The position numbers were made by a program, and so were the translations under genes. Shown piece after piece: positions 1-48,640 of a stretch of 48,640 nt of DNA (positions are counted from its first letter, which is position 1; each line of letters opens with the position of its first letter). The stretch is taken from NCBI GenBank assembly GCA_025464445.1, contig JAODLY010000035.1, positions 1-48,640 on the forward strand, given 5' to 3'. The DNA is from Rhodoglobus sp. GTDB taxonomy: Bacteria > Actinomycetota > Actinomycetes > Actinomycetales > Microbacteriaceae. A model generated the notes under the pieces. That model was given only the letters and a program-made list of their open reading frames with translations. It was not told the DNA's origin and searched no databases.

Positions 1-52
1 GTCACCCCGCGAGAACTGTCGCTGCGCTGAGCGTGGTAACCTAGACCTACGC

Positions 53-126
53 CGCGGGGTGGAGCAGTTCGGTAGCTCGCTGGGCTCATAACCCAGAGGT
101 CGCAGGTTCAAATCCTGTCCCCGCAA
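53..126 (+). tRNA. tRNA-fMet (initiator, anticodon CAT)
   Basis: A 74-nt cloverleaf with acceptor arms CGCGGGG and CCCCGCA. The first pair is C1:A72, a mismatch that marks bacterial initiator tRNAs. The anticodon stem-loop is CTGGG-CTCATAA-CCCAG with anticodon CAT, and the T-loop is GGTTCAAATCC. The discriminator base is A126. The CCA end is not encoded. A TAACCT box at 37-42 is a plausible -10 element. Confidence 0.95.
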
Positions 127-135
127 CGAAACAAG

Positions 136-175
136 AATGGGTCGCACACATGTGCGGCCCATTCTTTCGTTTGTC
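136..175 (+). terminator. Rho-independent terminator after tRNA-fMet
   Basis: Inverted repeat AATGGG-TCGCACA (136-148) and TGTGCGG-CCCATT (151-163), with one G:T wobble and a 2-4 nt loop, followed by CTTTCGTTTG. It lies directly after the tRNA and also beyond the 3' end of the convergent collagen-like gene, so it may serve both. Confidence 0.8.
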
Positions 176-204
176 CGGCGTCGACCGGTCGCCGACGCAG
201 CGCA

Positions 205-900
205 TCAGCCCACGGAGCCGAATCGGAACGAGATCTCGGCAGCGTCCGCTGAGACGACCAGATCGAAGCTGTGCCCGAAGAAGGCAGAGGATCCGGATTT
301 GGTTGTGACCGTGACGATGCTCTCGGTTGCGACGGCGTCGAGGATGCTGCTCGCTTGCAGATTGGCCGGTGCAGCGGTGGTCGACCAGGTCACGATCAGC
401 CCGGCATCGGTGGCGAGGTGATTCTCGATGCTTGTCGTGATCCCGTTCTGGGTCTGCATCGACAGGAACGTGGCGGAGAACGTCCCCACCTGGTTGCCGT
501 GCTCATCGAAGAGAGCGGTCGTGCCGGCGAGGTATTGGGACGCGATCGTTGAGCTGTTGACCGAGATGTTCGATGTAGGGATCGCGATGAGGCTGCTCTC
601 GAGGTCGGCGATCGCCAGAGAATAGGTTCCGCCATCCATCGCGGCAGCGGTTGGAGCCGCCGCGCCCTGGGGGCCGGCCGGCCCTCGGGGACCCGTTGCG
701 CCGACCGCGCCCGGCTTCCCCGTGGCAATCGGTGCGGGCGTGGCCATGGCCCCGGTCTCGCCCCGTGGACCTGCGGGCCCCTGGGGGCCGGCGGGACCGA
801 CGGTGTGCGCGGCCAGGCCGCCCGCGACCTGGAATGCTGCGAGGGCAATCAGCGCCAGCACGACCAGCGCGAACAGTGGGATGAACACACGGCGGGACAC
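205..900 (-). CDS. Membrane-anchored collagen-like repeat protein
   Basis: 231 residues. A hydrophobic segment at residues 5-28 looks like an uncleaved signal-anchor. Two runs of collagen-type Gly-X-Y triplets follow, at about residues 35-49 and 61-79, with GPA, GPQ and GPR units separated by a Thr/Ala/Pro linker. Residues 90-231 form a Ser/Thr/Ala-rich, probably beta-rich extracellular domain that I do not recognise. Short collagen-like segments on bacterial surface proteins form trimeric stalks; the role here is unknown. The GTG at 900 follows GGGAGC with almost no spacer; GTG at 888 is an alternative. A TATATT box near 978-983 on this strand could be its -10. Confidence 0.75.
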   Translation of the reverse strand: MSRRVFIPLFALVVLALIALAAFQVAGGLAAHTVGPAGPQGPAGPRGETGAMATPAPIATGKPGAVGATGPRGPAGPQGAAAPTAAAMDGGTYSLAIADLESSLIAIPTSNISVNSSTIASQYLAGTTALFDEHGNQVGTFSATFLSMQTQNGITTSIENHLATDAGLIVTWSTTAAPANLQASSILDAVATESIVTVTTKSGSSAFFGHSFDLVVSADAAEISFRFGSVG

Positions 901-1075
901 GCTCCCGTCGGGCAGGCTCTTGTCTGCGATGATCGCTCCGATCCGACGTGGAGGCCGACACGGTTCGGGCCTGCGATCAATATAGGGGAGATCGGGGCGG
1001 TGTTGCCCTCCTGGGGTGACTATGCTGGCGAACCCGACCCGCGCCCGCGAGGTCTTGTTCCTTTGGGAGGATTAG

Positions 1076-1459
1076 TTGTCTCGTCGTTTGATCAGCTCCG
1101 GCTCCACTTTCGAAGCGGAGATCGGCTATTCGCGCGCGGTCGTCGTCGACGACTGGGTGTTCGTATCCGGGACCACAGGTTTCGATTACGCCTCGATGAC
1201 CCTCTCCGAGGATCTTCTCGAGCAGACCCAGAAGGCGCTGGCGAACATCGCGGCAGCTCTCGGCGAGGCCGGGGCGTCGTTCGCGGACGTGGTGCGCGTG
1301 ACCTATGTTCTGCCGGACGCGAGCCGCTTCGAGGAGTGCTGGCCGGCGTTGCGCGAGGCGTTCGGTGAGTCCCGCCCCGCGGCGATGATGATCTCGGCCG
1401 GTCTCTCTGATCCGCGGATGCTTATCGAGATCGAGGTCACAGCGCTGATCCGACCCTGA
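1076..1459 (+). CDS. Rid (YjgF/YER057c/UK114) family protein
   Basis: 127 residues, normal Rid length, with the family C-terminal signature (RPAAMM... then IEIEVTALI) and a YSRAVVVDDWVFVSG-like N-terminal strand pair. Rid proteins are trimers; RidA itself hydrolyses reactive enamines and imines from PLP enzymes. The catalytic Arg of RidA (Arg105 of E. coli, in ARLPKD) has no counterpart: an ungapped alignment puts Leu there (AGLSDPR). This suggests a Rid subgroup without RidA deaminase activity. The start is TTG at 1076, with GGGAGG at 1065-1070 five nt upstream; no ATG fits the domain start. Confidence 0.85.
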   Translation: MSRRLISSGSTFEAEIGYSRAVVVDDWVFVSGTTGFDYASMTLSEDLLEQTQKALANIAAALGEAGASFADVVRVTYVLPDASRFEECWPALREAFGESRPAAMMISAGLSDPRMLIEIEVTALIRP

Positions 1460-1493
1460 CCCATCGGGACGGTCGGGGCGGGTTGCCGCCCCC

Positions 1494-1563
1494 CAACTGC
1501 AACCAGACAGTTGCATCGTGGCGCAGATAGTGCAATCATGGGGTTGCACTAATACGTTGCAAC
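1494..1563. promoter_or_regulatory. Array of TTGCA/TGCAA inverted repeats, probable operator
   Basis: Three palindromes stand in 70 bp before the AHSA1 gene: TGCAAC (1498-1503) with GTTGCA (1510-1515); TAGTGCAA (1528-1535) with TTGCACTA (1544-1551), perfect 8-bp arms 8 nt apart; and the perfect palindrome GTTGCAAC (1556-1563). The shared core is GTTGCA/TGCAAC. Repeats this close to an RBS (1572-1577) look like binding sites for a dimeric repressor; AHSA1-type genes often sit beside ArsR or MarR regulators (established knowledge), but none is adjacent here. Confidence 0.55.
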
Positions 1564-1581
1564 CACGAACTGGAGAGAACG

Positions 1582-2028
1582 ATGAACGACTTCACCACCA
1601 CTTTCACGGTAGATCAAACACCCGATGAGGTCTTCGCTGCGATCAACAACGTTCGCGCGTGGTGGACAGGAGAAATCGACGGAGACACGGGGAAACTCGG
1701 CGACGAGTTCACCTACCGCTACGAGGACCTGCACCGCAGCACACAAACTGTCACGGAGTCGATTCCGGGAAAGAGAGTCGTGTGGCATGTGGGGGATGCG
1801 TTTCTCTCGTTCGTCGAGGACAAGACCGAGTGGGTTGGCACCAATATCACCTTCGACATTTCCGAGCAGGACGGCAAGACCGAAGTTCGCTTCACCCACC
1901 TCGGCCTGGTCCCTGGCGTCGAGTGCTTCGACGCATGCTCCAACGCCTGGGGTTCCTATGTGGGCGGTAGTTTGCGCTCACTGATCACTACCGGTGCCGG
2001 CCAGTCGCCGGACGAGCGCGTCGCCTGA
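1582..2028 (+). CDS. AHSA1/SRPBCC (START-like) domain protein
   Basis: 148 residues, the usual length for a single-domain Activator-of-Hsp90-ATPase-homologue-1-like protein. It opens with a strand (FTTTFTVDQ), the PDEVFAAINNVRAWW helix, a central antiparallel sheet, and a final long helix (CFDACSNAWGSYVGGSLRSL). The fold makes a hydrophobic pocket; bacterial members bind small ligands or are uncharacterised. The ATG at 1582 has GGAGAG at 1572-1577. It is preceded by the palindrome array, so it is probably regulated on its own. Confidence 0.85.
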   Translation: MNDFTTTFTVDQTPDEVFAAINNVRAWWTGEIDGDTGKLGDEFTYRYEDLHRSTQTVTESIPGKRVVWHVGDAFLSFVEDKTEWVGTNITFDISEQDGKTEVRFTHLGLVPGVECFDACSNAWGSYVGGSLRSLITTGAGQSPDERVA

Positions 2029-2056
2029 TCTCCGCTGTCTTCACTCGCCGTCGTCG

Positions 2057-2482
2057 TCACGCCCCCGCGACGGGCACCGCGAGCACAGCGATCGAGGAGG
2101 CGACCGTGCCGACCAGGTAAAGGGCGATTCCACCCCTGATGCAAATGGACTTCTGCCGGTTGGCGATGGGAACCGGCCAGGCCAGCACCGGGCATCCCGC
2201 CCAACCGAACCCGGCAATCCCGATGAGGGTGAAGGCGGCTCCCACCCACCAGGCGGCCTCTGCCGCGCCGGGCAGGTCGGAAGGGCGCCAGCCCTGGCCG
2301 AGTAGCCCGGAGAGGGGCACCCCGACCGCGATGATGGCGGCGGCGAACCAGATCGTGCCGGTGAAATCGATACGCCGCAGTTCGGCGACTGTCGACTCTT
2401 CATCCGCGTAATCGGTCATCGCGTTCGGAATCGAGGGGCTGCTATCGCGGGCGGGCTGGGTCTTCCGGCTTGCGACGGACAT
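2057..2482 (-). CDS. Small membrane protein, about three TM segments
   Basis: 141 residues from the preferred start (MSVASRK). The N-terminal 35 residues are polar and Ser/Pro-rich. Hydrophobic helices follow near residues 40-60 (TIWFAAAIIAVGVPLSGLLG), 76-95 (WVGAAFTLIGIAGFGWAG) and 118-139 (IALYLVGTVASSIAVLAVPV). I do not recognise the family. AAGGAG (plus coordinates 2488-2493) precedes ATG 2482 by 5 nt, which decides this start over the in-frame ATG at 2509. Confidence 0.6.
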   Translation of the reverse strand: MSVASRKTQPARDSSPSIPNAMTDYADEESTVAELRRIDFTGTIWFAAAIIAVGVPLSGLLGQGWRPSDLPGAAEAAWWVGAAFTLIGIAGFGWAGCPVLAWPVPIANRQKSICIRGGIALYLVGTVASSIAVLAVPVAGA

Positions 2483-2649
2483 CCTTGCTCCTTCGGTGTA
2501 GGGGTCCATTTCGGTCTACGACTTCGGGAATCCCGTGTCAACGCCGATCGGATATTTCCCAGACTTCTTCAAGGCGCTCCATAGCCGCCCCGAGGCAGCG
2601 TCGAGATGTCGTGGCGAAATCCGTTGTAGTCGGAGCGCGCCCGGACCCC

Positions 2650-2655
2650 TACTCT
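2650..2655 (+). promoter_or_regulatory. -10 box of a leaderless promoter (lipoprotein)
   Basis: TACTCT ends 6 nt before ATG 2662, so transcription should begin at or within a base of the start codon. No Shine-Dalgarno sequence is present. Confidence 0.5.
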
Positions 2656-2661
2656 GGGCAC

Positions 2662-3357
2662 ATGAATCGTCGCTCAAGGGTTGCGAGTGTCATTGCGTTA
2701 TCGGTGATTTCCCTCATGGGGCTGACCGGCTGTGGCCCCGGGGGAGGGGCGGGCGGAAGCCCGACAGTGGTTCCGCCGGTGGTTGAGAGACCCACGGCCG
2801 CGGTATCCCCAAGCCCCACCCCCAGCGGCCCCGTGCCGGCGTTCGTCGTGATCAGCGCACACGGCGTCGGCGTTGGCGATTCAGATTCGCGACAGATCGC
2901 CGACGTGCCATTTACCACCGATCTGGCGAGGGCGGCCGCGCAACTGACGACGGCGATGGGAACGGCACCGACGGTCATCCCGGTGCCGGCCACGCCATGC
3001 CAGGCGGCGACCTCGATCTACGACTGGGGTGGACTGCAGATCACCTTCGACCCGTACATGACCGACATCGGGGACACCCAGTTCGTCGCAACCGTGACAG
3101 CGACCCACACCGCGGCCGGGCTGGAGCTGGACGGCCCGTACAACCAGACCGTCGGGATGTCGCTGGCTGATGTGCTCTCGCACGTGCCGGGTTCCGTCTC
3201 CGGCGACCGCGGCGAGGGGCACATCGAGGCCCTGCTGGACCCTCAGGAAGACAATCTGTGGGGTGTCGTCATGACTTTCACTGCGGGAGTGGCTGACGGA
3301 TTCCACGCTCCCGGGGTCTACATCGTCGGCCACGGGTTTTGCGAGGCCGGCACATAA
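2662..3357 (+). CDS. Secreted lipoprotein of unknown function
   Basis: 231 residues. A type II signal peptide ends in the lipobox LTGC (Cys about residue 26), followed by a Gly/Pro/Ser/Thr-rich linker to about residue 55. The rest is a globular domain containing AHGVGVGDSD and Cys residues that could form a disulfide; I do not recognise it. ATG 2662 is chosen because the signal peptide starts there and a TACTCT box lies 6 nt upstream; the longer open frame to 2470 has no signal sequence at its front. No operon partner is evident. Confidence 0.7.
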   Translation: MNRRSRVASVIALSVISLMGLTGCGPGGGAGGSPTVVPPVVERPTAAVSPSPTPSGPVPAFVVISAHGVGVGDSDSRQIADVPFTTDLARAAAQLTTAMGTAPTVIPVPATPCQAATSIYDWGGLQITFDPYMTDIGDTQFVATVTATHTAAGLELDGPYNQTVGMSLADVLSHVPGSVSGDRGEGHIEALLDPQEDNLWGVVMTFTAGVADGFHAPGVYIVGHGFCEAGT

Positions 3358-3392
3358 GGGCGTCGCGATTTACCGGACCGGGAGGCGCACGT

Positions 3393-4673
3393 TCAGGCGC
3401 CCGTCGACTCCAGCAGGATCGTGAACCGCGTCCTCGGCACCCGGGCAGCGAACAACAGCTGGCCACCCTGGTCTTCCGCGAGTTGCCTCGCGAGCGCGAG
3501 CCCGAGCCCGGTGCCACCGTCGGTGGAGAACCCCGACTGGAACAGGTCCTTACCGGGCGGGATCGAGCGCCCAGCATCCTCGACGTCGATCGCCATGGCG
3601 TCGTGCGCATCCCGGACTCGGAGCACAACTTCGCCCATGCCATGCCGTGCAGCGTTGTCGAGCAGCACATCGAGGATCTGCCGCAGGGCGGACTCCATGA
3701 CTATCGCGTGGTGCCGTTCGGTGTCGATGATCACGCGAATCGGCCTTCCGCTGGCGGAGAACGTGCCCCTCCACCGTCTCTCGGCCTCATCCAATTGCCC
3801 GGTCACATCGAGCGGGGTGCGCACCGTCTTGCTGCGCCCGAGTCCGATGATCTCGTCGATCGTCGCCTCGAGGGCATCCGCTCGCTCGATGCCGCTCTTG
3901 AGTGCAGCGCGCACGTCTGCGTTCGGGTCGGTCAGCGCGTTCTCGAGCAGGGCGCGAAGTCCGGTCAAGGGGGTTCGCAGTTGATGGGAGGCGTGGGAGG
4001 TGAGCTCTCGTTCGCGGGACATCGAGTCGTCGAGCCGTTTCGCCGTGATCTCCAGGGCCGCCCCGGCAATGTCGATCTCGTCGAGGCCTGATGGCTCGAT
4101 TCGCACATCGAAGTCGCCGTCTCCGAGGGCCGCGGAGGCGCGGGTGAGTTCCTGCATCGGAATGACAACCCTGCGCGAAAGCGACCGCGCGGCAACGACG
4201 CCGATCAGCAGGGCGAGCGCGGCGGCGGCGAGCAGTGCGAGCCAGGTGAGCGCGATGCCCTGCCAGACAGTTGAGAGGGGCATCGCAGCGCGGACGGCTC
4301 CGGTGACCGTCTCGGCGGACGTCGTCGGAACGACGACGACAACGGAGCCGCCAACCAAGTCCGGCGCGGTCTGGCGAGCGAGCGCGGCATCCACAGCGGC
4401 ATCTGCCTGCGCCGGCCCGGTGCCGGCGACGAGCGTGCCGGTCGCATCGTAGAGGCCGAGATCGGTTCCGTTTGGCGCCCCCGGAATTTCCGGCTGATCG
4501 ATGCTGGAGAAGTGCGGATCGACGCTCAGCGCCGCCTGGAGCGCGGATGTCTCGAGGCTTGCCCGTGCGTCAGCGAATGCGAGGGTCATCACCAGGAAAC
4601 CCAGGGGGATGAGGAACAGCACGAGAGCGACGCCAGAGCTGAGGATGGCGACTCGCCTTATCCGTCTTTTCAC
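3393..4673 (-). CDS. Two-component sensor histidine kinase
   Basis: 426 residues. TM1 is near 8-33 and TM2 near 138-160, flanking a roughly 100-residue extracellular sensor. HAMP occupies about 161-213, HisKA has the phosphoacceptor His230 in SHQLRTPL, and the ATPase domain has the N-box LLDNAARHG (Asn340) and G-box GGTGLGLALA (386-395). The second G-box is reduced to VEDAGRSIPPG. Its likely partner is the OmpR-type regulator at 9431-10150, on the same strand but beyond the ABC genes, so sensor and regulator bracket the transporter. The start is GTG, diverging from the lipoprotein gene across 111 bp. Confidence 0.92.
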   Translation of the reverse strand: MKRRIRRVAILSSGVALVLFLIPLGFLVMTLAFADARASLETSALQAALSVDPHFSSIDQPEIPGAPNGTDLGLYDATGTLVAGTGPAQADAAVDAALARQTAPDLVGGSVVVVVPTTSAETVTGAVRAAMPLSTVWQGIALTWLALLAAAALALLIGVVAARSLSRRVVIPMQELTRASAALGDGDFDVRIEPSGLDEIDIAGAALEITAKRLDDSMSRERELTSHASHQLRTPLTGLRALLENALTDPNADVRAALKSGIERADALEATIDEIIGLGRSKTVRTPLDVTGQLDEAERRWRGTFSASGRPIRVIIDTERHHAIVMESALRQILDVLLDNAARHGMGEVVLRVRDAHDAMAIDVEDAGRSIPPGKDLFQSGFSTDGGTGLGLALARQLAEDQGGQLLFAARVPRTRFTILLESTGA

Positions 4674-4784
4674 GGCGCGGGCGGATTCTCAGCGGGAGTT
4701 TGCCGTGCGCTTACCTTCGTCGGGCGGGCCGCTAACCATGCGGCTCGTAGCGTCGTACGAAACGGCAACGACTCGGAGGATCTC

Positions 4785-5390
4785 ATGGCAGCACAGCGTA
4801 CATCGAAGCGATTCGGATCGATTGTGGGCGTCGTTTTCGCGGCCACGCTGGCGGCATCCAGCCTCGCGGCATGCGCGACACCGGCGCAGGGCCCTGCTCC
4901 GCACTCCACGGAAGTGAGTCCGTCTGGCGACATCCCCGACAACCAGGCATTCGTGCAGTTCACCGCGGCGGACGGATCGTTCTCGGTCACGGTGCCAGAG
5001 GGATGGTCGCAGACCTCATCGGGCTCTGCCGTGTCGTTCACCGACAAGCTCAACTCGATAACCGTCGACCAGGCAGCTGTCGCGACCGCCCCGACGATCG
5101 ACTCCGCCACGAAGAACGAGGTGGCATCACTGTCAGCGGCGGCGACGAACTTCTCGCTGACCGACGTGAAGCCCTTCACGCGGCCCGGTGGGGACGGAAT
5201 CCTCATCACCTACCTCGCCGACTCGACAGTGAATTCGGTGACGGGATCGGCAACGCAGAACCAGGTGGAGCAGTACCTGTTCTGGAAGGGCGGCGTGCAG
5301 GTCACCATGACGCTCGCGTCTCCGAAGGGTGCCGACAACGTCGACCCTTGGGCAAAAGTCACGGGATCTTTCGCATGGCTGACAAAATGA
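4785..5390 (+). CDS. Lipoprotein of the ABC/two-component module
   Basis: 201 residues. Signal peptide with lipobox SLAAC (Cys30), then a Ser/Pro linker and a domain starting near residue 50 (FTAADGSFSVTVPEGW), a pattern seen in PsbP-like or LpqN-like cell-surface lipoproteins; the exact family is uncertain. ATG 4785 has GGAGGA at 4775-4780. Its stop overlaps the start of the first ATPase (ATGA, 5387-5390), so lipoprotein, two ATPases and permease form one translationally coupled operon. It may deliver or sense the exported substrate (inference). Confidence 0.8.
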   Translation: MAAQRTSKRFGSIVGVVFAATLAASSLAACATPAQGPAPHSTEVSPSGDIPDNQAFVQFTAADGSFSVTVPEGWSQTSSGSAVSFTDKLNSITVDQAAVATAPTIDSATKNEVASLSAAATNFSLTDVKPFTRPGGDGILITYLADSTVNSVTGSATQNQVEQYLFWKGGVQVTMTLASPKGADNVDPWAKVTGSFAWLTK

Positions 5391-6067
5391 GCACGGTTGA
5401 GACGCTTTCGCCGCTCACGGCGGACGGGATCTACCGATTCTTCCGCTCCGGCGAGGAGGAGACGCTCGCTCTCAGGGGGGTAAGCCTGCGCGTGAGCGCC
5501 GGCGAGATCCTGGCGGTCACGGGACCATCGGGGTCCGGCAAGTCGACGCTGCTCGCCTGCCTCGCCGGTCTCGACGAACCGACGGCGGGCACGGTGCGGG
5601 TCGCAGGGGAGCGGATGAGCGCACGGCCAGAGGTCGAGCGCGCATCCCTTCGCTCCCGGCACCTTGGGGTGCTCTTCCAGTCGGCGAATCTCTTCGCCCA
5701 TCTCAGCATCGAAGAGAATGTGCGTCTCGCCCAACGTCTCGCGCCGCCGAAACCGTCAAGCATGTCAGCTGGAGGAATCCTGGATCGGGTCGGGCTTCTG
5801 AAGCGGGCGGGTGCCGTGCCCTCACAGTTATCAGGCGGGGAGGCTGCGCGCGCCGGGCTTGCCGTGGCACTCGCGAATGACCCGCCGGTGCTGCTCGCGG
5901 ATGAGCCGACAGGTGAACTCGACGGTGCGACCGAGCAGCGACTGCTGACCTTGCTACGTACCCACGCCGATCGGGGATGCGCGATCCTGGTCGTCACCCA
6001 CAGCCCCGACGTCATCGCCGCCGCCGATCGCGTGCTTTCCCTTCACGACGGGGAGGTCGTTTCATGA
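5387..6067 (+). CDS. ABC transporter ATPase, LolD/MacB type (first)
   Basis: 226 residues, typical for LolD/FtsE-like ATPases. Walker A GPSGSGKST at 46-54, Q-loop LFQSANL near 97, signature LSGGE at 148-152 (variant of LSGGQ), Walker B VLLADE at 168-173, H-loop in VVTHSPDV. ATG 5387 overlaps the lipoprotein stop; an in-frame ATG at 5375 is possible but lies inside the upstream gene. It overlaps the next ATPase by ATGA (6064-6067). Two different ATPase genes for one permease gene suggest a heterodimeric nucleotide-binding unit (inference). Confidence 0.9.
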   Translation: MSTVETLSPLTADGIYRFFRSGEEETLALRGVSLRVSAGEILAVTGPSGSGKSTLLACLAGLDEPTAGTVRVAGERMSARPEVERASLRSRHLGVLFQSANLFAHLSIEENVRLAQRLAPPKPSSMSAGGILDRVGLLKRAGAVPSQLSGGEAARAGLAVALANDPPVLLADEPTGELDGATEQRLLTLLRTHADRGCAILVVTHSPDVIAAADRVLSLHDGEVVS

Positions 6068-6777
6068 CGCTCATCCAGGCGAATGGGGCGCGTTCCGTCG
6101 CCAGCGCCGAACTCCTTGTACGGTGCGTCGATGTCACGCACAGCTACGGCACCGGCGAGACCGCCGTGGTCGCGGTGGCGGGGGTCACTTGTGATGTGGC
6201 TGCTAACGCCCGGATCGCGCTCATGGGCCCATCCGGCTCGGGCAAGTCGACACTCCTCCACGTGATGGCGGGCCTCGAGTCGGCGACGAGCGGCGGCGTG
6301 TCCTGGCCTTCCTTCGGATCGAGTCCAGCGGGCAAGCCGGGCGAAGTCGGAGTGGTGTTCCAGGGCCCCAGCCTGATCCCCTCCCTCGATGTCGTAGGCA
6401 ATGTGGGGTTTCCCCTGCTGGTGCAGGGCGTGTCAGACGATGAGGCCGAGAAGCGCGCCCTCGACGCGCTCGACGATCTCGGACTCGGCTGGATGTCGAC
6501 TAAGTTGCCCGACGAACTCTCCGGCGGGCAGGCCCAGCGAGTGGCCGTCGCGCGGGTGCTCGCTGCGGCGCCGCGCCTGATAATTGCCGACGAGCCGACC
6601 GGGCAGCTCGACCACGAGACGGGCCGCCATGTGCTCGACGTGCTGTTCCGAGCCGCCGACCGGCTCTCCGCTGCGCTTGTCGTCAGCACCCACGACCCAG
6701 AGATCGCTGGGCGATTTCCCGAGCGATGGCTTATGCACGACGGGGCGCTGCTCCCGAAGGAAGGTCTCTCCTCATGA
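6064..6777 (+). CDS. ABC transporter ATPase, LolD/MacB type (second)
   Basis: 237 residues. Walker A GPSGSGKST at 55-63, Q-loop VVFQGPSL near 98-105, canonical signature LSGGQ at 152-156, Walker B LIIADE at 172-177, H-loop STHDPE. GGGGAGG at 6050-6056 is an RBS 7 nt before ATG 6064. It overlaps its neighbours by ATGA on both sides. It is clearly different from the first ATPase, so the pair is not a recent duplication. Confidence 0.92.
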   Translation: MTLIQANGARSVASAELLVRCVDVTHSYGTGETAVVAVAGVTCDVAANARIALMGPSGSGKSTLLHVMAGLESATSGGVSWPSFGSSPAGKPGEVGVVFQGPSLIPSLDVVGNVGFPLLVQGVSDDEAEKRALDALDDLGLGWMSTKLPDELSGGQAQRVAVARVLAAAPRLIIADEPTGQLDHETGRHVLDVLFRAADRLSAALVVSTHDPEIAGRFPERWLMHDGALLPKEGLSS

Positions 6778-9434
6778 TCGCACTCTGGATGCGCGGGCTC
6801 GTGCTTCGACGCACTGCGGGCCTGGCGGCGATCGCCGTTGGCGTCGCGATAGCTGTGGCGGTTCTCGCCAGCCTCGGCTCGTTCCTGTCGAGCGCCCAGT
6901 CGTCGATGACTGCACGGGCGGCCGCGGGAGTTGCCGTGGACTGGCAGGTCCAGGTCGCGAAGGGCGCTGACCCCGCTGCCGTCCAGGCGACGACGGCGGC
7001 CGCGGCCGACGTGACGACGGCGCTCCCCGTCGGGTTCGCCCAGAGCAGCGGCCTTGTCGCCACTTCGGGTGGGACTACCCAGACGACCGGGCCCGCAGTG
7101 GTGCTTGGCATCCCCGATGGCTATGCGGCGGCGTTCCCCGGCGAGATCCGGTTGCTCGCCGGGAGCCTGAACGGTGTGCTGATCGCGCAGCAGACAGCGG
7201 CGAACCTGCATGTGCTGCCCGGAGACAGCGTGACGATAACCCTCGCGGACGGCAGCCCTGTAGCTGTGACGATCGTCGGCGTTGTCGACATTCCCCAGGC
7301 CAACTCGCTGTTCCAAACAGTCGGGGCACCCGCCCAATCGCAGCCATCGGCTCCGCCGGACAACGTGCTGCTGCTGCCGCAGGGTAACTTCGCGGCAGTG
7401 GCGTCTGGCCTTGGCACGATTCACCCAGAGCTGCTCTCCACCCAGATCCATGTCGCGCACAGCCATGCGCTCGCGGCAGACCCTGCTGTGGCATTCGTCG
7501 ACATCACGTCTGCGGCCCACAATCTCGAGGCGGCGCTCACCGGCACCGGTGTAGTCGGCGACAACCTCGGTGCAGCCCTGGACGCGGCTCGCGGAGACTC
7601 GAGCTACGCCACCGTTCTCTTTCTCTTCCTCGGCCTGCCCGGGGCGGTCCTGGCGGGCATCCTGACATTCGCGATCGCGAACTCCGGCGCGGAGCGACGC
7701 CGACGAGAGCAGGCTCTCCTGCGAACCCGAGGCGCGAGCGCACAGCTCATCGGACGGCTCGTCAGCGTCGAGGCCCTGCTCGTCGGAGTGGTGGGCGGCG
7801 TCATCGGACTTGCCGCGGCCGCCCTCATCGGTATCGTCACGTTCGGGTCTGTGGGGTTCGGCGCCTCCGCGCTCAGCGCAACCCTCTGGCCGATTGGCGC
7901 CGTTCTTGTCGGGCTGCTCATCGCCGTGGGTGCTGTTGTCATCCCCGCCGTGCACGACTTCCGCACCCTGATCGTCAGCGAAGCCCGCACCCAGCTGGTC
8001 GCGCAGAAGAAGCCGTGGTGGATGCGGATCTGGCTCGATGTGCTCCTCCTCGTGTTGTCCGGGATCGTGTTCCTGCTGACCACCCAGAAGGGCTACTCCC
8101 TCGTGCTCGCGCCGGAAGGGGTTGCTTCGATCCAGGTCAACTACTGGGCGTTCTTCGGCCCCGCGCTGTTCTGGGTCGGCGGCGGCATGCTGGTCTGGCG
8201 CATCTATGAGGCCGTGCTGCGGCGCGGGCGCCGTGGGGTGGCCGGGCTCATCCGTCCGATCACGGGCAAGCTCTCTGTCGCTGCATCCGGCATGATGTCC
8301 CGCCAGCGCTCGGTGCTTGCCAGCGGCGGCGTGATGCTCGCCCTCGCCCTGGTGTTCGCCGGGTCGACGTCGATCTTCAACGCCACCTACCAACAGCAGG
8401 CCGAGGTGGATGCCCGGCTCACGAATGGCGCAGACATCGCCGTCACCGAGCCTCCCGGATCGGGCGTGCTGCCCACGGCGGCGGCGGCCATCGCCGCGGT
8501 GCCCGGCGTTCGGGCCGTCGAGCCGTTGCAGCACCGGTTCGCGTACGTGGGCAGTGACCTCCAGGATCTGTTCGGCGTGCGAGCGAGCACAATCACCCAG
8601 GCGACGCTGCTGCAGGATGCCTATTTCCAGGGCGGCACCGCCCCCCAGCTGATGACAACCCTCGGCAGCCAGCCCGACGCAATCCTGGTCAGCGCGGAGA
8701 CGGTCTCCGATTTCCAGCTCAAGGTCGGCGACCTCATCAACCTGAGACTGCAGGATGCCTCGACGAATTCGCTCGTGACAGTGCCCTTCCACTACGTCGG
8801 GGTGGCGAACGAGTTTCCGACAGCGCCCAAAGACAGCTTCTTCATCGCGAACGCGTCATATGTCGCACAGATGACCGGCGACAATTCCGTCAGTTCCTTC
8901 CTCGTCGATACCGGGGGGCAGTCGACAGATAGCGTCGCGACGGCACTTCGCACGACTCTCGGACAGGGCCCGACAATCACCGCCATCGGCGCCGCACGAT
9001 CCGCTATCGGATCCAGCCTGACGTCGGTCGACCTCGCCGGTCTCACCCGCGTCGAACTCGGGTTCGCCCTGGTCATCGCGGCGGGCGCGGGCGGGCTGCT
9101 CTTCGTGCTCGGCCTCGCCGAACGGCGCAGGACGTTCGCGATCGCGACAGTGCTCGGCGCGAACCGCAGGCAGCTGCGTGGGCTGGTGCTCGCGGAGGCG
9201 GCGATCGTCGCGATCGGCGGCACGCTGTTCGGGGCGGCGCTGGGATGGTTGCTCTCGCAGATGCTCGTTGCGGTGCTGAGCGGTGTGTTCGATCCGCCGC
9301 CCGCGGCCCTCGCCCTGCCCTGGCCATACCTGATCGGCGCCGGAGTGGTGGCGATCGGGGCGATCGTCGCCGGTGCCATCTGGTCGGCGCGCTCGGCGCA
9401 CCGTCCAGCGATCGAGACCCTTCGGGAGCTCTAA
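6774..9434 (+). CDS. Large FtsX/MacB-type ABC permease
   Basis: 886 residues. An N-terminal TM at about 15-37 is followed by a large extracytoplasmic domain. A first FtsX core lies at about 278-400 (AGILTFAIANSGAERRRREQ), more TM segments near 415-480, a second extracytoplasmic domain near 530-750, and a C-terminal FtsX core at about 757-880 with VLGANRRQLRGLVLAE. This two-core layout fits exporters of lipids, peptides or antibiotics in Gram-positives. AAGGAAGG at 6757-6764 is the RBS. Its TAA (9432-9434) overlaps the stop of the convergent response regulator. Confidence 0.9.
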   Translation: MIALWMRGLVLRRTAGLAAIAVGVAIAVAVLASLGSFLSSAQSSMTARAAAGVAVDWQVQVAKGADPAAVQATTAAAADVTTALPVGFAQSSGLVATSGGTTQTTGPAVVLGIPDGYAAAFPGEIRLLAGSLNGVLIAQQTAANLHVLPGDSVTITLADGSPVAVTIVGVVDIPQANSLFQTVGAPAQSQPSAPPDNVLLLPQGNFAAVASGLGTIHPELLSTQIHVAHSHALAADPAVAFVDITSAAHNLEAALTGTGVVGDNLGAALDAARGDSSYATVLFLFLGLPGAVLAGILTFAIANSGAERRRREQALLRTRGASAQLIGRLVSVEALLVGVVGGVIGLAAAALIGIVTFGSVGFGASALSATLWPIGAVLVGLLIAVGAVVIPAVHDFRTLIVSEARTQLVAQKKPWWMRIWLDVLLLVLSGIVFLLTTQKGYSLVLAPEGVASIQVNYWAFFGPALFWVGGGMLVWRIYEAVLRRGRRGVAGLIRPITGKLSVAASGMMSRQRSVLASGGVMLALALVFAGSTSIFNATYQQQAEVDARLTNGADIAVTEPPGSGVLPTAAAAIAAVPGVRAVEPLQHRFAYVGSDLQDLFGVRASTITQATLLQDAYFQGGTAPQLMTTLGSQPDAILVSAETVSDFQLKVGDLINLRLQDASTNSLVTVPFHYVGVANEFPTAPKDSFFIANASYVAQMTGDNSVSSFLVDTGGQSTDSVATALRTTLGQGPTITAIGAARSAIGSSLTSVDLAGLTRVELGFALVIAAGAGGLLFVLGLAERRRTFAIATVLGANRRQLRGLVLAEAAIVAIGGTLFGAALGWLLSQMLVAVLSGVFDPPPAALALPWPYLIGAGVVAIGAIVAGAIWSARSAHRPAIETLREL

Positions 9435-10150
9435 GCCGCACCCCGGCCATCGAGCCGGTAGCCGTGGCCGCGTAGCGTCGTGATCTCCGGTAGCGCCGCG
9501 ATCACGTCACTACCGGCTGCGGAAGCGGCTTCCCTCAGTCGGCGCCTGAGGGTTGCCACGTGCACGTCGAGTGTCTTCGTCGAGCCGAACCAGTTCTCGT
9601 CCCAGACATCCGCCATGATCACTTCCCTGCTGATGGCGACCCCGGGTTCCCGCGCGAGTCGGGCGAGCAGGTCGAATTCGCGCGCCCGTAACTGCACTTC
9701 GATGCCGCCGACTGTCGCGCGCCGTGCGGCGGCATTGAGGGAGAGTGATCCGAGCGTCGTCGATCCTGCGCTGCCTGCAGTCTCCGGACCGGAACGGCGC
9801 AGGTGCGCGCGCACCCTGGCCAGCAGCTCCACGAGGCTGAACGGCTTGGTGAGGTAATCGTCCGCTCCGGATTCGAGCCCTGCGACGATGTCGATCTGCT
9901 CGCGGCGGGCGGTGAGCAGCACGATTACCGCGCTGGGATGCAGCATGCGGATCTCGCGGCACACGATGAGCCCGTCGATGTCGGGCAGGCCGACATCCAG
10001 CAGCACGAGATCTGGCTCGGAGATCCGCCCGCTCTCGATCCCGGTCGCCCCATCACGTGACCAGTCAACGGAGTAGCCGGCCGCGCGCAGCGCGGACTCG
10101 AGCGTCGCGCCGATTGTCGGGTCATCCTCGATGACCAGCAGATGGAACAT
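9431..10150 (-). CDS. OmpR/PhoB-type response regulator
   Basis: 239 residues. Receiver domain with acidic pocket E8/D9/D10, phosphoacceptor Asp52 in LLDVGLPD, Thr80 and Lys102 in TKPFS. The C-terminal winged helix (about 140-235) has the recognition region STKTLDVHVATLRRRL and ends with TLRGHGYRL. Likely partner of the kinase at 3393-4673 and regulator of the ABC operon between them (inference from position). The start appears leaderless: TAAGCT lies 6 nt before ATG 10150. Its stop codon overlaps that of the permease, so transcription of the two is antagonistic at the 3' ends. Confidence 0.92.
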   Translation of the reverse strand: MFHLLVIEDDPTIGATLESALRAAGYSVDWSRDGATGIESGRISEPDLVLLDVGLPDIDGLIVCREIRMLHPSAVIVLLTARREQIDIVAGLESGADDYLTKPFSLVELLARVRAHLRRSGPETAGSAGSTTLGSLSLNAAARRATVGGIEVQLRAREFDLLARLAREPGVAISREVIMADVWDENWFGSTKTLDVHVATLRRRLREAASAAGSDVIAALPEITTLRGHGYRLDGRGAA

Positions 10151-10156
10151 TCGTGC

Positions 10157-10186
10157 AGCTTAGCCAAGCTACTCGGGAGCCTGTCA
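10157..10186 (-). promoter_or_regulatory. Promoter of the response regulator gene
   Basis: On the minus strand a CTGACA-like -35 overlaps the arsC stop codon and a TAAGCT -10 occupies 10162-10157, 6 nt before ATG 10150. The regulator can therefore be transcribed apart from the arsenic genes upstream, as a leaderless mRNA. Confidence 0.45.
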
Positions 10187-10594
10187 GGCGGTGTCGGGAA
10201 GGATCTCGTCGAGCAATGCCTGGATGCGCGCCTTGATGTCGTCGCGGATCGGACGCACCTCATCGAGCGTCTTGCCCGCCGGGTCGGTGAGCTCCCAGTC
10301 CTCGTAGCGTTTGCCGGGGAAGATCGGGCAGACGTCGCCGCATCCCATGGTGATGACGACATCCGAGTCGCGCACCTGCTCCGTGGTCATGAGCTGGGGC
10401 ACGCCCTGGGAGATGTCGATGCCCTCCTCGGCCATGGCCTGGATCGCTATCGGGTTGATCTGGTTGCCGGGCTCCGAGCCGCCGGAGCGCACCTCGACCG
10501 CGCCGCCGGAGAGCGCCGTCATGTAGCCGGCAGCCATCTGCGAGCGGCCGGCATTGTGGATGCAGACGAAAAGGACTGTCGGCTTGTCGGTCAT
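10184..10594 (-). CDS. arsC: Arsenate reductase, LMW-phosphatase (ArsC) type
   Basis: 136 residues. P-loop CIHNAGRS with nucleophile Cys11 and Arg17, further cysteines at 85 and 89 (MGCGDVCP), and the acid-bearing ELTDPAG loop with Asp104. Reduces As(V) to As(III). Actinobacterial members use mycothiol/mycoredoxin or thioredoxin; the sequence alone does not settle which. The start appears leaderless (TATGCT at 10601-10606, 6 nt upstream), and an ArsR-type operator covers that -10 box. It follows the ArsR-phosphatase fusion gene on the same strand, 21 bp away. Confidence 0.92.
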   Translation of the reverse strand: MTDKPTVLFVCIHNAGRSQMAAGYMTALSGGAVEVRSGGSEPGNQINPIAIQAMAEEGIDISQGVPQLMTTEQVRDSDVVITMGCGDVCPIFPGKRYEDWELTDPAGKTLDEVRPIRDDIKARIQALLDEILPDTA

Positions 10595-10602
10595 GGGTAA
10601 AG

Positions 10603-10620
10603 CATAGACGAGTATCTATG
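10603..10620. promoter_or_regulatory. ArsR-type operator 1 (arsC promoter)
   Basis: CATAGA-CGAGTA-TCTATG, an 18-bp palindrome with perfect 6-bp arms. It overlaps the arsC -10 box (10601-10606) and the last codons of the fusion gene. It matches the operator at 11564-11581 in arms, length and the CGAG centre, so both are probably bound by the same ArsR protein. Confidence 0.7.
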
Positions 10621-11566
10621 GGTTAATGAGCGGCAATTCCTGCAGCAGTGCGCGCACGCGCCGATCGATGTCGTCACGCACGCCACGGACGCCATTCATT
10701 GACAGCTCCGCCGGATCGGGGAGATCCCAGTCGAGGTAGCGGCGGCCGGGGTAGATCGGGCAGGCGTCGCCGCATCCCATCGTGATGACATAGTCGGAGG
10801 CGCGCACGACCTCGTCGGTGAGCGGCTTCGGGTATTCCCCCCCGATGGTTACGCCGATCTCGTCGAGAGCCGCAATGATTTTCGGATTGATGGCGGCGAC
10901 CGGTTCGGAGCCGGCGGTGAGCACGCGAACCCGATCGCCCGCGAGGGACCGGAGGATCGCGGCAGCCAACTGCGATCGACCCGCATTCTGCGCGCAGACG
11001 AAGAGCACGTCGGGGATGCCGTCATCGAGCAGTCCATCTGCCTCTGCGAGTGCCCGGAGGCGGTCGGCCGCGAACCGGGCGGTCAGCGACGGGAGGTATC
11101 GGGTGATCCGTGCTCGTTCGGCGAGCAGGGCGTAACTGCCGCGGACGTACTCCGAAATCGTCTCCCGTGAGAAGGTGCCGGCGAAACGCGTGGCGAGATC
11201 GTCGGCGATGCGCTCCAGCACCGGGGGAGCGACAACTGCCGCGACCGGGTCGGGCCGCACAGAATCGAAGACATCCGCAGCCCGGGAGGGCACGAGTGAG
11301 TACCAGGCCTGACGACCCTCCTGCACCCGTTCGAGCAGGCCCTCCTCGGTCATGATCCGCAAGTGATGGCTGACCGTCGGCTGGCTGAGCCCGAGCTCGT
11401 CGGCGAGTTCGGTGACCGGTCGTCGCCCGGCGGGTGCTTCGACGATGAGGCTCAGGATCTGCACGCGTGTGGGATCTGCCATCGCCCTGAGGTTGCGGGC
11501 GATCTGTTCGGCCGCGGCCCGTTCGAGCAGCCCGGGCCGGGCTGGTGCGGGCTCGACCGGACGCAT
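10616..11566 (-). CDS. ArsR-type repressor fused to LMW-phosphatase (ArsC-like) domain
   Basis: 316 residues. An ArsR winged helix spans about 13-100, with recognition helix SQPTVSHHLRIM at 61-72. An all-helical linker domain covers about 113-178, and an ArsC-like LMW-phosphatase domain covers 185-316, with P-loop CAQNAGRSQ (Cys191, Arg197), MGCGDACP (Cys265, Cys269) and DLPDPAE. The repressor half has no cysteine, so the usual ELCVCDL arsenite site is missing. Fusions of this layout occur in actinobacterial ars loci (established knowledge). ATG 11566 is chosen because TAGACT lies 7 nt upstream and an operator covers both; an upstream in-frame ATG (11602) would put the operator inside the gene. 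Confidence 0.9.
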   Translation of the reverse strand: MRPVEPAPARPGLLERAAAEQIARNLRAMADPTRVQILSLIVEAPAGRRPVTELADELGLSQPTVSHHLRIMTEEGLLERVQEGRQAWYSLVPSRAADVFDSVRPDPVAAVVAPPVLERIADDLATRFAGTFSRETISEYVRGSYALLAERARITRYLPSLTARFAADRLRALAEADGLLDDGIPDVLFVCAQNAGRSQLAAAILRSLAGDRVRVLTAGSEPVAAINPKIIAALDEIGVTIGGEYPKPLTDEVVRASDYVITMGCGDACPIYPGRRYLDWDLPDPAELSMNGVRGVRDDIDRRVRALLQELPLINP

Positions 11567-11581
11567 AGACGAGAGTCTATG
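11564..11581. promoter_or_regulatory. ArsR-type operator 2 (ars divergent promoter)
   Basis: CATAGA-CGAGAG-TCTATG, 18 bp with 7-bp perfect arms counting the inner C/G. It covers the start codon and the TAGACT -10 box (11574-11579) of the fusion gene and lies 45 bp before the divergent aquaporin start. It is the twin of the site at 10603-10620. Autoregulation is the simplest reading. Confidence 0.75.
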
Positions 11582-11626
11582 TGACTCGTAGAGTGAGCGC
11601 ATGGGATCCCGCCTGCTCGTCACTGC

Positions 11627-12310
11627 ATGACCACCGCGCTTGCCCGCAGGCTGTCCGCCGAGCTGCTTGGCAGCGCTCTGCTCGCCGCTATCGTCATCGG
11701 GTCGGGCATTGCAGCCCAGCGCCTTTCGCCTGGTGACATCGGCCTCCAACTGCTGGAGAACGCCATTGCCACCGCGCTCGGCCTGCCCGTTCTCATCCTG
11801 GTCTTCGGCCCGGTCAGCGGCGCCCACTTCAACCCCGTCGTCTCACTCATCGATTCAGCGAGCGGGCTGCGTTCCTGGACCGACACCGCGCTCTACATTC
11901 CGGCCCAAGTCGTGGGATGCGTCGGTGGGGCGGTTCTTGCCAACCTCATGTTCGGCCTCCCGGCGGTCACGCCAAGCACGACCGACAGGCTGACGCCGCC
12001 GCACTTCCTGGCCGAGATCGTGGCGACGGCTGGCCTCATCCTCGTCGTCTTCATGCTCGCCAAGACGGAGCGCGCGAACCTCACACCGGCGGCCGTCGGC
12101 GCCTACATCGGCGCGGCATACTTCTTCACCAGCTCGAGCAGCTTCGCCAATCCCGCTATCACCGTAGGCCGCATGTTCAGCGACACTTTCGCCGGGATCG
12201 CCCCGAGTTCGGCGCCGGGATTCATCGCCGCCCAACTCGCGGGTGCCGCAATCGGGTTGCTGCTCGTGCGATGGCTCCTTCCCCGAGGCGCGTCGCAGCG
12301 CCGGGACTGA
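11627..12310 (+). CDS. MIP-family aquaglyceroporin of the arsenic locus
   Basis: 227 residues with six TM segments. The first half-helix motif is NPV (Asn69-Val71 in HFNPVVS) and the second is NPA (175-177) followed by Arg182, the selectivity-filter Arg. The NPV variant and short length fit the AqpS-like channels of ars operons, which let As(III) leave the cell down its gradient. It is transcribed divergently from the ArsR fusion and shares its operator region. No strong Shine-Dalgarno is visible; ATG 11627 is the first start in frame. Confidence 0.85.
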   Translation: MTTALARRLSAELLGSALLAAIVIGSGIAAQRLSPGDIGLQLLENAIATALGLPVLILVFGPVSGAHFNPVVSLIDSASGLRSWTDTALYIPAQVVGCVGGAVLANLMFGLPAVTPSTTDRLTPPHFLAEIVATAGLILVVFMLAKTERANLTPAAVGAYIGAAYFFTSSSSFANPAITVGRMFSDTFAGIAPSSAPGFIAAQLAGAAIGLLLVRWLLPRGASQRRD

Positions 12311-12349
12311 CCGCCCTGCCCCCTCGGGAGTACCTGCGAAGCACCATGG

Positions 12350-12382
12350 AGTCCCCTCCATGGGGACTATTTTGTGCTTTTC
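12350..12382 (+). terminator. Terminator after the aquaporin gene
   Basis: Stem AGTCCCC (12350-12356) / GGGGACT (12362-12368) with loop TCCAT, followed by ATTTTGTGCTTTT. It sits 40 bp after the aquaporin stop. Confidence 0.7.
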
Positions 12383-12437
12383 GTGCGTTACAGCGGATAG
12401 AAGCACCGGGAATCCGACAAACGGTGCGGGAGAAGCA

Positions 12438-12830
12438 ATGAACAGAGTCTTTGAAGAAGTTGAGGATGACGCGGGCGGCGTGAGCAAGTACCGTCGCCAC
12501 GACAACGGGCGCGGTCTCGTCTCCATGAAGGCGAGGGCGCACCCCAGCGCGTACATCGAGGCCACGGCTTACGTGGAGCAGGGCGCCGAGGTGGGTGCTA
12601 ACGCCTGGATCGGCGCGGGCAGCTGGATCGACGTGGATGCCTTCGTGGGCGCTGGAGCGTTCATCGGCAGCAACGTGCACGTGGGCCAGCAGGCAATGAT
12701 CGGTCGCGGGTCGAAGGTGGGCAGCCACTCCAGGATCAGCGCAGGCTCGAAGGTTGCCGACGGTGCCCGCGTGGAGCGCGACTCGCGTCTCGACGGGGTA
12801 GTGCAGAAGGACGTCGCGCGCGCCGCGTAG
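12438..12830 (+). CDS. Hexapeptide-repeat (left-handed beta-helix) protein
   Basis: 130 residues. After a polar 28-residue N-terminus comes a run of about 15 imperfect hexapeptides (AYIEAT, AYVEQG, AEVGAN, AWIGAG and so on) with the aliphatic-every-sixth pattern of a left-handed parallel beta-helix. Such coils occur in acyl/acetyltransferases and gamma-carbonic anhydrases, but this protein is nearly all helix with no obvious catalytic His or CoA-loop, so it may be structural or regulatory. GGGAG at 12428-12432 precedes ATG 12438; the longer open frame upstream runs through the terminator. Confidence 0.7.
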   Translation: MNRVFEEVEDDAGGVSKYRRHDNGRGLVSMKARAHPSAYIEATAYVEQGAEVGANAWIGAGSWIDVDAFVGAGAFIGSNVHVGQQAMIGRGSKVGSHSRISAGSKVADGARVERDSRLDGVVQKDVARAA

Positions 12831-12839
12831 ATTTATTGC

Positions 12840-13667
12840 ATGAATCCCATGCAGGCCAGGATCATTTACGACCTCAACGTGCAGCCGTCTATCGACCCGG
12901 CCGAGCAGGTGCGGTTGAGGATCGACTTCCTCAAGGAGTACCTGCTGGCCTCCGGCTCCGCAGGATTCGTGCTCGGCATCAGCGGGGGGCAGGACTCCTC
13001 TCTCGCGGGCAGGCTCTGCCAGCTCGCCGTCGAGGAGCTACGCGCGGACGGGCACTTCGCCGAGTTCAGCGCGGTGCGCCTGCCGTACAACGTGCAGGCA
13101 GACGAAGAGGATGCCCAGCTCGCGCTCACCTTCATCAAGCCTGACAAGTCGATCACCTTTAACATCAGGCGCAGCGTCGATGGCTTCGAGGCCGAGTACT
13201 CGGACGCCATGGGCATCGAGATGGTCGACTTCACCAAGGGCAACGTGAAGGCCCGCTCGCGCATGGTCGCCCAGTACGCGATCGCCGGCCAGTCCGCTCT
13301 CCTGGTCGTAGGCACCGACCACGCGGCCGAGGCGGTCACGGGATTTTTCACCAAGTTCGGGGATGGCGGCGCCGACATCCTGCCGCTCACCGGTCTCACG
13401 AAGCGCCAGGGCCGCTCGCTGCTCGAGCACCTCGACGCGCCGCAGCGCCTCTACCTCAAGGCCCCGACCGCAGACCTCCTCGATGACACGCCCGGACAGA
13501 CCGACGAGGCGAACCTCGGCCTGAGCTACACGCAGATCGACGACTATCTCGAGGGCAAAGATGTCGAGCCAGAGGTCGCCGACGCGATCCAGTTGCGCTA
13601 CATCTCCAGCCAGCACAAGCGCACGGTGCCCGTGACACCGTTCGACGACTGGTGGCAGCAAGCGTGA
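12840..13667 (+). CDS. nadE: Ammonia-dependent NAD+ synthetase
   Basis: 275 residues, the same length as E. coli NadE, with the ATP-pyrophosphatase loop SGGQDSS (48-54), the [10 protein letters not shown] segment and [11 protein letters not shown]. It amidates deamido-NAD+ to NAD+ using ammonia. The enzyme has no fused glutaminase domain, unlike the large glutamine-dependent NadE of mycobacteria. The start appears leaderless: TAGATT at 12828-12833 lies 6 nt before ATG 12840. Its stop overlaps the start of the carbon-nitrogen hydrolase (GTGA, 13664-13667). Confidence 0.95.
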
Positions 13668-14461
13668 GCCTGCTCGGTGTTGCCCAGTTCGCTCCCACGG
13701 ACGACGGCGAGCTGAACCTCGCCGCGATGATCGAACTCGCGACGACCGCAGCCGGCCGCAGCGCGACACTCGTGGTGTTCCCGGAGTACTCCTCCTACTT
13801 CACCCCAACAATGGGCAGGGACTGGGTGGATGCCGCCGAGCCCCTCGACGGCCGTTTCGTGGCTGCCCTGGCCGCTCTCGCCGCCCGCCTCAAGATCCAC
13901 GTCGTCGCCGGCATGCTGGAGCGTACAGAGGATGCCGCGCGCTTCTCCAACACGCTCGTCGCCGTTTCTCCGGCCGGCGCCGTGGAGGCCGTGTACCGCA
14001 AGCTGCACCTCTACGACGCGTTCGGCCAGCGGGAATCGGATTGGGTGGTCGCCGGATCCATCGAGGAGCCGCAGGTCTTCGCCTGGGAGGGCTTCACCGT
14101 GGGCATGCAGACCTGCTACGACATCCGGTTTCCCGAGGTCACGCGCCGCCTCGTCGACGCGGGTGCCGACCTCGTGCTCGTGCCCGCCGAGTGGGTGCGC
14201 GGCCCGCTCAAGGAGCATCACTGGCGCACGCTTGTCACGGCGAGGGCACTGGAGAACACGATATACATAGCCGCGGCAGACCACGCCCCGCCGATCGGCG
14301 CGGGCAACAGCATGGTCGTCGACCCGATGGGAGTAGAACTCGTGACCATCGGGGAAGAGCCAGGTGTCGCGGTAGCAGAGCTCACGACAGCTCGCATCGC
14401 CCGGGTGCGCGCCACGAACCCCGCCCTCTCTCTGCGGCGTTTCGGAGTGGTTCCGCGCTGA
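13664..14461 (+). CDS. Carbon-nitrogen hydrolase (nitrilase superfamily)
   Basis: 265 residues, single domain. The catalytic triad is visible: Glu41 in VVFPEYSS, Lys113 in [10 protein letters not shown], Cys151 in [10 protein letters not shown]. The LHLYDAFG and CYDIRFPE segments resemble Nit/omega-amidase enzymes that hydrolyse alpha-keto acid amides or deaminated glutathione. GTG 13664 overlaps the nadE stop; GTG 13652 is an alternative adding four residues. Coupling to an ammonia-dependent NadE raises the possibility that it supplies ammonia (inference), but housekeeping repair is equally possible. Confidence 0.88.
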
Positions 14462-14574
14462 TCTCGTCGAGTACCCCGCTTGTGGGATCACTCGCACTGG
14501 GGGTGGGTGAACCCTCACGCCGATGAGGTCCTCGCGCGTACAGTGATGGCCATAGGGTTCCGGGGGGAAAGTCC

Positions 14575-15582
14575 ATGTCTGATCCACTAAGGGTGATCGT
14601 CGTCGAAGACGATGCCGATGTCGCGCAGTTTTCCAAGATGGTTCTCGAGAAGCGGGAACTGTGCATCGTGATGACGATCGCCGACCCGCGCCTCGTGCTC
14701 TCCGCGCTCGAGACATTCCAGCCAGACGTGATCGTGAGCGACATCGAGATGCCCGGGATGTCTGGGCTCGACCTCATCACGCAGGTGCGGGCAGCGCGCC
14801 CCGGCATCCCCATCATCCTCATGACCGCGCACGCGTCACTCGATTACGCGCTGACAGCCCTGCGTAGCCAGGCCGACGAGTTCCTGACAAAGCCGGTGCC
14901 GTCAGCCGATCTCATCGCCCACGTCACGCGGCTCGGCGAGGCCGCCAGGCTGAAGAAGGCGGCAACGCGCCACCAGGTGGTGCTCGCCATCGGCGCCCAT
15001 CCCGACGACGTGGAGATCGGTGTCGGCGGCACGCTCGCCGCCCATGCCGCAGCGGGTGATTCGGTCACGATCCTCACGCTCTCTGCGGGCATGCGCGAGG
15101 GTGGCATCCAGAACGCGTGGAACGAAGGCTCGCGTTCGGCAGCGATCATCGGCGCGACGCTCATTCTCGAGCCGAACTACGAACCATTCCTCAGCCCGAC
15201 CGAGCCGACGATCAGCACCATCAAGAAGGTCATCGACGAACTCGACCCGACGATCGTCTACGTGCACAGCAAGAACGACCAGGGCCAGGATCACAGGGCG
15301 GCCCACGAGGCCACGCTCGCCGCTGCTGGCAGCGCCCGCACGATCGCCTGCTTCCAGGGCACGGGCGCGACTGTCGACTTCAGGCCGAACCGTTTTATCA
15401 CCATCGACGGTTTCACCGACACCAAGATCGCCATGCTCGCCTGCTTCGGCCTGCTCGGCGGGCGCACGGAGTACCTCGAGGCCGACTTCTCGCTCGCCAC
15501 CGCCAGGTCATGGTCGCGCTACGGCCAGGGTGCCTATTGTGAGCCACTCGAGATCGTGCGCGATTCAGCGCAACTGGCCTGA
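14575..15582 (+). CDS. Receiver domain fused to PIG-L/LmbE zinc deacetylase
   Basis: 335 residues with two clear domains. Residues 5-122 are a CheY-like receiver: acidic pair D12/D13, phosphoacceptor Asp56 in IVSDIEMPG, Thr84, Lys106 in LTKPVPS. Residues 134-325 are a PIG-L/LmbE domain: AHPDDVEIGVGG gives predicted zinc ligands His142 and Asp145 and base Asp144, and QDHRAAHEA supplies the third ligand His (His244). PIG-L enzymes remove acetyl groups from N-acetylglucosaminyl compounds (MshB, mycothiol conjugate amidase, GlcNAc-PI deacetylase). Phosphorylation of Asp56 could switch the enzyme. GGGGGG precedes ATG 14575. First of five signalling genes on this strand. Confidence 0.92.
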   Translation: MSDPLRVIVVEDDADVAQFSKMVLEKRELCIVMTIADPRLVLSALETFQPDVIVSDIEMPGMSGLDLITQVRAARPGIPIILMTAHASLDYALTALRSQADEFLTKPVPSADLIAHVTRLGEAARLKKAATRHQVVLAIGAHPDDVEIGVGGTLAAHAAAGDSVTILTLSAGMREGGIQNAWNEGSRSAAIIGATLILEPNYEPFLSPTEPTISTIKKVIDELDPTIVYVHSKNDQGQDHRAAHEATLAAAGSARTIACFQGTGATVDFRPNRFITIDGFTDTKIAMLACFGLLGGRTEYLEADFSLATARSWSRYGQGAYCEPLEIVRDSAQLA

Positions 15583-15584
15583 TC

Positions 15585-16022
15585 ATGACAATTACGCAGG
15601 ATGCGGCACCGACAATGGATTGGCAGCACGTGACGATGAGCGAGAGTGTGCCAGGCGGTCCCATGACCATGGTACGAGTGCTCATCGTCGAGGACAGCGA
15701 AGACCAGGCCGCCCTGCTTCGGCAATACTTCGAGCGCGCGGGATGCGTCGTCACAACTGTCGCGAACGCGGAAGCGGCCATCACGACCTACCGCGCCGAC
15801 CCGCCTGACCTCGCTGTCATCGACCTGCTGCTCCCCGGGATGGGCGGGGAAGAACTCTCGACCCGCCTGCGGGCTGACCTGCCAGGGTGCCGCATCGCCA
15901 TCACATCAGTGCTCGACGCGTGCGACTTTCCCGAGGCTGACGCCCTGCTTCCCAAGCCTTTCACGGGTGCCGATGTTCGTGCCGCGCTCGGCAAGGCACT
16001 GCAAGGGTGGCGAGCCGCATGA
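15585..16022 (+). CDS. Stand-alone receiver (CheY-like) protein
   Basis: 145 residues. Receiver fold from about residue 29: E36/D37, phosphoacceptor Asp80 in VIDLLLPGMGG, Thr107, Lys124 in LPKPF. No output domain. The first 27 residues are non-conserved; ATG 15663 (MTMVRVLIVED) is the tighter domain start and has a weak AGGCGG upstream, so the true N-terminus may be there. Begins 2 nt after the deacetylase fusion and overlaps the next receiver gene by ATGA (16019-16022). Confidence 0.85.
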   Translation: MTITQDAAPTMDWQHVTMSESVPGGPMTMVRVLIVEDSEDQAALLRQYFERAGCVVTTVANAEAAITTYRADPPDLAVIDLLLPGMGGEELSTRLRADLPGCRIAITSVLDACDFPEADALLPKPFTGADVRAALGKALQGWRAA

Positions 16023-16396
16023 CCCGCGACACCGTCGTGATCGCGGACGACGACCCCGACATCCGGTCGCTCGTCGCGATAGCCGTGGCCAAAGCCGGCC
16101 TCGAGCTGCTCGCGAACGTGGCTGACGGCCGCGCGGCGCTTGCCGCGATCCTGCAGTACCACCCCGATCTCGCCATCCTTGACGTCTCGATGCCCGAGAT
16201 GACGGGGGTCGAGGTCGTGCGCGCGATCAGGTCAGACGAATCGGTCGGCGACGTGCGCGTGCTCCTGCTCTCGGCATCCGTCGATGAAGCTGCCAGAAAC
16301 GTGGGGATGGAGTCCGGCGCGGACTACTTCTTCCCGAAACCGTTCAGCCCCCGCGATCTCGCGGCGTGGCTTGCGGTCGGAAAGGAAGACCGATGA
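16019..16396 (+). CDS. Stand-alone receiver protein, paralogue of 18188-18598
   Basis: 125 residues, a receiver only: D10/D11/D12 in VIADDDPD, phosphoacceptor Asp55 in ILDVSMPE, Lys107 in FFPKPFSP. It is strikingly like the receiver at 18188-18598: both share ADDDxDIRxLVAxAVAxxGLEL and KPFSPRxLA. ATG 16019 overlaps the preceding stop, and its own stop overlaps the kinase start (ATGA, 16393-16396), so it is coupled to the kinase and is probably its direct target or phosphate sink. Confidence 0.9.
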   Translation: MTRDTVVIADDDPDIRSLVAIAVAKAGLELLANVADGRAALAAILQYHPDLAILDVSMPEMTGVEVVRAIRSDESVGDVRVLLLSASVDEAARNVGMESGADYFFPKPFSPRDLAAWLAVGKEDR

Positions 16397-18156
16397 GCGG
16401 GTTCTACTCACGCGTGAAGGACCGCATGGTCGCGGAACTCGACCGGCCGTCGCCGTTCCTCAAGCAATCGGCGACACTGGCCGTGATGGCGGCCGGACTG
16501 CTGATCGTGCTCCTGGTTCCCGATGTCGACTTCACCGACCAGTCGATCGGCTATGTCGGGATCGGGATCGTCGCCGTTGCGACGGTGCTGGCCGCAGCCT
16601 TCTCGCGCTGGACCATGCTCGCACGACTCGCGGTGCTGATTCCGGTGCTCGACCTATTCGGCCTCGGGGCCTTCCGAGCGGGAACCGGGGGGACCGAGTC
16701 ATTGTTCGCCTCGGTGCTCATCCTCCCGGTCGTCTGGATCGCGTCGGTCGAGGGCCGCAGAAACGTGATCTACGCCGGCGTCGCTACATCGCTCGCGCTG
16801 ATGGGGCCATATGCCTTCACCCGCACCCTCCCGGCAGACACCACTGAGTGGTTGCGACTCGTGTTCACCCCTGTCGTCTTCATTCTCGCCGCTGCCATCA
16901 TCAACGAGCTGGCCAGGCAGAGTCGCCAGCAGTTCCACGACATCAACGAGCTCGCGGAAGACAAGGAGCGCATGCTGCAGCGCACAGTCGAATATGCCGC
17001 GCAGTTGCAGGAAAGCGAATCCAAGTTCAGGGCATACGACCGCATGTTCCGCACGATTTGGTCTGCCGTTACGGAGCAGGCGGTCATTGGGACGGACGTC
17101 ACCGGCCTCATCGACGCGTGGAATCCCGGCGCCGCCAAGATCCTCGGCCCTACCTCCGACGATGCCGAAGACAAGCTCCACATCTTCGACTTCCACCTGC
17201 CTGAGGAGCTGGAGGCCCGCGCCCGGGAACTCAACTACCCGCCGGGCGAGACCGTGCTCAATCCCGGCTTCTCGGCGCTCGTCGAATCGGCAAGACTCGG
17301 CCAGGCCGAATCCCGCGAATGGACTTACGTGCGCGCCGACGGCTCCCACGTGCCGGTGCAGCTGTCGGTCACGAAGCGCTCCGATGACGAGGGCCACACG
17401 ATCGGGTACCTGTTCGTGGCATCCGATGTCACGCAGGCGCGCGAAGTGTCTCGCCTTAAAGACGAGTTCGTCGGGCTCATCTCCCACGAACTGCGCACCC
17501 CACTCAGTTCGATCCTCGGCTATCTCGAGCTCATGCGTGACGACGAAGACAACCCGCTGTCCGCAGAGCACCTCCAGTACCTCGGCGTCGCGGAGCGCAA
17601 CGCCCATCGGCTGCTTCGCCTCGTCGGCGACCTGCTGTTCACCGCGCAGGTCGAGTCGGGCAAGTTCCCGCTCGACGCCAGGGACGTAACCCTCGACACG
17701 ATAATCACCAACGCCGTCGAATCGGCGCGTCCGGTGGCGGATGCCGCGGGCATCACCCTCAACGGCGTGCTCCCCGATGACCCCGCAGTCGTACACGGCG
17801 ACCCGCTGCGCCTGGCGCAGGCCGTGGACAACCTGGTCTCGAATGCCATCAAGTTCACGCCGCGCGGCGGCACCGTGACGATCGCGCTCGCCGTGGACGA
17901 CGAGCACGCCGTTGTGACCGTGCAGGACACGGGCATGGGCATCGCGGCATCCGAACTCGACAAGCTCTTCTCGCGGTTCTTCCGCGCGTCGACCGCCACT
18001 CGCAACGCCGTGCCCGGAGTCGGCCTCGGCCTCACCATCACCAAGGCGATCGTGACCGCCCACGAGGGCGAGATGGGCGTGGAGAGCGAAGAGGGCGTCG
18101 GCACGAAGTTCAGCCTGACCCTTCCTTTGGCCGCCGTGGCGGCCGTCGCACAGTGA
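16393..18156 (+). CDS. Membrane-bound PAS-containing histidine kinase
   Basis: 587 residues. Six hydrophobic segments at about 27-43, 53-70, 73-95, 104-118, 125-143 and 157-172 form an N-terminal integral-membrane sensor with little extracellular sequence. A coiled coil follows (172-215), then a PAS domain (about 218-345, TDVTGLIDAWNPGAAKILG), HisKA with His365 in ISHELRTPL, and the ATPase domain with Asn484 (LVSNAIKF), DTGMG (512-516) and GVGLGL (542-547). AAAGGAAG is the RBS. No receiver is fused, so phosphate must pass to the neighbouring receivers. Confidence 0.93.
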   Translation: MSGFYSRVKDRMVAELDRPSPFLKQSATLAVMAAGLLIVLLVPDVDFTDQSIGYVGIGIVAVATVLAAAFSRWTMLARLAVLIPVLDLFGLGAFRAGTGGTESLFASVLILPVVWIASVEGRRNVIYAGVATSLALMGPYAFTRTLPADTTEWLRLVFTPVVFILAAAIINELARQSRQQFHDINELAEDKERMLQRTVEYAAQLQESESKFRAYDRMFRTIWSAVTEQAVIGTDVTGLIDAWNPGAAKILGPTSDDAEDKLHIFDFHLPEELEARARELNYPPGETVLNPGFSALVESARLGQAESREWTYVRADGSHVPVQLSVTKRSDDEGHTIGYLFVASDVTQAREVSRLKDEFVGLISHELRTPLSSILGYLELMRDDEDNPLSAEHLQYLGVAERNAHRLLRLVGDLLFTAQVESGKFPLDARDVTLDTIITNAVESARPVADAAGITLNGVLPDDPAVVHGDPLRLAQAVDNLVSNAIKFTPRGGTVTIALAVDDEHAVVTVQDTGMGIAASELDKLFSRFFRASTATRNAVPGVGLGLTITKAIVTAHEGEMGVESEEGVGTKFSLTLPLAAVAAVAQ

Positions 18157-18187
18157 GCATCGTCATCTTCGAGACATCGGGGGCCTG

Positions 18188-18598
18188 ATGGATTCGCCGC
18201 TTCGCAGCGTGATCGTGGCCGACGACGACGCCGATATCCGCACCCTCGTCGCGATGGCCGTTGCCCGCTCGGGTCTCGAACTCATCGACGAACTGGGCGA
18301 CGGCGACTCGGCGTGGGATGCGATCCAGACATTCGTGCCAGACATCGTGTTGCTCGACGTCGCGATGCCCGGCAAGACGGGCCTGGAGATCAGCCGTCTT
18401 ATCCGCGGGGATGCCCGGCTGAGCGCCATGCGCGTGATCGTCATCTCCGCCGCGGTGGAAGATGCGGCGCGGCAGGCAGGGCTCGACGCCGGAGTCGACG
18501 AGTACCTCTTCAAGCCGTTCAGTCCACGCAAACTGGCTGATCGCTTGGGTGCCGTGGCGGTGGAGATCGACGCTCGCGGGATGCAACGCGCCCTGTGA
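18188..18598 (+). CDS. Stand-alone receiver protein, paralogue of 16019-16396
   Basis: 136 residues, receiver only: ADDD pocket at 11-14, phosphoacceptor Asp57 in LLDVAMPG, Lys109 in LFKPFSP. It is closely related to the receiver that precedes the kinase, so the kinase is flanked by a duplicated pair. Starts at ATG 18188, 31 nt after the kinase stop, after a G-rich RBS (GGGGG). Last gene of the signalling island. Confidence 0.9.
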   Translation: MDSPLRSVIVADDDADIRTLVAMAVARSGLELIDELGDGDSAWDAIQTFVPDIVLLDVAMPGKTGLEISRLIRGDARLSAMRVIVISAAVEDAARQAGLDAGVDEYLFKPFSPRKLADRLGAVAVEIDARGMQRAL

Positions 18599-18610
18599 GA
18601 GCATGTGTCA

Positions 18611-19633
18611 ATGAGCCTGACTCCGGCACCGCGCGCCACCGCGCGGGATGTCGCGCAACTTGTCGGGGTGTCCGTCGCGACGGTGTCGCTCGTGGCCAAC
18701 GGCAAGGCGGCGGGCAGGGTGACGCCGCAGACGCGCGAGCGGGTGCTCGCCGGCATCCGCCAGCTCGACTATCGGGTGAACACCACGGCGAGTGCACTCG
18801 CGCAGGGGCGTCGCGAGACCGTCGCTTTCGTCTCGCCTGACCCGACAAACCCGTTCTTCTCCCTCGTGCTCGAAGGAATTGTCGACGAGCTCGACGACTC
18901 CCTGTCGCTCACGGTGCTCGTGCCCAGTCACGGCGACGACTACGATCCGTCGACTGTGCAGCGGGCCCTGGCGGGCGACCTCGCCGGCCTCGTGCTGGCA
19001 AGCCCCGGCCGCACCCTGTTGGACAGCATCGCGCCGACCTGCCCCACGATCCTTCTGGATTCGGGGGAGACCAGGGTGGACATGGCGAGCGTCGACCTCG
19101 ATGTCGAGACTGCCGGCCTGCAGCTCGCCGACCACCTCGTCGGGCTCGGCCACCGACGGGTCGCCTATGTGGGCGTCGGCCGCGACAAGGCGACCCTCCA
19201 GCACCGAAGGGAGGCGTTGCACGAGCAGCTGGTGCTGCGCGGTGCAGACCTCGCCGTGCCCGACCTGACGCTGCAGCGGATGACGACAGCGGTGGCCCTG
19301 GACGGGGCGCTCGCCGTGCTGTCGCGCTGGATCGACGAAGGCATCACCGCCGTCGTCTGCGGGGATGACCTGCTCGCCTATGGAGTGCTGCAAGCGGCCC
19401 GCCGCCTCGGTATCGATGTACCGGCAACCCTCTCGGTGGCCGGGTTCAACGACCTGCCCTATTCGGCGATGGTGTCCCCGGCGCTCACGAGCGTCGACCT
19501 GTCGGCGCGTGAACTCGGGGCCAGCGCCGGCCGGGCCATGAACGGGATGCTGCTGGGCACGGCGCCCGCCGGCAGGGCGACCCTGCGCGCGCGCCTCATC
19601 GCCCGCGAGTCAACGGCGGCGGCACGGGGCTAA
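18611..19633 (+). CDS. LacI/GalR-family transcriptional regulator
   Basis: 340 residues. N-terminal LacI helix-turn-helix at about 10-55 (TARDVAQLVGVSVATVSLV) with hinge region, then a periplasmic-binding-protein-like effector domain ending in STAAARG. ATG 18611 is favoured over GTG 18605 by RBS spacing (GAGAG at 18597-18601). Its 3' end overlaps by 4 bp the convergent SAH-hydrolase-like gene. The five-gene operon that ends there starts at a promoter carrying a LacI-type palindrome (24663-24678), the probable target. Confidence 0.92.
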   Translation: MSLTPAPRATARDVAQLVGVSVATVSLVANGKAAGRVTPQTRERVLAGIRQLDYRVNTTASALAQGRRETVAFVSPDPTNPFFSLVLEGIVDELDDSLSLTVLVPSHGDDYDPSTVQRALAGDLAGLVLASPGRTLLDSIAPTCPTILLDSGETRVDMASVDLDVETAGLQLADHLVGLGHRRVAYVGVGRDKATLQHRREALHEQLVLRGADLAVPDLTLQRMTTAVALDGALAVLSRWIDEGITAVVCGDDLLAYGVLQAARRLGIDVPATLSVAGFNDLPYSAMVSPALTSVDLSARELGASAGRAMNGMLLGTAPAGRATLRARLIARESTAAARG

Positions 19634-20778
19634 TTCGCGACAAGCTCCAGGTACGCCGACGCCACTGCCTCATCGATGAGTCGCGGCACCGGCACGACTA
19701 TCGCGTCGGCAGAAACCCGTCCCCTGGCTATCGCCTCGAGGCAGCGCGCCTGGAGGGCGAAGCCGAGGTCCATCGACTCGATCGAGTTGCCGAGCGGGCG
19801 CGGGCCGGCGAGGTTCGCCATGTGGCCGCCCGTCGCGAGGTGCAGCCGCCTGCCGTCGCGCGTGTGCAGGGTCTGGAGGCCTTCGGTGGCGTCCGTGACG
19901 CGTTCGACATCGGTGTGGCCGAGCATTGCCGGAACGTCGATCTCGAGTGGGAAGTGGCCGGCGTTCATGAGCACGACGTCATCCCTGAGCAGCGGGAGGT
20001 CGTCGGCCGTGAGTACGGAGCGTGCGCCGGTGACCGTGATCACGACGTCGGCCCGGCGCAACGCGGCATCCCGGTCCGAGACGTCGAAACCGTCGAGGCA
20101 GGCTTCGAGGCGTTTGACCGGATCGGTCTCGATCACTGTCACGAGCCCGAAGGTGTTGCGGAAGTTCGCCGCGACTCCCTGGCCGCACGCCCCGTAGCCG
20201 AACACGACGACACGCTTGCCCTGCGTCGACCGGTTGGTGATTCGCAGGTACGACTCGAGCACGCTCTGCCCCACCGCGTGCCTGTTCTCGGCGAACTGCT
20301 TGATCGGGCTGTCGTTGATCACGAGCACGGGCATCCCGAGCTTCTCGCGCAGCGGTGCGAGGCGTGTCCGGCCGGAGGTGGTCTCCTCCGTGCCGCCCAG
20401 CAGACCCTCATACGGGCGCTCCAGGAAGCGGGCGAACAGGTCGCCGCCGTTGTCGAGGATGAGGTCGGGCCGGTCGTCGAGCACCTGCCACAGGTCGCGG
20501 TCGTGCTCGACGGGATCGCTCGTCGGGCCGCCGATAACGTCGATGCCCCGATCACGGAGGTAATCGACGGTCTCCTGCTGCGTCGTGTTGAGGTTGCCTG
20601 TCGCGACGATGGCGGCCCCGCCCTTCGCGAGCGTCGCGATGAGCGCCGCGGTCTTCGGTTCGAGGTGGATGCCCGTGCCGATGGTGAGCCCCGCGAACGG
20701 CTGCGTGGTCTCGAACTCGGTGGAGATCGCGGACAGCAGCCGGCAGCTGGACGCCACCCATTCGATGCGGGCGGTCAC
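19630..20778 (-). CDS. S-adenosylhomocysteinase-like NAD-binding enzyme, divergent
   Basis: 382 residues, shorter than true SAH hydrolases (about 430-490). Family landmarks: GIHLEPKTA (His38), LDNGGDL, TEETTSGR (Glu131), NDSPIKQFAEN (Lys160), NAD loop FGYGACGQG (194-201) and NAGHFPLEID (His275). Against human SAHH, the catalytic Asp190 is Glu164, Cys195 is replaced, GHPSFVM (His353) is absent, and the C-terminal tail whose Lys/Tyr complete the partner subunit's NAD site is missing. I infer an NAD-dependent enzyme of SAHH fold acting on another substrate. GTG 20778 overlaps the upstream stop (GTGA). Last gene of the operon. Confidence 0.85.
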   Translation of the reverse strand: MTARIEWVASSCRLLSAISTEFETTQPFAGLTIGTGIHLEPKTAALIATLAKGGAAIVATGNLNTTQQETVDYLRDRGIDVIGGPTSDPVEHDRDLWQVLDDRPDLILDNGGDLFARFLERPYEGLLGGTEETTSGRTRLAPLREKLGMPVLVINDSPIKQFAENRHAVGQSVLESYLRITNRSTQGKRVVVFGYGACGQGVAANFRNTFGLVTVIETDPVKRLEACLDGFDVSDRDAALRRADVVITVTGARSVLTADDLPLLRDDVVLMNAGHFPLEIDVPAMLGHTDVERVTDATEGLQTLHTRDGRRLHLATGGHMANLAGPRPLGNSIESMDLGFALQARCLEAIARGRVSADAIVVPVPRLIDEAVASAYLELVAN

Positions 20779-21263
20779 GACGCGAACCGGGTTCCGGGGG
20801 CGTGCAGTGCCGGCGTGAGGGGCAGTGGCGGGGGCGTGCCGGGCGGTGTCGTGCCCTTGAGGCGCTGCCTGAGCCACCCGTCCCCGTACCAGGAGACCTC
20901 GTGCGCGACCAGCCCGTTGGTGACGTGGAAGACGTCGATGGCGTGCAGTTGCAGCACGGTGCCCGGCGCCGGTGTGACCCCATCGAACGTGTCGACGACG
21001 GGTGTCGTCTGCATCCACTCGACCATGGCTGTCGGCCCCGAGATCATGAGCCGGATCGGCTCATAGCGCAGCTCCGGCATGGCTTCGAAGTACCAGCGCA
21101 GGTAGTCGCGGATGGCGGGCTTGCCGACGAACGCTCTCGCGATCGACACGTCTTCGAGGGTGCCGTCGTCGGCCCACCAGGACAGCACCCGTTCCAGGTC
21201 GCCGGTAGCGGCATCCGCGAAGATGCCGTCGATTACCTGGGATGTCGTCAATGCCACTGTCAT
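20775..21263 (-). CDS. SnoaL-like / NTF2-fold protein
   Basis: 162 residues. N-terminal 120 residues have the SnoaL-like cone-barrel pattern: helix VIDGIFADAATGDLERVLSWW, strand DDGTLEDVS, KPAIRDYLRWYFEAMPELRYEP, and QLHAIDVFHVTNGLVAHEVSWYGD near the end. The last 30 residues are a Pro-rich tail. NTF2-fold enzymes include isomerases, cyclases and dehydratases; the function here is open. Its ATG overlaps the stop of the nucleotidyltransferase-like gene and its own stop overlaps the SAHH-like start, so these three are translationally coupled. Confidence 0.8.
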   Translation of the reverse strand: MTVALTTSQVIDGIFADAATGDLERVLSWWADDGTLEDVSIARAFVGKPAIRDYLRWYFEAMPELRYEPIRLMISGPTAMVEWMQTTPVVDTFDGVTPAPGTVLQLHAIDVFHVTNGLVAHEVSWYGDGWLRQRLKGTTPPGTPPPLPLTPALHAPGTRFAS

Positions 21264-21982
21264 ACCTCTTCCGGGAGTTCATACCAGCGCACCCTGTCGC
21301 CGATGATGGAGCGTGCTTTCGCACGAGGGGTGAAGCGGGGCACGAGCCACAGCCCGAGCAGGTGCCTCGCACGGTCGGCGACCACGGGGTCGGGAACGCG
21401 GGTGAGTGCTTCGAGGGTGCCCCGGCTGGTGCGCCACAGGCCCCAGTCGTCGCGCACGGCGTCCAGCAGCCTCTCGCTATCGCCCAGGATGTCGATCCAT
21501 CGGTCGGCGAGCAGCGCGCTCAGGTCCGAGACATCCTTGGCCTCCAGCTCGACCACCTGGAGTTTGGTCAGCAGCAGGAGGTGGATGGGCAGCGTCGGTG
21601 CGCCCGCGACGAGCGTCTTGCGCCACTGGATGAGGTGGCACAGCCGCAGCTCATCCAAGAACACGTCGACGTGGCTGGAGTCTGCGTCGAAGTAGCGCAA
21701 CCGGATGTAACCGTTTATCCGATTGAACTCGTCGTCGGGCTCGAGGCCCGACTCGAGCAGGAAGCGGTCGACGGCGGGCTTGGCCTTGCCGGTCGAGGCG
21801 AAGTCGATGTCCCCGAGGGTGCGCGCGTATGCCCCTGCCCCACGGGCCGAACTGCAGAGTGTCGCCACCGCCGCGCCACCGAGGAGCGCGAGCGTCAGCC
21901 CACGCTCCCCGGCCTCGGCGATGAGCGCGCCGGCCCGCTGTACCCGCGGATCCTCGGTCACTGTCGGCTCCTGTTCGCTCAT
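21260..21982 (-). CDS. Nucleotidyltransferase-fold protein (AbiEii/MNT-like)
   Basis: 240 residues. The nucleotidyltransferase signature is present: LALLGGAAVA (Gly35-Gly36) followed by RTLGDIDFA (Asp58, Asp60), then VDVFLDELRLC with a possible third acidic residue. Unlike AbiE loci there is no antitoxin partner, and it sits in a metabolic operon, so a small-molecule nucleotidyl- or adenylyl-transferase is more likely than a toxin (inference). ATG 21982 is chosen because the longer frame would overlap the permease; the RBS is weak. Confidence 0.7.
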   Translation of the reverse strand: MSEQEPTVTEDPRVQRAGALIAEAGERGLTLALLGGAAVATLCSSARGAGAYARTLGDIDFASTGKAKPAVDRFLLESGLEPDDEFNRINGYIRLRYFDADSSHVDVFLDELRLCHLIQWRKTLVAGAPTLPIHLLLLTKLQVVELEAKDVSDLSALLADRWIDILGDSERLLDAVRDDWGLWRTSRGTLEALTRVPDPVVADRARHLLGLWLVPRFTPRAKARSIIGDRVRWYELPEEV

Positions 21983-22010
21983 CGTCTTCTTCGCGGATCC
22001 CTGCGCCGGA

Positions 22011-23678
22011 TCAGTCCGGCGGGATCTGGCGGTAGGCCAGCGAGATATCGATGTCCTGGCTCTTGCGGATCGCCTTGGCGAGATAGTAGAGCCCGAATCC
22101 AACCGGGAACATGGCCAGCGTGAACCAGAACATCACCGGGCTCGCCTGCGGGTTCACGCCGGAGAACGGGTCGAGGGTGAAGTTGATCACGATGAGCAAT
22201 CCGCCGATCACCCCGAGCACCGCGATGATCGTGAGCTTCGGGATGCCGAACAGGCGCCCGCTGATCGGTGCCGTCTCGTAGAGGTCCTTCTGCTTGTACG
22301 GGATGAGGGCTGCCGCGAGGCATCCGATCGCCAGGGTGATGATCTGGCCGAATGCGCCCACCACGACGGTGAAGAAGCTCGTGTACGCCCAGAACCAGCT
22401 CGCGATCACCGAGAGCACCGTCACGATGATGACCGAGACATACGGTGTGTTGGTGCGAGCGCTGACCTTGGAGAGCGCCGCCGGCGCGACCCGGTCCATC
22501 GACCAGGCGAACATGCATCGCGTCATGATGAGCAGCGACATCGGTACCGTGGGAATGAGCCACGAGCCGAAGCCCACGATGATGAGCACGGCAAGCACCG
22601 GGTTGCCGGATGCCGCGGCAGCGGTTTCCATGTAGGTGGGCGCGCTCGTCAGCCCCAGCAGCGTGGGGTCGGCCGCGGCCACTGAGCCGAGGAAGTTCTC
22701 CCCGAGGCGGCCGAGGCTCAGCCAGATGAGCAGGAGTGAGCCGAGCACACCTACAGCGGCCGTGAGGGGCCCGGCGAGCAGCTGGGTGCGTTTGCCGGAG
22801 CGCACCTCCCCGGCGAAGTAGGCGGAGCCCAGGTAATACGGAAGGCTGAACGACGGCCAGGTCACCGCGAGCAGCGTCGCCCCCAGGGAGAAGCCGGTTA
22901 TGGCGAACCCATTGTCGGCGGCAGAGGCCGCGGCGACCTCCCCGGCGTTGCTGACGCCGCCGGCGGCGGCAACATACGCGTCGAAGTTGGCCAGCAGGCC
23001 GTCCGTCGAATTGGCCAGCAGGGCGATCGCGAAAGCGATGAGCCCGACCGCGCTCAGCGGCAGGGTGTAGCGGAACACCTTCAGGATGGAGCGGGTGTTG
23101 CGGAAGATGAACAGCAGCCCGAAGCCGACGACAAACACCTCGCTCACGATGAAGATCGCCAACGGGGTGGTGAGCTGCGTCGCGAACGCGAGGATGCCCG
23201 CGTTGCCCGAGTATGCCCCGATCACTCGCGCGAGGGGCGCGAGGCACCATTGGCAGAAGTAGTAGCCGGACGACGTGAGGAAGAGGATCTGGAACAGCAC
23301 GAACACGAAGTTCGCACCGAACCCGACCGCGGGATGCAGCATCCGGCTGATGAAGACGTAGTCACCGCCGCTGCGCCGCATCACCGATGTCGCCACCGCA
23401 TATGTCACGAGGATCGGCAGGGCCAGGAGCGCCCCGACGAGCAGAGTGAGGTAGATGTTCGCGCCGGCGTACCAGGGCAGCACGATGGCGAGGAGGAACG
23501 ACACCATGATCGGAAAGGTGGCGACGTAGAGATTGACCAGCGATGCGTCGAGCGTGGATGCCGCCCGGACGAGTCCTGACGACTTTCGGGCGAACACGTC
23601 CGTTTTGGCGGCCGGGGTCCAATCCCCGAGCTTGCGGGGCGCGGGTGCGCCCACCTTTTCCTTGCTCTCAGTGCTCAT
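22011..23678 (-). CDS. APC-superfamily amino acid/polyamine permease
   Basis: 555 residues, about 12 TM helices. The N-terminal 50 residues are polar and cytoplasmic. TM1 region has FPIMVSFLLAIVLPWYAGANIYLTL, and the loop RSGGDYVFISRMLHP resembles the GGxY consensus of amino acid-polyamine-organocation carriers. Second gene of the operon; GGAAGG precedes ATG 23678, which is preferred over the in-frame ATG at 23720 because that one lies inside the upstream gene. Likely importer of the substrate processed by the operon; the substrate cannot be read from sequence. Confidence 0.85.
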   Translation of the reverse strand: MSTESKEKVGAPAPRKLGDWTPAAKTDVFARKSSGLVRAASTLDASLVNLYVATFPIMVSFLLAIVLPWYAGANIYLTLLVGALLALPILVTYAVATSVMRRSGGDYVFISRMLHPAVGFGANFVFVLFQILFLTSSGYYFCQWCLAPLARVIGAYSGNAGILAFATQLTTPLAIFIVSEVFVVGFGLLFIFRNTRSILKVFRYTLPLSAVGLIAFAIALLANSTDGLLANFDAYVAAAGGVSNAGEVAAASAADNGFAITGFSLGATLLAVTWPSFSLPYYLGSAYFAGEVRSGKRTQLLAGPLTAAVGVLGSLLLIWLSLGRLGENFLGSVAAADPTLLGLTSAPTYMETAAAASGNPVLAVLIIVGFGSWLIPTVPMSLLIMTRCMFAWSMDRVAPAALSKVSARTNTPYVSVIIVTVLSVIASWFWAYTSFFTVVVGAFGQIITLAIGCLAAALIPYKQKDLYETAPISGRLFGIPKLTIIAVLGVIGGLLIVINFTLDPFSGVNPQASPVMFWFTLAMFPVGFGLYYLAKAIRKSQDIDISLAYRQIPPD

Positions 23679-23698
23679 GACTACCTTCCATCGTTGGA

Positions 23699-24631
23699 CT
23701 AGCCGGATACCAGTTGGCAATGCAGTTTCTTGTTACGCCCGACCTCGAGCAGCGCGCCGAGCAGGGAGCCCTGGTCGTATTCGCTGCCCGGGTTGACGAC
23801 TGTGGTGCGACCGATCATTGCGGTGCCGCGGCCTTCGTGGATGTGCCCGTGCAGGCTCGCGATCGGCTGGAACTCGGCGATCGCCTTCGCGACCGCCGTC
23901 GAGCCGACGGGCACCATGTCGGGCTCACCGCCTTCGAGCTTGATCCGCAGGTTCTCGTCAAGCCGGGGGGCCAGGTCCAGCCCCGAGTCGTACGGCGGAA
24001 CGTGGATGTTGAAGATCGTGCTCGACGGGTCGGCGTTCTCGAGCACGCCGGCGAGCTTCGTCGCGAGTTCGTCCTCCGAGCACTCCCGGTTGGTGTGCCA
24101 TGGCGTCGGGTTGCTCCAGCCGAGCGAGGCGAGCGTGAGTTCGCCGAGGTCGACGAGGCCGTCTTTCGCGTAGCCGACCTGCCCGTTGTCGAGCAGCGGG
24201 ATCATCTCGTCGAAGTCGTCGTTGCCGAGCCCGATGAGCAGGCGGCGGCCGGTACCGGCGAGCCGGGTGGCCGCGAGGTCGACGAGTTCTTCGGTTCGCA
24301 CCAGGATGAGTTCACGCAGTGTGCTCTCCACGAGGTCCTGGTCATTGCGCAGCGCCTCGACCGTCTCGTCGGTCACGCGCTTGGTGTAGCCGCCGACTGT
24401 AGCGATGCGGCGTTCGAATTCTTCGGCTTCTTCACGGGTGTCGAGTTCGAAGGCAGCACCCCCGAAACTGGCTGTCCAGCCCGAGCCGGATGCCACGAGC
24501 GGCACGAGCGACTTGCCCGCCATGTCCCCGCCCATGAGCACGACGTCGGCCTTATAGAACTCGGCGGAGTTGACCAGTTTGCGAAAACACGTGGTGGATC
24601 CGTGCACGTCAGAGGCGAAGAAGACCTTCAT
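23699..24631 (-). CDS. Calcineurin-like metallophosphoesterase
   Basis: 310 residues. Metal-binding motifs in order: DxH (Asp8, His10 in FASDVHG), GGDMAG (Asp36), GNDD, NIHVPP and GHIHEGRG. The family hydrolyses phosphomono- or diesters with two metals. First gene of the operon. The mRNA should be leaderless: TACTGT (-10) lies 7 nt before ATG 24631 and there is no RBS. Its combination with a permease, nucleotidyltransferase-like and SAHH-like enzymes suggests processing of a nucleotide-like or phosphorylated compound (inference). Confidence 0.88.
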   Translation of the reverse strand: MKVFFASDVHGSTTCFRKLVNSAEFYKADVVLMGGDMAGKSLVPLVASGSGWTASFGGAAFELDTREEAEEFERRIATVGGYTKRVTDETVEALRNDQDLVESTLRELILVRTEELVDLAATRLAGTGRRLLIGLGNDDFDEMIPLLDNGQVGYAKDGLVDLGELTLASLGWSNPTPWHTNRECSEDELATKLAGVLENADPSSTIFNIHVPPYDSGLDLAPRLDENLRIKLEGGEPDMVPVGSTAVAKAIAEFQPIASLHGHIHEGRGTAMIGRTTVVNPGSEYDQGSLLGALLEVGRNKKLHCQLVSG

Positions 24632-24638
24632 GGATGGA

Positions 24639-24668
24639 ACAGTAGGGCTGTGCTGAAGGTCTAGTCAA
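24639..24668 (-). promoter_or_regulatory. Leaderless promoter of the five-gene operon
   Basis: On the minus strand: -35 TTGACT (24668-24663), 18-nt spacer, -10 TACTGT (24644-24639), then 7 nt to ATG 24631. Transcription should start at or next to the A of the start codon. Confidence 0.65.
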
Positions 24669-24678
24669 GCGCTTAACT
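24663..24678. promoter_or_regulatory. LacI-type operator over the -35 box
   Basis: AGTcAAGC|GCTTaACT, a 16-bp palindrome around a central CG with one mismatched pair. It has the AAnCGnTT core of LacI/GalR operators. It overlaps the operon's -35 box, the classic place for steric repression. The LacI-family gene at 18611-19633 is the obvious candidate to bind it. Confidence 0.65.
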
Positions 24679-24732
24679 AAACGTAACTGGATGAATTAAC
24701 GCCCCCGAAACACGACGGCCTTGTCTACCCGC

Positions 24733-25929
24733 TCAGCGGCGCAGGCCCGCCAGCTGCGAGGCGGCGCGCTCGAGCACCTCGACCCTCTTGCAGAAGGCGA
24801 AGCGCACGAGGGTGTTGTAACCGTCCCGCCTGTCGGGGTGCACGAACGCCGTGAGCGGCACCGCCACGACCCCGGCCAGGGCGGGGAGAGCACGGCAGAA
24901 CTCGGCCGCATCGGTGACGCCGAGCGGGGCGGCATCCGCGACGATGAAGTAGCCGGCCTGCGGCGTGCTCACGCCGAAACCCGCTGCCGTGAGCCCCGCT
25001 CCGAGGATCTCGCTCTTGCGCCGAAGAGTGGATGCCGCGCCCGCGAAGTACGCGTCGGGCAACCCCAGCCCCACGGCGATCGCCGGTTGGAAAGGTGCCC
25101 CATTCACGTAGGTCAGGAATTGCTTCACCGCGAGTATCGGCTTGATGAGCGACTCGGGTGCCACGATCCAGCCGATCTTCCACCCGGTTGCGCTGAAGGT
25201 CTTGCCGCCGCTGGAGATGGTCACGGTGCGCTCGAACGCGCCGGGCAGGCTGCTTGTCGGGACCTGAGGAACGCCGAACGTGAGGTGCTCATAGACCTCG
25301 TCGGTCACGATGATCGCGTCGTGCTCGTGGGCCAGTTCGACGATTAGCTCGAGCGTCTCACGGGGCAGCACTGAGCCTGTCGGATTGTGCGGCGAGTTGA
25401 TCAGGATGAGCCGCGTGCGATCGGTGACCGCCCTCCGCAGGTCGTCATGGTCGGGCTGGAACGACGGCGCCCGCAGCGGCACCGTGACGTGCGTCGCGCG
25501 CCCGAGGCCGATCAGCGCGGCGTAGGCGTCGTAGAACGGCTCGAGGGTGACCACCTCGTCCCCCTCGTCGGTGAGCGCGAGGATGGTCGCCGCGAGCGCC
25601 TCGGTGGCCCCGGCGGTCACAAGAACCTGGGTCGCGGCATCCACTGCGATTCCGTAGAAGCGCTGCTGGTGCGCCGCGATGGCCTCGCGCAGCACAGGCA
25701 TGCCGGTGCCCGGCGGATACTGGTTGACTCCGTCGCTGATCGCCTGCCGCGCGGCCTCGAGCACTTCGACCGGGCCGTCTTCGTCGGGAAAACCCTGCCC
25801 CAGATTGATCGACCCCGTGGATGTCGCGAGCGCAGACATCTCCGCGAAAATCGTGGCACTCAGCTCGCCGTTCGCGCCCAGCAGCATCGCGCCGCGGGCC
25901 GCCCGCTCCCAGGATCCGCTGACACTCAT
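24733..25929 (-). CDS. PLP-dependent class I/II aminotransferase
   Basis: 398 residues from ATG 25929. Fold-type I features: NLGQGFPDEDGP, QYPPGTG, NSPHNPTG (Asn182), TDEVYEHL (Asp210, Tyr213), and PLP Lys243 in SSGGKTFSATGWK. The pattern resembles kynurenine/methionine aminotransferases and the DapC-type succinyl-diaminopimelate aminotransferases of actinobacteria; the substrate is not certain. TAGGCT lies 8 nt before ATG 25929 but only 2 nt before the in-frame ATG 25935, so the shorter start is preferred. It lies upstream of the phosphoesterase operon on the same strand but that operon has its own promoter. Confidence 0.88.
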   Translation of the reverse strand: MSVSGSWERAARGAMLLGANGELSATIFAEMSALATSTGSINLGQGFPDEDGPVEVLEAARQAISDGVNQYPPGTGMPVLREAIAAHQQRFYGIAVDAATQVLVTAGATEALAATILALTDEGDEVVTLEPFYDAYAALIGLGRATHVTVPLRAPSFQPDHDDLRRAVTDRTRLILINSPHNPTGSVLPRETLELIVELAHEHDAIIVTDEVYEHLTFGVPQVPTSSLPGAFERTVTISSGGKTFSATGWKIGWIVAPESLIKPILAVKQFLTYVNGAPFQPAIAVGLGLPDAYFAGAASTLRRKSEILGAGLTAAGFGVSTPQAGYFIVADAAPLGVTDAAEFCRALPALAGVVAVPLTAFVHPDRRDGYNTLVRFAFCKRVEVLERAASQLAGLRR

Positions 25930-26008
25930 CGTCATCGAGCCTATTGCCGGGCCGCCCCCTCCCGCGCCACCGCTGTGGAAACCCCGTGCGCTTGCGCCTC
26001 GACTGCTC

Positions 26009-26014
26009 TAGCGT
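26009..26014 (+). promoter_or_regulatory. -10 box of a leaderless promoter (lipoprotein-PKD pair)
   Basis: TAGCGT ends 6 nt before ATG 26021; no RBS is present upstream of this gene. Confidence 0.45.
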
Positions 26015-26020
26015 TTTGGC

Positions 26021-26572
26021 ATGCGGATGCTTCCCGTCGCCAGCCTCGGCCTCGCCCTGCTGTTGCTGAGCGGATGCCTCCCGCAATCGCCCACCGTGAC
26101 GCCGACGCCGCAGCCGAGCTCAACCCCGGTCTTCGCATCGGACGAGGAAGCGCTCGCCGCGGCGGAGGCCGCTTACCGCGCATTCCAGAAGACCTCCGAC
26201 GAGATTCTTGCCGAGGGCGGAACACGGCCCGAACGGATTGATGCATTTGCCGTCGGCGCTGCTGCCGACACCGAGAAGGAGGGGTTCGCCGACTTCGTCC
26301 GCAAGGGGTATCGGAGCACGGGGCTGACGACATTCGACAACTTTTCGCTTGAAGCCTTCGATCCGCTGGCAGCCGAGGGGCGAGATATCGTGCGGGCCTA
26401 TCTTTGTTCGGATGTATCGGGGGTGAACGTTGTTGACTTGACGGGAACTTCGGTAGTTGCGCCAGATAGACCTACCAAGACAGCTTTCGAAGTCGGGTTT
26501 GATCTAAGGCCACCTCTCCTCCTAGTGGTTTCGTCAAAGGACGTTTGGGATGGAGGAGGCGTTTGTCCGTGA
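26021..26572 (+). CDS. Lipoprotein of unknown function
   Basis: 183 residues. Signal peptide with lipobox LLSGC (Cys19), then a Thr/Pro-rich linker and a helical N-terminal part (ASDEEALAAAEAAYRAFQK). The pattern is common in small actinobacterial lipoproteins, but I recognise no defined family. The last third (from about 26390) has visibly lower GC and more relaxed codon use than its surroundings. Its stop overlaps the start of the next gene (GTGA, 26569-26572), so the two form an operon. Confidence 0.75.
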   Translation: MRMLPVASLGLALLLLSGCLPQSPTVTPTPQPSSTPVFASDEEALAAAEAAYRAFQKTSDEILAEGGTRPERIDAFAVGAAADTEKEGFADFVRKGYRSTGLTTFDNFSLEAFDPLAAEGRDIVRAYLCSDVSGVNVVDLTGTSVVAPDRPTKTAFEVGFDLRPPLLLVVSSKDVWDGGGVCP

Positions 26573-27366
26573 AAGACAAGGCCCTACTTGCCCTCGTGGC
26601 GCTGGGACTATTGCTCGCGTTGCAACCAGTCAGCAGTGCTCACGCAGAAGGCTGCTCAGTATCGCAACAGCTCATAGGAGGCTGCACCCCAAACGTCTCC
26701 GGCAACCTCAACGACGGCTCGGCGGTTCTCGAGGGCACGGCCGGGTCGCCGGGGTCGGGGGCGGGCGGCTCCGGCGCGGGGGATGACGGCGCGGCATCCA
26801 CCCCCATCGATCCGAACGCGCAGTGCGTCATCGTTGTGGCCGGGCGCTGCCTGTACGCGGCCGATCACGGCGTGCAGGTGCAGCCGATCACCCTTGCCGA
26901 CATCGCGGCATTCCGACCGGACCCGGGCGTCGACAACATGGAGCCGAACGGCTGGATGATCGTCGGGCTCGACACCAACTTCTTCGCGACCGACGGAACT
27001 CAGATCAAGGACGGCACCCTGCTGGGGCAGCCGGCCTCCGTGCGGTTTACGCCGGTGACCTGGCGCTGGACGTACGGCGACGGGGCCGCGGCATCCCTCG
27101 GCACCGCCGGCGGCACGTGGGGTTCGCAAGGCATCGAAGAGTTCGACCCGTCGCCCACGAGCCACGTCTACCGCGCGCCCGGCACGTATTACATCGACCT
27201 GTCGATCGACTTCACCGCCGAATACCGGTTCGGGGGAACGCAGTGGATCGACATCGCGGGCATCCTTCCGGTTGCCGCGAACCGACTTGTTGCCACCGCG
27301 GGCGACGCGAAAACCGTGCTCGTCGAGCGTGAATGCACGAAGAATCCGGGCGGTCCCGGCTGCTGA
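26569..27366 (+). CDS. Secreted PKD-like domain protein
   Basis: 265 residues. Cleavable signal peptide (ALLALVALGLLLALQPVSSAHA) followed by a Cys-containing segment, a Gly/Ser-rich linker (about 60-85) and a domain with the PKD core: a WRWTYGDG motif, then SHVYRAPGTYYIDLSIDF. PKD folds mediate extracellular protein or glycan contacts. Ends with a Cys pair (ECTKNPGGPGC). GTG 26569 is chosen because GGAGGAGG (26552-26559) is well spaced and the signal peptide starts there; TTG 26563 is an alternative. Confidence 0.8.
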   Translation: MKDKALLALVALGLLLALQPVSSAHAEGCSVSQQLIGGCTPNVSGNLNDGSAVLEGTAGSPGSGAGGSGAGDDGAASTPIDPNAQCVIVVAGRCLYAADHGVQVQPITLADIAAFRPDPGVDNMEPNGWMIVGLDTNFFATDGTQIKDGTLLGQPASVRFTPVTWRWTYGDGAAASLGTAGGTWGSQGIEEFDPSPTSHVYRAPGTYYIDLSIDFTAEYRFGGTQWIDIAGILPVAANRLVATAGDAKTVLVERECTKNPGGPGC

Positions 27367-27379
27367 GGCCGTCGACAGC

Positions 27380-27404
27380 CGCGCTGCGGTAGCCTCACAG
27401 CGCG
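27380..27404 (+). terminator. GC-rich hairpin after the PKD-domain gene
   Basis: CGCGCTG (27380-27386) pairs with CAGCGCG (27398-27404) across an 11-nt loop. No U-tract follows, so termination is uncertain. A TACAAT box at 27411-27416 just downstream may be the -10 of the protease gene. Confidence 0.4.
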
Positions 27405-27463
27405 TCCAAATACAATGTTCAGGTTGGCGATGGAAGCTTGGCATCGCTGAAAGGAGCATTCAC

Positions 27464-28828
27464 ATGACCGACGCACCGCAGAATCCCACAGGGGATTCGA
27501 CCCCAGGCACCGGAACCCCCAAAACCACCCGCACCCGACGTGCCCCAGCGGTTCCCGTCACGACAGTGGAAGCCCAGCCCATCGACGCCGAAGCGCACCC
27601 AGCGCTGGCCCGCCCACGCAGGGTCGCAGTCGGCATAGTTGCCGCGCTAGCCGTAGGCGCCATCGTCGGCGGTGTGTCAGGCGCAGGTGTGACCTACTGG
27701 GCCACCTCCAGCAACACCAGCCATGCGGTAGTCGGCAGCCCGACAGCCCAGACGATCACCGTCAATGACCCGGCCAACGCCACCCAGATCACTGCGGTGG
27801 CCGCCAAAGCATCCCCATCGGTCGTGACCATCAACGTGACCTCCGCCAACGCCGGAGGCACCGGTTCGGGCGTTGTGCTGTCGAAAGACGGCTACATCCT
27901 CACCAACACCCATGTGGTGACTCTCGACGGCGCCGCAGCCAGCGCGACGGTGAGCGTGACAACCAGTGACGGGCGACTCTTCTCCGCCACGGTCGTCGGC
28001 ACCGATCCGATCTCCGATCTCGCGGTCATCAAAGTGGATGCCACCGATCTCGCACCGGCCACCTTCGGCGACTCATCGAAGCTCAACGTCGGCGACACCG
28101 CGATCGCCATAGGCGCACCGCTCGGGCTCTCCGGCACCGTCACCGACGGCATCGTCAGCGCCCTCAACCGCAGCATCACGATCGCCTCATCTGCGGCACC
28201 CAACACGAGCGGCGACACCAGCACGCCTGCGCCCAACCAGCAGAGCCCGTACGACTTCTGGAACTTCGACCTCGGCCAGGGCCAGGGTTCGACAACTCCG
28301 GGCCAGTCGTCCGCGACGATCTCGCTCGCGGTCATCCAGACGGATGCCGCGATCAACCCCGGCAACTCGGGCGGAGCGTTGCTCGACTCGAACGGCAACG
28401 TGATCGGCATCAACGTGGCGATCGCCTCGTCCGGCAGCTCCACCTCGGGGCAGTCCGGCAGCATCGGAGTCGGGTTCGCAATCCCCTCCAACATCGCCGA
28501 TCGCGTCGCGAAAGAGATAATCGCCACCGGCACCGCCACCCACGGCCTGCTCGGCGCATCTGTCGCGGACGTGACCGATGACCAGACCCAGGCCGCGAGC
28601 AAAGTGATCGGCGCCAGCATCGTCGAACTGACGAGTGGGGGAGCCGCGGGTGCGGCCGGCCTCAAGGTTGGCGACGTGATCACCAACTTCAACGGCATCC
28701 CGATTACCGGCAAGACCGACCTCACCGCCCAGGTGCGTGCGCTGCCTGCCGGCTCGAAAGCCACAGTCACGTACGTGCGCGGCGGACAGGCCTCATCGGT
28801 AGACGTGACGCTCGGCACGCTTCAGTAG
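27464..28828 (+). CDS. HtrA/DegP-type membrane-anchored serine protease with PDZ domain
   Basis: 454 residues. Cytoplasmic Pro/Thr-rich N-terminus, one TM at about 53-79, then an extracellular trypsin-like domain with catalytic His150 (TNTHVV), Asp185 (ISDLAVIK) and Ser302 (GNSGGALLD). A Ser/Gln/Gly-rich insert lies at about 241-284. A PDZ domain follows (about 350-454, AAGAAGLKVGDVITNFNG). The layout fits actinobacterial HtrA/PepD surface quality-control proteases. AAGGAG at 27451-27456 is the RBS; upstream frame is non-coding. Confidence 0.93.
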   Translation: MTDAPQNPTGDSTPGTGTPKTTRTRRAPAVPVTTVEAQPIDAEAHPALARPRRVAVGIVAALAVGAIVGGVSGAGVTYWATSSNTSHAVVGSPTAQTITVNDPANATQITAVAAKASPSVVTINVTSANAGGTGSGVVLSKDGYILTNTHVVTLDGAAASATVSVTTSDGRLFSATVVGTDPISDLAVIKVDATDLAPATFGDSSKLNVGDTAIAIGAPLGLSGTVTDGIVSALNRSITIASSAAPNTSGDTSTPAPNQQSPYDFWNFDLGQGQGSTTPGQSSATISLAVIQTDAAINPGNSGGALLDSNGNVIGINVAIASSGSSTSGQSGSIGVGFAIPSNIADRVAKEIIATGTATHGLLGASVADVTDDQTQAASKVIGASIVELTSGGAAGAAGLKVGDVITNFNGIPITGKTDLTAQVRALPAGSKATVTYVRGGQASSVDVTLGTLQ

Positions 28829-28840
28829 CCTCCACCGCGG

Positions 28841-28874
28841 CACCGGGCAGCGCGATTCCGCGTTGCCCGGTGCT
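28841..28874 (+). terminator. Strong hairpin after the HtrA-type gene
   Basis: GCACCGGGCAGCGC (28841-28854) pairs with GCGTTGCCCGGTGC (28861-28874) over 14 bp with one G:T wobble and loop GATTCC. The T-tract is poor (TCTCGCGTT), as is common for actinobacterial terminators. Confidence 0.65.
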
Positions 28875-28923
28875 CTCGCGTTGGTAGGCTCAACCGACCC
28901 ACCAGCGCGACGTATTGGACCTC

Positions 28924-29949
28924 ATGGCGAAGAAGGCGGACGCCCTCCCCGGGGTGTCCTATGTGATGCCAGTGCTCAATGAGGTGGAGCACATCCAGGC
29001 CGCCGTCAACAGCCTCACGGCCCAGGACTACGCGGGGCCCTTCGAGATAATCCTCGCCCTCGGCCCGAGCGTCGATGGCACAAACGATGTCATCTCGGCG
29101 CTGGCCCTGCGCGACAGCCGCATCCGCAGCATCCCGAACCAACTGGGGTCGACACCGGGCGGACTGAACGCAGCGATCCGGGCGTCGAGCTACCCCATCG
29201 TGGTCAGGGTGGACGCCCACTCGGTGCTGCCTACCTACTACACCCGCGTCGCGGTGCGTGTGCTGCTCGAGACCGGCGCGGACAATGTGGGCGGCGTGAT
29301 GAAGGCAGAAGGCACCACCCCGTTCCAGAAAGCCGTGGCCCACGCCTACGGTTCGCCGGAGGGCCTCGGCGGAACCCAGCATCATGTGGGAGGCAAAGCT
29401 GGGCCCGCCGACACGGCCTACCTCGGCGTCTTCCAGCGCAACCGCCTGGTGGAGGTGGGTCTCTTCGATGAGGGCATAAAACGCGGGCAAGACTGGGAAC
29501 TCAACCGCAGGCTGCGGGCGACCGGCGGCACGGTGTGGTTCACGCCTGAGCTCACGGTGGTGTACCGGCCGCGATCGAGCCTGCGCAAACTCATCCGCCA
29601 GTTCGTGGCGACAGGCATCTGGCGTGGAGAGCTGGCCAGGCGGTTCGGCTCAGCCAACTCCCTGAGATACGTCGTGCCGCCGGCGGCAGTGTTGGCAGTA
29701 CTCGCCGCGACGATCCTGGGCGTGGTCGGCCTTGCCAGCGGGATGCCGTGGCTGGTGCTCGCGTTCGTGGTGCCCGGGCTCTATGCGGCCTTCGTGGTCG
29801 CGGCATCCGCGGTCGCTGCGCGGGACGGCCTGCGCACCGGCCTCTGGTATCTCATAGTCTTGCCATGCATCCACTTCGGGTGGGGCATCGGGTTTCTGCT
29901 CGGCTTCCTCAAGCTCACCAGGAACATCACGGAACACACGGGAAGGTGA
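28924..29949 (+). CDS. GT2-family glycosyltransferase with C-terminal TM segments
   Basis: 341 residues. GT-A fold: VSYVMPVLNEVEHI at the N-terminus, VVRVDAHS as the acidic metal/sugar-nucleotide motif, GGKAGPADTAYLG, and GQDWELNRRLRATGG as the acceptor-side motif. Two or three TM helices near residues 247-320 anchor it in the membrane. The layout resembles enzymes building cell-wall or exopolysaccharide chains, including succinoglycan-type transferases. ATG 28924 is chosen; an in-frame TTG at 28915 is possible. TAGGCT at 28886-28891 may be its -10. First gene of a three-gene set with the CDP-alcohol transferase. Confidence 0.85.
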   Translation: MAKKADALPGVSYVMPVLNEVEHIQAAVNSLTAQDYAGPFEIILALGPSVDGTNDVISALALRDSRIRSIPNQLGSTPGGLNAAIRASSYPIVVRVDAHSVLPTYYTRVAVRVLLETGADNVGGVMKAEGTTPFQKAVAHAYGSPEGLGGTQHHVGGKAGPADTAYLGVFQRNRLVEVGLFDEGIKRGQDWELNRRLRATGGTVWFTPELTVVYRPRSSLRKLIRQFVATGIWRGELARRFGSANSLRYVVPPAAVLAVLAATILGVVGLASGMPWLVLAFVVPGLYAAFVVAASAVAARDGLRTGLWYLIVLPCIHFGWGIGFLLGFLKLTRNITEHTGR

Positions 29950-29954
29950 CGACG

Positions 29955-30764
29955 GTGTCACTCGACGCGCGGCCGGACCGGCCCTCCTCCATCGCGCAGC
30001 TGCGTGAGGTGACCCAGCCGCCGTCGGTCAGGCAACGCGCGAACGCCGAGCACTGGACGGCATCCCTCTACCTGCGCGACATCTCGCCGTACCTGACCTG
30101 GATGCTCCTGAAGACGAGCATTTCAGCGAACGGCGTTACGGGCATCATGATTCTTGTCGGCTGGGCGACGGCTGCCGCGCTGCTCATCCCGGGCATCGCC
30201 GGGGCGGCACTTGCCCTCGTGCTCGGGCAGCTGCAGATGCTCGTGGACTGCTCCGACGGCGAGGTCGCACGCTGGCGCGACAGCCACTCCCCGGCGGGGG
30301 TATTCCTGGACAAGGTCGGGCACTACTCGACCGAGGCGCTCATCCCCATCGCTCTCGGCATCAGGGCAGCGGGATGGCCGCTCGAGTTTCCGGCTGACTT
30401 CGCCTGGACGACAGTGGGCTTCGCCCTCGCGCTCGTGATCGTGCTGAACAAGGCCCTCAACGACATGGTGCACGTGGCCAGGGCAAATGCCGGGCTTGAC
30501 AAGCTCAGCGACCACAAGAGCGAAGCCGAACCCAGCCACCGGGTCATGGCTCGCCTGCGTCGAGCCGCGCGCTTCCTGCCGTTCCACCGGCTCTACCACT
30601 CGGTCGAGCTGACGATCCTCGCCTTCGTCACGGCGATCATCGGCTTGTTCCTGCCGCCGTTGGTCGCAGACCGCGCGCTCGTGCTGATCCTCCTGCCACT
30701 GGCGGTGCTTGCCCTCATCGGGCACTTCGTGGCGATCCTGGTGTCCAGGCGGGTGCGCGCCTGA
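29955..30764 (+). CDS. CDP-alcohol phosphotransferase with altered catalytic motif
   Basis: 269 residues, about six TM helices. The family motif D-x2-D-G-x2-A-R-x8-G-x3-D-x3-D is present as DCSDGEVAR...GVFLD-KVG-H: the last Asp, the catalytic base in characterised enzymes, is His. The family moves an alcohol phosphate from a CDP-alcohol to another alcohol, in phospholipid or inositol-phosphate synthesis. GTG 29955 is chosen because GGAAGG (29941-29946) is 8 nt upstream; GTG 29946, overlapping the previous stop, is an alternative. Probable partner of the nucleotidyltransferase at 34127-34819. Confidence 0.85.
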   Translation: MSLDARPDRPSSIAQLREVTQPPSVRQRANAEHWTASLYLRDISPYLTWMLLKTSISANGVTGIMILVGWATAAALLIPGIAGAALALVLGQLQMLVDCSDGEVARWRDSHSPAGVFLDKVGHYSTEALIPIALGIRAAGWPLEFPADFAWTTVGFALALVIVLNKALNDMVHVARANAGLDKLSDHKSEAEPSHRVMARLRRAARFLPFHRLYHSVELTILAFVTAIIGLFLPPLVADRALVLILLPLAVLALIGHFVAILVSRRVRA

Positions 30765-31630
30765 GCACGCCAACCGTCGGGGTCGTCTCCCTCACGATGG
30801 GGGAGCGGCCGGATGACCTCGCGCGCAGCCTCGCGAGCCTGGCCGCACAGGTGGGCGTCGCCCTCGACGTCGTCGTTGTGGGCAACGGATGGATTCCCGC
30901 CGGCCTGCCGAAAGGAGTGAGGGCACTCGCCCTGCCCGAGAACCTGGGCATCCCGGCGGGGCGCAACCGGGGAGCGGCGCAGGTGAGTGGCGACTACCTG
31001 TTCTTCCTCGATGACGATGCGAGCATCCCGTCACCCACATTCCTGGCGGACGCGATCGCGAAGCTGAAGGCGGACCCGACGATCGGGCTGCTCCAGCCTC
31101 GCGTCGTCGACCCGTCGGGGCGCGAGAACCCGCGCCGCTGGATTCCGCGCATCCGCAAAGGGGACCCGCGGCATTCGAGCAACGTCTTCTCGGTCTGGGA
31201 GGGCGCGACACTCCTGCCGCGCGCCGTGTTCGACGCGACCGGTGGGTGGGGCGAACCGTACTTCTACGCCCACGAGGGCATCGAACTTGCCTGGCGGGTG
31301 TGGAACCAGGGCAAGCGAGTGCTCTACGCCGGCGACCTCGAGGCGAATCACCCGGCGACCGATCCCGCGCGCCATGACTTCTACTACCGGCTCAATGCGC
31401 GCAACCGCGTGTGGCTCGCCAAACGCAACCTGCCCTGGGTGTTGGTTCCCGTGTACGTGGCCAGCTGGACGGGCATCCAGTTGCTCCGTTCGATCCGTCG
31501 CCCGGCCGGCTTGAAGGCGTGGCTCGGTGGTTGGGTCGCCGGGTGGCGCGAGAGCCCCGGCGGTCGGCTGGGTATGACGTGGGCGACGGTGTGGCGGATG
31601 ACGCGTGCCGGCCGCCCCCCGCTGGTGTGA
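30761..31630 (+). CDS. GT2-family glycosyltransferase, probable CTG start
   Basis: 289 residues if started at CTG 30761. GT-A features: TVGVVSLTMGERPDDLARSL, NLGIPAGRNRG, FFLDDDASI as the DxD motif, and HEGIELAWRVWNQGKRVLYAG. The first beta-strand (TVGVVSLT) precedes the first ATG (30797), and no in-frame ATG, GTG or TTG lies upstream of that. CTG 30761 overlaps the previous stop as CTGA and has AGGCGGG (30747-30753) 7 nt before it. Annotation pipelines would probably start at 30797 and lose the strand. It resembles rhamnosyltransferase-type wall enzymes. Confidence 0.85.
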   Translation: MSTPTVGVVSLTMGERPDDLARSLASLAAQVGVALDVVVVGNGWIPAGLPKGVRALALPENLGIPAGRNRGAAQVSGDYLFFLDDDASIPSPTFLADAIAKLKADPTIGLLQPRVVDPSGRENPRRWIPRIRKGDPRHSSNVFSVWEGATLLPRAVFDATGGWGEPYFYAHEGIELAWRVWNQGKRVLYAGDLEANHPATDPARHDFYYRLNARNRVWLAKRNLPWVLVPVYVASWTGIQLLRSIRRPAGLKAWLGGWVAGWRESPGGRLGMTWATVWRMTRAGRPPLV

Positions 31631-31674
31631 TGAACCCGGGCGAGAGGGGCGGCTCCACCTCGCGCTGTAGCGGG

Positions 31675-32505
31675 CTACTCGCCCACGGCGTCAGGTGGCG
31701 CGGCCTCGATCTGCCGGGGCTTGCGCCGCGGCATCCGGATGACCGGCAGCGGCACCCGCAGCTCGCGACGTTCTCCGGGCTCGCGCGGCGCCCTGGGCTG
31801 TTTCACGCCCGGCTCCAGCCAGATCGGGAACGTCGTCGGCGCCGGCCCGAACGCCTCGCGTGAGGCACGCACGATCTGGCGGCCGAGGAGATGGTTGCCG
31901 CCACCGCCGATGACCGCGCCGATGCCAAACGGGATGAGGCGCCCCACGACGTTTGTGCCCTGGGCGACGGCGAACTTCTTCAGGAACGTCTTCTTGATTC
32001 GATCGGCGATCGGCCCCATTACGGTGCGCGGCAGGCTCTTGGTGACCATTTCGCCCCAGAACTGGCTTCGCGCGGGGGCCGTGCCGGCGACCTGCCCTGC
32101 CATCTGCTTGACGAGGTCGGAGCCGGCCGTGCCGAGCACCATGGTCATCACGAGCGCGCGGGCACGGTCGGGATCATCCACGACGATGCCGTGGACTTCC
32201 GTCACCGACTGGGCGAACAGCGCGCTGGCCTCCAGGAACCCCGCCGTCTCGACACCGGAAAGGGCGAGGGATGCCCCCGTGCCGATTGCCGGGACCGCCG
32301 CGCTCGCGCCGACGAGAGCGCCACCGGTCGTGACGGCGGTGAGAAAGCGGCGTTCGAGGGTGCGGACGATTTCGTCGGGGGTCGCGTTAGGACGGCCCCG
32401 ACGGATGCCGCGAATGTGGGCAAGCACGATGGGGCGCTGCACGGTGAGCACCCGGTCGATCCCGCGCACGACGAACGGGTTGGACACCGCGACATCCTTC
32501 GCCAT
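31675..32505 (-). CDS. EcsC-family protein
   Basis: 276 residues. The central part matches the EcsC pattern: a Gly/Ala-rich hydrophobic stretch (VTTGGALVGASAAVPAIGTGASLALSG, about 58-84), then helices and IPFGIGAVIGGGGNHLLGRQIVRASREAFG near 195-222. The C-terminal 50 residues are Pro/Arg-rich and probably disordered. EcsC proteins are poorly understood, often near ABC genes. The start appears leaderless: TACCCT (32517-32512) lies 6 nt before ATG 32505, so it need not be cotranscribed with the exporter genes upstream. Confidence 0.8.
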   Translation of the reverse strand: MAKDVAVSNPFVVRGIDRVLTVQRPIVLAHIRGIRRGRPNATPDEIVRTLERRFLTAVTTGGALVGASAAVPAIGTGASLALSGVETAGFLEASALFAQSVTEVHGIVVDDPDRARALVMTMVLGTAGSDLVKQMAGQVAGTAPARSQFWGEMVTKSLPRTVMGPIADRIKKTFLKKFAVAQGTNVVGRLIPFGIGAVIGGGGNHLLGRQIVRASREAFGPAPTTFPIWLEPGVKQPRAPREPGERRELRVPLPVIRMPRRKPRQIEAAPPDAVGE

Positions 32506-32526
32506 GGCTCAAGGGTACCGCGAGGG

Positions 32527-33297
32527 TCACTCTTCGTAGTCGGCGTTGTAACGGTCGATGACCTCGTTGATCGGGGCATCCAGCACGAGTCCACCACCGT
32601 CGAGGTAGATGCCGCGAGTGCAGAAGCGCAGCAGGTCTTTCTCGTTGTGCGAGACGAAGAACAGGGTGCGTCCCCCGGCCAGCAGCTCCTCGATGCGGCG
32701 GTAGCACTTCTCGCGGAACGCCTTGTCGCCAACAGCCAGCACCTCGTCGACGAGCATGATCGGCTCCTCAAGCCGGGAGATCACCGCGAAGGCGACCCGA
32801 GCCCGCATACCGCTGGAGAGGTGCTTGTATGGCGTATCGAGGAAGTCCCCGATCTCGGCGAAGTCGACGATCTCGTTGAAGCGGGACTGGATTTCGGGGC
32901 GCGTCATCCCATGCAGTCCCGCGGTGAGGAACACGTTGTCGCGCACCGTGAGGTCTTCGACGAAACCCCCGGTGATCTCGATGAGGGGGGCGACGCCGCC
33001 GTGCACTGTCACCGCACCCTCATCGGGCAGGATGACTTCGGCGACGAGCTTGAGCAGCGTCGACTTGCCCTGCCCGTTGCGTCCGACAACGCCGATGGCC
33101 TCCCCGCGACGCACCGCGAACGACACGTTACGCAGCGCCCAGAATTCGCTGGCGCGCGCTCGGCGCTTTCGCCCGGCGAAGAGGTCTTTGAAGCTGCGTC
33201 GCGAATGGCGGTTGCGCCGGAACCGGATGCCGACGCCCTCGACAGTGATGACGACCGGCGCCTCGACGACGGTCTCGGCCGGTCTTCTGGTCGCCAT
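32527..33297 (-). CDS. Polysaccharide/teichoic-acid export ATPase (Wzt/TagH type)
   Basis: 256 residues. Walker A GRNGQGKST, signature LSSGM (typical of Wzt/TagH instead of LSGGQ), Walker B IMLVDEVLAVGD, H-loop VSHNEKD. The N-terminal RNRHSRRSFKDL segment is the usual lead-in of glycan exporters. It lacks the C-terminal carbohydrate-binding domain of O-antigen Wzt proteins. ATG 33297 overlaps the permease stop (TAATG). It powers export of a lipid-linked glycan across the membrane. Confidence 0.92.
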   Translation of the reverse strand: MATRRPAETVVEAPVVITVEGVGIRFRRNRHSRRSFKDLFAGRKRRARASEFWALRNVSFAVRRGEAIGVVGRNGQGKSTLLKLVAEVILPDEGAVTVHGGVAPLIEITGGFVEDLTVRDNVFLTAGLHGMTRPEIQSRFNEIVDFAEIGDFLDTPYKHLSSGMRARVAFAVISRLEEPIMLVDEVLAVGDKAFREKCYRRIEELLAGGRTLFFVSHNEKDLLRFCTRGIYLDGGGLVLDAPINEVIDRYNADYEE

Positions 33298-34094
33298 TAG
33301 ATCTCCTTGAGCACGGCGCGCTCGGTGCGGCGGAAGACCACGATGCCGATGCCGAGTATCGCGACGCTCACGGCTGCGCCGATGCCGATCTCGAGGGGGT
33401 CGAGCTGGTCGGGGAAGAACACGGCGCGATACATCGAGAGGATGCCCACGAGGGGGTTGAATGAGGCCAGCAGGTGCAGGCGTTGCGGCAGGTCCGTGAC
33501 CCCGTAGATTATCGGGCTCGCGTAGAACAGGAAGCGCAGGGTGAGTTTGGTGGCCCGCTCGAGGTCGCGAAAGAAGATCACAAGGGGTGCCACGATCAAA
33601 CCGACGCCCGTTGTGAAGATCGCCTGCAACACCATCGCGACCGGGAAGAACACGACCTGCCAGTGCAGCGCCGCGCCGGAGGCCACGGCGAAGACGATGA
33701 TCACGGGGATGCTCGCCACGAACTCGATGCCCTTGGAGAGCACGAGGCGCACCACCCAGATCGTGCGCGGGATCTTTGTGGAGCGGATGAGTTTCGCCTC
33801 GCGGATGTAGGCCCGGGTGGAATCCGACACGGCGCCGTTGAACCACATCCACGGCAGCAGGGCCGTGATGAGGAACACGATGTAGGGCTCGCTGCCGGCG
33901 CTGCGGTGGAACACCTGGGTGAACACGAACCAGTAGATGCCGGCCATCACGAGCGGATCGAGGATCGACCAAAAGTACCCGAGTGCGGATGTCGAGTAGC
34001 GAACCCGAAGGTCGCGCACCGTCAGCAACCACAGGGAGCGGCGATAGCGCGCTGCGGGAGACCAGGCAGGACGCCCCAGTGCGTTGTTCGTCAC
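33297..34094 (-). CDS. ABC-2 glycan export permease (Wzm/TagG type)
   Basis: 265 residues, about six TM helices. Typical opening LWLLTVRDLRVRYSTSALGYFWSILDPLVMAGIYWFVF (given here by its key parts RDLRVRY and LGYFWSILDP), with FNPLVGILSMYRAVFF near the end. GTG 34094 with TACGAT (34107-34102) 7 nt upstream suggests an own leaderless promoter in the short gap after the nucleotidyltransferase. Forms the channel with the ATPase at 32527-33297. Confidence 0.92.
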   Translation of the reverse strand: MTNNALGRPAWSPAARYRRSLWLLTVRDLRVRYSTSALGYFWSILDPLVMAGIYWFVFTQVFHRSAGSEPYIVFLITALLPWMWFNGAVSDSTRAYIREAKLIRSTKIPRTIWVVRLVLSKGIEFVASIPVIIVFAVASGAALHWQVVFFPVAMVLQAIFTTGVGLIVAPLVIFFRDLERATKLTLRFLFYASPIIYGVTDLPQRLHLLASFNPLVGILSMYRAVFFPDQLDPLEIGIGAAVSVAILGIGIVVFRRTERAVLKEI

Positions 34095-34126
34095 GGCGTC
34101 TATCGTAAGCGGTTACCCGGAGACAA

Positions 34127-34819
34127 CTAGACGAAGAGGTTGGCGCGCTCCAGGTCTTCGAGGAAGTCGACCTCGACCGCGTACAGGTCCGAGATGTCGA
34201 GGGGCTCGACGCGGATGCCGTCCTGCTCGATCGCCAGCTCCAGGCCGCGTTCGAAGTAGTCCTGGTCTGCGACGCGACGAAGCTGCCGTAGCAGCACCGC
34301 CTTGTCGTTTTTCGAGATGTAGTTGATGCCGACGGCCTCGCCAAGCCCCCCGGCGACAGTCTTGGAAATCTCTTTGATGAATCCCTCGGCGTCGACGGTG
34401 TACTTGACCTCTTCGTCTGCGACCCGCGCCGTATTGACTGACACGAATGATTGGTCGCGCGCGACCATCCTCGCCGCGCGGTCCAGAGCGGTTGGGTCGA
34501 AGACCACGTCTCCGTTCATCCAGAGCACGCCGCCAGCCGTCGATGCCTGCAGGGCGCGCATGAGGCTCTTCGACGTGTTCGTCTGGTCGTACTGCTCGTT
34601 ATAGACGTATGCGGCGTCAGGGAATGCCTCGATGATGCTCTCGAGCTTGTAGCCGACAACTATCGTGACGCGGGCGGTGGATCCGAAAGCGTGCCGGATG
34701 TTGTCGAACTGCTGTTGCATGATGCTGCGCCCGTCACCGAGTTCGGTGAGCGGCTTGGGGAGGGACCGACCAAGGCGGCTGCCCATACCGGCAGCCAGGA
34801 TCACGATCTGCGTGGTCAC
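34127..34819 (-). CDS. NTP-transferase (LicC/sugar- or alcohol-phosphate type)
   Basis: 230 residues. N-terminal nucleotide-binding signature QIVILAAGMGSRLG then LPKPLTELG, with acidic metal site WMNGDVVFD and VDFLEDLERA at the end. The compact size and lack of a C-terminal beta-helix fit LicC-like cytidylyltransferases and inositol-phosphate cytidylyltransferases. It could make the CDP-activated substrate for the CDP-alcohol transferase nearby (inference). GTG 34819 is chosen: GAGGAG lies just upstream and the Rossmann strand begins at the next residues. Confidence 0.87.
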   Translation of the reverse strand: MTTQIVILAAGMGSRLGRSLPKPLTELGDGRSIMQQQFDNIRHAFGSTARVTIVVGYKLESIIEAFPDAAYVYNEQYDQTNTSKSLMRALQASTAGGVLWMNGDVVFDPTALDRAARMVARDQSFVSVNTARVADEEVKYTVDAEGFIKEISKTVAGGLGEAVGINYISKNDKAVLLRQLRRVADQDYFERGLELAIEQDGIRVEPLDISDLYAVEVDFLEDLERANLFV

Positions 34820-35006
34820 GCGGTTCTCCTCGGCTTGTCCTGGATCCGCAGCACCGGCGGCATTTTGCCGTCCGGTTATTCGCGAGATCGTAGTAAGACA
34901 CACCTTTGTGCGTTTCAATCGTAGCCGCGAGGCCTTCGGCCGACACGGGAACGCTCGTGTTGTTGCCCATTTGTGATGCTAGCTCAGCGACATCCTGCGG
35001 CCTTGA

Positions 35007-35012
35007 TAGGTT
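35007..35012 (+). promoter_or_regulatory. -10 box of a leaderless promoter (Glu/Pro-tailed ATPase)
   Basis: TAGGTT ends 6 nt before GTG 35019. There is no convincing RBS. Confidence 0.5.
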
Positions 35013-35018
35013 GGGACC

Positions 35019-36362
35019 GTGGAAACCCCCCCGGAGCCCGGCCCCAGAAAAAAGCCGAGCCGTCCCCAGCCGCGCACCGACGGGACCAACCGCAAACCAC
35101 CACCCGGCCGCAAGCCTCCCGCCAAGCGTCCGGCCGCAGCCGCCGTGGTCGCGCCGCATCGGTCGGAGGTCGGCGAGGTCGTTGACGAGACGCCCTCCGA
35201 GACCGCCGTCGAGGTGCTCGAGGAGCCGACACTCGAGTCGGCTCGGGAGCCTGAGCCGTCGGCGACGCCGGATGAGCCCGCCGACCACCGGGTAGGCGCC
35301 CGCCTCACAGTGCCGCGGCTTACCCTGCCCAAGCTCACACTTCCGAAGTTCTCCACTGGCCGAGGCGTGAAAGCGGGAGATGCGGCACCCGAAACAGCCG
35401 TCGAGCCCGAAACTGAGCCGACGGTGGCGGCGCCGGAGCCCACGGTTGAGCCAGAGCCCGAGGCAACGCCAGAGCCAGAGGCATCGCCCGAACCCGAGCC
35501 GGCGCCCGCCGAACCCGAGCCGGCGCCCGCACCTGAGCCTGTTTCCTCGGCGGAGGCGGTCGCACTCGTCGTGGCCCTGCCGGGCAAGCGCCACCCGAGG
35601 TCCGAGGTCGTGCTGCGTGTGGAACGCCTCACGAAGAAGTTCGACGACAAGATCGCGGTCAACGCGATCGAACTCGTGGTGAAGGTCGGCGCGTTCTACG
35701 GGATCGTCGGGCCGAACGGCGCGGGCAAGACGACGACCCTCTCGATGATCACGGGGCTCCTGCGCCCGACCGCCGGTTCGGTCGCAGTGCACGGCGCGGA
35801 TGTGTGGAGCGACCCGGTCGTCGCCAAGCGCAACATGGGGGTGCTTCCCGACCGCCTCAGGCTCTTCGATCGCCTCACCGGCGCCCAGGTGCTCTACTAC
35901 GCAGGAGTGCTCCGCGGCCTCGACGGGCCGACGGTGCGCAAACGCACGGGTGACCTCGCTGGCGCGTTCGGACTTGAGGATGCCCTCGGCCGCCTCGTCT
36001 CCGACTATTCGGCGGGCATGACTAAGAAGGTGGCCCTCGCCGCGGCGATGATCCACTCTCCGCGCATCCTGGTGCTCGACGAGCCATTCGAATCCGTCGA
36101 CCCGGTTTCGGCTGCGACCATCACCGAGATCCTCAAGAACTACGTCAAGGCGGGCGGCACCGTGGTGCTGTCAAGCCACAGCATGGATCTCGTGCAGCGC
36201 ATCTGCGACCATGTCGCGGTGATCGTGGGAGGCGACATCCTCGCCGACGGCACCATGAAGGCGGTGCGCGGCGACCAGACCCTCGAGGAGCGTTTCGTGG
36301 AACTGGCCGGCGGCCGCAAGACGGTGGAGGGGCTCGAGTGGTTGCACAGTTTCTCCGACTGA
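35019..36362 (+). CDS. ABC ATPase with long Glu/Pro-rich N-terminal extension
   Basis: 447 residues, about twice a normal ABC ATPase. Residues 1-200 are low-complexity: a basic Pro-rich head (about 1-45), an acidic stretch, the repeats LTVPRLTLPKLTLPKF (near 97-112), and a Glu-Pro repeat region (about 125-180, with units such as EPEPE, TPEPE, APAEPEP). The ATPase follows: Walker A GPNGAGKTT, signature YSAGM (variant), Walker B ILVLDEPFESVDP, H-loop SSHSMD. The C-terminal half resembles ABC-2 exporter ATPases. GTG start appears leaderless. The permease start overlaps its 3' end by 25 nt. Confidence 0.9.
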   Translation: METPPEPGPRKKPSRPQPRTDGTNRKPPPGRKPPAKRPAAAAVVAPHRSEVGEVVDETPSETAVEVLEEPTLESAREPEPSATPDEPADHRVGARLTVPRLTLPKLTLPKFSTGRGVKAGDAAPETAVEPETEPTVAAPEPTVEPEPEATPEPEASPEPEPAPAEPEPAPAPEPVSSAEAVALVVALPGKRHPRSEVVLRVERLTKKFDDKIAVNAIELVVKVGAFYGIVGPNGAGKTTTLSMITGLLRPTAGSVAVHGADVWSDPVVAKRNMGVLPDRLRLFDRLTGAQVLYYAGVLRGLDGPTVRKRTGDLAGAFGLEDALGRLVSDYSAGMTKKVALAAAMIHSPRILVLDEPFESVDPVSAATITEILKNYVKAGGTVVLSSHSMDLVQRICDHVAVIVGGDILADGTMKAVRGDQTLEERFVELAGGRKTVEGLEWLHSFSD

Positions 36363-37909
36363 AGATCACCCTGCTTCGCAACAACTTCAGGCGCAGCCCC
36401 TGGCAGTTGGTGGCGATGGTGCTGGCCCTCATCTACGGGCTGGGCCTCTCGGTGTTCGTCACGGGTGGGTTGTTCGCGCTACGCGCCGCAACGCCAGACA
36501 TCGCGAGGGCCATCATCGTGGTCTTCGGGTCGATCGTCGTGCTCGCGTTCCTGCTGCTCCCGCTCGTATTCGGGGTGGATGACACGATCGATCCCCGCCG
36601 TTTCTCGCTGTACGGCATCCCGACCACCAGGCTCGCGTTCGGGCTGGCGGTCGCCGCGGCCGTGAGCGTGCCCACACTCATGGTCACCCTGTTCTCCCTC
36701 GCGCAGATAGTGACCTGGAGTCGCGGCCCACAGCCCACGCTCCTCGCCATCTTTGCGGCGATAATCATCGTGCCCACCTGCGTGCTCGCGTCCCGGGTGT
36801 CGACCGGTATCGCCTCCTTCTTCCTCGCGTCGCGGCGGGCTCGTGATATCTCCGGCGTGCTGCTGCTCGTCGTGCTCGCGGTCTCAGCGCCACTCGTGGC
36901 CCTGCTCGCGACTGTCGACTGGGAGTCACAGGGTCTCCCGATCGCCAGGCGCATCGCGGCCGTCGTGGCGTGGACGCCGCTCGGCGCCGCATGGAGCCTC
37001 CCTGGCGATGCCGCTCTGGGGCTCGGCGGCGACGTGCTGCCCCATCTCCTGATCGCCGTCGGCTTTTTGGTCGTGCTGTGGCTGGCTTGGCGAGTGCTTG
37101 TGGGCACGATGCTCGTTACACAGCCGCAGCAGGCCGCGGCCAGGCTGTACAGCGGGCTCGGCTGGTTCGAGCGGATGCCCGCCACCCCTACCGGCGTCAT
37201 CGCGGCCCGCAGCCTCAGCTATTGGTCCCGGGATGCCCGCTACCGCGTCGCCGTAGTCGTCATCCCCATCGTGCCGATCGTGATGGTCGCGGCCCTTGTC
37301 GTCGGCGGTGTGCCGTGGTCGTTCATCGCCTGGATTCCCGTGCCCGTCATGTGCCTCTTCCTTGGCTGGTCGCCCCACAACGACGTCGCCTTCGACAACA
37401 CGGCCTTCTGGACCCATGTCTCCGCCAACACCTCGGGCGTCGCGGACAGGTGGGGCAGGCTCGTTCCCGCGCTGTTCCTCGGCGTGCCGCTTGTGCTCAT
37501 CGGAAGCGTCGTGACCGTGGCGTTCTCGGGGGAATGGAGTGCGCTTCCCGCACTGATCGGGTTGAGCGCGTGCATCCTGCTCGTCGGTTTCGGCATCTCA
37601 AGCGTGATCTCGGCGGGGTTCCCCTACCCCGTTGTGCGCCCGGGGGACAGCCCGTTCGCGCAGCCACAGGTGGCCGGGACTGCCGGGTCAGTCGTTCAGT
37701 CCATCTCCTTCTTCGCAACGGCGATCTCGGCGACGCCAGTCGTGCTGATCGCCCTGTTCCTCGGCCCCTCCTCACCGGCCTGGTATTGGGTCGCTCTGGG
37801 TGCTGGCCTTGCGATCGGGCTGCTCGTGCTGTTCGGCGGGGTGCGGCTCGGCGGCTACATCATGGGCCGCAGGGCACCGGAGTTGCTCGCTTTCGCCATG
37901 CAGAATTGA
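36338..37909 (+). CDS. ABC-2-type permease partner
   Basis: 523 residues, about 12 TM helices in two sets around a central cytoplasmic region (RARDISG, near 168). The GTG start has GGAGG at 36326-36330 and overlaps the ATPase gene. The hydrophobic sets include LVAMVLALIYGLGLSVFV at the N-terminus and a final pair near 470-505. The size and ABC-2-like N-terminus suggest an exporter of a lipid or peptide; the substrate cannot be inferred. Coupled with the Glu/Pro-tailed ATPase. Confidence 0.87.
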   Translation: MVAQFLRLKITLLRNNFRRSPWQLVAMVLALIYGLGLSVFVTGGLFALRAATPDIARAIIVVFGSIVVLAFLLLPLVFGVDDTIDPRRFSLYGIPTTRLAFGLAVAAAVSVPTLMVTLFSLAQIVTWSRGPQPTLLAIFAAIIIVPTCVLASRVSTGIASFFLASRRARDISGVLLLVVLAVSAPLVALLATVDWESQGLPIARRIAAVVAWTPLGAAWSLPGDAALGLGGDVLPHLLIAVGFLVVLWLAWRVLVGTMLVTQPQQAAARLYSGLGWFERMPATPTGVIAARSLSYWSRDARYRVAVVVIPIVPIVMVAALVVGGVPWSFIAWIPVPVMCLFLGWSPHNDVAFDNTAFWTHVSANTSGVADRWGRLVPALFLGVPLVLIGSVVTVAFSGEWSALPALIGLSACILLVGFGISSVISAGFPYPVVRPGDSPFAQPQVAGTAGSVVQSISFFATAISATPVVLIALFLGPSSPAWYWVALGAGLAIGLLVLFGGVRLGGYIMGRRAPELLAFAMQN

Positions 37910-37941
37910 CGGGGCGGACTTCGAACGGGGCGGACTTAGAA
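37910..37941. repeat. Two tandem 16-bp repeats at the DUF3039 promoter
   Basis: CGGGGCGGACTTCGAA (37910-37925) is followed directly by CGGGGCGGACTTAGAA (37926-37941); they differ at one base. That C-to-A change in the second copy creates the TAGAAT -10 box (37937-37942) that stands 6 nt before ATG 37949. Confidence 0.85.
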
Positions 37942-37948
37942 TTGCCTC

Positions 37949-38215
37949 ATGGCTGACCCAGACACCGGCCCGCTGCAGGGTGGCGGCACGGACATCCTCG
38001 ACCGCGAACTCGAAGAGCTCATCAACCAGAGCCACGTCGAGGAGGGCGATCACGAGCGTTTCTCCCACTACGCGCCCAAGAACAAGATCATGGAATCCGC
38101 GTTGACCGGCAAGCCGGTGCTCGCCCTGTGCGGCAAGCTGTGGGTGCCTGGCCGCGATCCGGAGAAGTTCCCGATCTGCCCGACATGCAAAGAGATCTAC
38201 GAAAAGCTCAAGTGA
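37949..38215 (+). CDS. DUF3039-family protein, possible zinc ribbon
   Basis: 88 residues. Conserved actinobacterial family. Cysteines in ALCGKLWVP and ICPTCKEIY give a C-x(n)-CPxC arrangement that could bind zinc with a nearby His (FSHYAP). Function unknown. A near-consensus TAGAAT lies 6 nt before ATG, so the mRNA should be leaderless. The gene is commonly near pncB and murI in this group of bacteria (from general knowledge). Confidence 0.9.
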   Translation: MADPDTGPLQGGGTDILDRELEELINQSHVEEGDHERFSHYAPKNKIMESALTGKPVLALCGKLWVPGRDPEKFPICPTCKEIYEKLK

Positions 38216-38315
38216 CCGACTACCTCTCCGGCCTCTACCTCGAGCCGGATGCCGCGCCGTGAGCCGGGCCGCCGATCGCCTGGGAGCCCGGAGCCGGCGG
38301 CGGGTGGCGACCCAG

Positions 38316-39623
38316 CTACGCGTACACCGTCGGGATGACCGGTTCGCCGCGGCCGAGGCGGAAGGCCTCGTCGGGCAGCTCGGCGATCGCCTCCTCGTGG
38401 TGCTCGCGCGCGAGGGTGGTTCCGGCGGCGCCGAGATAGCGCTCATCAGCGACACCGCCAGTGACGAGCTGGACGAGAAGCTGGCGTTCCCCGCTCGTGG
38501 CCGTTGACGGCTCGTCGACGTAGATGGTTTCCGCGCTCGCGACAGAGCCGCGCAGGCTGCGAACCGGATACTTGCGGCCGGCGATCGTCGCCTTGTCCTG
38601 TGACTTCTTCGCGACGCTGACCCAGTCGCCCGCGGCATCCCGGTGTGCGACGAGCTTGTAGACGAAGCCGGCAGCGGGAAACCCCGACCCCGTGACCACC
38701 GAGGTGCCGACGCCGTAGGAGTCGACAGGGGCCGCGCGCAAAGCCGCGATCGTGTACTCGTCGAGGTCGTTCGTCACGGTGATCCGCGTCTTCGTTGCGC
38801 CCAGGGAATCGAGCTGCCTGCGCACGGCGGCGACCTGGGCGGGCAGGTCACCGGAGTCGATGCGCACCGCGCCCAAACCGGTGCCGGCGACCTTCACGGC
38901 GAGTTCGACCGCGGCGGGGATGTCGTAGGTGTCGACGAGCAGCGTCGTGCCGGGCCCGAGCGCATCGACCTGGGCGCGGAACGCGGCCTCCTCGCTGTCG
39001 TGCAGCAGGGTGAACGAGTGGGCGGCGGTTCCCATCGTCGGGATGCCCCACCTCCTGCCCGCCTCGAGATTGCTCGTGGCGCCGAAGCCAACGATGAAAG
39101 CCGCCCGCGCTGCCGCGACCGCGGCGTGCTCGTTCGCGCGACGGGAACCCATCTCTGCGAGCGGTCGCCCGTCGGCGGCCGACACCATGCGCGCGGCCGC
39201 ACTGGCCACAGCGCTGTCGTAGTTGAGCACGCTCAGCGTGAGCGTCTCGAGGATCACTGCCTCGGCGAACGTGCCCTCGACGACGAGGATGGGCGAGCCC
39301 GGAAAGTAGGTGTCGCCTTCCCGGTAGCCCCAGATGTTGCCCGAGAAACTGTAGTTCGCAAGCCAGTCGAGGGTGGCGGCGTCGACGACATCGTTGTCGC
39401 GCAGGTAGGCGAGTTCGGCATCCTGGAAACGGAAATCCGCGATCGCTTCGAGCAGGCGGCCTGTGCCGGCGACGACGCCGTAGTGGCGCCCATCGGGCAG
39501 TCGCCGCGCGAAGACCTCGAATATGCATTCGCGACCTGCAGTGCCCGACCGCAGGGCGGCATCCACCATGGTGAGTTCGTAGCGGTCGGTCAGTAAAGCG
39601 GTGCTGTGCAGCGCTGTGCTCAT
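38316..39623 (-). CDS. pncB: Nicotinate phosphoribosyltransferase
   Basis: 435 residues. NAPRTase features: LLTDRYELTM at the start, the phosphorylatable active-site His202 in GTAAHSFTLLH, RIDSGDLPAQV for PRPP binding, and VGTSVVTGSG. It makes nicotinate mononucleotide from nicotinate, PRPP and ATP for NAD salvage; nadE at 12840 performs the last step of the same pathway. ATG 39623 is the start; the 3' end faces DUF3039 across 100 bp that hold nothing convincing. Confidence 0.95.
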   Translation of the reverse strand: MSTALHSTALLTDRYELTMVDAALRSGTAGRECIFEVFARRLPDGRHYGVVAGTGRLLEAIADFRFQDAELAYLRDNDVVDAATLDWLANYSFSGNIWGYREGDTYFPGSPILVVEGTFAEAVILETLTLSVLNYDSAVASAAARMVSAADGRPLAEMGSRRANEHAAVAAARAAFIVGFGATSNLEAGRRWGIPTMGTAAHSFTLLHDSEEAAFRAQVDALGPGTTLLVDTYDIPAAVELAVKVAGTGLGAVRIDSGDLPAQVAAVRRQLDSLGATKTRITVTNDLDEYTIAALRAAPVDSYGVGTSVVTGSGFPAAGFVYKLVAHRDAAGDWVSVAKKSQDKATIAGRKYPVRSLRGSVASAETIYVDEPSTATSGERQLLVQLVTGGVADERYLGAAGTTLAREHHEEAIAELPDEAFRLGRGEPVIPTVYA

Positions 39624-39650
39624 GGAATGAGGCTACCAAGCGCCTGCCGG

Positions 39651-39656
39651 TAGGCT
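39651..39656 (+). promoter_or_regulatory. -10 box of a leaderless promoter (murI)
   Basis: TAGGCT ends 6 nt before GTG 39663; no RBS is present. Confidence 0.5.
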
Positions 39657-39662
39657 TTCGGG

Positions 39663-40499
39663 GTGAGCAACGCCCCAATCGGAGTCTTCGACAGCGGCGT
39701 CGGGGGCCTCACGGTGGCTCGCGCGATCATCGACCAACTGCCGCGGGAGTCGATCCTCTATGTCGGCGACACCGCCCACTCGCCGTACGGGCCGAAGCCG
39801 ATCGCCGAAGTGCGCGAATACGCGCTCGCCGTCATGGACGACCTCGCCGCCGAAGGCGTCAAGCTGCTCGTGATCGCCTGCAACACCGCCTCTGCCGCAA
39901 TGCTCCGGGATGCCCGTGAGCGCTTCACCGGCGGCTACGGCATCCCCGTGGTCGAGGTGATCCAGCCCGCTGTCAGGGCAGCGGTGCGCCAGACCAGGAA
40001 CAGCAGGGTCGGGGTGATCGGTACCGTCGGCACCATCAAGTCGATGGCGTACGAGGATGCGTTTGCCGCGGCATCCGGGCTCGAATTGTTCACGATGGCC
40101 TGCCCGCGCTTCGTCGAGTTCGTGGAGGCCGGCATCACGAGCGGGTCTGAACTCTTCGCCGTCGCCGAGGAATACCTCGCACCGCTGAAGGCGGCGGACA
40201 TCGATACGCTCGTGCTCGGCTGCACGCACTACCCGCTCATGTCTGCGGCGATCCAGTACGTGATGGGCGACGGCGTGACCCTCGTGTCGAGTGCGGGGGA
40301 GACGGCCTTCGATGTCTATCGCACGCTCGTGGCCCACGACCTCGAACGCGATGCCGGCGCGCCCAGCTACGCCTTCGAGGCCACCGGCCCCGATAAGGAC
40401 GCGTTCAAGAAGCTCGCCTCCCGCTTTCTCGGCCCCGAGGTCGTGACTGTCGAGAACTTCGACACCGGATCCATCCATCTACCCAGGAGACAACAATGA
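39663..40499 (+). CDS. murI: Glutamate racemase
   Basis: 278 residues. Catalytic cysteines Cys73 (ACNTASA) and Cys187 (GCTHYP) with Asp10-Ser11 and His189. It supplies D-glutamate for peptidoglycan. GTG start, probably leaderless. Its stop overlaps the rph start (ATGA, 40496-40499), forming the operon murI-rph-rdgB. Confidence 0.96.
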
Positions 40500-41221
40500 C
40501 CCGAGCGGACGGCCGCGAGGCAAACGAATTGCGCCCAGTGACGATCGAGCGCGGCTGGAGCGAGCAGGCCGAAGGCAGCGCCCTCATCTCCTTCGGGCGC
40601 ACGAGGGTGCTGTGCACGGCGTCGTTCACGAACGGCGTGCCGCGCTGGCTTGCGGGCAAGGGCAAAGGCTGGGTCACCGCCGAATACGCGATGCTGCCGC
40701 GCTCCACTAACGACAGGATGGACCGCGAGTCGGTCAAAGGCAGGATCGGCGGCCGCACCCACGAGATCTCCCGGCTCGTCGGCCGTTCGCTCAGGGCCGT
40801 CATCGATACGAAGGCGCTCGGCGAAAACACCATAGTGATCGACTGCGACGTGCTGCAGGCCGACGGGGGCACCCGCACCGCCGCGATCACGGGCGCCTAC
40901 GTCGCCCTCGCCGACGCGATCGAGTGGGGCCGCACGAAGGGGTTCATCGGCAAGAACGCGAAGGCGCTGCACGACAGCGTGGCCGCCGTGAGTGTCGGCA
41001 TCATCGACGGCGAACCGCTGCTCGACCTCGCCTACGTCGAGGATGTGCGCGCCGAGACCGACATGAACGTCGTCGTCACCGGCCGGGGCCTGTTCGTCGA
41101 GGTGCAGGGAACGGCGGAGGGCGCACCATTCGACCGCCGCGAACTCGATGCGCTGCTCGACCTCGCTGTCGGCGGCGCCGCCGACCTCACCGCGCTGCAG
41201 GTCGCAACCCTCGCCTCATGA
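40496..41221 (+). CDS. rph: Ribonuclease PH
   Basis: 241 residues, full length. Landmarks: [31 protein letters not shown], the RSLRAV segment with phosphate-binding Arg, and [20 protein letters not shown] (each quoted in part). A phosphorolytic 3'-5' exonuclease that trims tRNA 3' ends, needed because CCA is not encoded in the tRNAs of this window. AGGAG lies 8-9 nt before ATG 40496. Overlaps rdgB by ATGA (41218-41221). Confidence 0.96.
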
Positions 41222-41817
41222 CCGTGCAGCTCGTGCTCGCCACCCACAACGCCCACAAGGTGGAGGAGCTGCGACGCATCCTCGGCCCCGCGCTCGACGG
41301 CATCGAGCTGCTCGGCTACGAGGGTCCTGAGCCGGTAGAGGATGGCGCGACATTCGAGGCCAACGCGCTGATCAAGGCGCGCGCGGCATCCGAATACACG
41401 GGCCTGCCCGCGATCGCTGACGACTCGGGTATCTCGGTCGATGCCCTCGGGGGCGCGCCGGGCATCCACTCGGCCAGGTACGCACAGCTTGTGAAAGGCA
41501 CGCCCCGGGATGACGCGGACAACGTAGCACTGCTGCTCGAGACCCTCGGCGCCACCGCCGACCGCGCCGCGCACTTCACCTGCGCCGCCGCCCTCGTCTA
41601 CGGCGGGTTCGAGCACGTCGAACTCGGCATCTGGCCGGGTTCCGTGCTGTACGAGCCGAGCGGGCCGAACGGCTTCGGCTACGACCCGATATTCCAGCCG
41701 GTGGGGCTCTCGGTGAGCTCGGCGCAGCTGAGCCCGGACGAGAAGAACGCCATAAGCCACCGGGCCCGCGCCTTCGCGGCGATCATGCCGATCGTACGGC
41801 GCGAGCTCCTGCCCTGA
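41218..41817 (+). CDS. rdgB: dITP/XTP pyrophosphatase (RdgB/HAM1)
   Basis: 199 residues. Landmarks: [14 protein letters not shown] at the N-terminus, [26 protein letters not shown] and SHRARAF near the end. Hydrolyses non-canonical purine NTPs to keep them out of nucleic acids. ATG 41218 overlaps the rph stop and has no clear RBS of its own, so translation depends on coupling. Confidence 0.95.
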
Positions 41818-41870
41818 GTTGCGGACTTTCGCCCCGATCTGCCCCACGAGGACCGGCGAAACTCCGCAAC
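41816..41870. repeat. Long inverted repeat after rdgB, possible terminator
   Basis: GAGTTGCGGACTTTCGCC (41816-41833) pairs with GGCGAAACTCCGCAACT (41855-41871) over about 17 bp with one mismatch and a 21-nt loop. The right arm is also the first copy of the direct repeats that follow. The left arm starts within the rdgB stop codon. No U-tract follows. Confidence 0.6.
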
Positions 41871-41965
41871 TGACGACGGGGCGTAGCCCAGGGGGCGAAA
41901 CTCCGCAACTGACGACGGGGCGTCGCGCCAAGGGGGCGAAACTCCGCAACGTGACGACGGGGCGC
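41855..41965. repeat. Three direct repeats before the NRAMP gene
   Basis: GGCGAAACTCCGCAAC occurs at 41855, 41894 and 41935, each followed by TGACGACGGGGCG (the third with one extra G). The periods are 39 and 41 bp, with variable spacers (TAGCCCAGGG, TCGCGCCAAGGG). The last copy runs straight into the TAATAT -10 box (41966-41971). Low-complexity duplication of an intergenic element; possible regulatory sites, though they do not look like DtxR boxes. Confidence 0.8.
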
Positions 41966-41977
41966 TAATATTTCGGT

Positions 41978-43225
41978 GTGCCGAAATTCGCGGATGCCGT
42001 GGGGACGAGGCCGCCGAGAACTCGCGCGACACTGCTCGCGCTCGGCCCCGCGTTCGTCGCGGCTATCGCCTACGTCGACCCCGGCAATGTCGCGGCGAAC
42101 CTGACGGCGGGCGCCCGCTACGGCTACCTTCTGCTGTGGGTGCTCGTCGTCGCGAACGCGATCGCGGTACTCGTGCAGTACCAGTCGGCGAAGCTCGGGA
42201 TCGTCACCGGCCGCAGCCTGCCCGAGCTGCTCGGCGAGCGGTTGCGGGACGGCCCGCGGCGGGCGTACTGGGTTCAGGCCGAGCTCGTGGCCGCCGCGAC
42301 CGACATCGCGGAAGTGCTGGGCGGTGCGATCGCGCTGCACCTGTTGTTCGGCATCCCGTTGCTCGTCGGCGGTGTCATCGTCGGGGTCGCGTCGATGGGC
42401 CTGCTGCTCGTGCAGACCCACAGGGGCCAGCGTTCGTTCGAGATCGTCATCGTCGCCCTGCTCGCGGTGATCGTTGCCGGTTTCGTCACTGGGCTGTTCT
42501 TCAGCGGGCTCGACCCGGCCCAGGCGGTCGCTGGCATCGTTCCGAGGTTCGAGGGCACCGACTCCGTGCTGCTGGCCACGAGCATGCTCGGCGCGACGGT
42601 GATGCCGCACGCGATCTACCTGCACTCGGCGCTCGCGCGGGACAGGCACGGCAAGTCAGACGACCCGGTGCGCATATTCTGGCTGCTGCGCGCCACCCGG
42701 TTCGACGTCGGCGGGGCGTTGTTCGTGGCGGGGGCGGTGAACATCGCGATGCTGCTGCTCGCGGCATCCAGCCTGCGGGGCGTCGGCGGAACCGACACGA
42801 TCGAAGGCGCGCACGCCGCGGTCGTCGCCACCCTCGGACCGGCGATCGGGGTGATCTTCGCCGTCGGGCTGCTCGCGTCCGGGCTGGCTTCGACGAGCGT
42901 CGGCACGTACGCGGGATCCGCGATCATGGGCGGGCTGCTCAAGCTGCGGGTGCCGCTGGTTACCCGCAGGGCGGTGACGCTCATCCCCGCACTCGTGGTG
43001 CTCGGCATCGGGTTCGACCCGACCCGCGCGCTCGTGTTAAGCCAGGTGGTGCTGAGTTTCGGCATCCCGTTCGCGCTCGTACCGCTCGTGTTCTGCGCGA
43101 GCTCGAAGACGATCATGGGGCAGTTCGCCAATGCGACCTGGCTGCGCTGGGCCGGCTGGATCTCGGCCGGGCTCATCACCGTGCTCAACGTCGTGCTCAT
43201 CGTGCTCGTGGTCGGTGCCACATGA
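41978..43225 (+). CDS. mntH: NRAMP-family divalent metal transporter
   Basis: 415 residues, about 11 TM helices. TM1 carries the metal-site motif DPGN (34-37) and TM6 carries MPH (209-211). These residues coordinate Mn2+ or Fe2+ in NRAMP proteins. GTG 41978 lies 6 nt after TAATAT, so the mRNA should be leaderless. Its stop overlaps the start of the DtxR-type regulator (ATGA, 43222-43225), which fits Mn-controlled uptake. Confidence 0.94.
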   Translation: MPKFADAVGTRPPRTRATLLALGPAFVAAIAYVDPGNVAANLTAGARYGYLLLWVLVVANAIAVLVQYQSAKLGIVTGRSLPELLGERLRDGPRRAYWVQAELVAAATDIAEVLGGAIALHLLFGIPLLVGGVIVGVASMGLLLVQTHRGQRSFEIVIVALLAVIVAGFVTGLFFSGLDPAQAVAGIVPRFEGTDSVLLATSMLGATVMPHAIYLHSALARDRHGKSDDPVRIFWLLRATRFDVGGALFVAGAVNIAMLLLAASSLRGVGGTDTIEGAHAAVVATLGPAIGVIFAVGLLASGLASTSVGTYAGSAIMGGLLKLRVPLVTRRAVTLIPALVVLGIGFDPTRALVLSQVVLSFGIPFALVPLVFCASSKTIMGQFANATWLRWAGWISAGLITVLNVVLIVLVVGAT

Positions 43226-43818
43226 CCGGGCCCGTTGTCGAGGATTACGTGAAGGTCATCTACGCCCACACCGAGTGGCAGGCCGAGCCCATCACGTCGA
43301 CGGCACTCGCCGCCCGGCTGGGGCTCGCCGCGTCATCCGTCACCGAGATGGTGAAAAAACTCTCGACCCAGGGGCTGGTCAGCCACGAGCCGTACGGTGC
43401 GATCGAACTGACCCGGGATGGCACGGCGCTCGCCCTGCGCATGGTGCGCCGCCACCGGCTGATCGAGACCTGGCTCGTGCAGCACTTCGCCTACTCATGG
43501 GACGAGGTGCACGACGAGGCGGAAATCCTCGAGCACGCACTCAGCGACCGGCTGCTGGACGCCATCGACGACGAGCTCGGCCGCCCTGCTCGAGACCCGC
43601 ACGGCGACCCGATCCCATCCCGGGATGGCAGCATCGTGCGCCCGGACGCCGTGCTGCTCGCCGATGCGCCCGCCGGCGGACGCGTCGTGCGCATCAGCGA
43701 CAGGAACCCCGCCCTGTTGCGCGAGCTCGAATCCCGCGGGGTCGTTCTCGACGCAATTGTGCGGCCAGGCGACCTCGGCGCCGAAGCCCTCGCATCCATC
43801 TGGGTGGCGACCGCTTAA
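43222..43818 (+). CDS. DtxR/MntR-family metal-dependent repressor
   Basis: 198 residues. Winged helix (about 5-65), dimerisation helices (75-140) and a partial C-terminal SH3/FeoA-like domain. Metal ligands resemble MntR: Asp8, His78, Glu101, Glu104 and His105. Glu101 stands where DtxR and IdeR have Cys102, favouring Mn2+ over Fe2+. MntR's Glu11 is Lys here. Coupled to the transporter gene, it probably represses it when Mn is plentiful. Confidence 0.88.
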   Translation: MTGPVVEDYVKVIYAHTEWQAEPITSTALAARLGLAASSVTEMVKKLSTQGLVSHEPYGAIELTRDGTALALRMVRRHRLIETWLVQHFAYSWDEVHDEAEILEHALSDRLLDAIDDELGRPARDPHGDPIPSRDGSIVRPDAVLLADAPAGGRVVRISDRNPALLRELESRGVVLDAIVRPGDLGAEALASIWVATA

Positions 43819-43827
43819 GGTTGATTC

Positions 43828-44364
43828 GTGCCTGAATCCGCTGTACCGGTAGACCTTCCCATCGAGAAACGCCTCGCGGCGGCCGTCGAACTCTACGGCG
43901 AAGCCGTTGTCGTGCGGCGGTGCATCTCGCTGCTCGCCGGTAACAATGAGGGCGAAGACTTCCTGCTGTTCGTCGGTGGCGATCATGCCCGAGGCATCCT
44001 CGATGGCGCGCCGGTGCTGTACTGGCCGGAATTGTGGGGCACGCGAGCGCTGCTCTACGTTTGGGACGACTCCGCCGAGGAGGCAGTATCGGCGGCGATG
44101 GCCAACCAGGCGTGGCGGGTGCGGGAGATGGGGGCGCGGGTCGCCGCCGCCAGGAAGCTGCGGCAGTTCTCCGCTGTGGTGTCTGCCTTACTCACCGACG
44201 AGGTGGCCAGGGTCAGGGCGACGGCCGCGCGATCGCTCGGCGAACTGGGCACGCTTGGCGATGTGGATGCGCTACGCCAGCTGCTGAAAGATCCGGAGAT
44301 CGATGTGCGCCGCGGAGCCCAACAGGGCATCGATGCGCTCAGGAAGCGGTTCCCCGCGGCGTAA
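43828..44364 (+). CDS. HEAT-repeat protein
   Basis: 178 residues. C-terminal half has HEAT-like helical repeats: VRATAARSLGELGTLGDVDALRQLLKD and VRRGAQQGIDALRKRF, with a weaker repeat before them. The N-terminal part (IEKRLAAAVELYGEAVVVRRCISLLAG) is helical too. Function unknown; scaffold likely. TAAGGT lies 6 nt before GTG 43828 (leaderless). Convergent with the DedA gene, with only 6 bp between stops. Confidence 0.8.
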   Translation: MPESAVPVDLPIEKRLAAAVELYGEAVVVRRCISLLAGNNEGEDFLLFVGGDHARGILDGAPVLYWPELWGTRALLYVWDDSAEEAVSAAMANQAWRVREMGARVAAARKLRQFSAVVSALLTDEVARVRATAARSLGELGTLGDVDALRQLLKDPEIDVRRGAQQGIDALRKRFPAA

Positions 44365-44370
44365 TGCGGG

Positions 44371-45093
44371 CTATTCGGCGTTCTTGGGCTTGTTGTCGAG
44401 ATCGAGTACGAGGGCCTGGGCTGCCGCGTCATCCAGCGCCGCACTGCGCATGCGGCGCGAGGCGAGGGCCGCCTTGATGGTGTGGTACGCCGTCGGGATC
44501 ACCGCGATGAGCACTGCTGCCAGCAGGATCAGGTCGATGTATTGCACGACGAAGTCGCGCACCGGCGGGATGTGTCCGATGAGGAAACCCACATACGTGA
44601 CGCCGGCACCCCAGATCATGGCGCCGACGAAGTTGAAGAGCGAGTACTTGCGGTAGCTCATGTGTCCCACGCCCGCAGCGACCGGGGCGAATGTGCGCAC
44701 GATGGGCACGAAGCGGGCGATGACGATCGCCCAGACGCCGTACTTTTCGAAGAAGGCGTTGGTGCGTTTGACATTGGCGACGGAGAAGAAGCCGCTCTCT
44801 CTGCGCTCGAAAATGCGGGGGCCGGCCTTGTGGCCTATCAGGTAGCCGACCTCACCGCCGATGAAGGCGGCCACCCCGATCGCGAGGCACACCCACCAGA
44901 TGTCGATCTTGAGATGGCCTTCGCTCGCGAGCACCCCCGAGATGATGAGCAGGGTGTCGCCGGGCAACACGAAACCGACCAGCAGGCCGGTCTCCGCGAA
45001 GACGATTATGCAGACCCCGAGCAACGCGAACGCGCCGAAACTCGTGATGAGGCTCTGCGGGTCGAGCCAGGGGATGAGTGCGGCGGCTACCAC
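44371..45093 (-). CDS. DedA-family membrane protein
   Basis: 240 residues, four to six TM helices. The DedA/SNARE-associated pattern is clear: AETGLLVGFVLPGDTLLIISG, GGEVGYLIGHKAG, the amphipathic GPRIFERRE turn, and IARFVPIVRTFAPVAAGVGHM (shown in pieces). Family members are membrane lipid scramblases or needed for envelope homeostasis. GGAG lies 8 nt before GTG 45093. Confidence 0.92.
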   Translation of the reverse strand: MVAAALIPWLDPQSLITSFGAFALLGVCIIVFAETGLLVGFVLPGDTLLIISGVLASEGHLKIDIWWVCLAIGVAAFIGGEVGYLIGHKAGPRIFERRESGFFSVANVKRTNAFFEKYGVWAIVIARFVPIVRTFAPVAAGVGHMSYRKYSLFNFVGAMIWGAGVTYVGFLIGHIPPVRDFVVQYIDLILLAAVLIAVIPTAYHTIKAALASRRMRSAALDDAAAQALVLDLDNKPKNAE

Positions 45094-45253
45094 GGAAGCA
45101 ACTCCAAGTCGTCTGTCGCCGACCTACAGGAACCGGCGTTTGGTCTAGGGTACCCGTTCGCGCTGGGACAGTGGTGACGAACGCCGGGCAGGCGTATGCT
45201 CGCCTCGCAACTAACCTGAAAACGCTTCTCTATTGATGAAAGCTGGAAAAGTC

Positions 45254-45715
45254 ATGGGCATGTTCGACAATCTTCCCGGCACGGGCGCCCCGGCGGGCGG
45301 CGACTGGGCAAAGCAGGCGGCCGAGGCGCAGGCTGCGGCCGACGCGATGCTCAAGAGTTCCGGATACGCGGGCGGGCTGGCGGATCCCGCCGCGATGGAT
45401 GTCACGCAGCTGACCGCCGACCGTGCGGCCATCGAGGCCCAGGCGCACGAACAGAACCGCATCCTCACCGTCGGGTCCCCGGCGACGCTCACCATCGTGG
45501 GCAAGACGGACACCGGCGAGAAGGCGGGCGGCAACCCCGTCTACCTGCTCGAGCTCAAGGTGGAGCCCGAGGGCGGCACGGCCTACACGGTCAAGAAGAA
45601 GGAGATCATCTCCTCCGTCGCACTCGCCGGTTACGCGGACGGAACGAGCATGGCCGGCCGCATCGACCCCGCCGACAAAGACGCCGTCGCGTTCGGCGAC
45701 AAGCCCTTCAGGTAG
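45254..45715 (+). CDS. Small protein, paralogue of the next gene
   Basis: 153 residues. N-terminal helical, Ala-rich part (WAKQAAEAQAAADAMLKSSGY), then a beta-rich domain (about 75-150): TDTGEKAGGNPVYLLELKVEP, a KEIISSVALAGYADG helix, and GRIDPADKDAVAFG. The same domain occurs in the following gene. No signal peptide; family not recognised. ATG 45254 follows GGAA; ATG 45236 would add six residues. Confidence 0.65.
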   Translation: MGMFDNLPGTGAPAGGDWAKQAAEAQAAADAMLKSSGYAGGLADPAAMDVTQLTADRAAIEAQAHEQNRILTVGSPATLTIVGKTDTGEKAGGNPVYLLELKVEPEGGTAYTVKKKEIISSVALAGYADGTSMAGRIDPADKDAVAFGDKPFR

Positions 45716-45719
45716 ACCG

Positions 45720-46139
45720 ATGGGCGTACTGGATGACATGGGCCGGCTGATCGGCAACGGCCTCACCGCGCCGCTTCCCAACTTCTCGGAAAGCGTCAAG
45801 CAGGCCGCCGACCTCTCCGACCAGGCGAAGGCAGCGCAGCAGGGCGGGGTGGTGCCCGGCGCTGGTGGCTACGGCGCCAACCCGTTCGCGAACCTTGCGG
45901 CCATGAATGCCGCCATCCCGGGTTCGGGCGTCGTGACGGCGCTCACCGACACTGGCCAGAAGTTCGAGACGACGACCATCTACGACGTCTCGCTCGATGT
46001 GACCCTCGACGGCCAGCCCCCTTACCCGGTGGTGCACCGCCAGATGATCGCGGCGGCGGCCCTCGGCGGCTGGCAGGTCGGCAAGGTCATCTCGCTGCGC
46101 GTCGACCCGGTCGACAAGACAAAGGTCATGCTGGGCTAA
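45720..46139 (+). CDS. Small protein, paralogue of the previous gene
   Basis: 139 residues. Shares the upstream protein's beta domain: TDTGQKFETTTIYDVSLDV, a RQMIAAAALGGWQVG helix and LRVDPVDKTKVMLG. The N-terminal half differs, with an Ala/Gly-rich coil. Starts 4 nt after its paralogue; in-frame start at ATG 45720. Its stop is 1 nt from the 3' end of the convergent tRNA-Leu. Confidence 0.6.
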   Translation: MGVLDDMGRLIGNGLTAPLPNFSESVKQAADLSDQAKAAQQGGVVPGAGGYGANPFANLAAMNAAIPGSGVVTALTDTGQKFETTTIYDVSLDVTLDGQPPYPVVHRQMIAAAALGGWQVGKVISLRVDPVDKTKVMLG

Positions 46140-46140
46140 G

Positions 46141-46222
46141 TGCGGAAGGCGGGACTTGAACCCGCACGCTCGAAAGCACAGGAACCTAAATCCTGCGTGT
46201 CTGCCAATTTCACCACTCCCGC
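46141..46222 (-). tRNA. tRNA-Leu (anticodon TAG)
   Basis: 82-nt class II tRNA on the minus strand. Acceptor GCGGGAG / CTTCCGC with one G:T pair, anticodon loop TTTAGGT closed by CAGGA/TCCTG, long variable arm, T-arm GCGGGTTCAAGTCCCGC, discriminator A. CCA is not encoded. A TACAAT box (46238-46233) about 11 nt upstream is a likely -10. Confidence 0.93.
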
Positions 46223-46275
46223 TGGTGGGTCGATTGTACCTATGCATCGCCCGTGGAAGATGCTGTGATGGGTTC

Positions 46276-46866
46276 ATGAGCAAGGTCATCGCAGACATCA
46301 CGATGTCGCTCGACGGTTTCGTCACTGCCCGCGATCCCGACGCCGAGCACGGCCTGGGTGTGGGCGGGGAGGTGCTGCACCGCTGGGTGTTCGAGGGCAA
46401 TGCCGGGGATCAGCGAATACTCGACGCGGCGGTACAGACCGGCGCGGTCATCATGGGTCGCAACCTCTTCGACATCGTCGACGGCCCCGATGGCTGGAAC
46501 GACGAGATGGGCTACGGGGCCGAGGTTGCCGCCAAGCCGCCGGTATTCGTCGTTACTCACCACGCTCCCGACCGCGTGAGGCTGGTCGACCAGATGCACA
46601 TCGTCACCGATGGTCTCGCCTCCGCACTGAGGCAGGCGCGAGCTGCGGCCGGCGACAAGCCCGTGGTCATCATGGGCGGCGGCGCGACCATCAACGCAGC
46701 GCTATCCGCCGGCGTTGTTGACGAGCTCGTGCTGCATGTCGCGCCGGTGGTGCTGGGCAGCGGCACGCCGTTGTTTGGCGACGGCCTCGCGGTGTCACTT
46801 GAGCTCGTGGCATCCGCGTCGACGCCGTTCGCGCAGCACTTGACCTATCGCGTGCTGCCCGCCTGA
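46276..46866 (+). CDS. RibD C-terminal/DHFR-like reductase
   Basis: 196 residues. Landmarks of the RibD-C family: VIADITMSLDGFVT at the N-terminus, TGAVIMGRNLFD, VVIMGGGATINAALSAGVVDEL and VVLGSGTPLFGDG. Family members are NADPH-dependent reductases related to dihydrofolate reductase. The 3' end overlaps the convergent SDR gene by 22 bp. No clear RBS. Confidence 0.88.
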   Translation: MSKVIADITMSLDGFVTARDPDAEHGLGVGGEVLHRWVFEGNAGDQRILDAAVQTGAVIMGRNLFDIVDGPDGWNDEMGYGAEVAAKPPVFVVTHHAPDRVRLVDQMHIVTDGLASALRQARAAAGDKPVVIMGGGATINAALSAGVVDELVLHVAPVVLGSGTPLFGDGLAVSLELVASASTPFAQHLTYRVLPA

Positions 46867-47687
46867 AAGTCGGGCGCCCCGGTCAGTTCGAGGCTCAACT
46901 CCCACAGCCGCCTGCGCGTGTCGGTGTCGTAGGCCTGCTCGTCAGCGCGCGCCGGAGCCAGGCGGTCGAAGAACTGGGCGGTGACCCCATCGAGGGCCGG
47001 ATCGATCGCGAGGCGCACCGTCGCATCCGTGCCGGCTTCGAGGGTATCGATGGGGGAGTTGCCGTTGGCGGTGACGATCTTTGTGGGCATGAATGTGCTC
47101 GGATGCAGGCTCGTGACGGTGATCGGCGCGTCGCCGAGCCGCGCGGCGAGCTCCATACCGAAGGTGACCTGCGCGAGCTTCGACTGGCGGTACGCGCGCG
47201 AGCCGTCGTAGTCCCGCTCGATCTGCGGGTCGTCGAAGTCGATCGGCACCTGCCCGAGGGACGACACGAAGACGATGCGCGCCTTCTCCGCCGCCCGCAG
47301 CAGCGGTAGCAACCGCAGCGTGAGGTCGAAGCCGGCGAGATAGTTGACTGCGAAGCGCAGCTCGTAGCCGTCCGCGCTCACCTGGCGCTCGCGGCCCTCC
47401 GGCAGCCCGGATCCGATGCCCGCGTTGTTGACGAGCACGTCGAGGTGGTCGGTGAGGGCCTCGATCTGCGCGGGGAGCTGGTGTACGGATGCGAGGCTCG
47501 CGAAGTCCGCGATGACTGTTGCGGGGGCATCCACTCGCTCTTGTGTGGCGATGACGTGGGCGGCGGAGTCGAGTTTCGCCTGGTCGCGGCCGTGCAGGAT
47601 GACGCGGGCCCCCTGCCCGGCGAGGCGGTGGGCGACGGCGAGCCCTAGGCCGTCCGTCGCGCCCGTGATGAGGATCGTGGGATTCAC
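46845..47687 (-). CDS. Short-chain dehydrogenase/reductase
   Basis: 280 residues. Rossmann signature TGATDGLGLAV, NNAG motif, and active-site YRQSK (Tyr-x3-Lys) with Ser in VFVSSLG. Broadly like retinol-dehydrogenase-type SDRs. GTG 47687 is preferred over ATG 47690 because the TAGGTT box (47699-47694) lies exactly 6 nt before it, the spacing of the leaderless promoters here, and just 3 nt before the ATG. Confidence 0.88.
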   Translation of the reverse strand: MNPTILITGATDGLGLAVAHRLAGQGARVILHGRDQAKLDSAAHVIATQERVDAPATVIADFASLASVHQLPAQIEALTDHLDVLVNNAGIGSGLPEGRERQVSADGYELRFAVNYLAGFDLTLRLLPLLRAAEKARIVFVSSLGQVPIDFDDPQIERDYDGSRAYRQSKLAQVTFGMELAARLGDAPITVTSLHPSTFMPTKIVTANGNSPIDTLEAGTDATVRLAIDPALDGVTAQFFDRLAPARADEQAYDTDTRRRLWELSLELTGAPDFQAGSTR

Positions 47688-47751
47688 CATTCCAACCTAC
47701 GCGCTCTGGCCGCCCGTCACTCGACCGGGCGGCCGTCGCCGCGTCAGTCGA

Positions 47752-48435
47752 TCACCACTCGACCCAGGCAGTGCCGCCTGGCTTCCACGCGCTGGTTGCC
47801 GGTGCGCCCGTGAAGGCCGGGGAAACGAGCTCGTAGGTCGCCTGCTCGTACCAGGCGTTCATTCCGTCGACGTCGATCCACTGGTCGACCGCGAGCACCT
47901 CGACCGCGGGGGTCGTGCCGGGCATCGGCACGGGCACCCACATGGTGTGGCCGATCTGGCCGTGCAGGCGGGCGGCATTGATCTTGGCCGCAGCGTCCGC
48001 GTGGAACGCCGCCTTCGCCGCGTCGAACGAGCTCACGCCGACCCGCAGCAGCCCGACCGCGCCGACTGCCTTGCCCGAGGGCGCGGGCAGCACGTAGTTG
48101 CCGAAGGCCTCTGCGGGCATCCACAGGGTGGCCTGGTAGTCGTCCCACAGCATCCCAGCACCCTCCTGGGTGCCCTTATCGGCGAAGAACTGGCCGAGCC
48201 CGGCGGGGCTGTTCCAGCTGTCGAGGAACAGCAGTCGGGTTTCGGCGGCGGCCGGCACGAAGACGTTGTGGCTGAGGTCGCCGAGCGACTTCGCCGCGGC
48301 CACTCCGCCGGGGCTGCCCGCGGTCGCGTTGTGGAGCTCGAACGCCTTCTCCGGTGCGCCGCCCTTTGGCGTGCCGAGCACGGTGAGCAGGTACACCTCG
48401 GCGCCGGCGTCCGGTGGGTAGGTCATGTCGTTCAC
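47752..48435 (-). CDS. Internally duplicated protein, probable ferredoxin-like fold
   Basis: 227 residues. Two halves (about 8-100 and 125-225) align in pattern: LLTVLGTPK...SHNVFVPAAAE...LFLDSWNSPAGLGQFFAD and GLLRVGVSS...GHTMWVPVPMP...LAVDQWIDVDGMNAWYEQ. The pattern suggests tandem antibiotic-monooxygenase-like ferredoxin folds, but no family was identified. GTG 48435 is chosen because AAAGGA lies 6 nt upstream; ATG 48426 has no RBS. Confidence 0.65.
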   Translation of the reverse strand: MNDMTYPPDAGAEVYLLTVLGTPKGGAPEKAFELHNATAGSPGGVAAAKSLGDLSHNVFVPAAAETRLLFLDSWNSPAGLGQFFADKGTQEGAGMLWDDYQATLWMPAEAFGNYVLPAPSGKAVGAVGLLRVGVSSFDAAKAAFHADAAAKINAARLHGQIGHTMWVPVPMPGTTPAVEVLAVDQWIDVDGMNAWYEQATYELVSPAFTGAPATSAWKPGGTAWVEW

Positions 48436-48557
48436 GGTGAGTCCTTTCATCGGTATCGCGACTCCCGGCGGGGAGCCGCTGCGTACCCGACGAACGGGGG
48501 ATGCGGTTTTGGACACGACTTCGAAATAGACCCCGAGACACGATCGCCGGGTCCGTC

Positions 48558-48640
48558 TTACTCTCCCGTCATGTCCCGAATGCGCAGCCGTCGCAGCCCG
48601 AGCACCGCGAACACGATCGCGAGCAGGCCGATCACGATGA
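48558..48640 (-). CDS. 3' end of a membrane protein gene (partial)
   Basis: Reading leftward from the window edge, an open frame encodes a hydrophobic segment (IGLLAIVFAVLGLRRL) followed by RIRDMTGE and a TAA stop (48560-48558). This looks like the last TM helix and tail of an ABC-2 or similar permease. The start is outside the window. Confidence 0.5.
   Translation of the reverse strand, partial: IVIGLLAIVFAVLGLRRLRIRDMTGE

Follow-up and report, generated by a model that had tools for sequence, protein, structure and literature searches.

Response regulators with an enzymatic output are known from CheB and PleD, and the mycothiol and bacillithiol pathways combine glycosyltransferase, phosphatase, PIG-L deacetylase and ligase reaction types. 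In a window of 48,640 nucleotides from Rhodoglobus sp. (the whole stretch of DNA analysed here), a CheY-like receiver is fused to a PIG-L domain. CheB (1a2o) and PleD (1w25) were among the structural matches of this protein; like it, they carry an N-terminal receiver followed by an enzyme-fold output and no DNA-binding domain. However, the output fold of the window protein is a different one and has lost active-site residues in the window lineage. The best structural match of the C-terminal half, which is also among its best sequence matches, was BshB (PDB 2ixd, 6p2t), with MshB a member of the LmbE/PIG-L zinc deacetylases. Fold, zinc ligands and general base are common to these enzymes and the window protein, whereas the latter is fused to a receiver and lacks equivalents of BshB Arg53, Arg109, and His110 by position mapping. 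According to a review (PMC4101496), the substitution R53A abolished BshB activity, H110A, R53K, and R109K significantly lowered it, and MshB without His144 retained at most 1% of its activity. Among open-licence papers, judged by their listing as hits, no description of the receiver-PIG-L architecture or of its cluster was found, in agreement with the first-pass annotation, which knew of no system of this form.

The fusion gene and the four genes behind it are real and form a single operon-like run (Table 1). Within the fusion, Pfam placed the REC domain at residues 7–117 (E 1e-26) and the PIG-L domain at residues 137–250 (E 1.9e-18). The receiver had been described as CheY-like, with Asp56 and Lys106; both are present, as is Thr84, and with the acidic pocket (D12, D13) all receiver residues are intact in a REC fold modelled with a pLDDT of 92.5. 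The joining of the two domains also proved to be real and conserved. Fused homologues of about 32–70% identity occurred in many genera from several phyla, and since the fused form recurs so widely, a frameshift or assembly artefact was ruled out as its source. In one relative, L079, receiver and PIG-L domain lie in different frames. Plasmid-borne relatives of the fusion were not found at E 1e-40.

Table 1. Genes of the receiver-PIG-L locus, with positions in the window.
Feature	Position	Strand	Remarks
Receiver-PIG-L fusion, 335 aa	14575..15582	+	one ORF; REC and PIG-L above Pfam cut-offs
Receiver A, stand-alone	15585..16022	+	start uncertain, internal ATG possible
Receiver B, stand-alone	16019..16396	+	ATGA overlap with receiver A
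Membrane PAS-HisKA-HATPase histidine kinase	16393..18156	+	ATGA overlap with receiver B
Receiver C, stand-alone	18188..18598	+	after the kinase

Pfam analysis bore out the expected gene order behind the fusion, namely two receivers, a PAS histidine kinase and a further receiver on the same strand, and identified the kinase as a two-component histidine kinase by its HisKA (E 1.5e-17) and HATPase_c (E 1.7e-29) domains. The ATGA overlaps served to correct the starts of receiver B and the kinase, for which the list of open reading frames had given GTG codons at 16007 and 16366, respectively. Six transmembrane segments had been ascribed to the kinase; in contrast, a crude hydropathy scan gave five membrane segments over threshold. 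No DNA-binding domain was detected by Pfam in any of the five proteins, as had been proposed for the output of this island. In a second member of the genus (G008, locus L140), a receiver also sits behind the kinase at the position of receiver C.

The C-terminal half of the fusion has the LmbE/PIG-L fold (Foldseek E 4.6e-13 to 2ixd) and the HxDD/distal-His metal site. Its HPDD and distal His motifs had been taken to be intact, which holds for the zinc ligands H142, D145, and H240 and for the base D144 but not for the first distal His (H110 in BshB, H144 in MshB), which is replaced by G237; the conserved Arg (R53 in BshB) is likewise replaced, by A181. At the positions of A181, Q236, G237, and T263 in the window protein, full-cluster rows have R (103/103), R (78/103), H (103/103), and P (103/103), respectively. 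GalB (5cgz), a hydratase sharing the PIG-L fold, appeared among the structural as well as the sequence matches.

A survey of receiver-PIG-L architectures and their neighbourhoods, as suggested by the first-pass annotation, yielded relatives in several phyla that commonly lie inside a larger, biosynthetic-type cluster. In this usual setting the fusion comes first and is followed by genes for an ATP-grasp ligase, a PHP phosphoesterase, a membrane glycosyltransferase, receivers and the kinase; across 79 loci, an ATP-grasp gene was nearby in 61 and a glycosyltransferase gene in 57. In their reaction types the full clusters resemble the mycothiol and bacillithiol pathways, from which they differ by a glycosyltransferase of the membrane GT2 type and a protein of the ATP-grasp family. 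For two full-cluster GT2 proteins, the best NCBIfam match was TIGR03937 (IcaA/PgaC polysaccharide synthases) at 130 and 124 bits, far under the curated cut-off of 422, which rules out a PNAG (Pga/Ica) system proper. TPR proteins of the proteobacterial loci, considered as PgaA-like porins, gave weak, generic TPR matches only. In four of these loci (L072, L073, L081, L083), genes for an H-NOX protein and for a hybrid histidine kinase lie divergently upstream of the fusion; no such system was seen beside the fusion of the window. ATP-grasp, PHP and GT2 genes, including any GT2 of the IcaA/PgaC-type family, were absent from the surroundings of the window's fusion, and searches of its own genome for ATP-grasp and GT2 proteins returned weak matches only. 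The window kinase clustered with kinases from full clusters of the same genus (15 rows, support 97). The locus looks like a reduced form of the cluster that lacks the ATP-grasp, PHP and glycosyltransferase genes. Given these neighbourhoods and the grouping of the kinase, a stand-alone signalling island is unlikely, also as the ancestral state.

Seven active-site residues (H142, D144, D145, R181, H237, D239, and H240) were kept in 103/103 rows that have a biosynthetic gene no more than 8 kb away and in 16/41 rows without such a neighbour (3 of the 16 on short contigs), in a count to which R181 was added after the reduced clade had been viewed, and hence not blind; an earlier count had used the six other residues. 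The tandem copies L135_1 and L136_2 were placed by hand among the non-full rows and would change the first figure to 103/105 if taken as full. The second hit of L058 (spurious) and the receiver fragments L079_1 and L094_1 were left out before counting. The 16 rows indicate that catalytic loss does not always accompany gene loss. In the reduced clade that includes the window, R181 is changed to Ala and position 182 is Trp in 21/21 rows and in a 22nd, L207, and M287 was found in 21/21. Inside this clade the metal site or the base is also hit, by H142R, D145E, and H240S in L155 and by D144N in L137, L146, and L186. The lineage of L195 and L201 has separately lost the equivalents of R181 and H237 together with the biosynthetic genes. 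The converse holds for five rows (L095, L097, L098, L099, L101): they have biosynthetic neighbours and keep the deacetylase residues, but their receiver has decayed. A tree-paired test of whether catalytic loss goes with gene loss was not significant and was underpowered, with about one of 9 supported pairs differing in residues; the association on the tree depends on few independent events.

The two halves of the protein also differ in constraint. Among the 21 rows of the reduced clade (without L207), identity was 0.693 for the receiver and 0.626 for the PIG-L half, with the receiver higher in 186/210 pairs, whereas it was higher in 9/325 and 0/136 pairs of two full-cluster groups, all groups being chosen by hand from the tree. 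In pairs picked in the same way, dN/dS of the PIG-L half exceeded that of the receiver in 8/9 reduced pairs versus 0/7 full pairs; the exception, L149 and L150, showed the opposite direction. In the window clade, the receiver is under stronger constraint than the deacetylase half, opposite to the two full-cluster groups. The PIG-L dN/dS remained below 0.45, indicating that this half is not a pseudogene. No shift occurred in the reduced group of Cellulomonas (receiver higher in 0/3 pairs), and the full clusters of this genus gave no clear contrast (26/55 pairs).

The first-pass annotation had proposed an active sugar deacetylase that is switched on or off by the kinase through phosphorylation of the receiver. 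For the full clusters, with their seven residues in 103/103 rows, such control is plausible. For the window, the fusion with a kinase in the same gene run, the zinc ligands with Asp144 and the BshB-like fold speak for it. However, A181 and G237 replace residues that are kept without exception in full clusters and, according to PMC4101496, are needed in BshB and MshB; the PIG-L half of the clade is less constrained than its receiver, and no ATP-grasp, PHP or GT2 gene lies around the fusion. Judged from these features, a phosphorylation-controlled deacetylase in the window is quite unlikely. An enzyme that applies the metal-dependent PIG-L chemistry to another substrate, with A181-W182 and the 262–264 loop remodelled into a new pocket, would account for the uniform A181, W182, and M287 of the clade, which resemble a new constraint, and would fit the low dN/dS and the match to GalB. 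We nevertheless regard it as unlikely, because the rows that have lost zinc ligands or base are hardly compatible with a single conserved metal chemistry. Finally, the presence of four receivers beside one kinase and the missing biosynthetic genes could point to a phosphate sink draining the kinase or to a relic slowly decaying since the pathway was lost. This appears improbable, as the PIG-L half is under purifying selection and has acquired new shared residues, which would be superfluous to a pure sink.

Taken as a whole, the explanation that we consider somewhat probable is that of a phosphorylatable regulator that descended from a tandem paralogue, lost or fundamentally changed its PIG-L deacetylase chemistry, and has a binding output. 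The window protein would be a response regulator whose receiver has stayed phosphorylatable, with the kinase encoded in the same operon as the presumed phosphate donor. We infer that its ancestor was a paralogue in tandem with an active receiver-PIG-L protein, heading a polysaccharide-type cluster with ATP-grasp, PHP and membrane GT2 genes; a tandem arrangement at the cluster head persists in G007 and G013. In the species of the window, the active copy would have disappeared along with the ATP-grasp, PHP and GT2 genes, leaving the paralogue, the receivers and the kinase. Phosphorylation of Asp56 may alter the binding of an amino-sugar ligand or a partner protein to the zinc-holding PIG-L fold, and the output would be binding instead of deacetylation. 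Since residues needed for the old chemistry are lost, the switch is intact and the sugar-polymer genes are gone, the PIG-L domain in this lineage probably works without that chemistry. From its sequence, the most likely product of the fusion gene is a regulator that can be phosphorylated and whose PIG-L output is non-catalytic or altered. Against this explanation, the window protein retains the general base and every zinc ligand, so that residual or different chemistry is possible, and in one row of the reduced clade, L207, receiver residues are lost too. A more specific, rather doubtful origin, suggested by the tandem copies of G007 and G013, is that of a pseudoenzyme: a phosphorylation-switched, catalytically dead partner in a complex with the active receiver-PIG-L protein, which would have gated the deacetylation of amino sugars for a surface polysaccharide. 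Once the active copy and the pathway vanished, it might have been retained to bind sugars or proteins under the control of phosphorylation, with A181, W182, and M287 as conserved residues of its own.

The relatives of this locus represent a widespread cluster in which a two-component system forms part of an apparent amino-sugar or polysaccharide pathway, and in four proteobacterial loci such a cluster adjoins a predicted nitric-oxide sensor gene. They also provide two natural experiments, clusters that keep the deacetylase residues despite receiver decay versus reduced operons that keep the receiver and lose the deacetylase residues. With both kinds side by side, the effect of a receiver on its fused enzyme and the turn of an enzymatic output to a non-catalytic one become testable.

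The five-gene layout of the first-pass annotation was borne out by open reading frames and Pfam domains: downstream of the receiver-PIG-L fusion come two stand-alone receivers, then a PAS-HisKA-HATPase kinase and finally one more stand-alone receiver. The fusion gene and that of receiver A are 2 bases apart, and the next two junctions are overlaps (table). The fusion protein was modelled as two domains (AlphaFold2, 41 rows; mean pLDDT 92.5, pTM 0.71). By structure search its closest solved structures were BshB (2ixd, E = 4.6e-13) and TT1542, while its receiver half matched single receiver domains; CheB and PleD were also among the matches. Enzymatic outputs on receivers, such as CheB and PleD, are already known. 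Open-licence full texts were searched for receiver or response regulator with PIG-L/LmbE and for PIG-L with ATP-grasp; judged by titles and abstract openings, neither search gave a paper on this architecture, in keeping with the annotation, which knew of no such published system.

Features of the window and of loci with relatives of the fusion
Location	Strand	Feature	Remark
window:14575-15582	+	receiver-PIG-L fusion gene, 335 aa	single ORF; both domains well above Pfam cut-offs
window:16019-16022		ATGA overlap	receiver A/receiver B
window:16393-16396		ATGA overlap	receiver B/kinase
L072:6974-9812, L073:12-2224, L081:6831-9759, L083:6894-9829		H-NOX gene and hybrid histidine kinase	Pfam; four proteobacterial loci, divergently upstream of fusion cluster
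L089:8422-9747, L091:8568-9920, L074:14643-16046, L072:13543-14784		TPR proteins	adjoin proteobacterial clusters
L098:14187-16061, L099:15551-16300		proteins downstream of GT2	no Pfam match
L079:9938-10941		receiver and PIG-L in different frames	Leucobacter sp. Ag1; ahead of otherwise full cluster
L094:9986-10480		receiver, 55% identical to the window's	in-frame extension of different kind
L026:7905-19374		reduced operon	MAG RYN_85; four kinases of same family, three stand-alone receivers

The annotation had called for a search for such architectures and conserved neighbourhoods, and fused relatives in several phyla with recurrent neighbour genes were found. A scan of species genomes gave at least 594 pattern matches, and 562 of those listed encode a relative. 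At E 1e-60, 12 of the 27 genus genomes encode the protein, as do at least 65 of 398 in a family sample; with an alignment as query, the protein occurs in at least 3 of 396 genomes of a phylum sample, own genome counted (at most five candidates per genome scored in both samples). The best 80 of the at least 562 relatives listed were kept for neighbourhood analysis and span Microbacteriaceae, Cellulomonas, Blastococcus, Proteobacteria, Myxococcota, Thermoleophilia and a Rhodothermales MAG. Profiles built from neighbour clusters were run on these 80 loci with a reach of 8 kb; the anchor was present in 79. An ATP-grasp gene was found at 61 of the 79, a membrane glycosyltransferase (GT2) at 57, both together at 54, a PHP gene at 51 and a kinase of the window's type at 45; at 14 all three biosynthetic genes were missing. 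In Microbacteriaceae the genes typically run fusion, ATP-grasp, PHP, GT2, receiver(s) and kinase, an arrangement hereafter called the full cluster. Among tested representatives, Pfam assigned the ATP-grasp protein to PF15632, with a PylC-like N-terminus, PHP to PF02811 and GT2 to PF13641; for two GT2 proteins the nearest NCBIfam model was PgaC_IcaA, with scores below its cut-off.

Several loci carry additional or deviating genes. The H-NOX neighbours suggest nitric-oxide control of the cluster in those four proteobacterial loci; a regulator of one sequence cluster comes after the pair in three of them, the sole one examined (L072) being of LuxR type. The TPR proteins are possibly outer-membrane exporters, although their similarity to PgaA and BcsC is confined to weak, generic TPR matches. 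Both Pfam-less proteins have a cluster-mate in another actinobacterial locus. The frame break at L079 is a frameshift or sequencing error in one genome. The extension at L094 resembles the start of an RsbU/SpoIIE-type phosphatase, and we take this protein to be a near receiver with another output.

In the window, receivers and kinase come directly after the fusion with no biosynthetic genes between, and a search of its own genome (99.6% complete) for ATP-grasp and GT2 gave solely partial matches of 27–35% identity. This reduced form is common to several genus and family mates. Of 27 genus genomes (E 1e-60), seven have only the window type, three only the full type, two both and 15 no match; in two genomes, G007 and G013, a window-type copy lies immediately ahead of a full-type copy with its whole cluster. 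In the fusion tree, the window belongs to a clade of 22 rows (support 99), most of them reduced forms. In contrast, when 49 of the 106 kinases were placed in a tree, the window's kinase fell in a 15-row group (support 97) drawn from its own genus, with reduced as well as full clusters, and from three further family members. The simplest history would be a tandem operon of which different species lost different parts.

The PIG-L half was compared across 144 rows (154 loci, 159 hits, 147 different sequences, less one spurious hit and two fragments), "reduced" meaning none of the three biosynthetic profiles within 8 kb; 4 of the 41 rows not counted as having a biosynthetic neighbour lie on short contigs. 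H142, D144, D145, R181, H237, D239 and H240 (window numbering), and likewise P263, are kept in 103/103 rows with at least one biosynthetic neighbour, two tandem window-type copies being set aside, and the seven residues in 16 of the 41 other rows; R181 joined these seven after the data had been seen. All 21 listed reduced-clade rows, and L207, have A181 and W182; 8 of these 21 still have H237 and none has P263. The window itself has A181, Q236, G237 and T263, so the distal motif described as intact has Gly for its first His. A181, Q236 and G237 align to Arg53, Arg109 and His110 of BshB (2ixd), and the BshB alignment of a full-type protein gives the same register. The full-cluster homologue L047 yields an equally good structure model (pLDDT 93.7). 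According to the LmbE review PMC4101496, R53A abolishes BshB activity, H110A, R53K and R109K significantly lower it, and MshB without His144 has 1% activity or less. Further losses in the clade are D144N (L137, L146, L186), D239S (L142, L144) and H142R, D145E and H240S together (L155). In a separate reduced pair, L195 and L201, position 181 is L or S and position 237 is D. Independent lineages showing active-site loss number at most three, namely the window clade, L195-L201 and L187, and a paired tree test of gene loss against residue loss could not reach significance.

The complete receiver signature is present in 21 of 22 reduced-clade rows, the exception being L207. Ten rows with biosynthetic neighbours failed the strict receiver criterion, namely L079_2 (frame break), L084, L089, L091 and L092 (milder changes), and L095, L097, L098, L099 and L101, which from their sequences look like true pseudo-receivers next to intact deacetylase residues; L090 and L102, without such neighbours, also failed. 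Mean pairwise identity in the reduced clade was 0.693 for the receiver versus 0.626 for PIG-L (receiver higher in 186/210 pairs), compared to 0.670 versus 0.752 (9/325) and 0.585 versus 0.762 (0/136) in two full groups. An independent six-row reduced group gave 0.874 versus 0.770 (15/15), the pair L195-L201 0.810 versus 0.636, and proteobacterial rows 0.330 versus 0.569 (0/36). Opposite to this trend were reduced Cellulomonas rows (0.714 versus 0.803; 0/3), and no contrast occurred in full Cellulomonas (26/55) and Blastococcus (5/15). Among hand-picked close pairs, dN/dS was higher for PIG-L than for the receiver in 8/9 reduced and 0/7 full pairs, with nearly equal halves in the mixed pair L151 and L152. 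Judged by these sequence comparisons, the receiver is the conserved half in the reduced clade; since the dN/dS values stay below 0.45, the PIG-L half is being kept for some purpose.
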